NCBI GenBank assembly: GCA_951812825.1 | Contig: OX638324.1 | Coordinates: forward strand, 1,797,141-1,861,140 | Length of the DNA stretch: 64,000 bases | Reading direction: 5' to 3' | From: an uncultured Dehalococcoidia bacterium | GTDB lineage: Bacteria > Chloroflexota > Dehalococcoidia > Lucifugimonadales > GCA-2712585 | In this document: positions 1 to 64,000 of the stretch, in pieces | Layout: every line of letters begins with the position of its first letter | Numbering within the stretch: position 1 is the stretch's first letter | Program-made: the position numbers and the translations under genes | The notes under the pieces: generated by a model | Seen by the model: only the letters and a program-made list of their open reading frames with translations | Databases searched by the model: none | Told to the model about the DNA's origin: nothing

Positions 1-117
1 ATAGGCGTCGAGCAGGTTGTAAGTGTGCTGCAACCGTACCGGACGCATCGGATGGTCCTGCCTCAGCACGTGCTGGCTCAGCGAAGGATGATAAACAAAA
101 GCCGCTGACTCACTCAC
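1..117 (-). CDS. AcuC-like histone deacetylase family protein, N-terminal part (runs off the window)
   Basis: Only the first 39 codons are in the window. The gene reads leftward from a GTG at 117-115, preceded by a strong AGGAGG ribosome site with 6 bases between. The peptide contains YHPSLSQHVL, a DHPMRP segment and the run RLQHTYNLLDAY. This is the pattern at the N terminus of acetoin-utilisation AcuC and class I/II histone-deacetylase-like enzymes, which are zinc amidohydrolases removing acyl groups from lysines or polyamines. The catalytic His/Asp residues lie outside the window, so activity cannot be judged. It is divergent from the TetR gene and shares a 136-base control region with it. 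Confidence 0.6.
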   Translation of the reverse strand, partial: MSESAAFVYHPSLSQHVLRQDHPMRPVRLQHTYNLLDAY

Positions 118-151
118 TTGCTGCCTCCTGACACAGAATTGGCTTCCTGCG

Positions 152-180
152 ATACTATCCCAGCGTCTCCAAACAGGCAA
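152..180 (-). promoter_or_regulatory. Predicted promoter of the AcuC-like gene
   Basis: On the minus strand, TTGCCT (180-175) and TAGTAT (157-152) are separated by 17 bases and end about 35 bases upstream of the GTG start. The -35 matches consensus only in part. It is called by eye. Confidence 0.4.
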
Positions 181-185
181 ACACG

Positions 186-214
186 TTGACACAATCCCTC
201 CTCTCCCCTAAAAT
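186..214 (+). promoter_or_regulatory. Predicted strong promoter of the TetR-mqn operon
   Basis: TTGACA (186-191) and TAAAAT (209-214) are separated by exactly 17 bases, close to sigma-70 consensus. Transcription would start near 221, inside the palindrome at 215-232, so a repressor bound there would block initiation. Confidence 0.7.
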
Positions 215-232
215 ACCGACCAGTCGGTCGGT
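215..232. promoter_or_regulatory. TetR-type operator palindrome
   Basis: A perfect inverted repeat ACCGACC-AGTC-GGTCGGT abuts the -10 box of the TetR-gene promoter and covers the predicted transcription start. Palindromes of this GACCGAC..GTCGGTC kind are common TetR-family operators. Autorepression of the TetR gene and the downstream mqn genes is the natural inference. Confidence 0.7.
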
Positions 233-253
233 TAGCGAAAGGAACGCCGAAAC

Positions 254-865
254 GTGCCTCCCAAACCCAAAACCAGAGACCGTATCATGGAAGCCGCCGA
301 GGCCGTCTTCGCCGAAAAGGGCTACCACGATGCCGCCATGGACGAAATTGTCCGTCGCACCAGCGTCTCTAAGGGCGGACTCTACTTCCACTTCCCCAGC
401 AAGGAACGCCTCTTCTTTGCCGTCATGGACCACCTGGGTCGACGACTCGTCCGCCGCATTGAAGAAAGAATAGCCCGGCAGGAACGGGCCATCGACCGGC
501 TGGAAGTAGCCTTGACCACTGCCCTCGAGCTATTGGGCAGGCGTCGTCGGCTGGCCAAACTCCTTCTGGTCCAGGGATACAGCATGGGCAACGCCTTTGA
601 GCAGAAGCGAACGGAGATATACTCCGGTTTCGCATCCCTCATTGAAGAGAATCTGGACAGGGCCGTTGCCGAAAACTCCATCCGGCCCGTCAATACCCGG
701 ATCGCTTCATATCTTTGGGTTGGAGCCATCAACGAAGTCCTCATTCGCTGGCTCTACACCGGCAGCCCCGACCCCGTCCGTGAGGCCCTGCCGGAACTGA
801 AGAAGATACTCCTCGAATCGCAACGCGTCCCACAGGACTCTCTAGTTGGAGGTGAACAATCATGA
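254..865 (+). CDS. TetR/AcrR family transcriptional regulator
   Basis: 203 residues from a GTG start with an AAAGGA site upstream. The N-terminal TetR DNA-binding domain covers about residues 8-55 (TRDRIMEAAEAVFAEKGYHD, then the recognition-helix region SVSKGGLYFHFPSKE). The rest is a helical ligand/dimer domain whose inducer cannot be read from sequence. The stop codon overlaps the mqnE start (ATGA at 862-865), so the regulator and the menaquinone genes are translationally coupled and probably one transcript. A near-consensus promoter and an 18-base operator lie directly upstream. The inferred role is control of its own operon and possibly of the divergent AcuC-like gene. Confidence 0.9.
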   Translation: MPPKPKTRDRIMEAAEAVFAEKGYHDAAMDEIVRRTSVSKGGLYFHFPSKERLFFAVMDHLGRRLVRRIEERIARQERAIDRLEVALTTALELLGRRRRLAKLLLVQGYSMGNAFEQKRTEIYSGFASLIEENLDRAVAENSIRPVNTRIASYLWVGAINEVLIRWLYTGSPDPVREALPELKKILLESQRVPQDSLVGGEQS

Positions 866-1968
866 GTTACTCAGAGGTCTACCAGGGCATCGGCTTCCGC
901 GATAGGTCCCTCATTCCCCTTTGGGAGAAGGTCCAGGCTGGCGAGCGTCTCTCTTTCGAGGACGGCCTTCGCATCTTTCAGACCGAAGACTTCGCCGCCG
1001 TAGGCCGCATGGCCGACTACGTGAAGACTAAGATGTGGGGCGACCGCGCCTACTTCGTCCTCAACCGCCACATCAACCCCACCAACGTCTGCGTCCTCTC
1101 TTGCAGCTTCTGCGACTTCGCCAAAAAGAAGGGCGATGATGGCGCCTACGAGATGTCCATGCAGCAGATCCTGGGCCTCCTCGACGACGAAATCCGCGAG
1201 GCCCACATGGTCGGCGGCCATCACCCCGACTGGTCCTTCGAGCACTACGAAAACATCGTCAAGACCATGCATGAGCGGTACCCCAACTGCCAGATCAAGG
1301 CCTTCACCGCCTCGGAAATCGACTACTTCTGGCGCCGCTGGAAGATTCCCCCGGAGGAGGCCCTCACCCGTTTGAAAGCCGCCGGTCTCCAGTCCATGCC
1401 CGGCGGCGGCGCGGAAGTCTTCTCCAGCCGCATGCACAAGATGCTCTATCCCGGCAAGGCCACCCCCCAGCGCTGGCTGGAGATTCATCGCATCGCCCAC
1501 GGCCTCGGCATCCCCTCCAACGCCACCCTCCTCTACGGCCACGTCGAAACCCTTGAAGAGCGCGTGCACCACCTGGAATTGCTCCGCGAGCTTCAGGACG
1601 ATACCGGCGGCTTCCTCGCCTTCATCCCCATCGAGTACCAGACCGGCGACACCCAGCTTGTGGCCCGCCAGGCCTCCCCCTTCGACGACCTCAAGACCAT
1701 CGCCGCCGCCCGGCTGATGTTGGACAACTTCCCTCACATCAAGGCCTACTGGATTACTATCTACGAGGCAACCGCCTCCATCGCCCTCAACTTTGGGGCC
1801 GACGACACCGACGGCACCATCGGCCGGGAGCGCATCTCCCACGCCGCAAAGGCCAAGAGCCCCATCGGCCTCACCCGTGACCGCATGATCAACCTCATCT
1901 CCGACGCCGGCAAGGTCCCCGTGGAACGCGACGCCCTCTACAACGTGATTCACGTCTATGACAACTAG
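862..1968 (+). CDS. mqnE: Aminofutalosine synthase MqnE (radical SAM)
   Basis: 368 residues. MqnE joins the enolpyruvyl benzoate made by MqnA to S-adenosylmethionine, giving aminodeoxyfutalosine in the futalosine route to menaquinone. The radical-SAM cluster ligands are the CxxxCxxC cysteines at residues 77, 81 and 84. Further family signatures are GGHHPDWSFEHYE, IKAFTASEI and MPGGGAEVF, and the TLLYGHVET segment. The paralogue MqnC (2813-3925) differs by having an MQGG segment and a TMMYGH segment instead. The start overlaps the TetR stop and the end overlaps mqnA by 11 bases, supporting one operon. Length is normal. Confidence 0.93.
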   Translation: MSYSEVYQGIGFRDRSLIPLWEKVQAGERLSFEDGLRIFQTEDFAAVGRMADYVKTKMWGDRAYFVLNRHINPTNVCVLSCSFCDFAKKKGDDGAYEMSMQQILGLLDDEIREAHMVGGHHPDWSFEHYENIVKTMHERYPNCQIKAFTASEIDYFWRRWKIPPEEALTRLKAAGLQSMPGGGAEVFSSRMHKMLYPGKATPQRWLEIHRIAHGLGIPSNATLLYGHVETLEERVHHLELLRELQDDTGGFLAFIPIEYQTGDTQLVARQASPFDDLKTIAAARLMLDNFPHIKAYWITIYEATASIALNFGADDTDGTIGRERISHAAKAKSPIGLTRDRMINLISDAGKVPVERDALYNVIHVYDN

Positions 1969-2764
1969 AATCGGCCGCATCCCCTACCTGAACTCGGAGG
2001 TCTTCTACTACGGCATGGCCGGAGAACCGGGCATTGGGATGGCGCCCCTCGTCCCACGCGCCCTATCCAACGCCGCCTCCGATGGTGGGCTGGATGCCGG
2101 CCCGGTGCCCCTGGTCACCTGCTTCGAGCTGGAAGATGCCTTCAAGCCCTTGGGAGATTTCTGCATCTCCACCGTTGAAAAGGCCCGAAGCATCCTCCTC
2201 TTCTCCAAGCGACCCATAGATGAATTGACCGGCGCAGTCGTCGGAGTCACCGGCGAGACCTCTACCTCTGTCCGCCTCATGAAGACGCTCCTTACCATGC
2301 GCTTTCGCGTCACTCCCGGCAGCTACGTAGACCTCAACGATGGCCCCAATGACGCCTTTCTGCTCATCGGCGACGAGGCGCTGAGGCATCGCCGAGGTGT
2401 CTCCGGCTACCCTTACCTTTACGACCTCGGAGAAGAATGGTATGAGTGGACGGGCTTGCCCTTCGTCTTCGCCCGTTGGGTCGTCCGCCGCGACGTGGAC
2501 GACGATAAAGTCCGTTGGTTGGAGTCTCTCCTCTCCCGCTCCATCGAAAACGGACTCGCCGACGTGGAAAAAATCGCCGCATCCCGCCAGGACCTCAACA
2601 TGACCTTCGGGGAAGTAATCGAATACGTCCGCAGCTTCCACTACCACCTCGGCGACGACGAATTAAAGTCCATCCAGAGATTCCGTACCCTCCTATCGCA
2701 GCTGCCCCCCGATCCACCCGATTCGGGCCAAACAGCCAGCGCCGGGCGTCTGGTCGGAATATGA
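1958..2764 (+). CDS. mqnA: Chorismate dehydratase MqnA
   Basis: 268 residues. MqnA dehydrates chorismate to 3-enolpyruvyl benzoate, the first committed step of the futalosine menaquinone route. The N terminus carries RIGRIPYLNSEVFYYG, the usual start of this periplasmic-binding-protein-like fold. GVTGETSTSVRLMKTLL and the segment LPFVFARWVVRRD are further family landmarks. The start lies inside the last 11 bases of mqnE. It sits between the two radical-SAM genes of the same route. Confidence 0.92.
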   Translation: MTTRIGRIPYLNSEVFYYGMAGEPGIGMAPLVPRALSNAASDGGLDAGPVPLVTCFELEDAFKPLGDFCISTVEKARSILLFSKRPIDELTGAVVGVTGETSTSVRLMKTLLTMRFRVTPGSYVDLNDGPNDAFLLIGDEALRHRRGVSGYPYLYDLGEEWYEWTGLPFVFARWVVRRDVDDDKVRWLESLLSRSIENGLADVEKIAASRQDLNMTFGEVIEYVRSFHYHLGDDELKSIQRFRTLLSQLPPDPPDSGQTASAGRLVGI

Positions 2765-2812
2765 ACAACCTTAAAGCCGGAGCATCAAGCTTCGACGCCA
2801 GGAGTCTATCAA

Positions 2813-3925
2813 ATGCTTAACGATATTCGAGAAAAAGTAGCCGCCGGTGAGCGCATCACCCGCGACGAAGGCCTCTTCCTTCTCCGCGACGCCAACCTCC
2901 TGGACCTGGCCCCCCTGGCCCAGGAAGTTCGCTACCGCCTCAACCCGCAGCCCACCGTGACCTTCGTCGTCGACACCAACCTCAACTACACCAACGTCTG
3001 CGACGCCTATTGCACCTTCTGCGCCTTCTACCGCACTGATCGTGACGACGATGCCTATACCTATTCCGTAGATGAAGTAATGGACATGATAGGCCTCGCC
3101 GCCGAAAAGGGCGTCACCACTGTGCTCATGCAGGGCGGCCTCAACCCCAAGCTCCCCCTCAACTACTATACGGCCCTCCTGCGCGAATGCCGTAGCCGCT
3201 ATCCCCAGGTTCATCCCCACTTCTTCTCCGCGCCGGAAGTCATGAAGATGAGCCAGGTCTCCGGCCTCTCCGTCCACGACGTCCTGGTAGAACTCAAAGA
3301 GGCCGGCCTGGAGAGCATCCCCGGCGGCGGCTCGGAAATCCTCTCCAACACCGTCAAATACAAAATAAGCCGCCTCTTCCCCAAGGGCGCCGTCGACCAG
3401 TGGACCCAGGTGCACCTGGAGGCTCACCGTGTCGGACTTCGCACCACCGCCACCATGATGTACGGCCATCTGGAGCATGACGAAGACATCATCGAGCACC
3501 TCGAACACGTTCGCGCCATCCAGGACGAGACCGGCGGATTCACCGCCTTCATCCCCTGGAGCTTCAAGAAGGCCAACACGGCCCTCGATAAGCGCATAGG
3601 CGCCGAAGCCGGGCCCAACCGCTATCTACGCATCATCGCCCTGTCCCGCCTCTACCTCGACAACGTCCGGCACATCCAGGCCTCCTGGTTCTCCGAAGGC
3701 AAGAAGACCGGCCAGGTCGCCCTCCACTTCGGCGGCGATGACTTCGGCGGCACCCTCTTCGACGAAAACGTCATGCAGGAGGCAGGCTTCTACAACCGCA
3801 CCACCGTAGATGAGGTCAAGACCCTCATCAGCGAGGCAGGCTTCGTCCCCGCCCAGCGCACAACTATGTACGATGTGGTCGCCCGCTTCGACGAGTCCGT
3901 CCCTCAGCCCGCCCCGGCTTCCTGA
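2813..3925 (+). CDS. mqnC: Cyclic dehypoxanthine futalosine synthase MqnC (radical SAM)
   Basis: 370 residues. MqnC cyclises dehypoxanthine futalosine to its spiro form in menaquinone synthesis. The radical-SAM cysteines are at 63, 67 and 70 (CDAYCTFC). MQGGLNPKLPLNYYTALL, ESIPGGGSEIL, TTATMMYGHLEHDE and TAFIPWSFKK separate it from MqnE. AGGAG lies 9 bases before the ATG. The 48-base gap after mqnA contains only this site and no promoter I can see. Confidence 0.93.
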   Translation: MLNDIREKVAAGERITRDEGLFLLRDANLLDLAPLAQEVRYRLNPQPTVTFVVDTNLNYTNVCDAYCTFCAFYRTDRDDDAYTYSVDEVMDMIGLAAEKGVTTVLMQGGLNPKLPLNYYTALLRECRSRYPQVHPHFFSAPEVMKMSQVSGLSVHDVLVELKEAGLESIPGGGSEILSNTVKYKISRLFPKGAVDQWTQVHLEAHRVGLRTTATMMYGHLEHDEDIIEHLEHVRAIQDETGGFTAFIPWSFKKANTALDKRIGAEAGPNRYLRIIALSRLYLDNVRHIQASWFSEGKKTGQVALHFGGDDFGGTLFDENVMQEAGFYNRTTVDEVKTLISEAGFVPAQRTTMYDVVARFDESVPQPAPAS

Positions 3926-3963
3926 AACCCATCCCATCGCAACGCCGTTAAGGAGTACCGTCT

Positions 3964-4803
3964 ATGAAAATCCTTCGAGTCGGTCACAGCCCAGATGCTG
4001 ACGACGCCTTCATGTTCTATCCCCTGGCCAAGGAGATAGTCACCCTCGAAGGCTACCGCATTGAGCACGTCCTGGAGGAAATCCAGGCGCTCAATGTGCG
4101 TGCCAGGCGGGGGGATCTGGAGGTCACGGCCATCTCCGCCGCCGTCTATCCGGAGGTGGCGCAGCACTACCGGATCATGCCCTGCGGCTCCTCCGTGGGA
4201 AGAAACTACGGCCCCGCCCTCGTCTCCAAGACTCCTATGGATGCGGGTGAACTTGCAGGCAAGAAAATCGCACTCCCCGGTCGCCACACCACCGCCTACA
4301 TGCTCCTTCAGATATATATGGAATCACCCTTCACACCCGTCTTCCTCAACTTCGACGCCGTCACGGAAGCCGTCGAAAGCGGCGAGGTCGACGCTGGAGT
4401 CCTCATCCACGAGGGTCAAATACGCTCGAAGGAATTGGGGCTTCACCGGGTGCTGGACCTGGGAGAATGGTGGTTTGAAAAGACCGGCCTCCCCATCCCC
4501 CTCGGCCTCGACATGGTTCACCGCCGCTTGGGCGAAGACCTGGGCTGGAAGGTCGCCAAAGCCCTCCAGGACGCCATCATCTACACCCGCGCCCACGAGG
4601 ACGACGCCCTCGACTACGCCCTCCAATACGGACGCGGCATCGACCGGGAAACCGGACGGCGGTTCGTGAAAATGTACGTCAACGAGGACACCGTTGACTT
4701 TGGGGAAGAGGGGCGAAAGGCCCTGGAAACCCTGTACCGGCTGGCTGCTGAGAAAGGCATCATCGACGCTGCTCCGTCCCTGGACATCATCGACCTCTCC
4801 TGA
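3964..4803 (+). CDS. mqnD: 1,4-dihydroxy-6-naphthoate synthase MqnD
   Basis: 279 residues. MqnD releases 1,4-dihydroxy-6-naphthoate from cyclic dehypoxanthine futalosine. The N terminus VGHSPDADDAFMFYPLA is the MqnD signature, in the GHSPDADD variant rather than the common SPCPNDTF. An AAGGAG site lies 8 bases before the ATG. It ends the mqn operon. A gene for the intermediate step (MqnB, MTA/SAH nucleosidase or deaminase) is not in the window, nor are the later prenylation genes. It converges on the methyltransferase gene with a 15-base gap. Confidence 0.92.
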   Translation: MKILRVGHSPDADDAFMFYPLAKEIVTLEGYRIEHVLEEIQALNVRARRGDLEVTAISAAVYPEVAQHYRIMPCGSSVGRNYGPALVSKTPMDAGELAGKKIALPGRHTTAYMLLQIYMESPFTPVFLNFDAVTEAVESGEVDAGVLIHEGQIRSKELGLHRVLDLGEWWFEKTGLPIPLGLDMVHRRLGEDLGWKVAKALQDAIIYTRAHEDDALDYALQYGRGIDRETGRRFVKMYVNEDTVDFGEEGRKALETLYRLAAEKGIIDAAPSLDIIDLS

Positions 4804-4818
4804 CGCGCTGGTTGCCCC

Positions 4819-5565
4819 TCAAACACCTTGGTCGCCCCGCAGGGTCGCCACCAGCAGGTAGCCTTCCCCTCCGTCGTCGTAGACTGGATACGGCCTCGTC
4901 TCCACCTCGAAGCCCGCTTTTGCCAGCAGGTCTTGCCATGTAGCCAGCGGAAATATGCCCGTTACGTGCCGGTCCACCTCCACCTCCAACTGATCGTCCT
5001 TCTTGATGAAATAAACAAACACCGTCTCCACCGTTGAGTCCGCCGGGTCCACGTCCGTGGAGTACTGGATGTAGGTGAACTCCATGTCATCCTTTATGCG
5101 GGTTCGATACTCCACCGTGGTGCCGCTGAAGGTCTCCAAGAACCAGTCCGGCACCGTAACAAGGATACCGCCGGGGTTCAGGTGAGCACGGGCCGTGGCA
5201 AAGGTGGCGGAGAGGTCTTCCTCCGTGAGTAAGTAGGATATGGCATCGTGAATTAGCACGGCCTGAAACTTTCGGCCCAACCGCACCGAGCGCATGTCCC
5301 CCAGATGATGCTCCACGTCCGGGTTCAGCGCCTTGGAGTGGGCTAGCATCTGTGGCGATATGTCCACCGCCGTCGCCTGTACGTCGCCCGTAAGATGAGA
5401 AAGCAGGTGGCCGCCGCCAACTCCCAGCTCCAACACCTTGTGCCTGCCGGCTCCCAGCTTCCCCCGAAGTGCCTGACGCCAGAAAGACGCTTCTTCAGTG
5501 TACTCTTCCGGTGGGTCAAGCAACGGCCACAGATGAGCCAGATCCTTGTAAAGCCGATTCTCCAT
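4819..5565 (-). CDS. Class I SAM-dependent methyltransferase
   Basis: 248 residues from the ATG at 5565 (MENRLYKDLAHLWPLL). An upstream in-frame ATG at 5628 would add 21 residues unlike the family. The Rossmann methyltransferase core is visible: motif I VLELGVGGGHLLSHL, the acidic strand end ATAVDISPQML, and the HHLGDMRSVRL segment. The LNPGGILVTVPDWFLE region follows. The substrate is unknown; the C-terminal half is rich in acidic residues. No good ribosome site precedes the start. It stands alone, convergent with mqnD. Confidence 0.8.
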   Translation of the reverse strand: MENRLYKDLAHLWPLLDPPEEYTEEASFWRQALRGKLGAGRHKVLELGVGGGHLLSHLTGDVQATAVDISPQMLAHSKALNPDVEHHLGDMRSVRLGRKFQAVLIHDAISYLLTEEDLSATFATARAHLNPGGILVTVPDWFLETFSGTTVEYRTRIKDDMEFTYIQYSTDVDPADSTVETVFVYFIKKDDQLEVEVDRHVTGIFPLATWQDLLAKAGFEVETRPYPVYDDGGEGYLLVATLRGDQGV

Positions 5566-5621
5566 AGCGACAGGGATTATATCACCGCCCTGACTCCAAG
5601 CTCCCGCAGACCTCCCCATTG

Positions 5622-5650
5622 CCGTCATTCCGGCCCCGAGCCGGAATCCA
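5622..5650. repeat. Palindromic intergenic repeat (GTCATTCCGG type)
   Basis: GTCATTCCGG and CCGGAATCC arms around a GCCCCGAG-type centre. The same element recurs near 35612-35641, 39947-39972 and 61001-61029. Confidence 0.6.
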
Positions 5651-5674
5651 TCTTCTTCCCCTCCCCACTACCCA

Positions 5675-5718
5675 TATGTCATTCTGAACGCAGCTAAACG
5701 GAGTGAAGAATCTCGCCG
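5675..5718. repeat. Dispersed repeat (TGTCATTCTGA..GAAGAATCTC type)
   Basis: A diverged copy (TGTCATTCTGAACGCAG, then GTGAAGAATCTCGCC) of an element also found near 9108, 10945 and, inverted, 47547. Confidence 0.6.
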
Positions 5719-5854
5719 CAGGTTAACGTCCAATCCCCCGTGCACTCGCGAAGGCGAGGAATGTGGGTAATTTGGGTGGAGCGGGTGTCTCACTTAGCAG
5801 TTACCCAAGCCCCTCCCCTCCTCCCCTTGTGCTACCATTCCCACAAGGGTCGCC

Positions 5855-6721
5855 GTGGCAAAGATAACCGACGCATACCAATCAAAGGGACGTAGACCCT
5901 TAGTAATCTGCGACTTCTCCCCTCCCCGCGGCGCATCCCTCGACTTCCTGGAAGACGCTCGCAGGTTGGACGCCGACTTCATTTCGGGTAACTACAATCC
6001 CGGCCGAGTCCCTCGCTCCGACTCCGCCATGACCGCCCACGCAATCCGCCAGCACACCGGACGAGAGGTGCTCTTCACCCTCGCCGTGCGGGACATGAAT
6101 CCCCTCGCCCTTCAAAGCCACCTATTGGGCGCCGCAACTCTCGGATTGGAGAATGTGTTAGTTCTCGGCGGTGACCCCTTCCCCGCCACCCACCGCCCTG
6201 GGGCCGGCGCCGTCGGCGCCATGCGCCCCACGGAATTAATGCAGATAGTTCGGGGTATGAACAAGGGCCTTGACCGTCGTGGTCGTCCCTTGGAAGGTGC
6301 CACTGACCTTTGCATAGGAGGCGCCATAGACCTCAGTGGAAGTATTGAGGCCGCAGCGCGTCTCACCCACTCCAAGGTGCAAGCCGGCGCCCATTTCTTC
6401 GTCACCCAGCCCGTCTTCGACCCCCAGCGCGTGAAGGCGTTTCGTACGGCCTACGAAGACTCTGTCGGCGGACCCCTCAAGGCCCCTGTCTTCTACGGAC
6501 TGCAGGTCCCTCGGCCTGGCCAAGTCGCCTTCTCACCCGTTCCTCCCCCATACCAACGACAGATGGAAAGTGGACGTTCCGGCGAAGACATAGCCGTGGA
6601 GGTTTGGGAGGGTCTCCGAAAGAAAGGAGTTGACTCCCTTTACCTGGTGCCTCCCATAGGTCCTCGGGGAACCAGAGACTACGATGCTGCCGCACGTGTT
6701 CTGCGGCGTGTCCGTGCCTGA
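5855..6721 (+). CDS. Methylenetetrahydrofolate reductase family protein (MetF-like)
   Basis: 288 residues from a GTG start. MetF-type enzymes are FAD TIM barrels reducing 5,10-methylene- to 5-methyl-tetrahydrofolate. Supporting segments are an N-terminal VICDFSPPRG, LGLENVLVLGGDPFP (the usual N-[VIL]-L-x-L-x-GD turn), and GAHFFVTQPVFDP. The last corresponds to the conserved A-x-F-x-[IV]TQ-x-x[FY] motif. Length matches short MetF forms without a regulatory domain. Sequences around the usual flavin contacts look diverged, so the exact folate substrate is uncertain. A TACCAT -10-like hexamer at 5833 lies only 16 bases before the start codon. Confidence 0.8.
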   Translation: MAKITDAYQSKGRRPLVICDFSPPRGASLDFLEDARRLDADFISGNYNPGRVPRSDSAMTAHAIRQHTGREVLFTLAVRDMNPLALQSHLLGAATLGLENVLVLGGDPFPATHRPGAGAVGAMRPTELMQIVRGMNKGLDRRGRPLEGATDLCIGGAIDLSGSIEAAARLTHSKVQAGAHFFVTQPVFDPQRVKAFRTAYEDSVGGPLKAPVFYGLQVPRPGQVAFSPVPPPYQRQMESGRSGEDIAVEVWEGLRKKGVDSLYLVPPIGPRGTRDYDAAARVLRRVRA

Positions 6722-6750
6722 CAATCCAGCTCCTCACTGACACTTTCTCA

Positions 6751-6780
6751 TTGCTACCCATTTCCCTTCTGTGCTACCAT
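6751..6780 (+). promoter_or_regulatory. Predicted promoter of ribF-tyrS
   Basis: TTGCTA (6751-6756), 18 bases, TACCAT (6775-6780). The TACCAT hexamer recurs as a putative -10 before several genes in this window. Confidence 0.35.
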
Positions 6781-6850
6781 CGATATCCGTTGCCCATCCG
6801 CTATCCTCGTATGAGTTTCGCAAACAAAACAAGCACTGGAATAGACCCAC

Positions 6851-7786
6851 GTGTCCGTTGACCATCAGCTAAAGGGCGTCTGCCCCTCAAAAGGCACGGC
6901 AGTGACTATTGGCACCTTCGATGGAGTCCATCGGGGCCATCAATACCTGTTCCGAAGCCTCAAGAAGACCGCCGACTCCGAGGACCTTCTCACCTGCGCC
7001 ATTGTCTTCCGCAACCAGCCTCGCTCCGTCCTTGTCCGCGGGGCGCAGGTGGAATACATCACCCTCTGGGAGGAGCGTAAGGCCCTCATCAAAGCCCAGG
7101 GTGTTGACCACCTCGTAGCCCTCGATTTCACCCGGAAGTTGGCATCCATCAGGGCGCGAGAATTCGTCGAGATGCTGGTTGTAGACCTGAAAATGAAAGT
7201 GATGGTGGTAGGCCCGGACTTCGCCCTCGGCCATCGCAGGGAAGGCGACATTCCCGCTCTACGCGCCATGGGTTGTGAGCTGGGCTTCAGTGTGCAGGTG
7301 TTGGAACCCAGGGCCGTGGACGGCCAGCCTATCCGAAGCCGCGTCCTGCGCAAGATGATCAGCGACGGTCAGGTTGTCGATGCCGCCCAAATGCTGGGCC
7401 GCTCCTTCTCCCTTAGGGGTGTGGTAGTCGAGGGTGACCGCCGAGGCCGTGACCTTGGCTTCCCCACCGCCAATCTCGCCCTCGGTGAAAGCATTCTTGC
7501 CCCAAAGCACGGCATCTACGCCACCTGGGCCACCTTCAGGGGCGAAAAAAGACCCTCCGCCACCAGCATCGGCGTCCGCCCCACCTTTGGCGGCGGCCCC
7601 CGCTTCGTTGAAGTCTACGTTATGGACTTCAACGGCGACCTCTATGGAGAGACCATTGACATCGAGTTCGTGCGGCTTCTCCGCGACGAGCAGTATTTCG
7701 AATCCGTAGATGCACTGGTCCGCCAGATGGATATGGACGTGGAACAGGCACGAGCCGTCCTCTCCCATAAGGTGGTGGGCCAATGA
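6851..7786 (+). CDS. ribF: Bifunctional riboflavin kinase / FAD synthetase RibF
   Basis: 311 residues from a GTG start. RibF phosphorylates riboflavin to FMN and adenylylates FMN to FAD. The N-terminal nucleotidyltransferase domain has TIGTFDGVHRGHQYL (about residues 18-32). The C-terminal flavokinase domain has RGRDLGFPTANLAL and ATSIGVRPTFGG. Length is typical. The stop overlaps the tyrS start (ATGA at 7783-7786), so the two are coupled. Confidence 0.95.
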   Translation: MSVDHQLKGVCPSKGTAVTIGTFDGVHRGHQYLFRSLKKTADSEDLLTCAIVFRNQPRSVLVRGAQVEYITLWEERKALIKAQGVDHLVALDFTRKLASIRAREFVEMLVVDLKMKVMVVGPDFALGHRREGDIPALRAMGCELGFSVQVLEPRAVDGQPIRSRVLRKMISDGQVVDAAQMLGRSFSLRGVVVEGDRRGRDLGFPTANLALGESILAPKHGIYATWATFRGEKRPSATSIGVRPTFGGGPRFVEVYVMDFNGDLYGETIDIEFVRLLRDEQYFESVDALVRQMDMDVEQARAVLSHKVVGQ

Positions 7787-9063
7787 AGCTCAATGACGTC
7801 GTTCTTCAAAACGTGCTGCGTAAGGGCGTGGTGGAGATAATAGTGGAGGAGGAGTTTGTTAATCTCCTTCAGGAAGGTCAACCCCTCCGTTTGAAAATGG
7901 GCTTCGACCCCAGCAGGCCGGACATCCATCTCGGCCACGTCATCGGCCTCCGCAAGCTGCGCCAGCTTCAGGAGCTTGGCCACAAAGTCGTTCTCATCGT
8001 GGGGGACTGGACGGCTCAGATCGGCGACCCCAGCGGCGAGTCCGCCACCCGGCCCATGCTTACCCACGAACAGGTCATGGCCAACGCCCAGTCCTACCTT
8101 GACCAGTTCTTCAGAGTGGTGGACAAGGACCGGACGGAAACTGTCCTCCAGAGCGAATGGTTCGGCAAGTTCACCCTCGCCACCGTTCTGGACCTCACCC
8201 GCCGTTTCACCCTAGCCCAATTCCTGGAGCGCGACGACTTCGCCCGCCGCTACAAAGCCAACCGCCCCATTGCCATCACGGAATTCCTCTATCCCCTCCT
8301 CCAGGCCTACGACTCCGTCGCCATAAAGTCCGACGTTGAATTCGGCGGCACGGACCAGAAGTTCAACCTGCTGGTGGGTCGCCAGCTTCAGTCTATGATG
8401 GGCCAGAAGCCCCAGCAGTGCTTTATCATGCCCCTTCTGGTGGGCACCGACGGCGTACAGAAGATGAGCAAGAGCCTTGATAACTACATTGGCGTGGATG
8501 AGCCTCCCCAGGAAATGTTCGGCAAGCTCATGTCCGTCTCCGACACCCTGATGCTGGACTATTTCGATTATCTGACGGACGTTACAGCAGAGGAAGTTGA
8601 AGAGATGCGAAGGGCGCTGGACGCCGATTCTGCTAACCCCATGGACCTGAAGAAGAAACTGGCCGCCGATATAACGCGTCAGTTCTACCCCCAACAGGAC
8701 GTTCTGGAAGCGCGCGCCCACTTCGAACGGACGGTGCAGCGTCGGCAGCTTCCCGAGGACATCCCCCAGGTTGGGTTCAAAATATCTCCCTCTACCGTGA
8801 GTATTTCCCCCGACGACGCAGACGTTGGAACCAGGCAGATAAACTCCTCCGAGCAACGAGACCGGGTTTCCATCGCTGATCTCATCTGGGCCTCAGGACT
8901 CGCGAAGTCCAAAGGCGAAGCCAAGCGCCTTCTCGCCCAGTCCGCGGTGGAAGTGGACCAGGTACGCCACTGCGAACCCTGGATTCAACTGCGTGACGGT
9001 GTCGTAATCCGGGTCGGACGCCGCCGCTTCGCCCGCCTCGCAAATCTGGACCAGTCCCCATGA
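7783..9063 (+). CDS. tyrS: Tyrosyl-tRNA synthetase
   Basis: 426 residues. Class I aminoacyl-tRNA synthetase charging tRNA-Tyr. The HIGH-type motif is HLGH at residues 49-52 (FDPSRPDIHLGHVIGL), and the KMSKS motif is intact in VQKMSKSLDNYIG. A C-terminal S4 RNA-binding domain is present (ADLIWASGLAKSKGEAKRLL). The GFDPSRPDIHLGH form marks the TyrZ-like subfamily rather than the E. coli-like GFDPTADSLHLGH. It is translationally coupled to ribF. Confidence 0.95.
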   Translation: MKLNDVVLQNVLRKGVVEIIVEEEFVNLLQEGQPLRLKMGFDPSRPDIHLGHVIGLRKLRQLQELGHKVVLIVGDWTAQIGDPSGESATRPMLTHEQVMANAQSYLDQFFRVVDKDRTETVLQSEWFGKFTLATVLDLTRRFTLAQFLERDDFARRYKANRPIAITEFLYPLLQAYDSVAIKSDVEFGGTDQKFNLLVGRQLQSMMGQKPQQCFIMPLLVGTDGVQKMSKSLDNYIGVDEPPQEMFGKLMSVSDTLMLDYFDYLTDVTAEEVEEMRRALDADSANPMDLKKKLAADITRQFYPQQDVLEARAHFERTVQRRQLPEDIPQVGFKISPSTVSISPDDADVGTRQINSSEQRDRVSIADLIWASGLAKSKGEAKRLLAQSAVEVDQVRHCEPWIQLRDGVVIRVGRRRFARLANLDQSP

Positions 9064-9107
9064 CACCCATGACGATTCATCTCCCCCCTTCCACCCCTCG
9101 CCCCCAA

Positions 9108-9144
9108 ATGTCATTCTGAGGAGGCCCCGCGACGAAGAATCTCA
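9108..9144. repeat. Dispersed repeat (TGTCATTCTGA..GAAGAATCTC type)
   Basis: TGTCATTCTGAGGAGGCC followed by GACGAAGAATCTCACC in the 118-base gap between tyrS and the aminotransferase gene. Confidence 0.65.
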
Positions 9145-9181
9145 CCCTCGTAGCAGAACCCCCCACAAAAAAGGAGGCCAC

Positions 9182-10285
9182 GTGAACATCCCCAAGCAGA
9201 ACCTCAGAATTCCGGGCCCAACTCCCTGCCCCGAAGAAATCATGGAACTCATGAGCCGCCCCATGATCAACCACCGTGGGCCGGAGTTCAAGGAGCTTCT
9301 GTTCAGCGTCACCGAAAGGCTCAAGCAAGTCTTTCAGACCGGCAACGATCTCTACATCCTCACCGCCTCTGGCACCGGCGCTCTGGAAGCCTCCCTCGTC
9401 AACACCCTTTCCCCCGGCGACGAAGTCATCGCCGCCGTCACCGGCTCCTTCGGCAGCCGCTACGCCGACATGGCCGAAGCCGTGGGCGCTTCCGTAACCC
9501 GCCTCGATTTCGAGTGGGGTACCGACGTGGACCTAGAAACCCTCCGACAGGCCCTCCAGGTTCAGCCGGACGTCAAAGCAGTCCTCGTCACCCACAATGA
9601 GACCTCCACCGGAGTCGTCAATGACCTGGAAGCCATAGCTGCTATGGTCAAGGGAGAGTTCGACAAACTTCTGCTCGTAGACGCCATCAGCAGCCTCGGC
9701 TGCGTGCCCCTCCCCGTAGACCGGTGGTGCTGCGACGTCGTCGCCACCGCCTCCCAGAAGGGCTTCCTCACACCCCCCGGCCTCTCCTTCATCAGCTTCG
9801 GCCCGGAGGCTTGGAAGGCCCGCAAGAGCGCAACGGCTACCAGCTTCTACTTCGACCTTGAAGCCGCCCAGTCTTATCTCGAGAAGGGTCAGACCCCCTT
9901 CACCCCCAATCTCTCCCTCTTCTACGCCCTCGACCGGTCCCTGGACGTTCTGCTGGGTGAAGGATTGGAGGAGACCTACACCCGCCACGCCTACTTCGCC
10001 GACATGACCCGTCGTGGCGTTAAGGCCCTGGGCTTGGAACTCCTCCCCCGGGACCATTGCGCCTCCAACACCATCACCGCCGTCCGCGTACCCGAAAGCA
10101 TCGATGCGAAGGCGTTGGTGAACACCCTGCACCTGGAGCACAACGTGGTGGTTGCAGGCGGTCTGGGTCAGTTGGAAGGGAAAATAATCCGCATCGGGCA
10201 TCTGGGCGCCGTGGCAGAGTCCGATATCATCGACTGTCTGGAAGCCCTGGGCAAGACCCTTCAGGCAATGGGTTTTAGGGCTTAA
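9182..10285 (+). CDS. Class V aminotransferase (serine/alanine-glyoxylate type)
   Basis: 367 residues from GTG, with AAGGAGG upstream. A PLP-dependent transaminase of the serine-pyruvate/alanine-glyoxylate family. The N terminus IPGPTPCPEEIMELM and the INHRGPEF segment are characteristic. The PLP-binding lysine is in VATASQKGFLTPPGLSF. The family supplies glycine/serine by transamination; the exact donor and acceptor cannot be read. No phosphoglycerate dehydrogenase gene follows. Confidence 0.88.
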   Translation: MNIPKQNLRIPGPTPCPEEIMELMSRPMINHRGPEFKELLFSVTERLKQVFQTGNDLYILTASGTGALEASLVNTLSPGDEVIAAVTGSFGSRYADMAEAVGASVTRLDFEWGTDVDLETLRQALQVQPDVKAVLVTHNETSTGVVNDLEAIAAMVKGEFDKLLLVDAISSLGCVPLPVDRWCCDVVATASQKGFLTPPGLSFISFGPEAWKARKSATATSFYFDLEAAQSYLEKGQTPFTPNLSLFYALDRSLDVLLGEGLEETYTRHAYFADMTRRGVKALGLELLPRDHCASNTITAVRVPESIDAKALVNTLHLEHNVVVAGGLGQLEGKIIRIGHLGAVAESDIIDCLEALGKTLQAMGFRA

Positions 10286-10377
10286 GCCAAGCATTTTCCA
10301 CATTCGGCGCCCGATACCCACGCCTAAATCGCCCTAATTCGTCACGCCGATTCTAAGAAATTCTCTGCAGACTCCCC

Positions 10378-10383
10378 TATAAT
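10378..10383 (+). promoter_or_regulatory. Putative -10 box for the coiled-coil gene
   Basis: A perfect TATAAT lies 92 bases before the preferred GTG start, with no recognisable -35 at the usual distance. Confidence 0.3.
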
Positions 10384-10475
10384 TCACTCAACATAATAGA
10401 GACTTTGGGTTCCTGGATAGGATCGGATGGAGTTCCATGCTCCAAGGCCACGGAAACCGGAAGGAGGCGCCTGCC

Positions 10476-10919
10476 GTGACACAGATGAACCGGGCCATGG
10501 CAGCCTTGAAACTCAGCTTGGCGGAGATGCGTGCCCGCAATGACCAGCTGAAGGCCCTGATCCGCCAGTTCGAGACCCAGCTTAAGCGCATCCCACGTCA
10601 GGCCATGTACGGTCGCGCCCCCCTTAACCTTGCCCTGGGCTCCATGGCCGAAATCGAGGAGCGTCTCCTCCACTCCCAAACTCAGCGTCGTCACCTTCTC
10701 ACCATCATGGAGCAAGCCAGGCTGGAGCTTGAGGCCCTCGTTCTCGTCCAGCGCGTAGAGTCGGCCAGGGAACAGCTCGTCCAGCTTAGGAAGCAGCTTA
10801 TCGACGACACCAATGAGGATGCCCAAAGCGAGATAATCCGGTTGGAGACTTACATAGCCCAATACAGCAAGCAGGCCGAGCGGGCCATTACCAACGGCTT
10901 AACTCAACGGGCAACCTGA
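10476..10919 (+). CDS. Conserved-looking hypothetical coiled-coil protein
   Basis: 147 residues from GTG at 10476, chosen because AAGGAGG (10461-10467) ends 8 bases before it. An in-frame ATG at 10437 has no such site. The protein is almost wholly charged helix with no membrane segment: heptad-like leucines run through residues 8-35 and 55-125. A Pro/Gly-containing break (IPRQAMYGRAPLNL) separates two coiled coils, suggesting a hairpin. I do not recognise the family. It lies between a metabolic gene and ligA with no clear operon partner. Confidence 0.65.
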   Translation: MTQMNRAMAALKLSLAEMRARNDQLKALIRQFETQLKRIPRQAMYGRAPLNLALGSMAEIEERLLHSQTQRRHLLTIMEQARLELEALVLVQRVESAREQLVQLRKQLIDDTNEDAQSEIIRLETYIAQYSKQAERAITNGLTQRAT

Positions 10920-13070
<2,151 letters not shown>

Positions 13071-13074
13071 GCTC

Positions 13075-13833
13075 ATGTCTCAATCCGATCGCAATTGTGA
13101 AGAGCCAATCCCCGCCCCCAACGACAACACCGACGCCCAACCTACAGACGATCCCACCCCAACCGCCATTCCCGCCTGCGCGGGAATCCATCCTGCCCCG
13201 CCGGTAGAATCCCCACGGCACAAAATTATCGTCGGCCTCGGCAACCCCGGCCCCCGCTATGCCGGTACTCGCCACAACGTGGGCTTCCTCTGCATCGACC
13301 GTCTGGCAGAACGATGGAGCGTGGCTTTGTCGGACCGTCGTCAACACGCCGTTCTGGGGCAGGAAGAAGTGGCTGGCACACCGGTGGTTCTGGCCAAGCC
13401 ACGCACCTTCATGAACAACAGCGGGGAAGCCGTCCGCTACCTGCTGGCCCGCTTTCGCGCTCAACCATCCGACCTGGTGATAATCTACGACGAGATGGAC
13501 CTGCCGCTGGGGACCATCCGGCTTAGACCACGTGGCGGCGCCGCCGGACACCAGGGCATGGCTTCCATAATCAACGTCTTAGGCGTCAACAAGTTCCCCC
13601 GAGTGCGCGTGGGAATCGACAAACCTGAAAGCGCCGACGATTGGATTCGCTACGTCCTCGAACCCTTTCGAGAGGAAGAATTGACCGTCGTGCGCGATGT
13701 TGTGGAACGAGTTGCCGCCGCTCTTGACTCTCTTTTGGAGGAAGGCATGGATAGAGCCATGAACCGCTTCAACACCATCCCTTCGTCCCCTCCCCCGGAG
13801 CCGGTTGCGGAGCCAACCGACGAGAGTCCCTGA
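13075..13833 (+). CDS. pth: Peptidyl-tRNA hydrolase with a repeat-derived N-terminal extension
   Basis: 252 residues from ATG at 13075, four bases after the ligA stop. Pth releases tRNA from stalled peptidyl-tRNA. The core starts near residue 49: IIVGLGNPGPRYAGTRHNVG carries the catalytic Asn and His, FMNNSGEAV and VIIYDEMDLPLG carry substrate residues, and GAAGHQGMASI follows. The family is about 190 residues. Here about 48 extra Pro/Asp-rich residues precede the core, and 13168-13187 within them is a copy of the genome's palindromic repeat, encoding IPACAGI. No alternative start lies nearer the core. A Pro-rich C-terminal tail is also extra. Confidence 0.9.
   Translation: MSQSDRNCEEPIPAPNDNTDAQPTDDPTPTAIPACAGIHPAPPVESPRHKIIVGLGNPGPRYAGTRHNVGFLCIDRLAERWSVALSDRRQHAVLGQEEVAGTPVVLAKPRTFMNNSGEAVRYLLARFRAQPSDLVIIYDEMDLPLGTIRLRPRGGAAGHQGMASIINVLGVNKFPRVRVGIDKPESADDWIRYVLEPFREEELTVVRDVVERVAAALDSLLEEGMDRAMNRFNTIPSSPPPEPVAEPTDESP
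13168..13187. repeat. Palindromic repeat copy inside the pth coding sequence
   Basis: ATTCCCGC-CTGC-GCGGGAAT followed by CCATCC. This is the same arm as in the intergenic copies near 35577, 47595 and 49845, but here it is translated in frame. Confidence 0.7.
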
Positions 13834-13877
13834 ACACCCACTTGCCTCACCCGTCCCATCGGGAGCACCGCCGCTTC

Positions 13878-13906
13878 TTGTGACACCCAACGCCCTTTGC
13901 TAGACT
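13878..13906 (+). promoter_or_regulatory. Predicted promoter of gatCA
   Basis: TTGTGA (13878-13883), 17 bases, TAGACT (13901-13906) with an extended TGC before it. It lies 42 bases upstream of the gatC start. Confidence 0.5.
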
Positions 13907-13948
13907 AATCTGCGCTTTGTCGACTAACACTAGGCTGAGGAAACCCCA

Positions 13949-14239
13949 ATGGCCCTGACCAAAAAGGAAGTGCTGCACATGGCCGCGCTCTGCCGCATCG
14001 CCCTTTCCCCCGATGAGGTTGAATACCTGCGTGGGCAGCTTTCCGATATCCTGGAACACGTGAGGGCTCTTCAGGAGGTCGACACGGAAGGAGTGCCGCC
14101 CACCAGCCACTCGGCGGGTCTGACCTCCATCATGCGGGATGACCGCGTGTCTGATGGCTTGGAACCTGAGTCCACCCTCGCCAACGCTCCCTTCAGAGAA
14201 AAAGAATTCTTTCGCGTCAACGCAGTGTTGGAGGAGTAG
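13949..14239 (+). CDS. gatC: Asp/Glu-tRNA(Asn/Gln) amidotransferase subunit C
   Basis: 96 residues, the usual size. GatC stabilises the GatA-GatB complex that converts mischarged Glu-tRNA-Gln or Asp-tRNA-Asn. The family pattern is present: HMAALCRIALSPDEVEYLRG, then the segment DILEHVRALQEVDTEGVPPT, and the C-terminal REKEFFRVNAVLEE. It directly precedes gatA with a gap of three bases. gatB is not in the window. Confidence 0.93.
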   Translation: MALTKKEVLHMAALCRIALSPDEVEYLRGQLSDILEHVRALQEVDTEGVPPTSHSAGLTSIMRDDRVSDGLEPESTLANAPFREKEFFRVNAVLEE

Positions 14240-14242
14240 TCC

Positions 14243-15700
14243 TTGCCTGCCCTCTATAACCTGACGCTCCAGGAGGTCCACAACCTGCTCCGCAACCGTG
14301 ATGCAAGCTCCGTGGAGATTACTCAAGCCTGTCTGGATCGCATCAGTCAGGTCGAATCTAAAATAAACGCTTTTGTCACGGTCACCGGAGAGTTGGCCTT
14401 GCAGCAAGCCCGTCAGGTCGACGATAACCGGAGCTATGACCAGGGTTCGGCCCTTGCCGGAATCCCCTTCCAGTCCAAAGACGTCATCTGCACCCGGGGA
14501 ATTCGCACAACCTGCTCATCCCGCATGCTGGAGAACTTCTTTCCGCCCTACGACGCCACCGTTATGGAGAAGATCTATGCCAACCACGGCGTACTGCTGG
14601 GTAAGGGCAACATGGATGAATTCGCCATGGGTTCCTCCACGGAACACTCTGCCTTCTATCCCACCAGGAATCCTTGGGACACCTCAAGAGTGCCCGGGGG
14701 CAGCAGCGGTGGAAGCGCCGCGGCAGTGGCGGCCGATGAGGTCTACTACGCCCTTGGCTCCGATACGGGCGGCAGCATCCGCCAGCCGGCCTCCTTATGC
14801 GGCATCGTCGCCCTGAAGCCCACCTACGGCCTGGTCAGCCGCTACGGACTTATAGCCTTCGCATCCTCCCTGGACCAGATTGGCCCCATGACTAAGAGCG
14901 TAGCCGACGCTGCCTTGGTTCTGAACGCCGTGGCCGGCTACGACCCCAGGGACTCTACCTCCATAAACACACCCATCCCGGATTATTCAAAATTCCTGAC
15001 CGGCGAGGCGAATGGCATGCGTGTGGGGGTGCCCAAAGAATTCTTTGGAGAAGGTACTCAGCCGGGGGTATTGGAGGCCGTGAACACTGCCTTGAATGTT
15101 CTCGAAGGATTGGGCGTGTCCGTGGAGGAGACCACCCTCCCCAGTACCAGGTACGCCACCGCCTGTTACCACATCATCGCGCCCTCCGAATGCTCGGCAA
15201 ATCTAGCCCGCTACGACGGCGTGAAATTCGGCCACTCCAACAGTGAGGCGGCCAGTATCTGGGATGCCATGGAAATGACCCGTCAAGAGGGTTTCGGGCC
15301 GGAGGTCAAGCGCCGGATCATGCTCGGCGCGTACGCCCTTTCTTCAGGCTACTACGACGCTTATTATCTGAAGGCTCAGAAGGTCCGAACTCTCATATCC
15401 CGGGAACTGGACGAGGCCTTTCAAAAGTACGACGTCCTGGTAACCCCCTCGTCTCCTACCGTAGCCTTCGGTCTGGGCGAGAAGACAGCCAATCCGCTTG
15501 AGATGTACCTGAGCGACATTTGCAACATTTCGGCCAATATGGCTGGAACTCCCGCCATCTCTGTCCCCTGCGGTTTTTCCGATGGTCTGCCGGTAGGGAT
15601 GCAATTGATGGGACCGGCCCTCTCCGAGCCGGCCCTCATCCGACTGGGCTATGCCTACGAGCAGTCGTGTCGCTGGCGACTAAGCCGGCCCCACATTTAA
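14243..15700 (+). CDS. gatA: Glu-tRNA(Gln)/Asp-tRNA(Asn) amidotransferase subunit A
   Basis: 485 residues from a TTG start with GGAGGAG (14230-14236) just upstream in the end of gatC. It is the glutamine-hydrolysing amidase subunit. The catalytic Ser-cisSer-Lys triad is visible: the lysine in GIPFQSKDVIC, GGSSGGSAAAVAA, and GSDTGGSIRQPASLCG. Further family segments are KPTYGLVSRYGLIAFASSLD and, near the end, ISVPCGFSDGLPVGMQLMG. Length is normal. It differs from the two stand-alone amidases at 56919 and 59091 in being coupled to gatC. Confidence 0.95.
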   Translation: MPALYNLTLQEVHNLLRNRDASSVEITQACLDRISQVESKINAFVTVTGELALQQARQVDDNRSYDQGSALAGIPFQSKDVICTRGIRTTCSSRMLENFFPPYDATVMEKIYANHGVLLGKGNMDEFAMGSSTEHSAFYPTRNPWDTSRVPGGSSGGSAAAVAADEVYYALGSDTGGSIRQPASLCGIVALKPTYGLVSRYGLIAFASSLDQIGPMTKSVADAALVLNAVAGYDPRDSTSINTPIPDYSKFLTGEANGMRVGVPKEFFGEGTQPGVLEAVNTALNVLEGLGVSVEETTLPSTRYATACYHIIAPSECSANLARYDGVKFGHSNSEAASIWDAMEMTRQEGFGPEVKRRIMLGAYALSSGYYDAYYLKAQKVRTLISRELDEAFQKYDVLVTPSSPTVAFGLGEKTANPLEMYLSDICNISANMAGTPAISVPCGFSDGLPVGMQLMGPALSEPALIRLGYAYEQSCRWRLSRPHI

Positions 15701-15820
15701 CCTCAGCGCCCCATAATGTGTCCGCCCGAATCCAGCCAAGAGTCATGCAATCTTTCAGCAAACAATCTGTTTGGGAAGCTGTGGCGTAACTGAATAGAGT
15801 TGGCGCGGTTTGTTTAGGAT

Positions 15821-15849
15821 TTGACAAAGGGGGCGATTTATAGTATTTC
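15821..15849 (+). promoter_or_regulatory. Predicted promoter of the oligopeptide ABC transporter operon
   Basis: A consensus TTGACA (15821-15826). Exactly 17 bases on is TATTTC (15844-15849), a weak -10; TAGTAT at 15841 is a closer match but only 14 bases away. The leader would be about 145 bases. Confidence 0.45.
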
Positions 15850-15911
15850 TACCCTTTGGGCGGTGTACCCTACTCCCCTAACGCCCACTTTATTCGTTAA
15901 GGCAAACTCGT

Positions 15912-15930
15912 CGAGCGATTATTTCGCTCG
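15912..15930 (+). promoter_or_regulatory. Leader hairpin upstream of the permease gene
   Basis: CGAGCGA and TCGCTCG form a perfect 7-base stem with a 5-base TTATT loop. No T-run follows, so it is not an intrinsic terminator. It sits 69 bases before the first permease gene, in the probable 5' leader. Confidence 0.4.
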
Positions 15931-15998
15931 GGATTTCGGCCCAGGCAGGATTCCCTGAATCGAAATCTGCACTTTAGAACCTAAGAGAGGCATGCGAA

Positions 15999-16916
15999 AT
16001 GCAGAGATATCTTATCTTTAGGGTTGGCCAATCAATAGTGGCGCTCATCGGCGTCTCGATGCTGGTCTTCTTCCTCACCCGTCTCAGTGGCAACGTGCTC
16101 GACCTCATGTTGCCCATTGAAGCAACGCCTGAGGACTTCGAGAGGGTTGAAAAGGCATGGGGCCTGGACAAACCCATGGTAGTCCAGTACCTCATCTACG
16201 CCAAGAACGTGCTGCAAGGTGACTGGGGCGAATCTTGGAAATGGGGCAGCGGCGCCCTTGATATCGTCCTTGAAAAGTTCCCCGCCACGGTACAGCTTGC
16301 GGCCTTTACCTTGGCAATAAGTACCGCCCTCGGACTATCTATCGGTATGCTTGTGGCTACCAAGAAGGACACCCCCTTCGACTACGGAGGGAAGATAATC
16401 GCCCTCCTTGGGCAATCCCTCCCCAGCTTCTGGCTGGGCATCGTGCTAATGTGGGTGTTCGCCGTCCTGCTTGGCTGGCTGCCCACCTCTGGCAGAGGGG
16501 GTATCACCCACATGATCATGCCCGCCATTACCCTGGGCTGGTTCAACGTGGCGGCGCTGATGCGTCTGACCCGCTCGGCCATGCTTGAGGTGCTGGACAG
16601 CGAGTACGTGAAGCTGGCTCGCATCAAGGGCTTGCCTGAGTGGAAGGTCATCTGGAAGCACTGTCTGCGGAACGCGGCCATCGCACCCCTGACCTACTTC
16701 GGCCTCGTGGCCGGATTCCTGCTGACGGGTTCCGTGGTGACGGAGACGGTGTTTGCGTGGCCCGGGACCGGTCTGCTGGCGGTGGAAGCGGTGCAGGCCA
16801 GAGACTACCAGGTGGTGCAGGCGGTGGTGCTGTTCATGGCTAGTATCTTCATCGCGTCCAACCTGGTCGTAGACATCCTCTACGCCTACCTGGATCCCCG
16901 CATCCGCTACAACTAG
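15999..16916 (+). CDS. ABC transporter permease, DppB/OppB type
   Basis: 305 residues. Inner-membrane permease of a peptide/nickel-type ABC importer. The first membrane segment is at the N terminus (RVGQSIVALIGVSMLVFFLT). The large extracellular loop, four to five further hydrophobic segments, and the EAA loop for ATPase contact (YVKLARIKGLPEWKVIWKHC) follow in usual order. AGAGAGG lies upstream. It is the first gene of a four-gene operon with the second permease and two ATPases. A substrate-binding gene, normally first, is missing, so the substrate cannot be predicted beyond the family. Confidence 0.9.
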   Translation: MQRYLIFRVGQSIVALIGVSMLVFFLTRLSGNVLDLMLPIEATPEDFERVEKAWGLDKPMVVQYLIYAKNVLQGDWGESWKWGSGALDIVLEKFPATVQLAAFTLAISTALGLSIGMLVATKKDTPFDYGGKIIALLGQSLPSFWLGIVLMWVFAVLLGWLPTSGRGGITHMIMPAITLGWFNVAALMRLTRSAMLEVLDSEYVKLARIKGLPEWKVIWKHCLRNAAIAPLTYFGLVAGFLLTGSVVTETVFAWPGTGLLAVEAVQARDYQVVQAVVLFMASIFIASNLVVDILYAYLDPRIRYN

Positions 16917-16938
16917 AAGCCTCGGAGAATAGAAGAAA

Positions 16939-18384
16939 ATGGCAATTTCAATACCTAAGGCAAGATCTTGGTACTCGCCCCCCAGGCTGGTCAAGACCTT
17001 ACAGGATGCCAGGAGGCTGCCCCTGGTTCCCATCTTCATAATTGTCTTTGTACTGGTGCTCCCCGCGCTTTTCGCCAACGTCTGGAGCAACGCTTGGGGT
17101 TATGACCCGGAGGTGGGAACTCTGCAAGATAGGCTTGTGCCCCCTGCCTGGATTAAGGCAAAGATACAATCCTTGAGAGGCGGAGTTGACCTGAACGCGG
17201 TTGAAGTCTACAAGAATGGCGAGCTTGTTGAAGGGGCCACCCTTACCCGTCAGGGTACGCCGGTGGCCAATGGCGAACCCGTTGTAGGCATCATTCAATA
17301 CAGAAGCGACGGCGACGTAATCAAGCTGGGCCGTTCGCTGGTGTATCCGGGTGGCGTGGAAACGGCAGACCCGAAGGACATGTCAAAACTGGCTAGCGGG
17401 TTGGTGGTGGTAAAGAATCCCGTTACCTTTGACAGTGGTGGCCTTTTCGTAGCCGGTGAAGAGGTTCAAAGCGGAGTCGCCTTCATGGGCACCGATAACG
17501 GTGGTGAAGTAACCTTCACTCCCTTGGGCGCCACCATCCAGGGCCGCCAGGCCAAAGATGCAATAGAGGTCAAAGACGCCGGTGGGAACATCGTGGAACC
17601 CATGGTTGGCGTCGCCACAATGCAGGACATCCGCATTGACGGCACTGAAGACGCAATTCTGGCCCAGCCCAACCAGGTTCGCCAGCTGACCCCCGATGGC
17701 TCCAGCAAGTACTGGCTGGGTACGGACAAGCTTGGCCGGGACCTGGTAACCCGCATGATTCACGGCGCGAGGATTTCACTCTCCGTTTCACTGATAGCCA
17801 TCATCTTCGCCGGGATAGTTGGAACAACTCTGGGCCTGCTTGCCGGCTATGTGGGCGGATGGGTGGATGCTATAATCATGCGCTTGGTGGACATCAAGCT
17901 GGCCATTCCTTCCATTCTGCTGGCCCTTGTCTTCGTAGCAGTCGTGGGGCCCAGCTTCCAGACGGTGGTGACAGTCATCGCCCTTGTGTACTGGGCGCTC
18001 TACGCCCGCCAGGCTCGGGGTGAGACCCTCAGTGTGAAGAACCAGGACTTCATCCAGAGGGCCAAAGTCGCGGGGGCGTCCCACTTTAGGATCATCTTCA
18101 TGCACATCTTCCCCAACGTGCTCAACACCCTGGTCATCGTGGCCACCCTGCAGTTGGGCACGGCCATCCTCTTCGAAGCATCCCTCAGCTTCCTCGGCGC
18201 CGGCATCCCCAGGCCTACACCCGCCTGGGGCGTCATGGTTGCCGACGGTCGCGAGCTCATTGTGGCCAACTGGTGGGTCTCCTTCTTCCCAGGTCTTTGT
18301 ATCCTCGTGGCCGTCCTTTCCCTGAACTTGCTCGGTGACTGGACCCGTGACAAGTTGGATCCCAAGACTAGGCAGGTGACATAA
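16939..18384 (+). CDS. ABC transporter permease, DppC/OppC type, with a large inserted external domain
   Basis: 481 residues against about 300 for the family. The N-terminal OppC segment with TM1 (about 29-48) leads to DRLVPPAW at residue 64-71. The standard KYWLGTDKLGRDLVTRMIHG signature appears only near 257. Between them about 185 residues form a beta-rich, hydrophilic insert with short repeats of turn-forming Gly/Asp, predicted to lie outside the membrane. The remaining permease domain is normal, with membrane segments and the EAA loop DFIQRAKVAGASHFRIIFMH. The insert reads in frame without stops, so it is a real domain rather than an assembly join. Confidence 0.9.
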   Translation: MAISIPKARSWYSPPRLVKTLQDARRLPLVPIFIIVFVLVLPALFANVWSNAWGYDPEVGTLQDRLVPPAWIKAKIQSLRGGVDLNAVEVYKNGELVEGATLTRQGTPVANGEPVVGIIQYRSDGDVIKLGRSLVYPGGVETADPKDMSKLASGLVVVKNPVTFDSGGLFVAGEEVQSGVAFMGTDNGGEVTFTPLGATIQGRQAKDAIEVKDAGGNIVEPMVGVATMQDIRIDGTEDAILAQPNQVRQLTPDGSSKYWLGTDKLGRDLVTRMIHGARISLSVSLIAIIFAGIVGTTLGLLAGYVGGWVDAIIMRLVDIKLAIPSILLALVFVAVVGPSFQTVVTVIALVYWALYARQARGETLSVKNQDFIQRAKVAGASHFRIIFMHIFPNVLNTLVIVATLQLGTAILFEASLSFLGAGIPRPTPAWGVMVADGRELIVANWWVSFFPGLCILVAVLSLNLLGDWTRDKLDPKTRQVT

Positions 18385-18385
18385 A

Positions 18386-19393
18386 TTGACTACGCAGATT
18401 TCGGACAAGGTTGTCCTTGAAGTAAAGGATCTGTATACCTACTTCTTCAATCGTTGGGGAACGGTGAAGGCCGTGGACGGCGTCAGCTTCTCCCTCAGGC
18501 AGGGCGAAACCCTCGGCATCGTCGGCGAGTCGGGTTGCGGTAAGACCATGACCGCCCTCTCGCTCATGCGGCTGAATCCCAAGCCCGCTTCTCGTATCAT
18601 CGATGGGCAGATTCTCCTGGACGGAGAGGACATCCTCCAGCGCTCCGAGAAGGACATGCGCGAGGTCAGGGGCAGGAAGATTTCCATGATCCTTCAGGAC
18701 CCTCAGACTTCTCTTAATCCGGTCTACACCATCGGAAACCAATTGGTGGAAGCCCTGGTGCACCGCGGAGAGCTACAGCGAGACCTCAAGCTGGAAGCGG
18801 AACAGTCCCTGCGCAACGTCAGGGTGGCGGCTCCCCGTCGCCGGCTGGAAGACTTCCCCCATCAGATGAGCGGCGGCATGAAGCAAAGGGTTGTGGGAGC
18901 CATAGCCATGGCCTGCGACCCGATGGTCATCATCGCCGACGAGCCAACTACCGCCCTAGACGTTACCATTCAGCTCCAGTACCTTCGCCTCCTGAAGGAC
19001 ATTCAGGCGGAGACGGGAATGAGCATCATCTTCATCACTCACGACTTCGGTATAGTCGCCAGAATGTGTGACCGGGTGGTGGTGATGTACGCTGGCCGGG
19101 TGGTGGAAGAAGGGCCGGTGAGGGGCATCTTCAATAATCCCTCTCACCCATATACGGAGGCCCTGATCGGCTCCGTGCCCAAGATGGAAGAAAGAGTGGA
19201 CAGGCTCTATCAGATTGAGGGCCAGCCACCCGCTCTGTACGACCTGCCGGTAGGTTGCCGCTTTGCGGACAGGTGCCGGTACATGCAAGATCGGTGTCTG
19301 GAAGAATATCCTCCCTACTATCAGGTAGGAGAGAGCCAAAGAGCAGCTTGTTGGAGGCTAGACGAGACATGGCAAACGAACCCGACCTCTTAG
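18386..19393 (+). CDS. Peptide ABC transporter ATP-binding protein, DppD/OppD type
   Basis: 335 residues from a TTG start right after the permease stop. Walker A is GESGCGKT, the signature MSGGMKQRVVGAIAM, and Walker B VIIADEPTTALDV. The C-terminal oligopeptide-transporter extension with its cysteine-bearing CRFADRCRYMQDRCLEEYPP segment is present. This Cys cluster is known in some family members to bind an iron-sulphur cluster. It overlaps the next ATPase gene by 25 bases. Confidence 0.92.
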   Translation: MTTQISDKVVLEVKDLYTYFFNRWGTVKAVDGVSFSLRQGETLGIVGESGCGKTMTALSLMRLNPKPASRIIDGQILLDGEDILQRSEKDMREVRGRKISMILQDPQTSLNPVYTIGNQLVEALVHRGELQRDLKLEAEQSLRNVRVAAPRRRLEDFPHQMSGGMKQRVVGAIAMACDPMVIIADEPTTALDVTIQLQYLRLLKDIQAETGMSIIFITHDFGIVARMCDRVVVMYAGRVVEEGPVRGIFNNPSHPYTEALIGSVPKMEERVDRLYQIEGQPPALYDLPVGCRFADRCRYMQDRCLEEYPPYYQVGESQRAACWRLDETWQTNPTS

Positions 19394-20403
19394 AGGTAAA
19401 GAACCTCAAGAAGCACTTCCCTGTAACCAAGGGACTGCTCCTCATGAAGACCATCGGCCACGTAAAGGCCGTGGACGGAATTAACTTCACCATTAAGGAT
19501 GGCGAAACCCTGGGTTTGGTGGGCGAGTCCGGTTGTGGCAAGACCACTACGGCCAAGACCATCCTTCGACTGGAAACACCCACAGACGGCAGCGTTCTGA
19601 TGTACGGCAAGAACGTGCATGAACTGAAGGGCCAGGATGTGAAAGACTACCGGGCCACGGTGCAGGCGGTGTTCCAGGACCCCTGGTCATCCCTCAGCCC
19701 TAGGATGAGGACCCGTGACATCATTGCTGAATCCTTGGTGGTGAACCGGCGCGTGACCCGTCAGGAGAAGACCGAGCGGGTCGAGCAGTTACTGGACATG
19801 GTCGGGCTCCATCCCGCCCAGGCATCCCTCTTTCCCCATGAGTTCAGCGGAGGCCAGCGGCAAAGGATAGCCGTTGCCAGCGGTCTGGCGTCCTATCCCA
19901 AGCTGATTCTCCTGGACGAGCCTGTGTCAGCACTGGACGTCTCCATCCGCGCTCAGATAATGAACCTGTTGAAGGACCTGCAGGAGACGCAGCACGTTGC
20001 TTACCTGCTGGTGGCCCATAACCTGGCGACTGTGCGGTACATGGCCCATCAGACGGCGGTGATGTACCTTGGCCGCGTGGTGGAATACGCGGATACGGAA
20101 GAACTCTTCCAGAATCCGTTGCATCCCTACACCAAGGCGCTCTTCTCCGCAGCCCTTCCATCCCACCCCGACATTGTGCGGGAAGAGATCGTGTTGCCGG
20201 GCGAGGTCCCCTCGCCGATCAACCCTCCTTCCGGTTGCAGCTTCCACCCACGGTGCCCCATGGCCCTGGCGGACCCGGAGCTCATGAAGAGGTGTCAGAC
20301 GGAGGACCCAGTCCTTCTGGAAGCGGCGCCCAGGCACACCGTCGCTTGTCATCTGTTTCATGGGCCCAGCGCATCAAACGGAAGCAACGGCGCCTCAGCC
20401 TAA
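19369..20403 (+). CDS. Peptide ABC transporter ATP-binding protein, DppF/OppF type
   Basis: 344 residues from the ATG at 19369 (MANEPDLLEVKNLKKHFPV); GGAGG lies 12 bases upstream. An upstream in-frame start would add 38 residues read from inside the preceding gene. Walker A GESGCGKTT, signature FSGGQRQRIAVASGL, Walker B ILLDEPVSALDV, and the C-terminal Cys segment SFHPRCPMALADPELMKRC are all present. It pairs with the preceding ATPase to drive import. An inverted repeat that probably terminates the operon follows. Confidence 0.92.
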   Translation: MANEPDLLEVKNLKKHFPVTKGLLLMKTIGHVKAVDGINFTIKDGETLGLVGESGCGKTTTAKTILRLETPTDGSVLMYGKNVHELKGQDVKDYRATVQAVFQDPWSSLSPRMRTRDIIAESLVVNRRVTRQEKTERVEQLLDMVGLHPAQASLFPHEFSGGQRQRIAVASGLASYPKLILLDEPVSALDVSIRAQIMNLLKDLQETQHVAYLLVAHNLATVRYMAHQTAVMYLGRVVEYADTEELFQNPLHPYTKALFSAALPSHPDIVREEIVLPGEVPSPINPPSGCSFHPRCPMALADPELMKRCQTEDPVLLEAAPRHTVACHLFHGPSASNGSNGASA

Positions 20404-20424
20404 ACCCGGCTTACGTCGAAAATA

Positions 20425-20465
20425 TAAGGCGCGGCTCACGTGAGCCGCGCCTTACTCTTCTAAGG
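20425..20465. terminator. Bidirectional terminator between convergent operons
   Basis: A perfect 15+15 inverted repeat at 20425-20454 (TAAGGCGCGGCTCAC and its complement). ACTCTTCT follows on the plus strand and ATATTTTC on the minus strand. It separates the opp operon from the convergent ttuB-ttuA genes and could serve both. Confidence 0.75.
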
Positions 20466-20535
20466 ACTAGTGGCTGGGACTAACTTACTGCATCGTTTCC
20501 GGGAATTACCTGTTGCCGCCGCTTGTCAGCCGGGC

Positions 20536-21477
20536 TTAAGTGTCTCGGCGGGATGCTCCATTTGGAGCGTTGACGGCTATGTAGTTTTGGACTCGATCCT
20601 TCATTCTGCAGTATGAACAGACTTCGCCGGTAGTTGGCTGTCCGCACTCTTCGCACGCCAACAAGTCCACCGTCTGTTCTCGCTGGAGTGCCGGGCGCAT
20701 CCTGGCGAGGAACCCTTGGAAGAACTGCTGCTTGGTCCCGGGGGATTCAGTCTCGATGCGGTTCAGGATGTCCTTGTAGAGAAGGGAGTGGGCGCCCTTG
20801 GCGTTGGGGCACTCCTCCACCACGTAATCAATGCCCCTAATCAGGCAGTAGCTGGCAGTTTCTCGCTCCGTCAGCGTGTAGAGAGGCTTCACTTTCCGGA
20901 CCATCTGCGGGTGGTTGCTCTCCAACGACGGCGACTGGCGGGCCAGCTGTTCTCGTTGCCAGCGCAGCACGTTTCCCATGAGCGTCGCCGCCTCGTCGTC
21001 CAGGTTGTGGCCGGTAGCGACAACGGTGAAGCCACGCTCCAGGGCAATCTTGTTGAAGAGGTAGCGCTTGTTCAGTCCGCATCCCGAACAGGGCGGCCTT
21101 CGGAGCACCCTTGAAAGCAGCGGCACACCCATGCCAAGCTCCTGGTCCAGGCTGAACTCAATAAGCTCTGCCCCCCGGCTCTGGGCAAAGTCCTGCGATA
21201 CTTCCGCCGAACGGACCGAGTATTCGCCGATGCCCAGTTGGATGTGGAGGCCGACGGCCGAGTAACCGGCTTCCAGCAGCAGGTCCCATAGGGCCAGGCT
21301 GTCCTTCCCCCCTGATATGGCCACCAGAATCCTGTCTTCCGGGGCGAACATCCGCAGACGCTTCACGTTTCTGGCAAGCTGGTTGCGGACGAACTCCAGG
21401 TAGTGGGGGGAGCAGAAGGAGGAGTTGTGCCGTCGTAGCTCCACGCTGGCCTTTACGGGGCACTTGATGCACCTCAA
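20536..21477 (-). CDS. ttuA: TtuA-type tRNA 2-thiolation enzyme
   Basis: 313 residues. A PP-loop ATPase of the TtuA/TtcA superfamily. TtuA thiolates U54 of tRNA to 2-thioribothymidine in thermophiles. An N-terminal zinc site (CIKC, then CSPH) is followed by the PP-loop SGGKDS at residues 55-60. Cysteines at 130, 133 (PPCSGCG) and 223 (EEC) match the positions expected of the 4Fe-4S cluster ligands. A C-terminal CxxC..CxxC zinc ribbon completes it. Its partner, the GG-ending carrier, starts immediately upstream. TtcA is excluded by the two zinc ribbons and the paired carrier. Confidence 0.87.
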   Translation of the reverse strand: MRCIKCPVKASVELRRHNSSFCSPHYLEFVRNQLARNVKRLRMFAPEDRILVAISGGKDSLALWDLLLEAGYSAVGLHIQLGIGEYSVRSAEVSQDFAQSRGAELIEFSLDQELGMGVPLLSRVLRRPPCSGCGLNKRYLFNKIALERGFTVVATGHNLDDEAATLMGNVLRWQREQLARQSPSLESNHPQMVRKVKPLYTLTERETASYCLIRGIDYVVEECPNAKGAHSLLYKDILNRIETESPGTKQQFFQGFLARMRPALQREQTVDLLACEECGQPTTGEVCSYCRMKDRVQNYIAVNAPNGASRRDT

Positions 21478-21480
21478 TGG

Positions 21481-21678
21481 TCAGCCTCCGGAGATTGCGG
21501 AGAGAATCTCCACCCGGTCTTGGTCACGGAGCATCTCGTCACCGGTGAGCAGGGATTCGCCCCTGATTACAATGTGAGACTCAGGATTCAGATCCAGCTC
21601 TTTCAGAAGCTGCTTGACTCTACGGCTGCCCTGAAGCTGGAGTTCTCGCCTGACTGGATTTCGGATAATCACGTCCAT
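21481..21678 (-). CDS. ttuB: TtuB/ThiS/MoaD-like sulphur carrier protein
   Basis: 65 residues ending in SAISGG. The Gly-Gly C terminus is thiocarboxylated in ubiquitin-like sulphur carriers. The fold pattern fits: an early beta hairpin, then GSRRVKQLLKELDLNPES, then GDEMLRDQDRVEIL. It ends three bases before ttuA, so it is most likely the dedicated sulphur donor. A TTGACA-N17-TACCTT promoter ends 15 bases before its ATG, giving almost no leader and no ribosome site. The activating E1-like enzyme is not nearby. Confidence 0.85.
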   Translation of the reverse strand: MDVIIRNPVRRELQLQGSRRVKQLLKELDLNPESHIVIRGESLLTGDEMLRDQDRVEILSAISGG

Positions 21679-21693
21679 AGCAGTGAAGGATGA

Positions 21694-21722
21694 AAGGTAG
21701 CACGGGCGCCTGGGGGTGTCAA
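21694..21722 (-). promoter_or_regulatory. Predicted promoter of ttuB-ttuA
   Basis: Minus strand: TTGACA (21722-21717), 17 bases, TACCTT (21699-21694). Transcription would start about 9 bases before the ttuB ATG. Confidence 0.6.
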
Positions 21723-21744
21723 ACGAGGGGCGGAGAGGTCGATT

Positions 21745-22251
21745 CTAGTCGACGGCGTCGCTCGTCTCCTCGATGATAATCTCGCGCCGTCCCTGGTCGG
21801 TGACGGAGTAGTAGCCGGAATTCCCGGGGGACCTCTCCAGCCACTGGAAGGCGGACCGCCCGGCGTTGCGGAGGGTCTGCACGAAGTCTTTCGGGCGCTG
21901 CCACTGAAGGAAATCGAAGAGGGGGCCAAGCTCCTGGGAGGAGATCCTGTCCATTCCGAGGAAGCGCTTTGCTCCTTCTGCGGCCACCACCACCCTGCGC
22001 ATGTCCCCCGAAGGAGCCATTAGCTGGCAGAACTCCAGGAATTCGGGCCTGCTGGCCAGATGTCCGTTGCCGTTGCTGGATGGTTCTTCCTGGATTACAG
22101 GCTTGGACTGGCTTCCGTTTGTCGATGGCGCAATGCCGTCTGTACTCAGGTATTCACGGGTGGAAGCGATGACTTCGCCGTATGTGTCTTCTTCCGTGGT
22201 TTCCAGCGTAATTGTGACTCCGCTGGGAAAAGTGATTGTAACCTTGAGCAT
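21745..22251 (-). CDS. Hypothetical protein
   Basis: 168 residues, family not recognised. Residues 1-33 form a beta-rich start (KVTITFPSGVTITLET). A low-complexity Ser/Asn linker with SNGNGH separates it from a helical C-terminal half containing DMRRVVVAAEGAKRFLGMDR and DFLQWQRPKDF, ending in a SGYYSVTDQGRREIII beta segment. The last part looks like a winged-helix-style ending, but I would not assign DNA binding. It has its own promoter (22277-22305) and lies 66 bases upstream of ttuB in the same direction. Confidence 0.65.
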   Translation of the reverse strand: MLKVTITFPSGVTITLETTEEDTYGEVIASTREYLSTDGIAPSTNGSQSKPVIQEEPSSNGNGHLASRPEFLEFCQLMAPSGDMRRVVVAAEGAKRFLGMDRISSQELGPLFDFLQWQRPKDFVQTLRNAGRSAFQWLERSPGNSGYYSVTDQGRREIIIEETSDAVD

Positions 22252-22276
22252 TTAAGCGTGTTCCCCCCCTTTATTC

Positions 22277-22305
22277 AAAATATACGGATTGGGGGGTAAA
22301 ATCAA
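22277..22305 (-). promoter_or_regulatory. Predicted promoter of the 21745-22251 gene
   Basis: Minus strand: TTGATT (22305-22300), 17 bases, TATTTT (22282-22277). A short leader of about 20 bases follows. Confidence 0.45.
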
Positions 22306-22349
22306 GGCTGTATCCGCCGTAAAATTCCGGGTTTCATGCCGGATGAGGC

Positions 22350-24230
22350 CTATATGGATTGCTTCAGGCGCAAGGCCAGGCTGCGAGTGATTCCGGGCAC
22401 TGTCATAATTTCGTCCGGTGTGGCCTTCCTTATGCCTTTCAGCGAGCCGAAACGACGCATGAGCATGCGCTTCCGTTTGGGACCTATGCCTTGCACCATG
22501 TCCAACGACGATCGGGTCGAAGATTTGCTTCGCAGCTTCCGATGGTAGGTGACGGCGAACCGGTGGGCCTCGTCACGTACACGCTGAACCAGGTGAAGCG
22601 CCGGCGACCGTCTGGAGAGGGCAATGGGTTCCGGGGTTTGGGGCACGAAGATCCACTCGTTTTCCTTGGCGATGGACGAGAGGGGAATGAAGTCGATGCC
22701 CAGCTCCAGGAACACCTCCAGGGCGGCGGAGAGGTGCCCCTTGCCCCCGTCAATGATGACCAGGTCCGGGGCTTTGTCCCAACCCTTGGCCGGTCGCTCG
22801 GCGTAGGAGCCGTCCACGCCATTGGGCCCGGAGACTCCCTTGCCGTGGCTCTGGGCGAGCTTCTTGAAACGGCGACGCAGCATCTCCTGCATCATGGCGT
22901 AGTCGTCGATGCCCTCAACCTTCTTTATCTTGAAGCGACGATATCGAGAGGTTCGCGGCGCTCCGTCTTCGAAGGTGACCATGCTGCCGACGGGATGGCT
23001 GCCCTGGATGTTGGATATGTCGTAGCACTCGATTGTCCGAGGCAGCGCTGGCAAATTGAGTTCCTCCTGGAGCTCCGTCATGGCCTCCTGGAGGGCGTCG
23101 GTGTTGCTCCACCACTTGATCCGCATCTGTGAAAGCTGCTGCTCGGCATTCGCGGCGGCCATCTCCACCAGCCTCCGGTTGGGACCCCGCTGCGCCATGC
23201 GGATGGTCACTGCCCCTCCCCGCTTCTCTCGCAGCCACTGCTGGATCTCCTCCGCCTCCTCCACGGGATGCTGCAACAGGATCCGCTTGGGCACGAAGGG
23301 CGTTGACTGATAGAACTGCTTGACGAAGCCGGTCATCACCCGCTCCGGCGGGTCGTCCTGGGTACCGTCCATGACGAAGGTGTCTCGACCGATGAGCTTC
23401 CCGTTCCGCACGAAGAAGACCTCCAGGCAGGCCTGGTCGTTCTGGGTTGCCATGCCGATGGCGTCGAGGTCGTGACCCCTCGCTGAAGCCGTCTTGATCT
23501 GCTGCTCCTCCGACACCCGCTCGATGGCGCGGGTCTGGTCGCGAAGGACCGCGGCGCGCTCGAACTCCAGGGCGTCGGAGGCATCGAGCATCTTCTTCTT
23601 CAGGTCGGCCAGCACCGGCTCCGTCTTTCCCTCCATGAAGAGGACCACCTGGTCGATTATCTTGTGGTAGTTCTTTCTGTCTATCTCCCCCGTGCAGGGG
23701 GCGGCGCAGCGGTTTATGAAGAATTCCAGGCAGGGGCGGGCGTCATTTCCGGTGATGACCTTGGTGCAGGAGCGGTAGGGGAAGAGCTTCTTGAGCAGGG
23801 CGAGGGTCTTGCGGATGCTGTGGGCGGTGGCGAAGGGGCCGAAGTAGACGGCGCCGTCGTTCTCCACCCGACGGGTGATGTAGATCTGGGGAAACTCCTC
23901 GGCCCGGTCGATCTTGATGTAGGGGTAGGTCTTGTCGTCCTTGAGCCTCGCGTTGAAGGCAGGCCGGTGCTTCTTGATGAGGGTGTTCTCGAGGATGAGG
24001 GCTTCCGCCGGCGAGTCGGTGACGATGTAGTCGTAGTCGGCCACTCTTGTCAGCATCCGGCGGATCTTGGGTTCGTGGTGGGCTGCCGGCGTGAAGTAGG
24101 AGCGGAGTCGTGACCTGAGGTTTGCCGCTTTGCCGACGTACAGCACCCTGCCCTGTTCGTCCTTCATCTGGTAGACGCCGGGGCCGACGGGCGTGACGCG
24201 AAGCCGGTTAGCCAGGGAGGGAATGGCCAT
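22350..24230 (-). CDS. uvrC: Excinuclease ABC subunit C
   Basis: 626 residues. UvrC cuts both sides of a lesion in nucleotide excision repair. The GIY-YIG domain is at the start (GPGVYQMKDEQGRVLYVGKA), with a four-cysteine-free linker and the UVR motif region (ADLKKKMLDASDALEFERAA). The RNase H-like 3' domain (ECYDISNIQGSHPVGSMVTF, DLVIIDGGKGHLSAAL) and a helix-hairpin-helix end (VQGIGPKRKRMLMRRFGS) follow. Complete and of normal length. Confidence 0.96.
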   Translation of the reverse strand: MAIPSLANRLRVTPVGPGVYQMKDEQGRVLYVGKAANLRSRLRSYFTPAAHHEPKIRRMLTRVADYDYIVTDSPAEALILENTLIKKHRPAFNARLKDDKTYPYIKIDRAEEFPQIYITRRVENDGAVYFGPFATAHSIRKTLALLKKLFPYRSCTKVITGNDARPCLEFFINRCAAPCTGEIDRKNYHKIIDQVVLFMEGKTEPVLADLKKKMLDASDALEFERAAVLRDQTRAIERVSEEQQIKTASARGHDLDAIGMATQNDQACLEVFFVRNGKLIGRDTFVMDGTQDDPPERVMTGFVKQFYQSTPFVPKRILLQHPVEEAEEIQQWLREKRGGAVTIRMAQRGPNRRLVEMAAANAEQQLSQMRIKWWSNTDALQEAMTELQEELNLPALPRTIECYDISNIQGSHPVGSMVTFEDGAPRTSRYRRFKIKKVEGIDDYAMMQEMLRRRFKKLAQSHGKGVSGPNGVDGSYAERPAKGWDKAPDLVIIDGGKGHLSAALEVFLELGIDFIPLSSIAKENEWIFVPQTPEPIALSRRSPALHLVQRVRDEAHRFAVTYHRKLRSKSSTRSSLDMVQGIGPKRKRMLMRRFGSLKGIRKATPDEIMTVPGITRSLALRLKQSI

Positions 24231-24239
24231 GGGGATGCC

Positions 24240-24587
24240 TTAGTTCAGGAAGAAGCTGAGGACTACGATGGAGGCGATGATGACGCCGCTGAGCAGGAGA
24301 ATACGCCGCATCTCCATGCCCACGTAGCTGTAGACCAGAGGCTGCCGGGCGGTGACCGCGGCGGCTTGTGGGGCGGTGTAGGCCGCAGGCGCGACAGCGG
24401 TTGCCGGCGCGGGCTGGGCGGGCATAGCTTCAGACGCTGTGGACGGCTGAGAGCTATCGGCGGGTTGCCGACGACGTTGCGCCGCCGTCATTGTCGGTAT
24501 GCCGGATGGGCCGCGCCCTCGCTTCTTTCGCTGGCTGAGTTGGGCCTGTTTTGCTGCGACTTTCTTGCCGCGTTTCTTGCGAGCCAT
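24240..24587 (-). CDS. Small basic protein with one C-terminal membrane segment
   Basis: 115 residues, family unknown. A strongly basic N terminus (about residues 1-40, Lys/Arg-rich) is followed by an Ala/Pro/Gln-rich linker. A single hydrophobic segment at the extreme C terminus (ILLLSGVIIASIVVLSFFLN) suggests a tail-anchored protein with the basic region in the cytoplasm, perhaps touching nucleic acid or ribosome. It ends 9 bases before uvrC. Confidence 0.6.
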   Translation of the reverse strand: MARKKRGKKVAAKQAQLSQRKKRGRGPSGIPTMTAAQRRRQPADSSQPSTASEAMPAQPAPATAVAPAAYTAPQAAAVTARQPLVYSYVGMEMRRILLLSGVIIASIVVLSFFLN

Positions 24588-24611
24588 GGGTGGGTTTACT
24601 CTCCTATAGGG

Positions 24612-25313
24612 TCAGTGAGTCAGGTCCTGGGCGGCGTGGGCAATCATCTCCCCCGCCGTCTCCACCTTCAAGTCGGCCATATTGATAATCATGTGATAGA
24701 TGTTGGGGTCGTCCGTGTCCACGTCGAAGAACTTGGAGAAGAAGGCCTTTCGCGCCCTCTCGTGCTCCTCCACGAACGTCATCGCGTCGTCGTACTCCAG
24801 GTGCTCCCGGTCCATGATGGTGTGGATGCGGTGCTCCAGGGGCGCGACGGTGCCGACGTGGAGGACCCCCGGCTCGCCCTTGAGGATGAGGTTGCCGGCC
24901 CGCCCGACGATGACGACGTTGCCTTCCCTGGCGAGGTTCTGGATGACGGTGGTGGTGACTTCGATGTACTTATCGTCGTCCACCTCGTGGGCGAGGGTGA
25001 TGGGTTCTGCGTCTTCGGAGTAGTAGTCGCGGGAGAGCAGGACGTCGACGCCGGGGCCGAAGTAGGGTTCGCCGCCGGCTCCCGACATGGCGGAGCGCTC
25101 CAGCACGTTCTGGAAGAACCGCCCGAGCCGGTCGCGACGTCGGGTCAGTTCCGACTCCTTGCCCGCCACGGCCTGGACAGTGGCGCCGATGCGCTTGGCC
25201 GCTTCCGCCAGAATCAGACGGTCGACGTAGTCGGCGTGGAGGTAGTGGGCGACCTGGAGTCCGACCTCCGGGCCGCCGGAGCCGATCTGACCGTTCAGGG
25301 TTACAACTGCCAT
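24612..25313 (-). CDS. Cytidylate-kinase-like protein
   Basis: 233 residues. It matches the cytidylate-kinase-like family (AAA_26 type) by its P-loop start VTLNGQIGSGGPEVGLQVAHYL, VIVGRAGNLILKGEPGVLHV, a conserved RAGN motif, and the segment YDDAMTFVEEHERARKAFFSKFF. Function in this family is mostly unassigned; a true CMP kinase would have a different nucleoside-binding insert. GGGAGG precedes the ATG. Confidence 0.8.
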   Translation of the reverse strand: MAVVTLNGQIGSGGPEVGLQVAHYLHADYVDRLILAEAAKRIGATVQAVAGKESELTRRRDRLGRFFQNVLERSAMSGAGGEPYFGPGVDVLLSRDYYSEDAEPITLAHEVDDDKYIEVTTTVIQNLAREGNVVIVGRAGNLILKGEPGVLHVGTVAPLEHRIHTIMDREHLEYDDAMTFVEEHERARKAFFSKFFDVDTDDPNIYHMIINMADLKVETAGEMIAHAAQDLTH

Positions 25314-25774
25314 GGGAGCCTCCCGAGAATCAGGGTATGCGGGGCCGCAAGAGCGGGTCTGGCCTTACCCCAAGTCTACCAGAAACCCCCATCGTCCGTC
25401 ATTTCGGGGCCGGGCCGAGGGTAATGGTTGCCGGGGGGACTGGCTTATCGAGTATGATGGAAGGATGGGGCCACATTAGTGATATCCAGTATCCAAAACA
25501 AAGGATGAAACAACGGGTTGTTTGAGGGAAACAATGCGTGGATTCGAGGGATTTTGGGGAGAATTATTGGGCATTTTGAGGGCTTTCAGGTGTGAGGTGG
25601 GGGAATTTGGGGAATTGAATCGTTTCAAGAAATTTTCCGGGTGAAGCGTGGATTTTGTGAGAATGCATGGCATTCTGGGCGGTGTGGAGGAATACGTTGG
25701 TTCGGTTCATGGATAGATGGTAGCAGGGGAGGGGGGGTTGGGGCAATGGGGAGAATGGCAGTTTGGGGGATGCC
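25314..25774. other. 461-base gap, lower GC, no supported gene
   Basis: From about 25470 the sequence is clearly AT-richer than the genome average and G-rich on the plus strand, with runs such as GGGGAATTTGGGGAATTG. Short ORFs exist but have no ribosome sites and improbable composition. It may be eroded foreign DNA next to the nuclease fragment. Confidence 0.55.
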
Positions 25775-26272
25775 CTAGATTACCAGCTTGGCATTACTAG
25801 GGCGCTTCTTCCCTCCATGTACCGACGGCTCCGCGCACCACTTGGCGGCGAGGTCCTCGACGGAGCAGTCCAGCCAGCCGGACTCGGGGAAGCGGGTGAC
25901 GGTATCCTTGGACTCCTCGGTGAAGACGCAGTAGGAGAGACTCGCTTCCTTCAGGTCGGCATGCAAGTCGTCGGACTGCCTCAGGGACTCCGGATATCGG
26001 AGAGCGATTACGGCCTCGATGATGCGCCCGTCTACCGTGGTTTCCAGCCCGAGACGGTCTTTGGCTTCCTGCTCGACGCTGGCCGCCGGCATGACCTCCG
26101 CTTCGATGACCACGGGGGAACGACCGGCGGCTGTGATGAGGATGTCGGGCTTCAGGCCGGGATGTCCGGCGATGGCTTGCGTGTTTTCGGAGCGCACGGT
26201 GCTCCGGCCCATCATGGCCTGAAGCAGATTTCCAAGGGCGTTGTTGGCGGAAGGCTCAGTCTGTCGCGCCAT
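25775..26272 (-). CDS. PD-(D/E)XK nuclease-like N-terminal fragment
   Basis: 165 residues. The segment PDILITAAGRSPVVIEAEV gives the D-x(n)-E-x-E spacing of a PD-(D/E)XK nuclease core. The start RQTEPSANNALGNLLQAMM resembles the N terminus of larger restriction-type proteins as I recall them, not checked. The ORF stops soon after the presumed nuclease domain (KLVI), and the AT-rich gap follows where more protein would be expected. It is probably a remnant of a restriction or defence gene, though a free-standing small nuclease is possible. Confidence 0.55.
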   Translation of the reverse strand: MARQTEPSANNALGNLLQAMMGRSTVRSENTQAIAGHPGLKPDILITAAGRSPVVIEAEVMPAASVEQEAKDRLGLETTVDGRIIEAVIALRYPESLRQSDDLHADLKEASLSYCVFTEESKDTVTRFPESGWLDCSVEDLAAKWCAEPSVHGGKKRPSNAKLVI

Positions 26273-26313
26273 AGCCCCAGGATGATATCACAGTAGGGAA
26301 AGCGTAACTTGGA

Positions 26314-27222
26314 CTAGCTGCGGGGGTGGGCCTTCTCGTACTCCTCGCGGAGGTGGTCGTTGGTGAGGTGGGTGTAGATCTGGGTTGTGGTGATGCTGGC
26401 GTGGCCCAGAAGCTCCTGCACGTAGCGCAGGGGCGCGCCTCCCTGAAGCAGGTGGGTCGCGAAGCTGTGTCGCAGCACGTGGGGCGTTATCTTCTGGTCG
26501 ATGTTGGCCCGCTTGGCGCTGTTCTTCATGATCGCCCACACCCACTGTCGGGTGAGACGCTCCCCCCGTCGATTCAGGAAAATCGCCTTCTCCTTCTTCG
26601 ACTTGGCCAGCTTGGTCCGCGACTTCTTCAGGTAGGACTTCAGCGCAAACGTCGCCTCGGGATGCAGGTACGTCATGCGTTCCTTGCCTCCCTTGCCCAG
26701 CGTGCGCACGTAGCCCTCGGCGGTGTTCACGTCGTCCAGATTCAGCGAAATCAGCTCCGTCACGCGAAGGCCGGTGGCGTAGAGAATCTCCAGGATAGCC
26801 CAGTCGCGCTGACCCTCCGGGGAACGCTGCTCCTTGGCCCGCTCCAGAAGTCTGGCGACTTCATCCTGGGAGAGATGCTTGGGGAGGGTGCGTCCGGGCC
26901 GGGGCGTGCTGAGCGACTCGCTGGGGTCGTCTTCGACGAGACCCTCCAGCACCAGGAAGCTGAAGAAAGAACGGATGGCCGCCACTTTGCGGGCGACGGT
27001 GCTATCGGCGTAACCGTTCTTGCCGCGCAGGTTGAAGACGTATTCGGTGAGGTGATTCAGGTCCACCTGCTTCCAGGTGGACCTGCCATTTACGAAGGGC
27101 AGAGTCTTCTTGGTGTAGTCAAAAAACTGGTACAGATCGTTGCGATATGCCTCTAGGGTATTATGAGAAAACCCTTTTTCAACTACCAGATGATTAAGGA
27201 ACGTATCAATTGGTTCTTGCAT
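26314..27222 (-). CDS. Tyrosine recombinase, XerC/XerD type
   Basis: 302 residues from the second ATG (27222), chosen for GAGGA 6 bases upstream; an ATG at 27234 has none. The SAM-like core-binding domain has KGFSHNTLEAYRNDLYQFF. The catalytic domain has Arg in YATGLRVTELISL, Lys in GKGGKERM, HVLRHSFATHLL, the second His in LGHASITTTQIYTHL and the tyrosine in IYTHL. Intact catalytic residues and no attachment sites nearby favour a chromosome-dimer resolvase over a phage integrase, but the AT-rich gap and nuclease remnant beside it leave the second option open. Confidence 0.88.
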   Translation of the reverse strand: MQEPIDTFLNHLVVEKGFSHNTLEAYRNDLYQFFDYTKKTLPFVNGRSTWKQVDLNHLTEYVFNLRGKNGYADSTVARKVAAIRSFFSFLVLEGLVEDDPSESLSTPRPGRTLPKHLSQDEVARLLERAKEQRSPEGQRDWAILEILYATGLRVTELISLNLDDVNTAEGYVRTLGKGGKERMTYLHPEATFALKSYLKKSRTKLAKSKKEKAIFLNRRGERLTRQWVWAIMKNSAKRANIDQKITPHVLRHSFATHLLQGGAPLRYVQELLGHASITTTQIYTHLTNDHLREEYEKAHPRS

Positions 27223-27313
27223 AGCAATCCTCATGCTATTGTCTAATCGCTGGTGATTTTAACACAGGGATTCTTTATCCTTGTTCGGAGTTTGCGTGCA
27301 GGGTTTGACCGGA

Positions 27314-27343
27314 TTGACGGATCAAGAAGCTGGGCCATACAAT
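27314..27343 (+). promoter_or_regulatory. Predicted promoter of the PHP-dinG-glycosylase operon
   Basis: TTGACG (27314-27319), 18 bases, TACAAT (27338-27343). The start codon is at 27354, so the transcript would have a leader of only about 4 bases. Confidence 0.55.
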
Positions 27344-27353
27344 AGCCCGGCGC

Positions 27354-28046
27354 ATGACAACGGTCATTGATCTTCACGTCCACACCACCCGAGGCAGCAG
27401 CGACAGCAACCTTTCTCCGGATGATATGGTGACGGAATCCAGGCGCCTCGGTGTGGACGGACTCTGCATCACGGAACACAACAACCTGTGGGATAAGCAC
27501 GAGTTCAAGGCCTTCGCGCGCAAGCACGATCTGCTGCTGATTCGGGGGGTGGAGGTGGACACGGAGATGGGCCACGTGCTGGTGTTTGGCATGGACGAAT
27601 ACGTTTCCGGCATCTCCCGAATTGCAGAGCTGCGGCGGGTGGTGGACGGGGCGGAGGGGTTTATGATTACCGCCCACCCCTTCCGGGGCATCCACAGTCC
27701 GGGCGGCCTGAGGAGGCCGTACCTGTACCGGGACTCTCCTACGATGCCCGACACGGTGGAAGAGGCGTCGGAGCACGCGGTCTTCGGATTTGCCGACGCC
27801 GTTGAGGTGGCGAACGGGAACACCATCGACAGCGAGAACGCCTTCGCCCGCGGCGTGGCGGAGCGCCTGGCAATGAGAGGGACGGGCGGAAGCGACGCCC
27901 ACTCGGTCCACGGGCTGGGGCGCTGTTTCACCGTCTTCGAGGACGACGTGCGCTCCGAGGAGGAGTTCATTCAGGCCCTGCGTCATGGCAGGTACTACGC
28001 GGCCATCGGACTGAGGACCGGCGCCGTCCGGGCCTTCAGTGGCTGA
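27354..28046 (+). CDS. PHP-domain metal-dependent phosphoesterase
   Basis: 230 residues. PHP metal ligands are visible: DLHVHTTRGSSDS, CITEHNNL, GVEVD, ITAHPFRG, and the C-terminal GGSDAHSVHGLG. The family includes RNase AM / TrpH-type 5'-3' exonucleases and histidinol phosphatases; this compact size fits the TrpH-like group. It leads an operon whose next two genes act on DNA, which suggests nucleic-acid turnover, but that is inference. Confidence 0.82.
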   Translation: MTTVIDLHVHTTRGSSDSNLSPDDMVTESRRLGVDGLCITEHNNLWDKHEFKAFARKHDLLLIRGVEVDTEMGHVLVFGMDEYVSGISRIAELRRVVDGAEGFMITAHPFRGIHSPGGLRRPYLYRDSPTMPDTVEEASEHAVFGFADAVEVANGNTIDSENAFARGVAERLAMRGTGGSDAHSVHGLGRCFTVFEDDVRSEEEFIQALRHGRYYAAIGLRTGAVRAFSG

Positions 28047-28073
28047 AGCGGGCGCGGGAATCTTGGCAGCGCC

Positions 28074-30854
28074 GTGTTGAGTCCTTCGGTGAACGCCGAC
28101 GAGCGCGTCTATGCCGCCATCGACCTCGAGACGACGGGGCTGGACAAGGAACGCCATCGCATCATAGAAATCGGCGCGGTCAAGTTCCGCGGCGACGAGG
28201 TGCTGGACGAATTCGAGACCTACGTGAACCCCTACGCGCAGATACCCCAGTTTGTGCAGAGACTTACGGGCATCCGGCAAGCGGACGTGGACAAGGCCCC
28301 GCCCTTCGCCCCCGTGTCGGTGCAGTTGGAAGAGTTCCTGGGGGACGTGCCGGTCATCGGGCACAACGTGGCCTTTGACGTCGGCTTCCTGAGGGAGAAC
28401 GGCCTGCCGATGCCCAACGTGGCCTACGACACGTGGGACATGGCCTCGGTGCTGCTGCCGGAAGCGTCCGAATACTCGCTGTCACTACTGGCGAAAAACC
28501 TGGGCATTGACCCCGACAGCCCGCACCGCGCGCTGGATGACGCCCGCGTGACCCGGCAGGTGTTTCTGACGTTGCTGGAGCAGGCCAGGCAGCTGGACCC
28601 GCTGGTGGCGGAGCGAATTCGGGCGATTGCCCACCGCGCGGGTTGGAGCTTCGGGGACCTGCTGGGGAACGACGCTCTTCTTCGCGCCCCCGTATTGGCC
28701 GGGCCGGTGGACGCGCTTAATCTTTCGGAGCGGCTGACGAAGCCGTCGCCGCCGGAGCGTCCTGAGGAGGAACAGTCGTTGGACGTGGAGCGGGTGGAGG
28801 CGATGGCTTCTGCCGAGGGGTTGCTGTCGAAGTTCTTCCCCGGTTTCGAATATCGCCCCGAGCAGAAGCAGATGATCTCCGCCGTGGCGCGGACCTTCCG
28901 TGAGGGCGGCCACCTGATGGTCGAAGGCGGCACCGGCGTGGGGAAGTCTGTGGCGTACCTGCTGCCCGCCATCCTCTACGCCGTCGCAAACGGGCAGCGT
29001 GTGGTCGTCTCCACCAACACCATCAACCTGCAGGAACAGCTGCTTCAGAAGGACATCCCTGCTCTGGAGGAGGCGCTGGAGAAGGCGGGGGAGATTTCCG
29101 AAGGACAGCTACGAGCGGTTAGCCTGAAGGGACGGGCCAACTATTTCTGTATCCGACGTTGGACGAATCTGTCCCGAAGCGAGAGCCTGACCATCGACGA
29201 CGCGCGGCTGCTGAGCAAGTGCCTGGTGTGGCTTCAGGACACGCCCACGGGCGACCGGGGGGAGATGAACCTGGCCGGGAGGGACTGGCAGTCGTGGATC
29301 CGGGTTTCCGCCAGCGACAAGGGGTTCTGTCCGGGCCTTCGACAGGGCATGTGCTTCCTGCGAGCGGCGCGGGAACGGGCGGAGGCCGCCCACGTGATTG
29401 TGGTGAACCATGCGCTGCTGCTTTCGGACCTAGCCAGGGGTGGGGGGCTCATCCCGGAATACGACCATCTGGTGGTGGACGAGGCTCATCATCTGGAAGC
29501 GGAGGCAACGCGTCAGTTCGGCTTCTCGGTCTCCCAGGACTGGCTTGAGGAGCAGTTGGACGGCATCGCCAGATACGTGGATCAGGCGCAGATAATTCTT
29601 CGGACCCAGCGCCTTTCCGCCCAGGAGACGCTCCGGTTTCAGCAGCTGGCGGCTGCTGTGCAGGAAGCCGTTCCGGGTTTGCGGCAGAGGTGGGAGGCCA
29701 TGTGGGGACTGTCGGAAGAGTTCGTGATGAACCACCGGAACGAGTACGAGTCGCGGGTGCAGCTGCGGGTTAGTCGCAGCGCGCGGACGCAGCCGGGATG
29801 GTCGGAGGTGGAGATCGGCTGGGAGAACTGCGACGGGCAGATACGGCAGATTCAGGGTAGGGTGGAGGAGCTGTTCCGCTACCTGGACGCGTTGCCCGTT
29901 GAAGGTTCCGACCCGTGGGATACCCTTCTTTCCGACCTGGGCAGCTGGTTGGAGGACTTGGGGGAAGTCCGGGAGAATCTGCGCACCGTCGCCAGCGCCG
30001 ACGTGAATAACGAGCGAATCGACTGGCTGAGCCAGGAGCGGGACTCCAACATGGTCTTCAATTCTGTGCCGTTGGACGTGGGTCCTACACTGCGGTCCGA
30101 TCTCTTCGACCAGAAGGAGTGCGTGGTGTTGAGCAGCGCTACGCTCACCGCCCAGGGGAGCTTCGACTTCATCCGGCACCGGTTGGGGCTGGAGGCAGCG
30201 GATGAGTTGAGAGTCGGTTCGCCCTTCGACTACAAGAGGTCTACGCTATTGGCGGTGCCGGAGGACATTCCGCCCCCCAACGCCCGGGGGTATCGCGACG
30301 TACTGGAGAGGTGCATCAGCCAGATAGTGAGGGACGCCGGTGGGCATACAATGGCGCTGTTCACCTCCCACGCCGCCCTCAGGGCAGCCCGGCAAACGCT
30401 GATTCGCACAGTGGAGGATTCGGGCATTACGGTGCTTGCGCAGGGGGTGGACGGCCCGCCGCACCGGTTGATGAGGCGGTTTGCGGAGAACCCCCAGAGC
30501 GTGCTGTTGGGAACAAGCAGCTTCTGGGAGGGGGTGGACATGCCCAGCGGCGTGATGAAGGTGCTCATTCTGGCGCGGCTGCCCTTCAACGTGCCCACGG
30601 AGCCGGTGTTCGCAGCCAGGAGCGAACAGTATGAAGACTCCTTCCAGCAATTCGCCGTTCCACAGGCGGTGCTCCGTTTCCGCCAGGGGTTTGGACGCCT
30701 CATCCGCAATGCGCAGGACAGGGGCGCGGTGGTGGTGCTTGACCGGCGGGTGCTTAACGGATACTACGGCAGGCACTTCCTGGACGCGCTGCCGGAGTGC
30801 ACGAGGAATGTAGGCCCCGTGGCATCAGTTGTTGAGAGTGTGAGACGGTGGTAG
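28074..30854 (+). CDS. dinG: DinG-type fused exonuclease and ATP-dependent helicase
   Basis: 926 residues from GTG. An N-terminal DEDD exonuclease of the polymerase III epsilon type (about 12-170: AIDLETTGLDKERHRIIEIG, VIGHNVAFDVGFL, HRALDDARVT) is fused to an XPD-like helicase. The helicase has Walker A VEGGTGVGKSVAYL, DEAH (VVDEAHHLE), and the motif VI region RQGFGRLIR. Cysteines between them (NYFCIRRW, FCPGLRQGMCFL) sit where DinG proteins hold an iron-sulphur cluster, though the fourth ligand is not obvious. The architecture is the Firmicutes-like long DinG. It overlaps the next gene by seven bases. Confidence 0.9.
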   Translation: MLSPSVNADERVYAAIDLETTGLDKERHRIIEIGAVKFRGDEVLDEFETYVNPYAQIPQFVQRLTGIRQADVDKAPPFAPVSVQLEEFLGDVPVIGHNVAFDVGFLRENGLPMPNVAYDTWDMASVLLPEASEYSLSLLAKNLGIDPDSPHRALDDARVTRQVFLTLLEQARQLDPLVAERIRAIAHRAGWSFGDLLGNDALLRAPVLAGPVDALNLSERLTKPSPPERPEEEQSLDVERVEAMASAEGLLSKFFPGFEYRPEQKQMISAVARTFREGGHLMVEGGTGVGKSVAYLLPAILYAVANGQRVVVSTNTINLQEQLLQKDIPALEEALEKAGEISEGQLRAVSLKGRANYFCIRRWTNLSRSESLTIDDARLLSKCLVWLQDTPTGDRGEMNLAGRDWQSWIRVSASDKGFCPGLRQGMCFLRAARERAEAAHVIVVNHALLLSDLARGGGLIPEYDHLVVDEAHHLEAEATRQFGFSVSQDWLEEQLDGIARYVDQAQIILRTQRLSAQETLRFQQLAAAVQEAVPGLRQRWEAMWGLSEEFVMNHRNEYESRVQLRVSRSARTQPGWSEVEIGWENCDGQIRQIQGRVEELFRYLDALPVEGSDPWDTLLSDLGSWLEDLGEVRENLRTVASADVNNERIDWLSQERDSNMVFNSVPLDVGPTLRSDLFDQKECVVLSSATLTAQGSFDFIRHRLGLEAADELRVGSPFDYKRSTLLAVPEDIPPPNARGYRDVLERCISQIVRDAGGHTMALFTSHAALRAARQTLIRTVEDSGITVLAQGVDGPPHRLMRRFAENPQSVLLGTSSFWEGVDMPSGVMKVLILARLPFNVPTEPVFAARSEQYEDSFQQFAVPQAVLRFRQGFGRLIRNAQDRGAVVVLDRRVLNGYYGRHFLDALPECTRNVGPVASVVESVRRW

Positions 30855-31744
30855 AGGGGGGACCGTTCCTTCTGGAGGCGCCGCCGCCGCTGGACTTGGG
30901 GGCGACCCTGGAGAGCGGACAGGCCCATCGCTGGCAGAAGGACGGCGACGTCTACTGGGGGGTGGTGTACGGCAGCTTGCTTAAGGTCAGGCAGGTACCG
31001 AAGGGGATAGAGATTTTTTCCGACCCGGAGCTATCGGCAGCCTCCAAGGCGATGTTGGGGAGCTATTTTCGGCTGGACGACGATCTGCCCGCCATCTACG
31101 AGGAGATAAACCGGGACGACCGAATGGACGGCATGATCCGTCGATATTCCGGGCTGCGACTGTTGCGGCAGGAGCCGTGGGAGTGTCTGTCGGCGTTCAT
31201 CTGCTCCGCCACGTCCAACATTCCCCGCATAGCGGCCAACATGGAATCCATGGCGGACGCTTTCGGGGAGCCGCGTTCGCTGCACGGGCGGGTGCGTTGC
31301 ACCTTCCCGCCGGCCCACAGGATAGCCGAGGCAGGGGAGGACGCCCTGCGGGAGTTGGCCCTGGGGTTCCGGGCCAAGTGGCTGGCCAACGCCGCCATTC
31401 AGGTGGCGGAGGGCGAGTTGGACCTGGAGGAGGTGCGCAGGCTGCCCTACTGGGAAGCCAGGGCCCGGTTGACGGAACTGCCGGGCATCGGTGCGAAGAT
31501 TGCCGACTGCGTCTTGGTGTTTTCGCTGGACAAGCTGGAGGCTTTCCCCATCGACAGATGGGTCAGCCGGGCCGTGCAGGAGTGGTACCTGAACGGGAAG
31601 ACCATGAAATACGACGACATTGTGCACTGGGCGCACGACTATTTTGGACGGTATGCGGGTTACGCGCAGCAGTACCTGTTCCACGGGGGGCGGTTGGGTA
31701 AGGTGGGGCGGGCGGATGCACCAGCGTCCAAGTCAAAGGGCTAG
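30848..31744 (+). CDS. OGG1-type 8-oxoguanine DNA glycosylase/lyase
   Basis: 298 residues from GTG inside the end of dinG. The helix-hairpin-helix LPGIGAKIADC (211-221) holds the catalytic lysine (217). The conserved aspartate follows in FPIDRWVS (236). The N-terminal TBP-like beta domain has LESGQAHRW (family pattern GQ-x-FRW) and YWGVVYG. The family removes 8-oxoguanine opposite cytosine. Together with dinG and the PHP gene it forms a probable repair operon. Confidence 0.88.
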   Translation: MVEGGPFLLEAPPPLDLGATLESGQAHRWQKDGDVYWGVVYGSLLKVRQVPKGIEIFSDPELSAASKAMLGSYFRLDDDLPAIYEEINRDDRMDGMIRRYSGLRLLRQEPWECLSAFICSATSNIPRIAANMESMADAFGEPRSLHGRVRCTFPPAHRIAEAGEDALRELALGFRAKWLANAAIQVAEGELDLEEVRRLPYWEARARLTELPGIGAKIADCVLVFSLDKLEAFPIDRWVSRAVQEWYLNGKTMKYDDIVHWAHDYFGRYAGYAQQYLFHGGRLGKVGRADAPASKSKG

Positions 31745-31781
31745 ACGACGGGAGTGAAGGCGAAGGTCGGATTATCGCGGC

Positions 31782-32390
31782 TCACATGAGTTCCGGCCAG
31801 AAACGCTCCTCTTTCCAGAAGTCGCCGTTGTTGTGGTAGCCGCGAACTTCCCAGAAGCCGGGCTTGTCCTCCGCCATGAACTCGATGGCGCGGAGCCACT
31901 TGGCGCTCTTCCAGCCGTACCTCTGCGGGACTACCAGGCGTACCGGTCCGCCGTGGTCGTCGCTCAGAGGCGCGCCGTCGTGCTTGTGGGCGAGGAGGGA
32001 CGAGCCGTCCATGAGGATTTCCAGGGGGAGGTTGGTGGAGTAGTCGCCGTAGCAGTGGGCCATGACGAATTTCGCTTCCGGCTTGGGGGAGACCAGTTTG
32101 GCGAGGTCGGTGAACAGCAGCCCCTCCCAGGTGTTTTCCAACCTGCTCCACTGGGTTACGCAGTGGAAGGGGGCGGATACGGCGGTCCATTCCAGATTGG
32201 AGAACTGCTCAAAGTCCAGCTCTATCTCTTGTTCCACCAGCCCGATGACGTTCAGCTTCCACTTGTTGATGTCTATCTTAAGATTGCGACCGTAGGTGAG
32301 GACGGGCAGTTTCTTCGTTACGAACTGGCCCGGGGGGACGCCCTCCTTGATGGGGGCTTTCTTGATTTTTGAGGGGTTCTTGAAAAGCAA
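31782..32390 (-). CDS. Molybdopterin-dependent oxidoreductase (sulfite oxidase / MsrP-like fold)
   Basis: 202 residues from TTG with AGGAG 7 bases upstream. It has the oxidoreductase molybdopterin-binding domain: the Mo-ligating cysteine in PFHCVTQWSRLENTWEG, then the segments MAHCYGDYSTNLPLEILM and DHGGPVRLVVPQRYGWKSAK, and a C-terminal FWEVRGYHNNGDFW. No signal peptide is visible, and the dimerisation domain of sulfite oxidases is absent. This makes it a minimal, apparently cytoplasmic form. The substrate is unknown. It has a clear promoter of its own. Confidence 0.85.
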   Translation of the reverse strand: MLFKNPSKIKKAPIKEGVPPGQFVTKKLPVLTYGRNLKIDINKWKLNVIGLVEQEIELDFEQFSNLEWTAVSAPFHCVTQWSRLENTWEGLLFTDLAKLVSPKPEAKFVMAHCYGDYSTNLPLEILMDGSSLLAHKHDGAPLSDDHGGPVRLVVPQRYGWKSAKWLRAIEFMAEDKPGFWEVRGYHNNGDFWKEERFWPELM

Positions 32391-32420
32391 GGGTTCTCTC
32401 CTGTGGAATTGCGAAGGTAA

Positions 32421-32450
32421 ATGGTACTTTTGCAGGGGTCAGGATGTCAA
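32421..32450 (-). promoter_or_regulatory. Predicted promoter of the molybdopterin oxidoreductase gene
   Basis: Minus strand: TTGACA (32450-32445), 18 bases, TACCAT (32426-32421). A second TTGACA lies at 32464-32459. Confidence 0.6.
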
Positions 32451-32510
32451 ACTCAGTGTGTCAATTCCTGGCATGGTTGGCGGCGAAGGCGCTTGCCGGA
32501 GTTGGTTCAA

Positions 32511-32539
32511 TTGCGCGGTCATCCACAATTGAGTATCAT
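32511..32539 (+). promoter_or_regulatory. Predicted promoter of the ccm operon
   Basis: TTGCGC (32511-32516), 17 bases, TATCAT (32534-32539). The leader to the ccmA start would be about 77 bases. Confidence 0.45.
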
Positions 32540-32622
32540 CGGCCCGTTATGCCAGCGTCGGCCCAGTTCACGAAGTCTCCCGGAATGGCCGAAGGCGTGT
32601 TTTTTTCGTCCTATTACAGTGA

Positions 32623-33360
32623 ATGTCAGTGGGTATTCCCGTGAGTGGTGAAGAGATTGAGCCTGCCATAAGGGTGGAGGCTCTGTACAAAGGATTCGGC
32701 GGGCCGCCGGTGCTGCGAGGGTTGGACATGGAGATTGGGTGGGGCGGAAGCCTCGTAATCTTTGGGGCCAACGGTTCGGGCAAGACCACGCTACTCCGAC
32801 TGCTGGCGACGCGATACAGGCCGGACAGGGGGAGCATCCGCATAGCGGGTCTGGAAACTTCACGTTCCGCAGCTTCCATTCGCCGCCGCATTGGCGTTGT
32901 GGCGCACCACCCCATGATATACCGGAATATGACCTGTGAGGAGAATCTGGCTTTTTTTGGGCGGATGTATGGCTTGGAGAATGTGGGCGAGCGGGTAGGG
33001 GAAGTCCTCACGCAGGTGGGGTTGGAAGCTCGGCGGGGTCAGCGGGTCCGGACACTTTCGCACGGGATGCAGAAGCGGTTGGCCATGGCGCGGGCGGTGC
33101 TCCACGACCCTCCCATTCTGCTGATGGACGAGCCGGAATCGGGGCTGGACCAGGGGGCGTTGGAGGGGATGGAATCGCTGAGGGAGATGGATTCAGGACG
33201 CCGACGGACCATCATAGCGGCCACCCACAACGTGGAGTGGGGGCTGGGTTGGGGGGAGAGGGTCGCGGTGCTTCGTGGTGGAAGCATCGCCTACGAAGCC
33301 TTCAAAGAGGGGTTGGACGAAGGGGAATTCAGGCGGACATACGGAGAGTTGGGGCAGTGA
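32623..33360 (+). CDS. ccmA: Heme exporter ATP-binding protein CcmA
   Basis: 245 residues. ABC ATPase of the CcmABCD complex that loads and releases heme on CcmE. Walker A is FGANGSGKTTLLR, signature LSHGMQKRLAMARAV, Walker B ILLMDEPESGLD. Identity as CcmA rests on the following ccmB-C-D-E order. An in-frame GTG at 32641 is a possible alternative start; neither start has a clear ribosome site. Its stop overlaps the ccmB start. Confidence 0.88.
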   Translation: MSVGIPVSGEEIEPAIRVEALYKGFGGPPVLRGLDMEIGWGGSLVIFGANGSGKTTLLRLLATRYRPDRGSIRIAGLETSRSAASIRRRIGVVAHHPMIYRNMTCEENLAFFGRMYGLENVGERVGEVLTQVGLEARRGQRVRTLSHGMQKRLAMARAVLHDPPILLMDEPESGLDQGALEGMESLREMDSGRRRTIIAATHNVEWGLGWGERVAVLRGGSIAYEAFKEGLDEGEFRRTYGELGQ

Positions 33361-34043
33361 AAACCGTGGTGGAGTTCGTCCGCCCTGCGCTGCTGGTTGC
33401 GTGGAAGGACGTATTGCTGGAGCTGCGGAACCGGGAGGTGGTGGCCACGGCGCTGGTCTTTGGCGTGATGCTGGTGGTCATCTTCAACTTTGCCCTGAAC
33501 ATCACGCCGGAAACGGTGGACGTGCTGGCCCCGGGGGTGCTGTGGGTCGCCTTTTCCTTTGCCGGAGTGCTGGCCATGAGCCGGGCCTTCGTGGCGGAGA
33601 AGGAGGAAGGGACCCTGGACGCGCTGCTGCTGTGTCCGGTCAGCCGGGACTCGATCTATTTCGGCAAGATGCTGGCGATGTTTATCTTCATGGTGGTTAT
33701 CGAGGCGGCGCTGCTGCCCATCTTTGCGGTGTTCTTCGACTTCTCCGCATTTTCGGCGACGCTTCTGGGGGCGATAGTCCTTGCGACCCTGGGCTTCGCC
33801 GCCGTGGGGACTCTCTTCGCTGCGGTGGCCGCCAACGTGCGGTCGCGGGAGATAATGTTGCCGATTTTATTCTTCCCTTTGGTATCGCCGGTGATAATCG
33901 GGGCCGTTGAGACCTCCGGCGCGGCCATTGGCGGGAGTGGCGCGGTGGTGTCGACGGGGCGCTGGTTGCAGCTTATAGCCGTGTTCGACGCCGTGTTCCT
34001 GGTGGTGTGTCCGTGGCTTTTCAGTATTGTGGTGGAAGAGTAA
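33357..34043 (+). CDS. ccmB: Heme exporter permease CcmB
   Basis: 228 residues from GTG at 33357, overlapping the ccmA stop in GTGA; a longer upstream reading would consist of ccmA sequence in another frame. Six hydrophobic segments fit CcmB, with FVRPALLVAWKDVLLELRNR at the start. The EKEEGTLDALLLCPVSRDSIYFGKM segment and the FPLVSPVIIGAVE segment are family landmarks. Confidence 0.9.
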   Translation: MKTVVEFVRPALLVAWKDVLLELRNREVVATALVFGVMLVVIFNFALNITPETVDVLAPGVLWVAFSFAGVLAMSRAFVAEKEEGTLDALLLCPVSRDSIYFGKMLAMFIFMVVIEAALLPIFAVFFDFSAFSATLLGAIVLATLGFAAVGTLFAAVAANVRSREIMLPILFFPLVSPVIIGAVETSGAAIGGSGAVVSTGRWLQLIAVFDAVFLVVCPWLFSIVVEE

Positions 34044-34083
34044 GGTTTAAGGACGATGTTGAGCGGAATGCGAGGCGGTCGAA

Positions 34084-34809
34084 ATGGCTTCTGTAGCTAA
34101 CAGCGCCCGAGGAGGGCTTCGATGGAATATCGCACTGGTCGCCATGGCGGCGGTGATGGTGGCGAACATGTTCTTCACCTTCATGTTCGCGCCGACGGAG
34201 GCGACTTCGGGGCACGTGCAGCGGATAATGTATATTCACGTGCCGATGGCGTGGCTCGCCTTTCTGGCCTTCTTCGTCGTGTTCTGCGGCAGCATCATGT
34301 ACCTGTGGAAGCGAACGGCGAAGTGGGACGATCTGGCCAGCTCCGCCGCAGAGTTGGGGATAATCTTCACGACGCTGGTGCTGATTACGGGGCCTATCTG
34401 GGCCAAGCCTACCTGGGGCGTCTGGTGGACGTGGGACGCACGGTTGACCTCGACGCTGGTGCTTTGGCTGATCTACGTGGGGTATCTGATGCTGCGGGCG
34501 TACAGCGCCAACCGCTCCCAGGGGGCGAGGTTCTCCGCGGTGCTGGGGATAGTCGGGTTCATCGACGTGCCGATCGTCTACTTTGCGGTGGACTGGTGGC
34601 GCACCCAACACCAGCGGTTGGTGTTGGGGGGGCTGTCGCTGGAAGGAGACCTGCATCCGGACATGCGGTTAGCCCTGCTGGTGTCGGTAATCGCATTCAC
34701 CCTGCTGTTCGGCTTTCTGCTGCGGCAGAGGGTGTCCCTGAAGAGGGTGGAGCGGGGTGTACGGGAGATGAGAGAAGACGCCGAATTTATGGCGGAAGGA
34801 CAGAGATAA
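34084..34809 (+). CDS. ccmC: Heme-handling protein CcmC
   Basis: 241 residues, six membrane segments. The tryptophan-rich heme motif PTWGVWWTWDARLTS is intact. Conserved histidines flank it (IMYIHVPMAWLA and WWRTQHQ), both expected outside the membrane. CcmC attaches heme to CcmE. It sits 40 bases after ccmB. Confidence 0.93.
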   Translation: MASVANSARGGLRWNIALVAMAAVMVANMFFTFMFAPTEATSGHVQRIMYIHVPMAWLAFLAFFVVFCGSIMYLWKRTAKWDDLASSAAELGIIFTTLVLITGPIWAKPTWGVWWTWDARLTSTLVLWLIYVGYLMLRAYSANRSQGARFSAVLGIVGFIDVPIVYFAVDWWRTQHQRLVLGGLSLEGDLHPDMRLALLVSVIAFTLLFGFLLRQRVSLKRVERGVREMREDAEFMAEGQR

Positions 34810-35001
34810 ATGATAGCTTTGATAACAACGCCGGCCCATAACATTCCGTACCTATTTGCCGCCTTCGCCATAACCTGGGCGGTGTTCTTTGTGTACGTAT
34901 TCTTTACGTCGCGCAGGCAGGATGAACTGGAGCAGGAGATGGAGAGTCTTCGGGAGGAGATGCGGGGGAGGGATGGGGATGGCGATGGCGGGGGGATGTA
35001 G
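34810..35001 (+). CDS. ccmD: CcmD-like small membrane protein
   Basis: 63 residues: one membrane segment (YLFAAFAITWAVFFVYVFFT), then a charged coiled-coil helix (about 35-52) and a Gly/Asp-rich tail. It matches CcmD by size, topology and position after ccmC. CcmD helps release heme-bound CcmE from the ABC complex. The start follows the ccmC stop directly. Confidence 0.8.
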   Translation: MIALITTPAHNIPYLFAAFAITWAVFFVYVFFTSRRQDELEQEMESLREEMRGRDGDGDGGGM

Positions 35002-35091
35002 CGCCGCTTGCCAGGCCGAACGTGGCAGGATACCATTTATATGAGGCTAGACGACGCGTCAGAAGGCTGACGTGAATAGAGAGGGTTGCAC

Positions 35092-35559
35092 TTGACGCAG
35101 GGGAAGAAAGAAAACAGCTTCAACGCCGACGTTGAAGGGCGGGGTCTCCTTGGCGGGAGGGGTCGGCTGTTTCTGATAGCGGTGGTGCTGCTGCTGGCGG
35201 TGGCTTATCTGATATATGCTGCTTTTCCCGGCAGCACCAGCTATTACTTCACCGTGGATGAGCTTGAAGCCAACTCCGAAGAGGTGGACGGGAAGACGGT
35301 CCGCGTGAAGGGCAAGCTGGTGCCGGAGTCCTTCGCCAGGGAGGATGGCGGCACGATGGCGACGTTTACGCTGCACGCCGGTGAGGAGATGCTGCCCGCC
35401 TCCTACGATGGGGTTGTGCCGGACCTGTTCTTCAACGAACACTCGGAGATTATCCTGCAGGGCAGCTATCTGGAGGGTCAGCCCTTCCACGCCGAAACGG
35501 TGAGCGTTCTCTGCCCGTCCAAGTACCAGGCGTTGGAGGAGTTGGAGGCGTCTGCTTAG
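35092..35559 (+). CDS. ccmE: Cytochrome c-type biogenesis heme chaperone CcmE, cysteine variant
   Basis: 155 residues from TTG at 35092, chosen because GAGAGGG ends six bases before it. One N-terminal membrane anchor (LFLIAVVLLLAVAYLIYAAF) is followed by the CcmE beta-barrel (VDGKTVRVKGKLV, YDGVVPDLFFNEHSEIILQG). The usual heme-binding histidine is replaced by the CxxxY motif CPSKY near the C terminus, known from archaeal, Gram-positive and Desulfovibrio-like CcmE. CcmF/CcmH ligase genes are not in the window. Confidence 0.9.
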   Translation: MTQGKKENSFNADVEGRGLLGGRGRLFLIAVVLLLAVAYLIYAAFPGSTSYYFTVDELEANSEEVDGKTVRVKGKLVPESFAREDGGTMATFTLHAGEEMLPASYDGVVPDLFFNEHSEIILQGSYLEGQPFHAETVSVLCPSKYQALEELEASA

Positions 35560-35576
35560 GGTTGACCGGGTGGGGA

Positions 35577-35641
35577 TGGATTCCCGTCTACACGGGAATG
35601 ACGAGAGGGGATGGATTCTGGCTCGGAGGCCGGAATGACGG
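35577..35641. repeat. Two adjacent palindromic repeats
   Basis: GGATTCCCGT..ACGGGAATGACG at 35577-35603 and GGATTCTGG..CCGGAATGACG at 35612-35641, in the same orientation, between ccmE and the terminator. Confidence 0.65.
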
Positions 35642-35658
35642 TTAGGCAAAGGGACATG

Positions 35659-35695
35659 AAAAGGGCGCCCACGATGGACGCCCTTGCTGTTTTAT
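35659..35695. terminator. Bidirectional terminator between ccm and kor operons
   Basis: AAGGGCG (35661-35667) pairs with CGCCCTT (35679-35685), with an inner CCA/TGG extension. GCTGTTTTA follows on the plus strand and TTTTC on the minus strand. Confidence 0.7.
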
Positions 35696-35710
35696 CGGGT
35701 GTCCGGCAGG

Positions 35711-36580
35711 TTAGCGAATCTCGTAGAAGTCGACCATCTGCTGGGTGGTCATGGGCTTTACCTTCGCCAGGGTGTCTTCCACGGTTTTAGTCAGCGTAGG
35801 ACGGTCGGTGTCCTGGTAGATGACACCGACGGGCAGGCCGCCGGAGCGTATAGCGGAGTGGGCCGCGTCGTAGTCGGCGGCGTCGTGGTCGTCGGGCAGG
35901 TCCCAGAGAATAGGCGCGATGCCCTTTCTGGGGTTCCCCTTGAGAATCTGGTAGGTGTTGTTGTAGGTGGTGCAGGGGGATTGCACGTGGACCACGGCAA
36001 AGCCGGGATGCTCCATGCCCTGGGTTATCAGGTCGGCCAGCTCTCTCGGCTTGCCGGAGAAGCCCGAGGCGATGAAGGAGACGCCCAGGGTGAGATAGAG
36101 GGCCAGGGGGTTCACCGACGCTTCCATCTTGCCGTAGGGGGTGGAGCTGGTGGTCTCGCCCAGTTCAGTGGTGGGTGAGCTCTGGCCCTTGGTGAGGCCG
36201 TAGACGGCGTTGTCCATGATTACGGCGCAAACGTCCAGGTTTCGCGCGGCCTGGGGGGCGATGTGCTCCATGCCGATGCTGAGGAAGTCTCCGTCGCCGG
36301 CGACGATGACCACGTTGAGGTCTGGGCGTCCCATCTTCACGCCCATGGCTATGGGAAGGCTTCTGCCGTGGATGCCGTGAAAGCCGTAGGGCTGGTCGCC
36401 TTCCAGGAGGTGGACGAGGTTGCCGGAGCAGCCGATGCCGGCGACGACCACGTTGTTTTCAATGGGGATCTCATAGTTGGTCATGCGGTCGGACATGGCT
36501 TGCTCGAGGGCGCGGCGAACGGCGAAGTCGCCGCAGCCGGGGCACCACTTGAAGTCGTATTCAGGGTTCTTGGCGCTCAT
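35711..36580 (-). CDS. 2-oxoacid:ferredoxin oxidoreductase beta subunit
   Basis: 289 residues from ATG at 36580 (MSAKNPEYDFKWCPGCGDF); the longer reading upstream is the end of the alpha gene in another frame. TPP-binding subunit: WCPGCGDFAVRRAL, GIGCSGNLVHLL, HGIHGRSLPIAMGVK, GDGDFLSIGMEHI and DNAVYGLTKGQ are typical. It forms the enzyme with the fused gamma-alpha subunit, whose stop overlaps its start by four bases. It resembles KorB/PorB; whether 2-oxoglutarate, pyruvate or another acid is used cannot be settled from sequence by eye. Confidence 0.9.
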   Translation of the reverse strand: MSAKNPEYDFKWCPGCGDFAVRRALEQAMSDRMTNYEIPIENNVVVAGIGCSGNLVHLLEGDQPYGFHGIHGRSLPIAMGVKMGRPDLNVVIVAGDGDFLSIGMEHIAPQAARNLDVCAVIMDNAVYGLTKGQSSPTTELGETTSSTPYGKMEASVNPLALYLTLGVSFIASGFSGKPRELADLITQGMEHPGFAVVHVQSPCTTYNNTYQILKGNPRKGIAPILWDLPDDHDAADYDAAHSAIRSGGLPVGVIYQDTDRPTLTKTVEDTLAKVKPMTTQQMVDFYEIR

Positions 36581-38292
36581 ACTGTTACCATTCCCTTTTG
36601 GATGGATTTGACTTTGCCGCCTACACGCTCCACCAGGTCTCTGACCTTGAAGGGGAGGCCGGTGTACTGGGTGATGGCCTCGGCCTTCACGCCCTGGGAT
36701 CGGAGGACGGACGCCCACTGGCCCTGGAAGTTAAGCTCTGGCACGAGGACGAGTTCCTTGCTGCGGAGTTCCTCGAGGAGGGCCGTTGGGAGGGGGTTGA
36801 GGTACATGGTGTAGTACCAGGCCAGGTCGACGTCCTGTTCCATGAGCTCCGAGTAGGCTTCCAGGGCGGGGCCTTTGGAGCCGCCCCAGGGCATGAGGGC
36901 TATGGGTTGGTCGGCGTTCCTGCTTTCGTAGCTGCCGTTGGTCAGCACCTTCAGCTTGTTGAAGCGTCGCTCCGTCATCTGTACATGGCGAATGGGGAGG
37001 TGGGTGGTGTCTCCCAAGGGGTCGTGCTCACTGCCGTTGGCTACGTAGGAGCCGGGCTGACCGGGTATGGGCATGGGGGAAACCGAGTCGCCTTCGTACC
37101 GCATGTAGCCGTTGCGGCCGGAGTAGATCTGGCGATTTTCTACATTCAGACTGCTCAGATCTGGCTTGGGGATGTTCGAGGTCCGCTCTGCCAGGGACAT
37201 CTCGCTCATGAGGATTACGGGGCCCTGATATCGCTCTGCCCAGTTGAATGCTTCCACGGCGGCGTAGAAGCATTCCTCCACGGTGCCGGGAGCGATAACG
37301 GGAAGGTTTACGTCGCCATGGGCCGGGCCGATGCAGGCCAGCAGGTCGGACTGCTCCGTCTTGGTGGGGAGGCCGGTGGCGGGGCCGCCGCGCTGGACGT
37401 TGACGACGACAATGGGAATTTCGGCCATCCAGCCCAGGCCCAGGCCTTCGTTCATAAGGCTGAAGCCGGGGCCGGCTGTGGCGGTCATGGCCTTCTTTCC
37501 GGCGAAGCCTGCGCCCAGGATGGCGGCGATGGACTCAATCTCGGAGCTCACCTGGTATGCAAACTTGTCTGGCCCGATGAGGTTGCGCTCCATCCAGAGG
37601 AGGATTGGGGTGGCGGGCGAGATTGGGTAGCCCACGTAGAAGTTGACGCCGGCGGCGACTGATCCAAGGGAGACGGCGTCGTTGCCTTTGATGAGCAGCT
37701 GTTGCCCTGGTGGTTTTTCGGCTCTGTCGATGTCTCCGAGGTAGAAGCCGCTTTCGGCGGCCTCGTCGCGGCCCAGAGCCAGGGCCTTGATGTTGGATTC
37801 GATTATCTGCTTGTCGTTGTCGCGGCCACGGGTGAAGCGCTGGACGACGAATTCCTCCAGGTATTCGTGGGGCATGTTGACCAGGCGGGCGATGGCGCCC
37901 GTGATGACCATGTTGGCGGCGCGGTTGTTGCCGGTGGAGCGGGCCAGCTTATCGAAGGGCATGCCGAAGCTGTGCTCCGCGTCCTCCAACTCAAGCTGGT
38001 CAGAGTCGTAGATGACTACGCCGCCGTCCCGGACTTCTTCGACGTGGTTGTCGTAGGCTTCCTGGTTGAAGGCGACCAGCACGTCCAGTTCGTCGCCGGC
38101 GCTGAGGACCCGAGAGGTGGATACGCGGGTCTGGGTCCAGGTGGGACCGCCGAGGATCTGGGAGGGGAAGGTGGCGAAGGTCTGGACGTAGTAGCCGGCC
38201 TGGGTGGCGGCCTGGGCCAGGGCTTCGGCGGAGGTTACAACGCCTTGGCCCCCTTCACCGGCGAATCGTACTATAAGATTTTTTCCAACCAA
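36577..38292 (-). CDS. 2-oxoacid:ferredoxin oxidoreductase, fused gamma-alpha subunit
   Basis: 571 residues from a TTG at 38292, chosen because GGAG lies six bases upstream; a TTG at 38304 would place that site inside the gene. Residues 1-180 are the gamma domain (RFAGEGGQGVVTSAEALA). The rest is the alpha domain (YPISPATPILLWMER, TATAGPGFSLMNEGLG, VNVQRGGPATGLPT). Such fusions are the KorA form found in many anaerobes and in aerobic reverse-TCA or branched pathways. No ferredoxin-like delta gene is adjacent. Confidence 0.9.
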   Translation of the reverse strand: MVGKNLIVRFAGEGGQGVVTSAEALAQAATQAGYYVQTFATFPSQILGGPTWTQTRVSTSRVLSAGDELDVLVAFNQEAYDNHVEEVRDGGVVIYDSDQLELEDAEHSFGMPFDKLARSTGNNRAANMVITGAIARLVNMPHEYLEEFVVQRFTRGRDNDKQIIESNIKALALGRDEAAESGFYLGDIDRAEKPPGQQLLIKGNDAVSLGSVAAGVNFYVGYPISPATPILLWMERNLIGPDKFAYQVSSEIESIAAILGAGFAGKKAMTATAGPGFSLMNEGLGLGWMAEIPIVVVNVQRGGPATGLPTKTEQSDLLACIGPAHGDVNLPVIAPGTVEECFYAAVEAFNWAERYQGPVILMSEMSLAERTSNIPKPDLSSLNVENRQIYSGRNGYMRYEGDSVSPMPIPGQPGSYVANGSEHDPLGDTTHLPIRHVQMTERRFNKLKVLTNGSYESRNADQPIALMPWGGSKGPALEAYSELMEQDVDLAWYYTMYLNPLPTALLEELRSKELVLVPELNFQGQWASVLRSQGVKAEAITQYTGLPFKVRDLVERVGGKVKSIQKGMVTV

Positions 38293-38491
38293 GGTTATCT
38301 CCAATTGTGTGAGGATTGTTGTGTTGTGCAGAGCCCCCCACAGCTCCGGCGGGGTTTACGCAACTTTGGCTGTGCGGATGGTTGGGTTTGTTCTGCCGTC
38401 TACTTTCTTACACCTACCCTTGACGGTGGCTTAAACCTCGAATGGATTGACGTAATTCGCCGAGACGCACTGCCTCCAAGGGCGATTATTT

Positions 38492-38520
38492 AATATATCA
38501 GCGCCCAAGTTGAGTGTCAA
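38492..38520 (-). promoter_or_regulatory. Predicted strong promoter of the oxidoreductase operon
   Basis: Minus strand: TTGACA (38520-38515), exactly 17 bases, TATATT (38497-38492). It leaves a leader of about 190 bases with no ORF I can support. The 350-base gap up to 38643 otherwise shows nothing notable. Confidence 0.7.
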
Positions 38521-38643
38521 ACTTGTGGCGTGTCGGGTTGGGCGGAAATTGGCAAGTCTGATTCAGGATTTTGGGTGGTTTTTTGCAGGCATGGGGGATC
38601 CTTTGGCAGGCTCAGGGTGAGTGGTGGGGGCTGATGTGCGGCG

Positions 38644-39519
38644 CTATGGTGGGTGGGAGAGGGAGTTGGCGAAGTGCAGCAGGAGCTGCGCCACCCTTCT
38701 GGGACGTTGGAGGGGAACATCGTGGATGGAGTCTTCCAGCCAGACCACGCGGCCGTTGGGGAGCAGGCTTTCGGCCCGGTCTACGAGGCGTTGCTGATGG
38801 CCGATTCGCGACGGGTTGGGGCTGTCTTTTCGGGCGGGAAGGATGAGGGCGGGGCATGGGACACGGGGGAATAGCAGGGAGGGTTTGTGGTCCCACAATG
38901 CTCTGACGATTTTCATATGGTTCTCGCGGCTGAGATTGGGCCGGGCGTAGCCCTCCGGGGTCACGTAGAAGTTGGCGGCCAGAATCTTCTCGATGGCGGA
39001 GGACATGTACGGTGCGAGGCTTCCACTCTTGATGCGGTCGGTTACCTGCTGGATGGTGACCTGGCCAAATTTGGGCGGAGAGAGTTCCTCGCGAGCCTTT
39101 TCCCAGTTCCAGGCCGGGAGGGAAGAGGGTTCGATGTAGCCGCCGTCGACCATGACCAGCCGGGAGAATTCGGCGGGGTAGTTGGCGGCGAGATGAACGG
39201 CGACGTTGCCGCCCCAGGAGTGGCCGGCCACCAGGGGACGGCGGAGGCCGACTATGCGGCAGAAGCCGATGACGTCCTTTGCCACGGTGTCGAAGTCGTA
39301 GCCGGAGTCGGGCTTGGCGCTGGCGCCGTGGCCGCGCAGGTCCAGGGCGAGGACGCGGGCGCGGCGGGCGAGGATGGGGGCCGCCAGGTCCCAGATGCCG
39401 GAGTGGGAAGCCAGGCCGTGGAGGAGCAGCATGGGGGAGGCGCGGCCGCCCCAGTCGCGGAAGTGGAACTGGAGGCCGTTGACGTTGGCAAATTTTTCCT
39501 TGGGCTGGGGTGATGTCAT
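38644..39519 (-). CDS. Alpha/beta hydrolase
   Basis: 291 residues. The serine hydrolase fold shows an oxyanion strand LLLHGLASHSGIWD, DLRGHGAS, and the nucleophile elbow VAGHSWGGNVAV. The acid is in LILPARKDS and the histidine in LEDSIHDVPLQRP. The substrate is unknown; the family covers esterases, haloperoxidases and C-C hydrolases. It stands alone, downstream of a tRNA-Gly gene on the same strand. Confidence 0.82.
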   Translation of the reverse strand: MTSPQPKEKFANVNGLQFHFRDWGGRASPMLLLHGLASHSGIWDLAAPILARRARVLALDLRGHGASAKPDSGYDFDTVAKDVIGFCRIVGLRRPLVAGHSWGGNVAVHLAANYPAEFSRLVMVDGGYIEPSSLPAWNWEKAREELSPPKFGQVTIQQVTDRIKSGSLAPYMSSAIEKILAANFYVTPEGYARPNLSRENHMKIVRALWDHKPSLLFPRVPCPALILPARKDSPNPSRIGHQQRLVDRAESLLPNGRVVWLEDSIHDVPLQRPRRVAQLLLHFANSLSHPP

Positions 39520-39552
39520 TGGAGTGGGGTTATGGTCGAGATTTCGATGAGA

Positions 39553-39648
39553 CTATACGGGAAAGCCGCGGGTTCTGCAGGTTAGGACGGCAAGCAGAAA
39601 GAGGAGGCCGAGGAGGGTGATAGCGATGAGGAAGAGGTATCGCGTCAT
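39553..39648 (-). CDS. Possible 31-residue membrane miniprotein
   Basis: An ATG ORF coding MTRYLFLIAITLLGLLFLLA, then a short VLTC and a basic tail with two Arg. One membrane helix with positive ends is a plausible small membrane protein. No ribosome site is evident. It lies between tRNA-Gly and the hydrolase gene, so expression by read-through from the tRNA promoter is possible. Family not recognised. Confidence 0.3.
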   Translation of the reverse strand: MTRYLFLIAITLLGLLFLLAVLTCRTRGFPV

Positions 39649-39691
39649 ATGCTCAGCAGCGGAGATTTTCTTCGTTGGAGATGGGATTGGG

Positions 39692-39765
39692 TGGAGCGGG
39701 CGATGGGGATCGAACCCACATAACCAGCTTGGAAGGCTGGGGCTCTACCATTGAGCTACGCCCGC
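39692..39765 (-). tRNA. tRNA-Gly (TCC anticodon), CCA encoded
   Basis: Acceptor arms GCGGGCG and CGCCCGC, D-arm AGCTCAATGGTAGAGC, anticodon stem CCAGC/GCTGG with loop CTTCCAA, and T-loop GGTTCGATCC. TCCA at the 3' end gives discriminator U plus an encoded CCA. Confidence 0.95.
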
Positions 39766-39790
39766 GGGGGTGGCGATTATCGTCGCTACC

Positions 39791-39796
39791 ATTATA
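39791..39796 (-). promoter_or_regulatory. -10 box of the tRNA-Gly gene
   Basis: TATAAT on the minus strand, 25 bases before the tRNA 5' end. No good -35 match is visible. Confidence 0.4.
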
Positions 39797-39854
39797 CAGG
39801 TTTTGTGCAGTTTGCAGGGTTGAACGTGTCATTCCAGATGGTGAGGGAGTGGGA

Positions 39855-39874
39855 GGTCGACCGGCCGGTCGACC
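39855..39874. repeat. Perfect 20-base palindrome
   Basis: GGTCGACCGG and its complement, followed by CTACG. The layout resembles the palindrome followed by CCTACG at 44987-45006, so both may belong to one repeat family. Confidence 0.55.
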
Positions 39875-39946
39875 CTACGGAAAGAGATGCCAAGCCCGTT
39901 CAGCCCCGCCCCAGGCTACTGCTTTCGCTGGAGGGGAGAGGGGGCT

Positions 39947-39972
39947 GGATTCCGGCTTTCGCCGGAATGACG
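39947..39972. repeat. Palindromic repeat (GGATTCCGG..CCGGAATGACG)
   Basis: GGATTCCGGC-TTTC-GCCGGAATGACG, in the gap before the pyrophosphatase gene. Confidence 0.65.
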
Positions 39973-39991
39973 AATTTGGGGAGCGTCCACC

Positions 39992-42079
39992 CTAGCCACC
40001 CAAAAGGGGCGTTGCGTCCTTCAGCACCGGCGCGAAGATGAGGGCGACGATGGCCATGAGCTTCAGCAGGATGTTGAGGGAGGGGCCGGAGGTGTCCTTG
40101 AAGGGGTCTCCGACGGTGTCGCCAACAACGGCGGCCTTGTGGGCCTCGGAGCCTTTGCCGCCGAAGTTGCCGAGCTCGATGTACTTTTTGGCGTTGTCCC
40201 AGATGCCGCCGGCGTTGGCCATGGTGATGGCCAGCAGGAATCCGGCGGAAACCGCGCCGATGAGCAGCCCGCCGAGGGCGTCCTTGCCCAGGATGAAGCC
40301 GGTGGCGATGGGGACCACGACGGCCATGACGCCGGGGGCGATCATCTCCAGCAGCGCGCCGCGGGTGCTGATGTCCACGCAGCGAATGTAGTCGGGCTGT
40401 CGTTCGCCGGTCATGATGCCGGGAATCTCCCGGAACTGGCGACGAACTTCTCTAACGATGGAGAAGGCGGCGCGACCCACGGCCTGCATGGTGAGGGCGG
40501 AGAAGATGAAGGGGAGCAGCCCGCCGATGAGGAGGCCCACCAGGGTGCGGTGGTCCAGGAGGTTGAGCAGCAGGTTCCTCTCGTCGCCGCCTTCAAAGAG
40601 GTTGGCGGCGATGGCGTAGGTGGCCATGAGGGCGAGGGCGGTGAGGGTGGCGGAGCCGATGGCGAAACCCTTGCCGGTGGCAGCGGTGGTGTTTCCGAGG
40701 GCGTCGAGAGCGTCGGTGCGCTGGCGGACCTCGGGGGCCAGGTGGGCCTGCTCGGCGATGCCGCCGGCGTTGTCTGCCACGGGGCCGTAGGCGTCGGTGG
40801 CGAGGGTGATGCCCAGGGTGGAAAGCATCCCCACACCGGCGAGGGCCACGCCGTAGAAGCTGTAGAGCTCGAAGGCGACCATGATGGCGGCGCATACGGT
40901 CAAAACGGGGATGAGGGTGCTCATCATGCCTGTGGCGAGGCCGTTGATTACCACGGTGGCGTAGCCAGTTTGGCTAACCTCTGCGACGGCCTTGGTGGGG
41001 GGATAGTCGTAGGAGGTGTAGAACTCGGTAACGAGTCCGATTATTATGCCCGCGACCAGGCCCGCGACGATGGCTCCGAAGGCGTTCCATTGGAGCGGGA
41101 TATCCAGCCAGATAATAGCACCGAGGGAGAGAAGCATCACGATGATTGCGGCGCCGAAGATACCTCTTCTAAGGGACCAGAGCAGGTCCGAGAATGACGC
41201 CTGCTCCTTGCTTCTAACCAGGAAAGTGCCGAGCACGGAGGCAACGATGCCGGAGGCTGCGATTAACAGTGGCAGGACTACTAGGTCGTCGTCGAAGGGA
41301 AGGGTCTGGCCCGCCTCGCCGCCTGTAAAGACGATGGTGACGGCGGCGCCGGCGAGGGCGATGGCGGCGATGATGGAGCTGACGTAGGACTCGAAGAGGT
41401 CGGCGCCCATTCCGGCAACGTCGCCCACGTTGTCGCCGACGTTATCGGCGATGACGGCGGGGTTGCGGGGGTCGTCCTCGGGTATACCCGCTTCCACCTT
41501 GCCCACCAGGTCTGCGCCCACGTCGGCGGCTTTGGTGTAGATGCCGCCGCCAACCCTGGCGAATAGGGCGATGGAGGACGCACCAAGACCAAAGCCCGCG
41601 ACGTATGTGATGTCCTGGAATATGAGGTAGAGGATGGTGATGCCGAGGATGCCAAGGCCCACCACGGTGAGACCCATGACGGCGCCGGAATTGAAGGCAA
41701 CCCGCAGGGCGGGGTTCAGGCCCGTCTGGGCCGTGGCGGCGGTGCGGGTGTTGGCGCGGATGGCGATGCTCATGCCCAGGAAGCCGGCGAGGGCGGAGGT
41801 GAGACTGCCCGCCAGATAGGCTATGGCCGTTCTGGGGACGAGGGAGTCGAACTGCATGATGTCGATCACTATCCAGAGGACGGCGGTCACCACCAGCACA
41901 AAGGGCAGCAGCACCAGATACTCGCGCTTCAGGAAGGCCATGGCACCGCTCTGGATGGCGGCGCCGATGGCGATGGTTTCAACGTTGCCCTTGTTGGCCC
42001 GCATGACGCGAATAGCAAGGGAAACGGCAACTACGAGGGCCGTGACCCCCGCCACCGCTGCTATTACAAAGGTTGCCAT
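39992..42079 (-). CDS. hppA: Membrane-bound proton/sodium-pumping pyrophosphatase
   Basis: 695 residues with about 15-16 membrane segments. It couples PPi hydrolysis to ion export. Catalytic motifs are present: [20 protein letters not shown], the acidic [20 protein letters not shown], and the C-terminal [35 protein letters not shown] has Ala and Gly at the two positions that mark the potassium-dependent class; the independent class has Lys there. I cannot decide H+ versus Na+ by eye. It lies 37 bases downstream of the translin-like gene. Confidence 0.95.
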
Positions 42080-42116
42080 TACGTTTTGACTCTGCTCCTT
42101 TTAGTGAAGATTGGGT

Positions 42117-42779
42117 TTACTCGCCGCTCGCGGATTGTTGGCTGTTATCCGTCCAGGCGGCCAGTTTCTCCTCCAGGGAGCGCTGCCTGAGGGCGAGGGT
42201 GAAGTCGCCGCGGGTGCGCTCCAGGGTGCCGCGGACCATGTCGGTAGTGCGGCGCAGGCCCATGGTGACGCCCTCCGGGAAGTCGACGGTAACGAGGAGG
42301 GAGTAGATGTCGTCGAGGACTTCCATGACCTCCTCGCAGCGTTCCCACCGGTCCCAACGGAGAGAGTCGAGGATGTGGCGGCGCAGTTCGCCTGCGGCGT
42401 CTCCCAGGCCCTTGAGGTAGGCGGTAGTGTCCACCCCTATCTCGTTGGGCTGTGGCAGGGGCTCACCGGAGAGGAGGGCGAGGGTGATGTTGGCTTCGCT
42501 GAACTCCTTGCGAGCGTCGGCCATATATCCGGCATGATAGATTTCAGGGTTGGACTCCAGAATGGAGACGCACCCCTTCAGGTCGGTCCGAGCCTGGGCA
42601 ATGAGCTCACGGGCGTTGTCGAATTCGGAGCGGTGGACGGCGCGGATGGCGTTGGCGGAGAGGCGGATGACCTGGCGGGAGATGCGCAGGCCGCGCTCGC
42701 GGGCGTCGTGACGCCGGGTGAAGGTCTCAAGGGAAGCGTCGGAAAGTTTTGCGAAGGAGTCGGCGTATAGGGAGGGCAT
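42117..42779 (-). CDS. Translin-family protein
   Basis: 220 residues, all helical. The pattern fits the translin superfamily: an N-terminal RQVIRLSANAIRAVHRSEFD, AYLKGLGDAAGELRRHILDS, EVMEVLDDIYSLLVTVDFPE, and a C-terminal LRRTTDMVRGTLERTRGDFT. Translins bind or cleave short RNA/DNA. The acidic residues in GELRR and VRGTLERTRGD regions, needed in TRAX-like nucleases, look partly conserved. Its ATG overlaps the ThiE stop by one base, so it is coupled to the ThiE-fusion gene. Confidence 0.75.
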   Translation of the reverse strand: MPSLYADSFAKLSDASLETFTRRHDARERGLRISRQVIRLSANAIRAVHRSEFDNARELIAQARTDLKGCVSILESNPEIYHAGYMADARKEFSEANITLALLSGEPLPQPNEIGVDTTAYLKGLGDAAGELRRHILDSLRWDRWERCEEVMEVLDDIYSLLVTVDFPEGVTMGLRRTTDMVRGTLERTRGDFTLALRQRSLEEKLAAWTDNSQQSASGE

Positions 42780-43759
42780 CAGGCGCTCCCTCCGGCGTCA
42801 AGGATGGCTTGGACGAGGCGGCTTGAGGCGTCCCGAGGATTGGGGGCGAGCCCAACGGCGCTGATGACGCAGATGGCGTCGGCGCCCCTCTTCACGACCT
42901 CCGGGGAGCGTTCGGCGGTGATGCCGCCAATGGCGACCACGGGAAGGTCTACGGCGCGCTTGACGGCGCTGACCAGGGGCGGACCTTCGACGATTGGTTG
43001 GTCCTTGGAGCCGGTGGGGTACATGGCCCCGACGGCGATGTAGTCGGCGCCCCGTGCCTGGGAGGCAAGGGCTTCTTTGGCGTGGTGGTTGGACCGTCCG
43101 ACTATCTGGTGGTCCTTCAGCACCTTACGGGCTGATTCCACGGGCAGGTCTTCCTGGCCAACGTGTACGCCGTGGGCGTCGACGGCGGCGGCAAGGTCTG
43201 CGTGGTCGTTGATGATAAGCAGGGCGTCCTTCTCGCGGCAGAGTTGGTTGAGGGTTTGGGCCAAGCCGATGGAGAGGCCCTTGTCCCGTGTCTTGTCTCT
43301 AAGTTGAAGAATTCTTGCGCCGCCTTCCAGGGCTTCTTCGGCTATGTACTCCGGTGGTCTGCCTGCTGTAACCAGGGGGTCAATAATAACATATAGGCCG
43401 CGTATGCTGCGCCGGGCGTCCATGCGGAGCAAGGGACCGAAGTCGGCTTGGAGGGTTTCCAGGGTTGCCAGGATGCCCTGGGCGATGCGAAGGCCGAGAT
43501 CGCTGAACTGTCCGGCGTCGGTGAGATAGGAGAGGGAGGCCCGGGCGCTGTGGATGAGGGCGAGGGACTGGGCGACGGACTGGGGGCTTTCCGCGTCTGC
43601 CTGGGGGTCCAGGGGGCCGGGAAGCCGAGCGGCGAGGTTGTAGAGGGCCTTGGCCGTTGCGGAACTGTGGGAGAGAAAGCGTTCGGCGGCGTTGCTGAGG
43701 GCGATGCACGAGCGCTGCAATCCGCTGACGTGCAGGCGCAGGAGGTCAGCTTGAGTCAT
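42779..43759 (-). CDS. thiE: Thiamine-phosphate synthase ThiE with an added N-terminal helical domain
   Basis: 326 residues against about 215 for ThiE. The ThiE barrel starts near residue 119 (RGLYVIIDPLV) with GGARILQLRDKTRDKG, LIINDHADLAAAVDAHGVHV, GQEDLP, VGRSNHH and DYIAVGAMYPTGSKD. It joins HMP-pyrophosphate and thiazole phosphate. Residues 1-112 are helical, unrelated to ThiE, and of unknown role; PQSVAQSLALIHSARASL and a Leu-rich pattern suggest a bundle. The following translin-like protein is also all-helical and coupled, so the extra domain may mediate contact. Confidence 0.88.
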   Translation of the reverse strand: MTQADLLRLHVSGLQRSCIALSNAAERFLSHSSATAKALYNLAARLPGPLDPQADAESPQSVAQSLALIHSARASLSYLTDAGQFSDLGLRIAQGILATLETLQADFGPLLRMDARRSIRGLYVIIDPLVTAGRPPEYIAEEALEGGARILQLRDKTRDKGLSIGLAQTLNQLCREKDALLIINDHADLAAAVDAHGVHVGQEDLPVESARKVLKDHQIVGRSNHHAKEALASQARGADYIAVGAMYPTGSKDQPIVEGPPLVSAVKRAVDLPVVAIGGITAERSPEVVKRGADAICVISAVGLAPNPRDASSRLVQAILDAGGSA

Positions 43760-43792
43760 TACAGCGCGGTGGTGGGGGCGGATTGGGGGGCG

Positions 43793-43828
43793 TCACCCCC
43801 ATCCCAACCTTTCCCCATCAAGGGGGAA
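43793..43828. repeat. Short inverted repeat (CACCCCCATCC..CAAGGGGG)
   Basis: CCCCCATCCCAACC, then CCCCATCAAGGGGGAAGG. A similar arrangement is seen at 48217-48265 after rsfS. Confidence 0.35.
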
Positions 43829-43921
43829 GGGGTATTTGGGGAATTCTCGACTGCGGTTTGCTGAGTTCGGGAAGGCATGATTGGGTCGTGGGTATTCTAG
43901 CACACGCCGGATTGCGACGGG

Positions 43922-44299
43922 TCAGCAGAGGGGACGCTCGATGGCGTTCCGGAGGTGCCGCAGGGGGAGAACGCGGCCCAATCCGTCCATCTCCACGGAG
44001 ATGAGGTCGATGCGCCAGTGGCTGTCGGACAGGTTGTGTTCTTCGAGGTAGGTCTCCGCGGCAGCGATGAGTTTCCGGGTCTTGGCGGGGGTGATTGATT
44101 CCTCGGGAACGCCGTAGGATGTGGAGCGGCGGGTCTTCACTTCGACAAAGAGGATGGCGTCCTTGTTGCTTGCTATGATGTCCACCTCTCCCCACTGGCA
44201 GCGGTAGTTGGTGTCAAGAATGCGGCAGCCAAGTTTGAGGAGGTGTTGCCGGGCGAGCCTTTCGCCCAAGTTTCCCATGCGGCTCAGGGGCGAAGGCAC
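43922..44299 (-). CDS. YraN family (UPF0102) nuclease-like protein
   Basis: 125 residues, normal length. A PD-(D/E)XK-fold family: GNLGERLARQHLLKLGCRIL, then CQWGEVDIIAS (the D of the motif) and ILFVEVKTRRSTSYG (the E-x-K). The ATG at 44278 (MGNLGE) is a possible later start. It overlaps rnhB by 16 bases; the rnhB-yraN order is common in bacteria. Function remains unsettled in the family. Confidence 0.9.
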   Translation of the reverse strand: MPSPLSRMGNLGERLARQHLLKLGCRILDTNYRCQWGEVDIIASNKDAILFVEVKTRRSTSYGVPEESITPAKTRKLIAAAETYLEEHNLSDSHWRIDLISVEMDGLGRVLPLRHLRNAIERPLC

Positions 44300-44952
44300 G
44301 GTTTTGGCCTGGGGTGGAATAGGCGGGCCCTGCGGACGGGGGCGAAGGTGAAGCGGTGGATGGGCACGGGGCCGAGCAGATGAAGCTGCCGGAGGTGGGT
44401 CCGGGTGCCGTAGCCCTTGTGGCTGTGGAAGCCGTAGTCCGGCCAGCGTTCGTCAACGTGGTGCATGAGGCGGTCCCGGGCGACTTTGGCGGCGATGGCG
44501 GCGGCGGCGATGGAGTAGCTGACGCTGTCGCCGCGGGTGACAGAGGTGACGGGGAGGCCGGACTCGTCCAGTGAGATGTAGTCGACGAGGAGGTGATGGG
44601 GTTGGGGGGACAGGCCGCTGACGGCTCTGACCATGGCCAGGCGGGTGGCGGCGACGATGCCATGCTCGTCGATTTCCTCTGGGCCGGCGGAGCCTATGGA
44701 CACAGCCAAGGCGTGTTGGTGAATCTCTGTGGCGGCCTGCTCTCGCTGCATGGGGGTGAGCTTCTTGCTGTCGTCGATGCCGTTGAGCCAGGGGGCGGAG
44801 GGGTCCAGGTTGGGGGGGAGAATGACGGCGCCGGCCATGACGGGGCCGGCGAGAGCGCCCCTTCCTACCTCGTCGACGCCGGCCAGCAGGGTGTGACCGC
44901 GGCGGTGGAGGTCCTGCTCCAGGTCAAGGGAGGGCATTGGCCCCAAATCCAC
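44284..44952 (-). CDS. rnhB: Ribonuclease HII
   Basis: 222 residues. Removes RNA from RNA-DNA hybrids. DEDD active-site residues lie in LLAGVDEVGRGALAGPV, GIDDSKKLT and HHLLVDYISL, plus KVARDRLM. The start may be the ATG at residue 6. The end SHKGYGTRTHLRQLHLLGPVP is typical. The upstream end overlaps the extended 3' end of mnmA by 29 bases. Confidence 0.93.
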   Translation of the reverse strand: MDLGPMPSLDLEQDLHRRGHTLLAGVDEVGRGALAGPVMAGAVILPPNLDPSAPWLNGIDDSKKLTPMQREQAATEIHQHALAVSIGSAGPEEIDEHGIVAATRLAMVRAVSGLSPQPHHLLVDYISLDESGLPVTSVTRGDSVSYSIAAAAIAAKVARDRLMHHVDERWPDYGFHSHKGYGTRTHLRQLHLLGPVPIHRFTFAPVRRARLFHPRPKPCLRP

Positions 44953-46117
44953 CGTCTAACGATAGTATTGCTGTGTCGGGGGGTGCGGGCGCTTCGCGAA
45001 GCGCCCCTACGGGTTTTCGGGAATTCGGCTTTGGAGGATGAGAGATACGGCCGCCGCCGAGGACTTCGTCGTCCCTGTAGAAGACGACGGCCTGGCCGGG
45101 GGTTACGGCCCGCTGGGGTTCTTCGAAGCGGAGGAGGGCGTGGTCGTCCCGAGGATGGAGGCGGGCCGGGGTCTGGGTGGACTTGTAGCGGATCTTGACG
45201 GAGATTCTTATTCCCGGGGAGGGAGACTTGCCCTGGATGTAGTTGACGTTGGAGGCCCAGAGGGTGTCGCTGTAGAGTTCGCTTTCGGGGCCGATGGTGA
45301 TGTCCCTGCTGTCGGGGTCGATGGCGGTGACGTAGAGGGGGTTGGGGGAGGTGATGCCGAGGCCGCGGCGCTGTCCGACGGTGTAGAATTCGATGCCCTT
45401 ATGAGTCCCCATGGTCTCACCTGCGCTGTTGACGAGGCGTCCGGGCTTGGGGATGACGCGCTTCTGGATGAAGCTGCGGTAGTCGCCCAGGGGTATGAAG
45501 CAGATCTCCTGGCTGTCGGGCTTGTGGGCGTTGGGGAAGCCCGCGTCGGCGGCCATGCGGCGGATTTCGTCCTTGGGGTACGTCCCGACGGGCATGAGGG
45601 TTTGGCTGAGCTGGTCCTGGTTCATGCCGAAGAGGACGTAGGACTGGTCCTTGGAGCCGTCGAGGCCCGTGAGCAGACGCCAGCCTTCTTCGCCGGGGAG
45701 GATGCGGGCGTAGTGGCCGGTGGCGACGTGGGAGGCGCCGAGGAAGCGGGCGCGCCGGAGGAGGAAGGAGAACTTGATGCGGTCGTTGCAGGCGATGCAG
45801 GGATGGGGGGTCTTGCCCTGCTGGTATTCGGCGAGGAAGTAGTCGATGACGTGGGCCCGAAACTCGCGCTGGAGGTTGAAGACGTAGTGGGGAACGTGAA
45901 GGATGTGGCAGACGCGGCGGGCGTCTTCCACGTCGTCGAGGGTGCAGCAGCCCTTGTTGTAGGTGGCAGCGTTCTCGGCGGGATAGTCGAAGAGCTTCAT
46001 GGTGACGCCGACGACGTCATGCCCGGCTTGCTTGAGGAGCAGGGCGGCGACGGAGGAGTCGACGCCGCCGCTCATGGCGACGATGACCTTTGAGTTGGGG
46101 TTGGGGGCGTTGTTCAT
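44924..46117 (-). CDS. mnmA: tRNA-specific 2-thiouridylase MnmA
   Basis: 397 residues against about 360. MnmA makes 2-thiouridine at position 34. The PP-loop is VAMSGGVDSSVAALLL; catalytic cysteines are in TPHPCIACNDRIKF and in SQEICFIP. The normal domain ends near GQAVVFYRDDEVLGGGRIS. About 35 extra residues follow, and 44987-45006 within them is a perfect 20-base palindromic repeat encoding GALREAP, so the stop has been moved downstream into rnhB. The promoter at 46128 leaves a leader of about 4 bases. Confidence 0.93.
   Translation of the reverse strand: MNNAPNPNSKVIVAMSGGVDSSVAALLLKQAGHDVVGVTMKLFDYPAENAATYNKGCCTLDDVEDARRVCHILHVPHYVFNLQREFRAHVIDYFLAEYQQGKTPHPCIACNDRIKFSFLLRRARFLGASHVATGHYARILPGEEGWRLLTGLDGSKDQSYVLFGMNQDQLSQTLMPVGTYPKDEIRRMAADAGFPNAHKPDSQEICFIPLGDYRSFIQKRVIPKPGRLVNSAGETMGTHKGIEFYTVGQRRGLGITSPNPLYVTAIDPDSRDITIGPESELYSDTLWASNVNYIQGKSPSPGIRISVKIRYKSTQTPARLHPRDDHALLRFEEPQRAVTPGQAVVFYRDDEVLGGGRISHPPKPNSRKPVGALREAPAPPDTAILSLDGGFGANALP
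44987..45006. repeat. Perfect 20-base palindrome within the mnmA 3' end
   Basis: GGGCGCTTCG and CGAAGCGCCC, followed by CTACGGG. The layout resembles the element at 39855-39874. Confidence 0.6.
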
Positions 46118-46127
46118 GGCAGGGATT

Positions 46128-46157
46128 AGGCTAGCACAGGGGCGGTGGGGGCTTCAA
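46128..46157 (-). promoter_or_regulatory. Predicted promoter of mnmA-rnhB-yraN
   Basis: Minus strand: TTGAAG (46157-46152), 18 bases, TGC then TAGCCT (46133-46128), an extended -10. The ATG is only 10 bases after the -10. Confidence 0.45.
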
Positions 46158-46195
46158 CGGGATGTTGTTGTGGTGAGTTTGATTCGTTTCGGGGG

Positions 46196-46281
46196 GATTC
46201 GTTATTTTCTGTGGTGGAAACGAAGGGTGTTTTCCTTCGTAATCGGAGATTCGTAATTTGCTGTGGTGAAAACGAATGGGG
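46196..46281. repeat. Two direct repeat copies spaced 52 bases apart
   Basis: GATTCGTTATTTTCTGTGGT at 46196 and GATTCGTAATTTGCTGTGGT at 46248, both followed by GGAAACGAA/GAAAACGAA. A short inverted pair, ACGAAGG and CCTTCGT, lies between them. Confidence 0.55.
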
Positions 46282-46517
46282 ATTTAACCGTAGGGATGTG
46301 GACGATGGACGGCCATGGGTTTGGCGAGGGCATGGAAGGCGCGTAGAAGGAGTTGGACGAGTCATTCTTTGAGTTGTTGAATACGACTAAATGTTTCATG
46401 TAGAGGAGGGTAGCAGGGGGTGTGGGTTTGTGGCAAGGGGCAAGTTGGCACTTTTCGGGTCACTGCGTGACGGCAAGTTTGGGGATAGAGCGTGGGTTGA
46501 GGGGGGGAAGAGGGGGG

Positions 46518-47462
46518 TTAGAAGGCGCGGGCGATGAGGCGTCCGGCGAGGTGGTTCACGGGAGAGGCGGGTGGGAGGGAGAGGAGGCGCAGCAGGGCGA
46601 CGATTGGCCTCAGGTACCAGTGAATGTGGTTGCGGGCGCCGTAGAGGATTGCGGCCTGGCCGAGGCCGCGATGGCCGGTTAGTTCCACCATGCCGTGGGC
46701 GATGTCGTGGATGACGCCCTTGAGGGGGAAGTTGAACTTTTCAGACCAGACGGGGGCCTTCGGCTGCCAGTCGGGGGCCATGTGGTGGCCGGGCATGAGG
46801 AATTCGGCGACGGCGGTTACGACTTCGCCCTTCCTTTCCGGCTGGTGCTTCAGGACGGTCTTGGCGCCTGTGAGGTACACGTGGCGGTGGAAGTTCTCCT
46901 GCTTGGCGATATCGGCCAAAATCTTCACCATTACCGGGTCGGCGGGGTTTTCGTCGGTAGCCTGGAAGAGCAGGTAGTCCCGCATGGAGTCGTAGAAGCG
47001 CCAGGTGATGAGCTCCTGAAGCCAGCCGTAGGTGGTGGCCTGGAGTTCGGAGTATCCCGCGCCGTGGACGAACCCCCTATCGACAACTTTGGCGATTTCG
47101 TCGTCGAGAAAGCCCTCGTCGTAGGCGCCGGAGCGGATGAGGTACTCCTTGAAGGGGGCGTGGTGCATCCCCTCTTCGGGGAGCCAGGTCTGGGTGATGA
47201 AGCGTCGGAGCCAGGGGGCGTTGCTGCGGTCCGCCGCCTTGATGATCTGGCCGCCGGGGTCCTTGGGGTTGGCCTCGACGAGGGTCACGAAGCCGACGGC
47301 TTCCAGGAAGTCCCGGTCGACGGTCTCGGGCCTGATGGTTTTCCAGTCGTAGTCGTCCACGGACATGGGCCGGCGGCCGGGCAGATAACGGTCGAGGATG
47401 GCCTGCATCTCGGCGTCTATCCGGGAGTTGGCGTAAGTCAGGGAAGGGTTGGCTGTGGACAT
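46518..47462 (-). CDS. Acyl-ACP-desaturase-like diiron protein
   Basis: 314 residues, ferritin-like helical fold. Metal-ligand motifs are LPEEGMHHAPF (Glu 96/97 and His 100), the ELQATTYGWLQEL segment, and KQENFHRHVY (Glu 189, His 192). This two-fold E-x-x-H arrangement is that of stearoyl-ACP desaturases (fatty-acid desaturase type 2), soluble enzymes adding a double bond. An arm with PEETxxDFLxxVG-like RPETVDRDFLEAVGFV is at the front. Bacterial members are sometimes of unknown substrate. It has its own promoter. Confidence 0.8.
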   Translation of the reverse strand: MSTANPSLTYANSRIDAEMQAILDRYLPGRRPMSVDDYDWKTIRPETVDRDFLEAVGFVTLVEANPKDPGGQIIKAADRSNAPWLRRFITQTWLPEEGMHHAPFKEYLIRSGAYDEGFLDDEIAKVVDRGFVHGAGYSELQATTYGWLQELITWRFYDSMRDYLLFQATDENPADPVMVKILADIAKQENFHRHVYLTGAKTVLKHQPERKGEVVTAVAEFLMPGHHMAPDWQPKAPVWSEKFNFPLKGVIHDIAHGMVELTGHRGLGQAAILYGARNHIHWYLRPIVALLRLLSLPPASPVNHLAGRLIARAF

Positions 47463-47500
47463 GGCTGTTTGACCAGAGTAGCAAATTCAGTTGAAGGAAG

Positions 47501-47529
47501 ATGGTACACGCCGATTGCGGATTAGGCAA
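47501..47529 (-). promoter_or_regulatory. Predicted promoter of the desaturase-like gene
   Basis: Minus strand: TTGCCT (47529-47524), 17 bases, TACCAT (47506-47501). Confidence 0.5.
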
Positions 47530-47546
47530 ATTTTGGGGCTGGGGTA

Positions 47547-47585
47547 GAGAGATTCTTCGTCGCAGGGCCTCCTTAGAATGACATT
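47547..47585. repeat. Dispersed repeat (inverted copy)
   Basis: GAGATTCTTCGTCGCAGG then AGAATGACA: the TGTCATTCTGAGG..GACGAAGAATCTC element in reverse. It most resembles the copy at 9108. Confidence 0.65.
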
Positions 47586-47594
47586 GGGGGGACT

Positions 47595-47644
47595 GGATTC
47601 CCGCCCCCGCCTTCGCGGGGGCAGGCTCTACGCGGGAATGACGG
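47595..47644. repeat. Palindromic repeat with a second palindrome nested in its loop
   Basis: Outer arms GGATTCCCGC and GCGGGAATGACGG enclose CCCCCGCCTTCGCGGGGGCA. It looks like one repeat copy inserted into another. Confidence 0.6.
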
Positions 47645-47832
47645 ATGGAGCAGGAATGGGGGTTGAGGAGGTAGGGGGAGAGAGGATGGGTTTCCGCTAT
47701 CGAGGGAACAAGAGATAGGGATGGGGATGGCGGTTATGCCAAGGTCGCTTTCGAGGGGAAAGGAATTGAGAGGGGGGTAATTGGCGTAAGGGGGGCGGGG
47801 TTACGTTGCCGCAAATGGAGGTGGAACATATA

Positions 47833-48210
47833 ATGGAGCAAAGGCCCTTGGAGGAGGTTGCCCTGAATCCGACGGAAGTTGCCCACCGGGTGGTAGACAT
47901 TGCATCCGACCTGCAGGCGGAGGACATAGTGCTGCTTGACATAAGGGGTCAGGCGATTTTTGCTGACTATTTTGTGATTATGACGGCAGGCTCGGACCGG
48001 CAGGCGAGGGCGCTGCGGGACGATATGGTGAAGCGGTTGAAGCTGGCGGGGGTGATTCTGAACAACCGGGAGGGTGGACGGGGGGATTCCGGCTGGGTGC
48101 TCCTGGACTTTGGCGACGTTATCGTGCACATTTTCGGCGCGGAGCAGCGGGACTACTACCGGCTGGAGGAGCTTTGGAACAAGGCGCCCCAGGTGGTCAG
48201 GATCCAATAA
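47833..48210 (+). CDS. rsfS: Ribosomal silencing factor RsfS
   Basis: 125 residues from ATG at 47833; GGAGG (47817-47821) lies 11 bases upstream. A TTG at 47806 is an alternative. RsfS binds ribosomal protein uL14 and blocks subunit joining. Family segments are IVLLDIRGQAIFADYFVI, TAGSDRQARALRDDM and the ending SGWVLLDFGDVIVHIFGAEQ, YYRLEELW. Complete. The 370 bases upstream (47463-47832) hold two repeats and the divergent promoter only. Confidence 0.93.
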   Translation: MEQRPLEEVALNPTEVAHRVVDIASDLQAEDIVLLDIRGQAIFADYFVIMTAGSDRQARALRDDMVKRLKLAGVILNNREGGRGDSGWVLLDFGDVIVHIFGAEQRDYYRLEELWNKAPQVVRIQ

Positions 48211-48362
48211 TTTTTGCCCCTGACGAAGGGGGCATCCCAACTTTCCCCCCGTTAAGGGAGATTGTCCAACGGGCATATCACAACAATCTGGTGTATCCAG
48301 TTGCCTCCCGTACTACGCCTTGCCTCGTGGTAGGGAGATGCACTCTACCTTGACGGGAATCG

Positions 48363-49124
<762 letters not shown>

Positions 49125-49328
49125 TTACCCAAACCTAGATTAAATCAATATCCCTTGTTCAAAACTGAAACCCTCTTAATCAGAAAACAGCCAACCCTCT
49201 GTAGCAAGTGTTATTTCTCCAACAACTGATGTGAAGGTGACGCCAAAATCAGATGTGAGCCATCTTTTGCCTATTTCACTTCTTCCTTGGCACAAGTGGG
49301 ATAGATGGGCGTCCAGGGCGGGCGGCGG

Positions 49329-49790
49329 CTACTCGGTAATCCAGGGTTGGACGTCGCGCTCGTAGGTTGTAATCTCAGCCGCATCGAAGAATAGCTGGAT
49401 TTCCGAGGCTGCCGTTTCCGTAGAGTCCGAGCCGTGGATGAGGTTGCGTCCGATCTCGATGGCCAGGTCGCCGCGGATGGTGCCGGGTTGGGCTTCGACA
49501 GGGTTGGTGGCTCCCATGGTGCGGCGGACCAGGTCAACGGCGTTGGGGCCTTCCAGCACGATGGCGACGAGGGGGCTGGAGATAATGAAGTCGACCAGTC
49601 CTTTGAAGAAGGGGCGTTCCCGGTGAACGCCGTAGTGGTTTGAGGCGGTTTCCATGTCCAGATGGGTCATCTTCATGGCGGCAATGCGTAGGCCTCTGGC
49701 CTCGATCCGGGAGATAATTTCGCCCACCAGGCCGCGCTGAACGCCGTCGGGCTTGATGAGGACCAGGGTCTGCTGAGTGTCTTCGCTCAC
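49329..49790 (-). CDS. ndk: Nucleoside diphosphate kinase
   Basis: 153 residues from GTG with AGGAGGAACC upstream. Transfers phosphate between nucleoside di- and triphosphates. LVLIKPDGVQRGLVGEIISR, the RPFFKGLV segment, RRTMGATNP and the histidine loop NLIHGSDSTETAASEI are intact. Normal length. Confidence 0.95.
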   Translation of the reverse strand: MSEDTQQTLVLIKPDGVQRGLVGEIISRIEARGLRIAAMKMTHLDMETASNHYGVHRERPFFKGLVDFIISSPLVAIVLEGPNAVDLVRRTMGATNPVEAQPGTIRGDLAIEIGRNLIHGSDSTETAASEIQLFFDAAEITTYERDVQPWITE

Positions 49791-49844
49791 GGTTCCTCCT
49801 GTGGTTATAGATTAGGTCTTCGCATGGGAACGTAAAGGGCAGGT

Positions 49845-49870
49845 GGATTCCCGCCTACGCGGGAATGACG
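49845..49870. repeat. Palindromic repeat (GGATTCCCGC..GCGGGAATGACG)
   Basis: GGATTCCCGC-CTAC-GCGGGAATGACG, the clearest full copy, between ndk and tsaB. Confidence 0.7.
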
Positions 49871-49895
49871 GAGAGGGGGGTGTGGTGATGGATGG

Positions 49896-50591
49896 TCAAC
49901 GTTGCACCCTTTTGGGGTGATTGGGTGGGGTGATGCTGGGCTTTCGCAGGTAGAGGGGCTGTAGAGATGTGGCGTCGGCGGACTCGCCGTTGTGCAGCCT
50001 CTCCGATGCGAGGTGGGCCAAGGCCCAGAGGCGGAGGGAGGGGCCGGGGTATTCCATTACGCGGGGGAAGTGGGTGTCGGATTCCCGAAGGAGGGGCGCT
50101 GCGGTCAGGGTTCCCTCGCCGCAGATGATGGCGTTGGTGGGGAGGGTTTTCGCCAGTTCGATGTTAGGGGTTATATCCTCGTTTTGGGTCTTTTGCCAGT
50201 CGCCGCTAACTCTCTGATAGACCGCCCAAGCCATGTCGCGTCGTCCGATGTTGAGGAGGGGGCAGACGGGATTGCCGGTTTCGGCGTAGGGGTAGGCTTC
50301 CGTCTCCAGGGTGCTGACGCCGACGAGGGGGGTGCCCCAGGGGAGGGCGAGGCCTTTGGCGGCGCTGATGCCGACGCGCAGGGCGCTGAAGCCGCCGGGG
50401 CCGAGGGCTACTGCGATGCCGTCAAGCTCTCGCGGCTTGATGTCTGCCTGCTGGAGGGTCTGCCGGACGGCGGGCATGAGGCGGCTGGTGTGGTTGTAGG
50501 CTGAGCGCCACGCGATTGAGTAGACGGGGCGGTTGTCGTCCCAGAGGAGGACGCCGGCGTTGGCGGTTGAGGTGTCGATGGCGAGGAGCAT
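49896..50591 (-). CDS. tsaB: tRNA t6A biosynthesis protein TsaB
   Basis: 231 residues. An ASKHA-fold partner of TsaD in making threonylcarbamoyl-adenosine at tRNA position 37. N-terminal LLAIDTSTANAGVLLWDD, HTSRLMPAVRQTLQQAD, and GPGGFSALRVGISAAKGLAL are characteristic. It follows tsaE with one base between, in the thiL-tsaE-tsaB order. Confidence 0.92.
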   Translation of the reverse strand: MLLAIDTSTANAGVLLWDDNRPVYSIAWRSAYNHTSRLMPAVRQTLQQADIKPRELDGIAVALGPGGFSALRVGISAAKGLALPWGTPLVGVSTLETEAYPYAETGNPVCPLLNIGRRDMAWAVYQRVSGDWQKTQNEDITPNIELAKTLPTNAIICGEGTLTAAPLLRESDTHFPRVMEYPGPSLRLWALAHLASERLHNGESADATSLQPLYLRKPSITPPNHPKRVQR

Positions 50592-51074
50592 CTAGCGGCG
50601 CTCCCTGGCTGCGAGGGCGTTCAGGATGGGCTGGTATTGGCTGTGGTCTGTTTGCAGGGTGATGGTGCGGGTGTCGTTCTCGTTGGGGTGGTGGTCCATT
50701 TCGATGCGGAGGGAGGGTTCGACGAAAAGCTCGGGGGCGCGGTCGGCCCATTCGACGATGCAGACATCATCGTCGTTGAGGCAGTCGTCAAGGCCGAGAG
50801 TTAGAGCGTCGGCGGCGCCTTCGATGCGGAAGAGGTCTGCGTGGTGGATGGTGAGACGTCCACTATAGCGGGCGAGGAGGACGAAGGTGGGGCTGCGGGG
50901 ACGCTCCTTGACGCCGAGGCCCCAGGCGATGCCCTGGGTGAGACAGGTCTTGCCGGCGCCGAGGGGTCCGGTGAGGAGAAAAAGGTCGCCGGGCCGGGCG
51001 TTGGAGCCGATGAGTCGTCCGATGGCGTGGGTCTCATCGGCGTTTCGGCTGGTTATGCGAAGGCAGGCGAGCAT
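50592..51074 (-). CDS. tsaE: tRNA t6A biosynthesis ATPase TsaE
   Basis: 160 residues. The P-loop GPLGAGKTCLTQGIAWGLGV and SPTFVLLARYSGRLTIHHAD are the TsaE pattern; VCIVEWADRAPELF supplies the later conserved Glu-Trp. It drives the TsaB-TsaD cycle. Adjacent to tsaB and thiL without gaps. Confidence 0.93.
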   Translation of the reverse strand: MLACLRITSRNADETHAIGRLIGSNARPGDLFLLTGPLGAGKTCLTQGIAWGLGVKERPRSPTFVLLARYSGRLTIHHADLFRIEGAADALTLGLDDCLNDDDVCIVEWADRAPELFVEPSLRIEMDHHPNENDTRTITLQTDHSQYQPILNALAARERR

Positions 51075-52085
51075 CTATCGGTAGTGGTCCCAGCCGGATT
51101 GGGTGGGGGTAACGTCGTCGCCGTTTTCGTCAACGACTGTGACCCGGCCTGCCTCCCCGTCTACGATTTCGCCGATGACGGCGGCTTCGGGAATGGAGTG
51201 GATGGCACGATTGATGGTGTCGGGTGGTGCGGTGAAGAGGAGCACGTAGTCCTCGCCGCCGGAGAGGGCTTTTTCAAGGTATGAGTCGGGGAAATGGCGG
51301 GAGAGGGCCGGGATGACGGGGAGCCGGTGGGCTTCTACCTGGGCGGCGGCGTTGCTGGCGAGGCAGAGTTTTGAGAGGTCGGCCAGGAGGCCGTCGCTGA
51401 CGTCCATGGCGCAGGTTACGCCCTCATGGGCGAGGATCTGGCCCTGGGCGAGGTGGGGTTGGGGACGGCGGTGGGCCTGGAGGAGGGGGTCGGCGTCGTC
51501 GGTGGTCGTGGTTCCGTCCTGAAGCAGGGCGAGGCCGCCGGCGGAGGATCCGAGGGGGCCGGTAACGGCGACGAGGTCTCCGGGGGAGGCGGCGTTTCGG
51601 GTCATGGGTGCACGTTCGATTGCGCCGACGAGGGCGACGGTGATGAAGGGGGTGGTGGACTTGACCATGTCGCCGCCGATGATGTCGAAGCGGCCTTCTT
51701 CGGCCATGTCCAGCATGCCGTCGTAGATGGAGTCGAGGGCGCTGAGGGGAAATTCGGGGGGCAGCCCGAGGGTGACTAGGGCGTAGAGGGGCTGCCCGCC
51801 CATGGCGGCGACGTCGCTGACGTTGACGGCCATAACCTTCCAGCCTACATCCTCCCATGAGAGGGTTGTATGGGTGAAGTGGACACCTTCCACCATGGTG
51901 TCGGTAGTGATCAGGTGGGAGCCGGGGGGGCTGCGCCAGGCTGCGGCGTCGTCGCCGGTGTCCACCAGCAGGGCGGTTTCGCTGGGAGTTGGAGGGCGCT
52001 GGCGGCGGGCGAGGATGCGGCGGGTGAGCCGGTCAATGGCGCCGAATTCTCCCACGCTGGCGATTGTCGCGGTGCTTGGATTCAT
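51075..52085 (-). CDS. thiL: Thiamine-monophosphate kinase
   Basis: 336 residues. Phosphorylates thiamine phosphate to the diphosphate coenzyme. DTGDDAAAWRSPPGSHLITTD, MVEGVHF, WKVMAVNVSDVAAMGGQP, GGDMVKS, VTGPLGSSAGGLALL and AMDVSDGLLADL are the PurM/ThiL motifs. It complements the thiE gene at 42779. It leads the tsaE-tsaB operon. Confidence 0.94.
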   Translation of the reverse strand: MNPSTATIASVGEFGAIDRLTRRILARRQRPPTPSETALLVDTGDDAAAWRSPPGSHLITTDTMVEGVHFTHTTLSWEDVGWKVMAVNVSDVAAMGGQPLYALVTLGLPPEFPLSALDSIYDGMLDMAEEGRFDIIGGDMVKSTTPFITVALVGAIERAPMTRNAASPGDLVAVTGPLGSSAGGLALLQDGTTTTDDADPLLQAHRRPQPHLAQGQILAHEGVTCAMDVSDGLLADLSKLCLASNAAAQVEAHRLPVIPALSRHFPDSYLEKALSGGEDYVLLFTAPPDTINRAIHSIPEAAVIGEIVDGEAGRVTVVDENGDDVTPTQSGWDHYR

Positions 52086-52143
52086 GGTTCAAGGATTGTA
52101 GAGGCTAGGGGTTGGGGCTTTCAAGGTGTAAGATGAAAGGACG

Positions 52144-52875
52144 ATGCGCGCGCTGATAATTTCCGACGTTCACGCCAATCTTGAGGCTCTGGAGAGGGTG
52201 TTGGAGGACGCTCAACAACAGGGCGGGTTCGACGCGGTCTGGTGCCTGGGGGACGTGGTGGACTACGGGCCGGACCCGGGGCCGTGCATAGAGGTTCTGG
52301 CGGAGCAGGAGCTGCTTTGTGTGGCGGGGAACCATGACTACGCCGCCCTCGGCAAGATTGGCATTGAAAACTTCAACACCTACGCCGCCCAGTCTGCATT
52401 GTGGACGAGGGAGCAGCTTGGGGCGGACCACGTGGCCTTTCTGGAGGGGCTGCCCAAGGTTGCGGCCAGGAACGGGTTTTCGCTGGTGCATGGCAGCCTG
52501 CGGGACCCGTTGTGGGAGTATTTGGTGAGCGGGCCTTCGGCGATGGAGACATTTCGTCGGATGTCCACGCGCTTCTGCCTGGTGGGGCATTCGCACATAC
52601 CCTTTGTCTGTGCGGAGGCGGAGGGGATGCCGCGTTTCGACGTGTTGATGGATGGGCAGGGTGTGGAGTTGGGCGAAGGTCGAATAATCGCCAATCCGGG
52701 GAGCGTTGGGCAGCCCAGGGACGGAGACCGGCGGGCCAGCTACCTGCTGTACGACGTGGAGAAGGGGTGGCTGGCGCATCACCGGGTGGCCTACGACGTT
52801 TCGGTGACGCAGGAGCGAATGCGGGTGGTTGGGTTGCATCCGTACTTGATCGAGCGGCTGAGCTACGGTAGGTAG
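52144..52875 (+). CDS. Metallophosphoesterase, YfcE/calcineurin-like
   Basis: 243 residues. Metal ligands are ALIISDVHANLEALERVL, WCLGDVVDYGPDPGPC, VAGNHDYAA, LVHGSLRD and CLVGHSHIPF. It is a dimetal phosphodiesterase of unknown substrate. Bacterial relatives often lie near tRNA or repair genes, and tRNA-Lys follows here on the same strand. Confidence 0.88.
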   Translation: MRALIISDVHANLEALERVLEDAQQQGGFDAVWCLGDVVDYGPDPGPCIEVLAEQELLCVAGNHDYAALGKIGIENFNTYAAQSALWTREQLGADHVAFLEGLPKVAARNGFSLVHGSLRDPLWEYLVSGPSAMETFRRMSTRFCLVGHSHIPFVCAEAEGMPRFDVLMDGQGVELGEGRIIANPGSVGQPRDGDRRASYLLYDVEKGWLAHHRVAYDVSVTQERMRVVGLHPYLIERLSYGR

Positions 52876-52892
52876 GCGCAAACGCTTCGTGG

Positions 52893-52898
52893 TATAAT
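52893..52898 (+). promoter_or_regulatory. -10 box of tRNA-Lys
   Basis: TATAAT, 11 bases before the tRNA 5' end. No convincing -35. Confidence 0.5.
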
Positions 52899-52909
52899 CT
52901 CAAATCGGC

Positions 52910-52983
<74 letters not shown>

Positions 52984-53017
52984 CTTTTTGAAGATGTGAC
53001 TGAGGATTGGGGGGCCT

Positions 53018-53374
53018 GTGTCAAAGATTGAGAACCCTGAAGTCGCGAGAGTATTCGCAAGCTATCCTGAGTCCATGCGCAAGAGGATGATGCGCCTGCG
53101 GCAACTGGTGATCGATACGGCATCGGAGACGGAGGGCGTCGATAAACTGGAGGAGACGCTGAAGTGGGGAGAGCCCAGCTATCTGACCAAGGGCGGCAGC
53201 ACGTTGAGAATGGACTGGAAAGACAGGGCGCCGAATCAGTACGCGATTTACTTCAACTGCAACACCAAACTGGTCAGCACTTTCAAAGAACTCTATGGCG
53301 ACGTGTTCACGTTTGAGGGAAAGAGAGCCATCGTGTTTGACGAAAACGATGAGTTGCCAGTGGACGAACTTTAG
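53018..53374 (+). CDS. DUF1801 domain protein
   Basis: 118 residues from GTG. The pattern fits DUF1801 (YdhG-like): VARVFASYPESMRKRMMRLR, then LEETLKWGEPSYL, NQYAIYFNCNTKLVSTFKEL. Function unknown; a domain often found in small bacterial genes spread by transfer. It begins 34 bases after tRNA-Lys and may be carried with it. Confidence 0.75.
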   Translation: MSKIENPEVARVFASYPESMRKRMMRLRQLVIDTASETEGVDKLEETLKWGEPSYLTKGGSTLRMDWKDRAPNQYAIYFNCNTKLVSTFKELYGDVFTFEGKRAIVFDENDELPVDEL

Positions 53375-53558
53375 CACTGCGTCTCGCTCACCCTTAGATA
53401 TCATCGTCTCAAGCATCTGCCGTTTTTAGGCGGATAGCCGCTCGCCAAAGAGAGCATTGCATCCGTGATGGCGTCTCTTTGGTAGGGAAACCGGGGTTGC
53501 TCGACAGCGGTTCTCCCTGGCGACGGTCCGGAAGATTGGGCACCTGCCTGGAGGTCTC

Positions 53559-54248
53559 ATGAAAAACCCATCTGCCAACAGCGATCTTACCTACGAAGCT
53601 CTTCATGCTCAGTGGGAGGAGTCCAGGGACCAACTGCCGGAGGGCCTTCAGCTTCGGACGTACCGAGGGCTGAGTTGGATTGCACGGGCGGAGATGGAGG
53701 GGGAGGATGAAGACGCAGCCTTCATTTTCTACTGGATTGCGTTCAATGCCATCTATGCCGAGGACAAGCCTGAAGTCGAATGGACGCCGGAGCGGGAGAC
53801 CTTTCGGGAATATTTCGGGAAGATTGTCGGGCTGGATGAGGATAACGTAGTCTACGATGCGATTTGGGAGAGGTTCTCCCAGGAGATTCGTGTTTTTCTG
53901 AATAATCGGTACGTGTTCGAGCCGTTCTGGAAATACCAAAACGGGGCGCCCGGACACGATAATTGGGAAGATTCCTTTGAGAGAAGCAAGCGGGCAGCGG
54001 GGCTTGCGCTGGCTGAACAGGATACGGCGAAGATACTCAGCATTTTGTTTGACAGGCTGTACGTGCTGCGAAACCAATTGATTCATGGGGGCGCCACCTG
54101 GCGAAGCTCGGTCAATCGGGAGCAGGTGCGGGACGGACGGAGGATTGTGGCGTTTTTGATTCCGCGGTTCGTTCAGATAATGGTGGGAAACCCCGGAGAG
54201 CCGTGGGGCGCGCCACACTATCCGCCGGTGGCGCGGGAAATTCTCTAG
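53559..54248 (+). CDS. HEPN-like helical protein
   Basis: 229 residues, nearly all helix. The C-terminal LYVLRNQLIHGGATW gives the R-x4-H motif (Arg 171, Asn 172, His 176) of HEPN-fold ribonucleases, here in the Apea-like style where RNxxxH is followed by GG. The N-terminal half is acidic; AFIFYWIAFNAIYA is a conserved-looking helix. HEPN proteins act in toxin-antitoxin and phage defence, but no antitoxin or nucleotidyltransferase gene lies beside it. It has no evident ribosome site. The preceding 184 bases show nothing. Confidence 0.6.
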   Translation: MKNPSANSDLTYEALHAQWEESRDQLPEGLQLRTYRGLSWIARAEMEGEDEDAAFIFYWIAFNAIYAEDKPEVEWTPERETFREYFGKIVGLDEDNVVYDAIWERFSQEIRVFLNNRYVFEPFWKYQNGAPGHDNWEDSFERSKRAAGLALAEQDTAKILSILFDRLYVLRNQLIHGGATWRSSVNREQVRDGRRIVAFLIPRFVQIMVGNPGEPWGAPHYPPVAREIL

Positions 54249-55789
54249 CCCGTCACATTCTCCCGCACCCACTGGGCCGCGCGTTCGCCCATCATCATGG
54301 TGCTGGCGTTGGGGTTGGAGCGGACGACGTTGGGCATGATTGAAGCGTCGACGACGCGCAGTCCCTCGATGCCGTGGACGGAGCAGAACTGGTTGACGAC
54401 GGCGTTGGGGTCTGAGGCGGGGCCCATCTTGCAGGTGCCGGAGGTGTGCTGGGCGGCGCTCATGTTATTGAGCATCCACTTGTCCAGGGTGTCGTCGTTG
54501 ATGAGGTCCGCGTCGGTTGGCGTCACTCTCTCAGTGAGGATGTCGCGGTAGGCGGGGTCTTCGGCCAGGCGGATGCTGAGGCGGACGCCCTCTCGCATAC
54601 GCAGCAGATCGCGAGGGTGGGAGATTTCGTAGTCTAGGGCGGGTGGGACGTCCTGGTCCGCGGAGGTGAGGTAGAGGCGGCCGGCGCTTTCGGGAAGCTC
54701 AGGGTGAACGTTGAAGTTCACGTGGGGAACGCCGTCGATGAGGGCCCGGTAGTCGGGGGTTATGGTCATGTCGCGGGGGATGTGGGAGTCGGCGGCGCTG
54801 TAGCGGAGCAGGATGGGGTTGGTGAGGTAGTCGCGCTCCAGCGCCGGACGCTCGCGGTAGGTGACGTTCACGGAGGGGTGGTTTCTTAGGTTCAAGCCCA
54901 CGCCGGGAAGATTGTGCATGACGGGGATGCCGTGGGTCTGCAGGTCCCTGGCGGGGCCGATGCCGGAGTGGAGGAGGAGGAAGGGGGAGCCGATGGCGCC
55001 GGCGCTGAGGACGGTCTGGCGGGCGGTGACGTCGAAGGTCTCGCCGCCGCTTTCCGCCTGGACGCCGATGCAGCGCTTGCCATCGAAGAGGAGACGGCGC
55101 ACGTTGACGCTGCCCCTGATGGTGAGGTTCACCCGGTGCCGGACGGGGTTCAGGTAGGCGACGGCGGTGTTGATTCGGACGCCGCCGACCTTGTTGAGGG
55201 GGAGCATGCCGACGCCGTGGGCCTCGGGGTGGTTCATGTCGGGGAAGTAGGGGTAGCCGGCGGAAACGCAGGCCTTGTGGAAGGCCTGGACGCTGGGGAG
55301 GAGGGACTCCAGGGGGAGGCGGTGGATGGGAAGGGGGCCGCGCTTGCCGTGGAAGTCGCCGCCGTAATCAGCGTCGTTCTCCATTTTGAGGAAGTAGGGA
55401 AGGACGTTGACGAAGGACCATTCCGGGTTGCCCATTTCGGCCCATTCGTCGAAGTCTTCCGGCAGCCCGCGGAGGTAGAAGGCGCCGTTGACGGCGCTGG
55501 TGCCGCCGACGACGTGGCCGCGCCACATGTGCTTGGTGCGCCCCTGGCTGCTGTTGATTCTGGCCGCGAATTCGCGCTTGTGGCGGGGCTCGATGCTGGG
55601 GCCGGACTGCATCTGGTAGCGTTGCACGTCCTCGGGGGTCTCGCCGAGGGTGCGATAGTCGTAGCCTTCCTCCAGAAGAAGGACGGAGAGGTTGGGGTCC
55701 TCAGAGACGCGGGAGGCCAGGACGCCCCCGGCGGAGCCTGCGCCGACGATGATAACGTCGTATTGTGGTTCGGTGGTGGCGTTAGGCAA
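54245..55789 (-). CDS. GMC-family flavin oxidoreductase
   Basis: 514 residues from TTG at 55789, chosen because GAGGTGATT lies directly upstream; the longer reading starts in unlike sequence. The FAD dinucleotide motif is VIIVGAGSAGGVLASR. The GMC signature segments are TKHMWRGHVVGGTSAVNGAF, VLSAGAIGSPFLLLHSGIGP, and a C-terminal VHGIEGLRVVDASIMP plus a His/Asn pair (AQHTSGTCKMG, RSNPNAST). It resembles choline or alcohol dehydrogenases. The substrate is not predictable. Confidence 0.92.
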   Translation of the reverse strand: MPNATTEPQYDVIIVGAGSAGGVLASRVSEDPNLSVLLLEEGYDYRTLGETPEDVQRYQMQSGPSIEPRHKREFAARINSSQGRTKHMWRGHVVGGTSAVNGAFYLRGLPEDFDEWAEMGNPEWSFVNVLPYFLKMENDADYGGDFHGKRGPLPIHRLPLESLLPSVQAFHKACVSAGYPYFPDMNHPEAHGVGMLPLNKVGGVRINTAVAYLNPVRHRVNLTIRGSVNVRRLLFDGKRCIGVQAESGGETFDVTARQTVLSAGAIGSPFLLLHSGIGPARDLQTHGIPVMHNLPGVGLNLRNHPSVNVTYRERPALERDYLTNPILLRYSAADSHIPRDMTITPDYRALIDGVPHVNFNVHPELPESAGRLYLTSADQDVPPALDYEISHPRDLLRMREGVRLSIRLAEDPAYRDILTERVTPTDADLINDDTLDKWMLNNMSAAQHTSGTCKMGPASDPNAVVNQFCSVHGIEGLRVVDASIMPNVVRSNPNASTMMMGERAAQWVRENVTG

Positions 55790-55949
55790 GGGAATCACCT
55801 CGATGGTTGGATATGAAGATGCTCTAATTGGAAAACTAGGTGAGATTATCCACAATTCGAGGGATTCATTCCAGGGGTAGAGGACTACTCTGCGATCCGA
55901 GGGATGGGAGCGCTTGCGTCGGATTTGCCTTAGGGAATACAATGGAACC

Positions 55950-56313
55950 GTGGCTTGGGAGGTAGAGTATACAGATGAATTTGCACATTGGTACTTTGAC
56001 CTCCTGCAAGGGCAAAAAGAGTCCGTAGCGGCAGTCGTCGACCAACTTGTGGATATGGGACCCTTTCTCCCTTTCCCTTACTCTATCTGGTATACAGGGT
56101 TCCCGCCACCGGCGGATGCGGGAGCTTCGGATTCAGAGCGGAAGTAGGCCACTGCGAGTCTTCTACGCCTTTGATCCCAGGCGCGCCGCCATTCCGCTGA
56201 TGGGTGGCGACAAAACAGGCAACAATAGGTTCTACCATGAATTCGTACCCAGGGCAGATGCTCTATATGACGAGCACATGGACGAACTTCGGAAGGAAGG
56301 GCTGATTCCATGA
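55950..56313 (+). pseudogene. RelE/HigB-type toxin gene with a frameshift
   Basis: Translation from GTG at 55950 gives WEVEYTDEFAHWYFDLLQ and VDQLVDMGPFLPFPYS. The family continues SGIQGSRHRRMREL, but in the other frame: one extra base (A at 56085, between TCT and TCT) breaks it. The rest, PLRVFYAFDPRRAAIPLMGG and DALYDEHMDELRKEG, is complete to the stop at 56313. The antitoxin follows in the usual ATGA overlap. The toxin is broken unless the base is a sequencing error or a programmed shift. Confidence 0.75.
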
Positions 56314-56672
56314 GTGGACGACATTCTTGGAGCGAATTGACAGAGAGCTTCTCTCCTGACATGCGTCGTCGCGTTGACGAAGCTAAGAGAGAGATACGTA
56401 ATGAAATGGCTCTTCATGAGTTGCGAAGGGCTCGTGCCCTTGCCCAGCGTGACCTGGCGAATGGACTAGACGTCGAGCATACTACCCCCGCAAATATTGA
56501 GGAGCGAGCAGACGAATACCTTTCCAATCTACGGTCACATGTAGAAGCGGTGGGAGGAAAGCTGAAGATTGTCGCGGAGTTTCCCTACGGGGAAGTGACT
56601 ATTGGCAGATTCTGCGAAGTTGGAGACGTAGAAGAATTACCGTCTGCCGGTGATGAAGGCACAAGGGTGTAA
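56310..56672 (+). CDS. HigA-type antitoxin with degenerate helix-turn-helix
   Basis: 120 residues, overlapping the toxin stop. MALHELRRARALAQRDLANG is the usual antitoxin helix, and the C-terminal ADEYLSNLRSHVEAVGGKL plus KIVAEFPYGEVTIGR matches toxin-contacting parts of this family. The recognition helix segment, DVEHTTPANIEERADE, is looser than usual. Gene order toxin-antitoxin fits HigBA. Confidence 0.78.
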   Translation: MSGRHSWSELTESFSPDMRRRVDEAKREIRNEMALHELRRARALAQRDLANGLDVEHTTPANIEERADEYLSNLRSHVEAVGGKLKIVAEFPYGEVTIGRFCEVGDVEELPSAGDEGTRV

Positions 56673-56708
56673 CTGCAGGACGCGCTAGCCTGCGATAAAC
56701 GAACGGCG

Positions 56709-56758
56709 TGCAATTCCTGCGTTTCTGTGGAACAGGAGCGGGAATTGCAACCCTATTT
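56709..56758 (+). terminator. Possible terminator after the toxin-antitoxin pair
   Basis: TGCAATTCC (56709-56717) pairs with GGAATTGCA (56741-56749), with an internal TCTGT/ACAG pair, followed by CCCTATTTTG. Only moderate T content. Confidence 0.45.
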
Positions 56759-56918
56759 TGTTCGAATCTTCTTCATTCTGCTGAATCTGCTTCGGCTCCA
56801 TCTAGGTGGATTTCAAATTCGCTGCAACTGGTCGCATAATAACTTTGCTTGATTGAAAGACCTTGGGGACTTTGTAGTCCCACTCAATTCTGGAATGCTT
56901 CACACAAGGAGGCCCCCC

Positions 56919-58439
56919 ATGACGGTTAGACCGCCGACTAGAGAGATGCTTCAGAAACTGGCTGAGATGAACCACTTCACTCTCTCCGGCAAGGAGTTGG
57001 AGGACTTTCACGAGATCATCAGCGATCTGTTCGATGACTTTCGCAAGGTGGAGCAGATGCCCTCGAATCTGCCGGTGGTGAGGCACGGGGAGCGTCGATC
57101 GGGCAACAGGCCGTCGCGGAAGGAGGACCCGTTCAACGCCATCGTGCGTCGATGCAGGGTGGCTGGGGCCGCGTCAGGCAGACTCGCCGGGCGGAAGGTG
57201 GGGGTGAAGGACAACATTTGCGTGGCGGGAATTCCGATGACGTGCGGCTCTCTGGTGCTGAAGGGGTTTGTGCCGGACATGGACGCAACGGTGGTGTCGC
57301 GTCTGCTGGACGCGGGGGCGGAGATCACCGCCGTGCTGAACATGGACGACTTCGCCTTCTCCGGCGCAGGGGATACGAGCGCTTACGGGCCCACGCTGAA
57401 CCCTCACAGCAGCGGACATCTGGCGGGGGGATCGTCGGGAGGGTCCGCCGCCGCGCTGTTCTATGACGACGTGGACATGACGTTGGGGGGCGACCAGGGA
57501 GGGTCCATTCGGATACCTGCGTCCTGGTCGGGGATTGTGGGGATGAAGCCTACCTACGGACTGGTGCCGTACACGGGGGTGGTGGGGATCGGCAGCACTT
57601 TCGACCACACGGGGCCGATGACGCGGAACGTGGCCGACAATGCGTTGATGCTGGAGGTGATTGCGGGGAAGGACCCGATGGACCCGAGGCAGAGGGAGGT
57701 CAGGACGGCGGCTTACACGGAAGCGTTAGCCGGAGGAGTCGAGGGCCTGAGGGTCGGTGTGGTGTCCGAAGGGTTCGTGCAGGATGGGGCGGAGCAGGAC
57801 GTGAACGACGGCGTCAGGCTGGCCATTGCGGAGTTGGAGGGGCTGGGAGCGCAGGTATCTGAGGTCTCCATCCCGGAGCATCTGACGTACCATCCGACTT
57901 TCTTCGGCATCAGCCTGGGAGAGGCGACGGCGACGTTCAACGCCAACGGGCTGGGTTTTGGCTGGCAGGGGTTGTACAACGAAGGGTTGGGGTCTGCCCT
58001 GGGAAAGTTCCGGCTGGCCCAGAGCCAGGACTTGCCGCCCACGTTGAAGGTGACGCTGCTGACGGGGACGTACCTGAACACGGAGTACCACGGGATGTTT
58101 TACGCCAAGGCGCAGAACCTGCGCCGGCTCTGGAGGGCGGCCTACGACAAGGCATTCGAGTCCTTCGACGTGCTGGCGATGCCCACGACGCCGATGAAGG
58201 CCCATGGGGTGATTTCGAATGCGGACAGCCGCGCCCTGCTGGACAATGCGTGGGACATGCTGACAAATACTGCGCCCTTCAACGCCACGGGGCATCCGGC
58301 GCTGAGCATCCCGTGCGGCAAGTCAGATGGGCTGCCGGTGGGGCTTATGCTGGTGGGGAGGGCCTTCGACGAGGCCACCCTTTACCGGGCCGCTGCGGCC
58401 TTCGAGGAGAACGTGGACTGGGAGAGTCTGGGCGACTGA
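56919..58439 (+). CDS. Amidase-signature protein
   Basis: 506 residues from ATG at 56919, with AAGGAGG six bases upstream. A Ser-cisSer-Lys amidase: Lys in KVGVKDNICVAG, GGSSGGSAAALFYDD, and GGDQGGSIRIPASWSGI. The first 90 residues form a helical, acidic extension. It resembles stand-alone amidases, not the tRNA amidotransferase. The substrate is unknown. GC and codon use match the genome. Confidence 0.88.
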   Translation: MTVRPPTREMLQKLAEMNHFTLSGKELEDFHEIISDLFDDFRKVEQMPSNLPVVRHGERRSGNRPSRKEDPFNAIVRRCRVAGAASGRLAGRKVGVKDNICVAGIPMTCGSLVLKGFVPDMDATVVSRLLDAGAEITAVLNMDDFAFSGAGDTSAYGPTLNPHSSGHLAGGSSGGSAAALFYDDVDMTLGGDQGGSIRIPASWSGIVGMKPTYGLVPYTGVVGIGSTFDHTGPMTRNVADNALMLEVIAGKDPMDPRQREVRTAAYTEALAGGVEGLRVGVVSEGFVQDGAEQDVNDGVRLAIAELEGLGAQVSEVSIPEHLTYHPTFFGISLGEATATFNANGLGFGWQGLYNEGLGSALGKFRLAQSQDLPPTLKVTLLTGTYLNTEYHGMFYAKAQNLRRLWRAAYDKAFESFDVLAMPTTPMKAHGVISNADSRALLDNAWDMLTNTAPFNATGHPALSIPCGKSDGLPVGLMLVGRAFDEATLYRAAAAFEENVDWESLGD

Positions 58440-58493
58440 AGGCGGGAGATGTTGTTGAGGGACGCCAAACATTTGCTTAGTTGAGGGTAAAAC

Positions 58494-58892
58494 ATGAAGG
58501 TGGATTTTGCTTTTCTGTGCGACCACGCCGAGATATCGGGGAAGATAAACGCCCTGGGCATCGGCTTCGACACCATCTATGCGAAACAGGCGCCGGCGCG
58601 GCATCCGTATTTTTTTCTGGTTGCGCAGATTCGGGCGAGCATCGCGGAGGCGGGGGATAAGGAGCTGACGGTGCGGCTCATCGACGAGGACGGGAAGGAT
58701 CTGACGCCGGAGATTCGGACGGTGATGTCGATATCCAGCCCACGGCAGGGCCGGCTGGAGAGTCTGGGACGCATCAGAATAGGGTTTAACAACGTTGAGT
58801 TCCCGCGCTACGCCAACTGCTCCGTCCACGCCGTCATAGACGGGCACGAGATGATCCGGATTCCGCTGTCCATCGAGCCGCCGAAGGGTTAG
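58494..58892 (+). CDS. Conserved hypothetical beta-rich protein
   Basis: 132 residues. The N terminus MKVDFAFLCDHAEISGKINA with LGIGFDTIYA resembles a small family of unknown function that I recall as a DUF (possibly DUF6941, unchecked). The rest is beta strands with charged turns, ending in HEMIRIPLSIEPPKG. It starts 54 bases after the amidase stop. No signal peptide. Confidence 0.6.
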   Translation: MKVDFAFLCDHAEISGKINALGIGFDTIYAKQAPARHPYFFLVAQIRASIAEAGDKELTVRLIDEDGKDLTPEIRTVMSISSPRQGRLESLGRIRIGFNNVEFPRYANCSVHAVIDGHEMIRIPLSIEPPKG

Positions 58893-58904
58893 GCGGTGGT
58901 TGGA

Positions 58905-59072
58905 ATGAGTGGACATTATCCCTTTAGAAGGTTGACGAAAGGGTTTTCGGCGAAGCGGCATCGTCGGATCGACGACATGAAGAAGAAGTTGCTGGCCGAA
59001 ATGACCAACGGCGACGATGCTAACACCCACTACCCGCAGGGGGGCAAGACCGAGGACGAACCGGCGGCTTAA
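58905..59072 (+). pseudogene. Truncated HigA/XRE-antitoxin-like ORF
   Basis: 55 codons. LTKGFSAKRHRRIDDMKKKL, then LAEM, aligns with the start of the antitoxin at 56310 (LTESFSPDMRRRVDEAKREI, then RNEM). The helix-turn-helix is missing: the sequence turns into a short Asp/Asn/Gly-rich tail. It follows the 58494 gene with 12 bases between. Probably a remnant of an antitoxin N terminus; chance is possible at this length. Confidence 0.45.
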
Positions 59073-59090
59073 GGACGGCTTCGCTACCCC

Positions 59091-60515
59091 CTAAGACACC
59101 GGGGGGTGGAGGTGGGCCCAGGGGTGGGCTTCCTCGTAGGCGGCGGAGGCTTGGAGGACGAGAGGCTCCTGGCCCTTGTCGCCGATCATGTGGAGGCCGA
59201 TGGGGAGTCCGCCCTCGGTGAAGCCGCCGGGGATGCTCGCAGCCGTCTGACCGCTCATGTTGATGAGGAAGTTGAAGGGGTTGAAGCCCCAGAATTCGCT
59301 CTGGACAGGTTGACCGTCGATGACTTGTGGAGGCTCGCCGATGGTGAAGGCGGGGGTGGCCATGACGGGGCTCAGAAGCAGGTCGTATTTGTCGAAGATG
59401 CGGGCGAAGTTGTAGCGATGCCATTCGAAGCTGCGGAGGGCGAAGGCGAGCTTTCGGGCCGACCAGGTCATGGCTTCTTCAATCAGGGGGCGGAGGGTAT
59501 CGTCCAGCAGGTCGGCGTTCTCTTCGAGGTGGACGCCATTGTTGGCGGCGCGGTCGGAGAACATGATGGTGTCCATTGTGTCGAAGGCCTCTTCGTAGTC
59601 GATGTTGATGTTGGCGTCCTCCACGTGGGCGCCCAGGTCCTGGAAGGCTAGGGCGGCGGCTTCGCAGGCGGCGCGGACTTCCGGGTCCACCGGCGCGGAG
59701 CCGAAGTTGGGCGTCCAGCCGATTCGCAGTCCCATGACGCCCTTGCCCAGGTTGGCGGAGAAATCGGGGGGTTGCGTGCGAATGCAGAGGGGGTCCCTGT
59801 CGTCGGGGCCGGAGAGGGCTTGGAGCAGGATGGCAGAGTCCTTGACGGTGCTGGTGATGGGGCCGTTCTGGCCGAGCTGGCCCCAGCCGCCGGGAGCGGT
59901 GGTGATGCTGGGCACGCGGCCCTGGGTGCCCTTGATGCCGTAGAGGCCGCAGTAGGAGGCGGGGATGCGGATGGAGCCGCCGCCATCGCTGCCCTGGGAG
60001 AGGGCGGAGAGGCCGGCGACCTGTCCGGCGGCGGCGCCACCGCTGGAGCCGCCGGGGGTGCGGGTGGTGTCCCAGGGGTTGCGGCAGGGAGGGCCGAGGC
60101 GGTTTTCGGTGGAACCCTTGTGGCCCATCTCCGGCGTGTTGGTCTTGCCGAGGATGATGGCGCCTGAGGCGCGGATTCGCTCGGCGACGATGTCGTCGGC
60201 GTCGGGCACGTCGTCCTTGAAGATAAGGGAGCCGTTGGTGGTGCGGATGCCCTTGGTGGCGTTGAGGTCCTTGATGGAGATGGGGACGCCGTGAAGGGGG
60301 GCGAGGTCGTCGCCGCGCATGACGGCCGCTTCGGCGTCCTTCGCCCAGCCGAGGGCCATGTCGCCGACGACGGTCAGGTAGGCGTTGAGCTGGGGGTTGA
60401 GGGCATCGATGCGGCGCAGGTAGAGTTCGACAAGCTCCACGGGGGAGACCTGCTTGGCGGCGATCATGTCGCGCTGTCTCCAGGCGGGGGTAAAGGCCAG
60501 GCTAATATCGTCCAT
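59091..60515 (-). CDS. Amidase-signature protein
   Basis: 474 residues. Lys in GVPISIKDLNATKG, GGSSGGAAAGQVAG, and GSDGGGSIRIPASYCG form the Ser-cisSer-Lys site. The C-terminal AASIPGGFTEGGLPIGLHMI is typical. Relatives include 6-aminohexanoate or acylamide hydrolases. It and the 56919 amidase are not close paralogues by eye. It lies 36 bases downstream of the VOC gene on the same strand. Confidence 0.9.
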   Translation of the reverse strand: MDDISLAFTPAWRQRDMIAAKQVSPVELVELYLRRIDALNPQLNAYLTVVGDMALGWAKDAEAAVMRGDDLAPLHGVPISIKDLNATKGIRTTNGSLIFKDDVPDADDIVAERIRASGAIILGKTNTPEMGHKGSTENRLGPPCRNPWDTTRTPGGSSGGAAAGQVAGLSALSQGSDGGGSIRIPASYCGLYGIKGTQGRVPSITTAPGGWGQLGQNGPITSTVKDSAILLQALSGPDDRDPLCIRTQPPDFSANLGKGVMGLRIGWTPNFGSAPVDPEVRAACEAAALAFQDLGAHVEDANINIDYEEAFDTMDTIMFSDRAANNGVHLEENADLLDDTLRPLIEEAMTWSARKLAFALRSFEWHRYNFARIFDKYDLLLSPVMATPAFTIGEPPQVIDGQPVQSEFWGFNPFNFLINMSGQTAASIPGGFTEGGLPIGLHMIGDKGQEPLVLQASAAYEEAHPWAHLHPPVS

Positions 60516-60551
60516 TCTTTCGCTCCCTCTATTCAGTTGGCGGTGGTGGGG

Positions 60552-60917
60552 TTAGACGCGGGTCATGAGCTCCAGCAGGTGGCCATCGGGGTCTTTGAAG
60601 TAGACGCCGCGGCCGCCCATGCGATGGTTGATGTCCATGTCTTCGCTGTTGTAGGGGCCGGAGCCGTAGGTGATGCCTTCGTCCTTGACGCGGCCGAAGA
60701 TGGCGTCGAAGTCGTCCTCGGTGACGTGGAAGGCGTAGTGGTGGGCTTCGAACTCGTCCCGGTTGTCGTAGTCGAGGGTGAGGGTGTCGTTGACCTGGAC
60801 GGGGGCGAAGTGGCCGTGGGAGCCTTCGTAGGTGAGGCCGAAGATTTTGGCGAAGAACTCGGCGGCGCGGACTTTGTCGCGGGAGGGTACGATGGTGTGG
60901 TTGAGGGTGATCTGCAT
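60552..60917 (-). CDS. Glyoxalase/VOC superfamily protein
   Basis: 121 residues, two beta-alpha-beta-beta-beta modules. Metal-ligand candidates are His 7 (ITLNHTIVPS), His 60 in HHYAFHVTEDDF and Glu 117 (GHLLELM). FKDPDGHLLELM is the usual C-terminal motif. A GGAGGTG site lies upstream of the ATG. The substrate is unknown; it may work with the amidase downstream. Confidence 0.85.
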   Translation of the reverse strand: MQITLNHTIVPSRDKVRAAEFFAKIFGLTYEGSHGHFAPVQVNDTLTLDYDNRDEFEAHHYAFHVTEDDFDAIFGRVKDEGITYGSGPYNSEDMDINHRMGGRGVYFKDPDGHLLELMTRV

Positions 60918-61000
60918 GGGGCACCTCCGGGGTTGGAATGTTCTGTAAGTTCAGCATATCCCAAGGTGAAGGGATTGTCTATGTTGGGGACCTTCTGCAC

Positions 61001-61029
61001 CGTCATTCCGGCCCCTGAGCCGGAATCCC
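61001..61029. repeat. Palindromic repeat (GTCATTCCGG..CCGGAATCC)
   Basis: GTCATTCCGG-CCCCTGAG-CCGGAATCC, between the VOC gene and tRNA-Leu; same family as 5622. Confidence 0.65.
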
Positions 61030-61056
61030 CTCCCTGGCACCCAACCCAACGGCGCA

Positions 61057-61086
61057 TTGCCGACGGAGTCAGCGGAGTAGTACCAT
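61057..61086 (+). promoter_or_regulatory. Predicted promoter of tRNA-Leu
   Basis: TTGCCG (61057-61062), 18 bases, TACCAT (61081-61086), 21 bases before the tRNA. Confidence 0.45.
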
Positions 61087-61107
61087 ATTGGGCGGTTGCT
61101 TAGCTGT

Positions 61108-61189
61108 GGGGAAGTGTCGGAATTGGTAGACGAGCATGATTTAGGATCATGTGCCGAAAGGCGTGGGAGTTCGAGTCTCCCCTTCCCCA
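61108..61189 (+). tRNA. tRNA-Leu (TAG anticodon)
   Basis: Acceptor GGGGAAG/CTTCCCC, anticodon stem CATGA/TCATG with loop TTTAGGA, a long variable arm (TGCCGAAAGGCG), T-arm GGGAG/CTCCC with TTCGAGT. The 3' CCA is not encoded. The DNA just after it changes to lower GC, as at many integration sites. Confidence 0.93.
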
Positions 61190-61220
61190 GTTTACGGAAT
61201 ACTTGCTCCCGCTTGATTCG

Positions 61221-61367
61221 ATGATGATTGAACGATTTACAGGTAAAGACGGACGCTACTATTCGATTGAAGCACTAGGAAATCAGTCGGCACTAGTAGG
61301 GGAAGCTGGGTTAATTGAGGCAGTGCAGGATGGCTCAATAATCCACGGGCACTCGGCGATGATTTGA
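61221..61367 (+). CDS. 48-residue ORF upstream of the cyclase, possibly a cyclic-nucleotide effector remnant
   Basis: ATG at 61221. MIERFTGKDGRYYSIEALGN and EAVQDGSIIHGHSAMI recall the N terminus of cyclic-nucleotide-binding proteins of defence systems, of the kind RFxGxxGRRxLIEALxxQ, from memory and unverified. It ends at the point where such a domain would continue. Its TGA overlaps the TTG of the cyclase (TTGA). A GTG/TTG reading into the tRNA is unlikely. It may be a real small coupled protein, a truncated effector, or a leader. Confidence 0.45.
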   Translation: MMIERFTGKDGRYYSIEALGNQSALVGEAGLIEAVQDGSIIHGHSAMI

Positions 61368-62038
61368 ACTCTGAAGTCAGGAAAATCCTCAGCGAAGATT
61401 GGACAACACGAGAAGGACGCGACGTCCCTGATCCAGAGGACTTACGTCTAGGGAACGACGCGATGTTGTTGGATGGCACGGTACTGCACGCAGACCTTAG
61501 CGGCTCTACCAGCTTGGTTGACGAGAAAGAAGCTTGTTTCGCTGCGGAAGCCTATAAGTGCTTTTTAACATGCGCCGCCAGGGTCATTCGATCCGAAGGG
61601 GGAGAGATTACGGCGTATGATGGCGACCGCATCATGGCGGTTTATATTGGCGATTCCAAGAATACTGACGCTGCTCGCACTGCTCTCATGATCAACTATG
61701 CCGTGGAAAAAATCATCAACCCCGCGATTGGTGACTCTTACTCTAGTGGAACATTCAAAGTGAGGCACGTTATTGGCATTGATACAAGCAACCTCTTCGT
61801 GGCCCGCATCGGTGTCAGGGGAGACAATGATTTGGTTTGGGTTGGCAGGGCAGCTAACTATGCAGCAAAGTTGTCTGATGGATCAGGGGCTCCGACTCAG
61901 ATTACCTCAAAGGTCTATGACAAGCTGCATTCGTCAGTGAAATATGGAGACGGTGGCAACGATATTTGGACACCTGCGGTTCCCTCAAAACCGGGATGGG
62001 AACTTATTTATACCTCTAATTGGTGGTGGTGCATATGA
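61364..62038 (+). CDS. Class III nucleotide cyclase, Pycsar-like
   Basis: 224 residues, TTG start. Metal aspartates 44 (LHADLSGSTSLV) and 88 (AYDGDRIMAVYIGD), the KHV-like RHVIGIDTSNLFVARIGVRG, and the transition-state Asn 165 in VWVGRAANYAAKL. The single compact catalytic domain, the LRLGNDA lead-in and the GRAANYAAKL form match Pycsar uridylate/cytidylate cyclases, as I recall them, better than adenylate cyclases. Pycsar cyclases make cUMP or cCMP on infection and activate a nearby effector; none complete is seen here. GC is lower than the flanks. Confidence 0.75.
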   Translation: MNSEVRKILSEDWTTREGRDVPDPEDLRLGNDAMLLDGTVLHADLSGSTSLVDEKEACFAAEAYKCFLTCAARVIRSEGGEITAYDGDRIMAVYIGDSKNTDAARTALMINYAVEKIINPAIGDSYSSGTFKVRHVIGIDTSNLFVARIGVRGDNDLVWVGRAANYAAKLSDGSGAPTQITSKVYDKLHSSVKYGDGGNDIWTPAVPSKPGWELIYTSNWWWCI

Positions 62039-62042
62039 GGGT

Positions 62043-62363
62043 CTAGCGCCCGTAAGCCTCCACCCCTCTCAACCTCTCCGCCAGCCGGTCCTCCGCCACC
62101 TCCAGGTCGTACTGGCTCTGGAGGCCCATCCAGAAGGTGGGGGAATTTCCGAAGTAGCGGGCCAATAGCAGGGCGGTTTCGGCGGTGATGGACCGCTGGC
62201 CGTGAACGATGGAGTGAATCCGTCGGGCGTCGACGCCGATGGCTTTGGCCAGCCGGTATTGGGTGATCTTCATGGGTTGGAGGAAATCCTCGTTGAGGAT
62301 TTCTCCAGGGTGGATGGGAGGAAGTCTTTCGGGCTCGTGGGTAGCCTCGACGGTCATGGTCAC
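62043..62363 (-). CDS. higA: HigA-type antitoxin
   Basis: 106 residues. The XRE domain of the addiction-module family: IHPGEILNEDFLQPMKITQY, RLAKAIGVDARRIHSIVHGQ, ALLLARYFGNSPTFWMGLQS. It binds HigB and its own operator. It follows higB by 9 bases; the cyclase gene converges from the other side with a 4-base gap. Confidence 0.92.
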   Translation of the reverse strand: MTMTVEATHEPERLPPIHPGEILNEDFLQPMKITQYRLAKAIGVDARRIHSIVHGQRSITAETALLLARYFGNSPTFWMGLQSQYDLEVAEDRLAERLRGVEAYGR

Positions 62364-62372
62364 CTCTGATGC

Positions 62373-62654
62373 TTAGTGGTAATCGACTATCTCCACCTGG
62401 TAGGCGTCGCCATTGTCCCAGAAGAAGCAGATTCGCCACTGGTCGTTGATACGAATGCTGTGCCGACCGGTCCGGTCCCCAGAGAGGGATTCAAGACGGT
62501 TCCCCGGAGGCACTCTCAGGTCGTTCAGGTCGATGGCGTTGTTGATTATCATCAATTTTCGTTGTGCCCTACGCTGAATGTCCGCCGGAAACCTGGCTAC
62601 TCTTCGTCGCTCTGCGACTTCCTGGGTATCGTGGTTGCGGTAGCCTCGTATCAC
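62373..62654 (-). CDS. higB: HigB-type toxin
   Basis: 93 residues from GTG at 62654. RelE-superfamily ribosome-dependent mRNA nuclease. LNDLRVPPGNRLESLSGDRT and SIRINDQWRICFFWDNGDAY are the family signature, and EIVDYH ends it. The -10 box ends only 6 bases before the GTG, so the mRNA would begin at the start codon. Unlike the module at 55950, this one is intact. Confidence 0.92.
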   Translation of the reverse strand: MIRGYRNHDTQEVAERRRVARFPADIQRRAQRKLMIINNAIDLNDLRVPPGNRLESLSGDRTGRHSIRINDQWRICFFWDNGDAYQVEIVDYH

Positions 62655-62660
62655 TTAGGA

Positions 62661-62689
62661 ATGATAGTACAGCACACTAATAGTGTCAA
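62661..62689 (-). promoter_or_regulatory. Predicted promoter of higBA
   Basis: Minus strand: TTGACA (62689-62684), 17 bases, TATCAT (62666-62661). Transcription would start at about 62654. Confidence 0.65.
62674..62686. promoter_or_regulatory. Palindrome in the higBA promoter, probable HigA operator
   Basis: ACACTA-A-TAGTGT is a perfect inverted repeat lying in the spacer and overlapping the -35 box. HigA binding there would give autoregulation. Confidence 0.6.
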
Positions 62690-62701
62690 GCACAATGCCC
62701 C

Positions 62702-64000
62702 CTACCTTCTCGGGTCTATGGTCTCCAGGGGGTAGCGGACGGCCCAGCCGTCGATGCCGCCGGAGAGGGTGGACGCGGTGATGCCCCAGGCGTTCAGCTC
62801 CTGGGCCGCGTGGATGCTGCTGGATTCCCGGTGCCAGCTGCAGTAGGCTACCACCAGTCCTTCGATGCTAATTTGGGAATTCGCCCACTGGTCGATCTTG
62901 TCCGGCTCCACGCGGACGCTTCCCGGTATCCGGCCCTCGGCCCTTTCGTAGGTGGCGCGAGACCGCACGTCCAGAATCATGGGCGGCTGAGGACTCATTA
63001 TCAGCTGGTAGAGCTGCTCCGGCGTAATCAGCATCACGCTGGGGCCTTGGTGAACTATCAGGCTGTCCGCCGTGGCCGTCCGTTCCTCCACGAGATGTTG
63101 CTCCTTGGCCCGCCTCCTGTACCAGGTGCTGATGGGAGTGGCGCTGGCGCCGTGGATGCCCGTGGAAACCAGCACAACTATGCCCACGGTGGCCAGCAGT
63201 AGCTCCGCTCCCGGCACGTTGGCCTGTACCGCCAGAAGGGCCAGCAGCAGCGAGTTGAGACCCCGGGGTCCAAACCAGGCGATGAGGGTTTTGGCCTCGA
63301 AGCTCATGCGGGAGCGGGCCAGCACAAGGCTGAGAACCAGGGGGCGGATGGCGAAGATGACGATGCCGGCGAGGACCAGTGAGAGAACCACGTTGGTCCC
63401 CTGCATCATGGTGGAGAGGGTGGCGCCGAAGAGAACGAAGGCGAACAGCATGAACATTTCCGAGGTCACCTCGCCGTACTGGGTGAAGGAGTTGACCAGG
63501 CGGCGGTTGGTGACGGAGACGGCGAGGCCGGCGGCGAAGGCGGCGAGGAAACCGTCGCCCCCCACGGAGGTGGCGGCGGTATAGGCAAGAAGGACGATGC
63601 CGATGCCGGAGAGGGCTTGATGCTCCGTGCGGATGTTGAGGCGGGCGTCAATCCGCTTGATGAGGATGGCCCCCATGGCGCCGATGAGGGCGCCGATGGC
63701 GGGGCCCATGATGAGGAGCTGCACGAGAAAGGCGGACCACTGGCCCGCGTCGCGGCCCTGGGGCTCGCCGACGGCGATGAGTATCAGGATGATGGGCAGG
63801 ACAATCAGGTCGTTGGTGCCCGCCTCGATCTTAAGTATCTGCTTGATGGAGCGGGGAATTCGCCGGTCTCGCATCAACTCGCGGAGGACGACGGGATCGG
63901 TGGAGGCGAGGATGGCGCCGCCGAGGAAGGCCAGAATCCAGCCGAAGCCTATCATGAGGGCAAGGGGGACGGCGCCAAGGGCGATGATAATGGCGGTGCC
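62702..64000 (-). CDS. Cation:proton antiporter fused to a rhodanese domain (N terminus off the window)
   Basis: The last 433 codons are present; reading is open through the window end, so the ATG at 63955 is internal. A CPA1-type antiporter core has ASTDPVVLRELMRDRRIPRS, LKIEAGTNDLIVLPIILILI, an FGPRGLNSLLLALLAVQ motif and 9-10 membrane segments. A C-terminal rhodanese domain (from about 120 residues before the end) follows: PMILDVRSRATYERAEGRIP and the catalytic cysteine in LVVAYCSWHRESSSIHAA. Such fusions are unusual; sulphide or persulphide control of ion transport is a speculation. Confidence 0.85.
   Translation of the reverse strand, partial: GTAIIIALGAVPLALMIGFGWILAFLGGAILASTDPVVLRELMRDRRIPRSIKQILKIEAGTNDLIVLPIILILIAVGEPQGRDAGQWSAFLVQLLIMGPAIGALIGAMGAILIKRIDARLNIRTEHQALSGIGIVLLAYTAATSVGGDGFLAAFAAGLAVSVTNRRLVNSFTQYGEVTSEMFMLFAFVLFGATLSTMMQGTNVVLSLVLAGIVIFAIRPLVLSLVLARSRMSFEAKTLIAWFGPRGLNSLLLALLAVQANVPGAELLLATVGIVVLVSTGIHGASATPISTWYRRRAKEQHLVEERTATADSLIVHQGPSVMLITPEQLYQLIMSPQPPMILDVRSRATYERAEGRIPGSVRVEPDKIDQWANSQISIEGLVVAYCSWHRESSSIHAAQELNAWGITASTLSGGIDGWAVRYPLETIDPRR

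Follow-up and report, generated by a model that had tools for sequence, protein, structure and literature searches.

The window analysed here is a stretch of 64,000 nucleotides from the genome of an uncultured marine Dehalococcoidia bacterium, a genome that forms one contig (2.47 Mb, 95.65% complete). It carries the gene order mnmA, rnhB, yraN, thiE, translin, H+-pyrophosphatase (Table 1). As the preliminary description of this DNA had it, the thiE frame encodes a ThiE protein with an added helical domain, which here comprises about 117 amino acids with four predicted helices, and the gene overlaps that of a translin-family protein by one base. The thiE stop codon occupies positions 42781-42779 and the translin start codon positions 42777-42779, and the minus strand reads TGATG. 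This junction would tie translation of the translin-family gene to that of thiE. Genes also overlap at mnmA/rnhB and rnhB/yraN in the window when the longest open reading frames are taken, so an overlap is not peculiar to thiE and translin.

Table 1. Coordinates of the features discussed, in the window unless a contig label (L) is given
Feature	Location	Strand	Profile
H+-pyrophosphatase, recurrent downstream neighbour	39992..42079	(-)	PF03030
Trax-type translin-family protein, 220 aa; candidate catalytic acids E92, E95, D127, E131	42117..42779	(-)	
TGATG, one base common to thiE stop and translin start	42777..42781	(-)	
thiE, thiamine-phosphate synthase with N-terminal helical domain, 326 aa	42779..43759	(-)	
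ThiE TMP-TENI barrel, residues 122-302	42854..43396	(-)	PF02581
N-terminal four-helix domain, residues 1-117, putative decayed ThiD2 (HMP-phosphate kinase)	43409..43759	(-)	
yraN (UPF0102), recurrent upstream neighbour	43922..44299	(-)	
rnhB (RNase HII), recurrent upstream neighbour	44284..44952	(-)	
mnmA, upstream end of recurrent cluster	44924..46117	(-)	
Clp_N-ThiE ORF	L155:491-1699	(+)	
Clp_N-ThiE ORF	L169:576-1739	(+)	
Clp_N-ThiE ORF	L172:366-1583	(-)	
Clp_N-ThiE ORF	L241:4308-5471	(+)	

The barrel matches its Pfam family at an E value of 1.4e-55 (187.9 bits against a cut-off of 27), and the score of 186 bits against TIGR00693, where the cut-off is 145.1, places the protein in the ThiE family. 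Residues Q152, R154, K156, N184, D185 and D204 are invariant across an alignment of 37 rows (36 of the 80 named loci and the window), S223 and K252 are nearly so, and we take these motif residues to be those of the active site. Among the solved structures listed as matches to the window ThiE model, the best was 1xi3, a thiamine phosphate synthase (Z 31.8, rmsd 1.4 over 202). The protein looks active and would condense HMP-PP with thiazole phosphate. Stand-alone ThiE proteins (Pyrococcus furiosus, 1xi3; Bacillus subtilis, 2tps) share its TIM barrel and active-site motif residues but are without the extra N-terminal helical domain.

The N-terminal domain of ThiE compared with ThiD2

No Pfam family matched residues 1-118 of the window ThiE at E values up to 1. 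The preliminary description had left the fold of this domain to structure prediction, and because the AlphaFold2 model (37-sequence alignment, mean pLDDT 94.7) places four long helices there, at residues 3-28, 33-44, 62-81 and 87-117, a folded, helical domain is predicted. In the AlphaFold2 model of an intact ThiD2-ThiE fusion (L256; mean pLDDT 89.5) the helices span residues 2-26, 30-44, 78-100 and 109-137. Their order is the same, with a shorter connection from helix 2 to helix 3 in the window protein; the comparison of the two models was one of helix limits only, and the alignment behind each contained both kinds of sequence. When the models were compared with solved structures the ThiE barrel filled the matches listed, so that comparison hardly probed the fold of the N-terminal domain. 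A search of solved chains with a ThiD2 sequence gave no match at E values up to 1.

The window protein resembles the ThiD2-ThiE fusions (PF17792 plus PF02581) of other Dehalococcoidia in two-domain layout, helix order, position and gene neighbourhood, and it keeps the ThiE motif residues found in them. These fusions differ in having conserved ThiD2 motifs that the window protein has lost: DAN.NR..EGLR.LED, R...DVG and AN..R..SLR..EE are all missing from its N-terminal domain. By an alignment-dependent count, the window keeps 8 of 38 ThiD2-conserved positions, whereas 19 intact rows keep 35 to 38. PF17792 matched neither the window domain nor anything else in its genome, and a recognisable ThiD2 elsewhere in that genome was thereby rejected. 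Cyanobacteria carry a ThiD2-ThiE fusion, and ThiD2 was present in our control genome, Synechococcus elongatus.

Gene content, ThiE phylogeny and profile comparisons

We call the window's order SAR202-type, since the nearest named relatives of the translin-family protein are Dehalococcoidia, some of which are filed as SAR202. Families elsewhere in the class often have thiE in the same neighbourhood, with DANLNR..EGLR.LED and the other ThiD2 marks present in many of the copies; Pfam finds ThiD2 in all five such proteins scanned (L203, L074, L099, L108 and L110). The ThiD2 family was detected in 49 of 119 class genomes and in none of 147 genomes of the window's order, whereas ThiD exceeded its cut-off in 38 and 123 of them, respectively; these counts, like those for ThiC, ignore shared descent and include many incomplete genomes. 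The two kinases rarely coincide: among the 119 class genomes, one has both, 48 have ThiD2 only, 37 ThiD only and 33 neither (Fisher p 3e-10, with rows that are not independent by descent). The 24 order genomes with no ThiD over the cut-off count against simple displacement of ThiD2 by ThiD, and in one genome (G127, 87% complete) ThiC and a decayed N-terminal domain (L115) occur with no ThiD match whatsoever. ThiC is found in 61 of the 119 class genomes versus 12 of the 147 order genomes, and since those 12 keep it, we rejected loss of ThiC as a general trigger of ThiD2 decay.

ThiC was not found in the window's genome. A TenA-family gene (L163:8786-10245) lies next to the ThiD frame, which overlaps it when given its longest start; the TenA-family product scores above the cut-off for PF03070 and slightly below that for the TenA model TIGR04306. 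The gene of a second TMP-TENI protein adjoins that of ThiG; its NCBIfam scores lean to ThiE, and we took it for TenI because of the ThiG neighbour. A TPP riboswitch lies at the start of thiG (L186:11034-11143(-)); none was found in the 64-kb window at the gathering threshold. An IS481-type transposase frame just below its model cut-off is present near the thiG region (L186:6774-7802(-)). With no ThiC found, the expected route would be salvage, in which the TenA-family protein and ThiD supply HMP-PP, ThiG supplies thiazole phosphate, and the window ThiE condenses the two. This gene content fits the pyrimidine auxotrophy and the TenA already reported for SAR202 in passages of PMC12236431 and PMC10470507. 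According to a passage of PMC12345177, ThiD2 acts on HMP-P and not on HMP, and a switch to ThiD therefore fits salvage of HMP.

In a midpoint-rooted ThiE tree of 142 rows, the 71 rows from the window's order group with 13 named rows in one clade of 84 (100/99). The other 58 rows comprise 49 whose ThiD2 motifs are intact, six that lack the N-terminal domain, one that is TenI-like and two of other kinds, both from genomes in which the ThiD2 matches are only partial and lie at contig ends. The order's ThiE clade thus sits inside a grade mostly with intact ThiD2.

Of the order's 69 ThiE loci examined, the window included, 48 entered profile sets, 13 have fewer than 60 codons before ThiE and eight were added later. 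The sets comprise groups A (4 loci, the window's family), B (12) and C (25), four loci of family f3 and three with Clp_N. In family f88, ThiE lies behind two Clp_N repeats (PF02861) that replace the ThiD2-like domain, the Pfam scan having covered L155, L172 and L241. Family f3 (ThiE frames L145, L168, L171 and L181) has a different N-terminal domain without a Pfam match in the two frames scanned, L145 and L181. Profile comparison gave the window domain probabilities of 0.3% and 0.1% with the Clp_N and f3 domains and 0.4% with translin, and kinship to either domain and an origin from translin were rejected.

Group C matched intact ThiD2 with a probability of 92.8% (E 3.9e-7, 98 columns) in the first row set. 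As this group had first been chosen by eye, a wider row set was compared afterwards; there C matched ThiD2 at 90.9% and all order rows pooled at 78.8%, with 0.3% for reversed controls. When C was split by tree position, its two parts matched at 73.7% and 84.7%. The seven rows initially omitted gave 1.3% as a set. Groups A and B show no direct match to intact ThiD2 (2.7% and 0.1%; 0.2% when combined), and their similarity to it runs through relatives. A matched B at 76.4% over only 27 columns in the first set and at 74.2% over 67 columns in the wider one; the corresponding values are 64.6% (over 92 columns) and 27.7% for B against C, and 26.7% and 42.2% for A against C. Reversed controls of the first set did not exceed 1.2%. 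Combined, A and B matched C at 29.3%, and A, B and C together matched ThiD2 at 79.1% (reversed controls at most 1.7%), while A and B scored 1.8-16.3% against the two tree parts of C. The link between the window domain and ThiD2 is transitive, through relatives, and partly weak or short.

For that reason we leave some room for a swap, in which the window's lineage deleted the ThiD2 domain and fused an unrelated helical domain in its place. N-terminal domains have been exchanged elsewhere in the order, as in f88 and f3, and the window's group is linked no more than modestly to the ThiD2-like group C. We nevertheless consider a swap unlikely. The profile links, although transitive, exist, as does the match of the pooled order profile to ThiD2, and the f3 and Clp_N domains are without such links; helix order and position equal those of intact ThiD2; and the ThiD2-like group neighbours the window's group in the ThiE tree. 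The preliminary description had ThiE gaining about 112 helical residues. Gene content, tree and profiles favour the opposite course, and the domain was most likely inherited rather than gained, as a worn-out ThiD2 kinase domain.

The translin-family neighbour of thiE

The translin-family protein scores below the cut-off of PF01997 (E 2.6e-4), and its affiliation is clearer from archaeal Trax, which is the closest among solved structures. AfTrax (3zc1) matches it at 4.8e-19 as a single sequence and at 3e-35 with a profile; the match spans profile positions 5-194 of 199, a Trax similarity over the whole length, which bears out the family named for the partner in the preliminary description. E92, E95 and E131 are present in all 194 distinct aligned relatives, and position 127 is acidic in each of them (E in 180, D in 14). 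At the residue aligned to position 127, the PDB sequences 3zc1 and 3zc0 have D and A, respectively. We assume that the human Trax acids, E126, E129 and D193 together with Glu197, which would correspond to E131, align with those of the window protein. Since catalytic-type acids of Trax are kept, the earlier wording "RNA-binding factor" is too weak even though the assignment to the translin family stands, and the protein is probably a nuclease, more precisely an RNase. Glu197 of human Trax is catalytic according to passages of PMC9246224, which also describe translin as having lost most of the Trax catalytic residues; eukaryotic translin, though of the same superfamily, differs in this from the window protein, which has the acidic ones. 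From archaeal Trax/C3PO, with its near whole-length match, the window protein differs in being bacterial and, in many relatives, encoded beside thiE, and its nuclease role is putative. Bacterial members of this superfamily have already been published, as a reference title within PMC3834833 indicates. Proteins of this type occur in many Chloroflexota records with conserved catalytic-type acids and make a candidate bacterial RNase. A scan of genome contigs with the single protein found no relatives, whereas a scan with an alignment found them. NCBIfam models labelled "haloacid dehalogenase superfamily protein" also hit the protein with scores under their cut-offs; the label is misleading.

The pairing of the two genes is widely conserved. 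We took 80 of the 86 other translin-bearing class genomes and the window, and in 47 of these 81 loci thiE precedes translin on the same strand by at most 1 kb, which argues that the pairing is not due to chance. Among well-flanked loci, those with 4 kb or more upstream and 3 kb or more downstream, the same holds for 27 of 44 class loci and for 29 of 55 named loci, the latter drawn from the best 80 of 529 relatives and thus leaning to close ones. The genes are nonetheless apart in 17 of the 44 well-flanked class loci, and 13 of these 17 still have yraN, rnhB or the H+-pyrophosphatase near translin. thiE is a frequent but separable neighbour of translin, and the separation that the preliminary description had named as telling against its claim, a specific coupling of vitamin synthesis to an RNA-binding fold, is what many relatives display; the claim is not supported.

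Joint action of ThiE and the Trax-type protein, with the RNase tuning thiamine genes or the two proteins forming a complex, would account for the TGATG overlap and for the rank of thiE as the most frequent of the five translin neighbours checked. Also in its favour, translin is present in 57 of 61 ThiC-bearing class genomes and in 30 of the 58 others (p 2e-7, a test that ignores descent). Such action is nevertheless quite improbable given the many loci that separate the genes and the four genomes (G133, G138, G171 and G251) that have translin and no ThiE match; the other genes of the neighbourhood, moreover, are of general housekeeping and overlap too, and the window is without a TPP riboswitch at the gathering threshold. 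The Trax-type protein would rather be a separate, probably active RNase held in the same gene neighbourhood.

Constraint on the N-terminal domain and its probable history

Substitution rates were compared in 20 hand-picked pairs. In all 20 the N-terminal domain had a higher dN and a lower identity than the ThiE part. The dN/dS ratios ranged from 0.09 to 0.78 for the N-terminal domain and from 0.03 to 0.35 for ThiE, and dS was frequently close to 1 or higher. In the seven pairs that share 94% identity or more in the ThiE part, all from family f100, the ratios were 0.09-0.20 and 0.03-0.06. Pairs that include the window have high or saturated dS, so constraint on its own domain is something we infer rather than measure. 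The loci with fewer than 60 codons of frame before ThiE include two of the window's own family (L119 and L121), and since two genera of that family have little or no such frame (L119-L121), the domain can be dispensed with. The N-terminal domain seems constrained where it is retained, less so than ThiE, and yet dispensable. That it is still a working, strongly diverged HMP-P kinase, as the predicted fold and the constraint in close pairs of another family might suggest, is highly improbable with 30 of the 38 ThiD2-conserved positions changed or missing, the R...DVG stretch among them, a full ThiD in the genome, and little or nothing of the domain in close relatives.

The reading we favour is descent from a ThiD2-ThiE fusion, a single polypeptide that both produced HMP-PP and coupled it to the thiazole. 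Canonical ThiD would have taken over phosphorylation of HMP-P in the ancestor of the SAR202-type order, after which the ThiD2 domain would have shed its conserved motifs, and with them its kinase activity. In many members the decayed domain would have been retained as a four-helix N-terminal cap that may support the ThiE barrel, its folding or its assembly, evolving fast but not freely. This course of descent, takeover and decay, together with salvage of HMP and a separate Trax-type RNase, we regard as likely when taken as a whole. More tentatively, and with rather less than even confidence, we propose that the ThiD2 half, its motifs lost upon displacement by ThiD, survives as a pseudoenzyme cap under selection, for which Clp_N and other helical domains would substitute in some families.

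If true, the displacement would offer a natural case of ThiD replacing ThiD2 in which the ousted domain is still part of the protein and under constraint, and the pseudoenzyme cap would mean a vitamin enzyme that depends on, or benefits from, a helical cap in this position. The window gene is a variant of the known ThiD2-ThiE fusion, and SAR202 auxotrophy and TenA are known as well; we found no description of a decayed ThiD2 domain in the open literature searched. As an ensemble, the locus probably combines a vestigial ThiD2 domain, predicted to be folded, on an active-looking ThiE with a neighbouring, probable Trax-type RNase, in a group that a passage of PMC10470507 describes as thriving in the dark ocean. 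A further arrangement occurs in another family, where two frames (L099:3880-4938(+) and L108:4086-4943(+)) have ThiD2 intact and a ThiE barrel that is matched over about half its profile.
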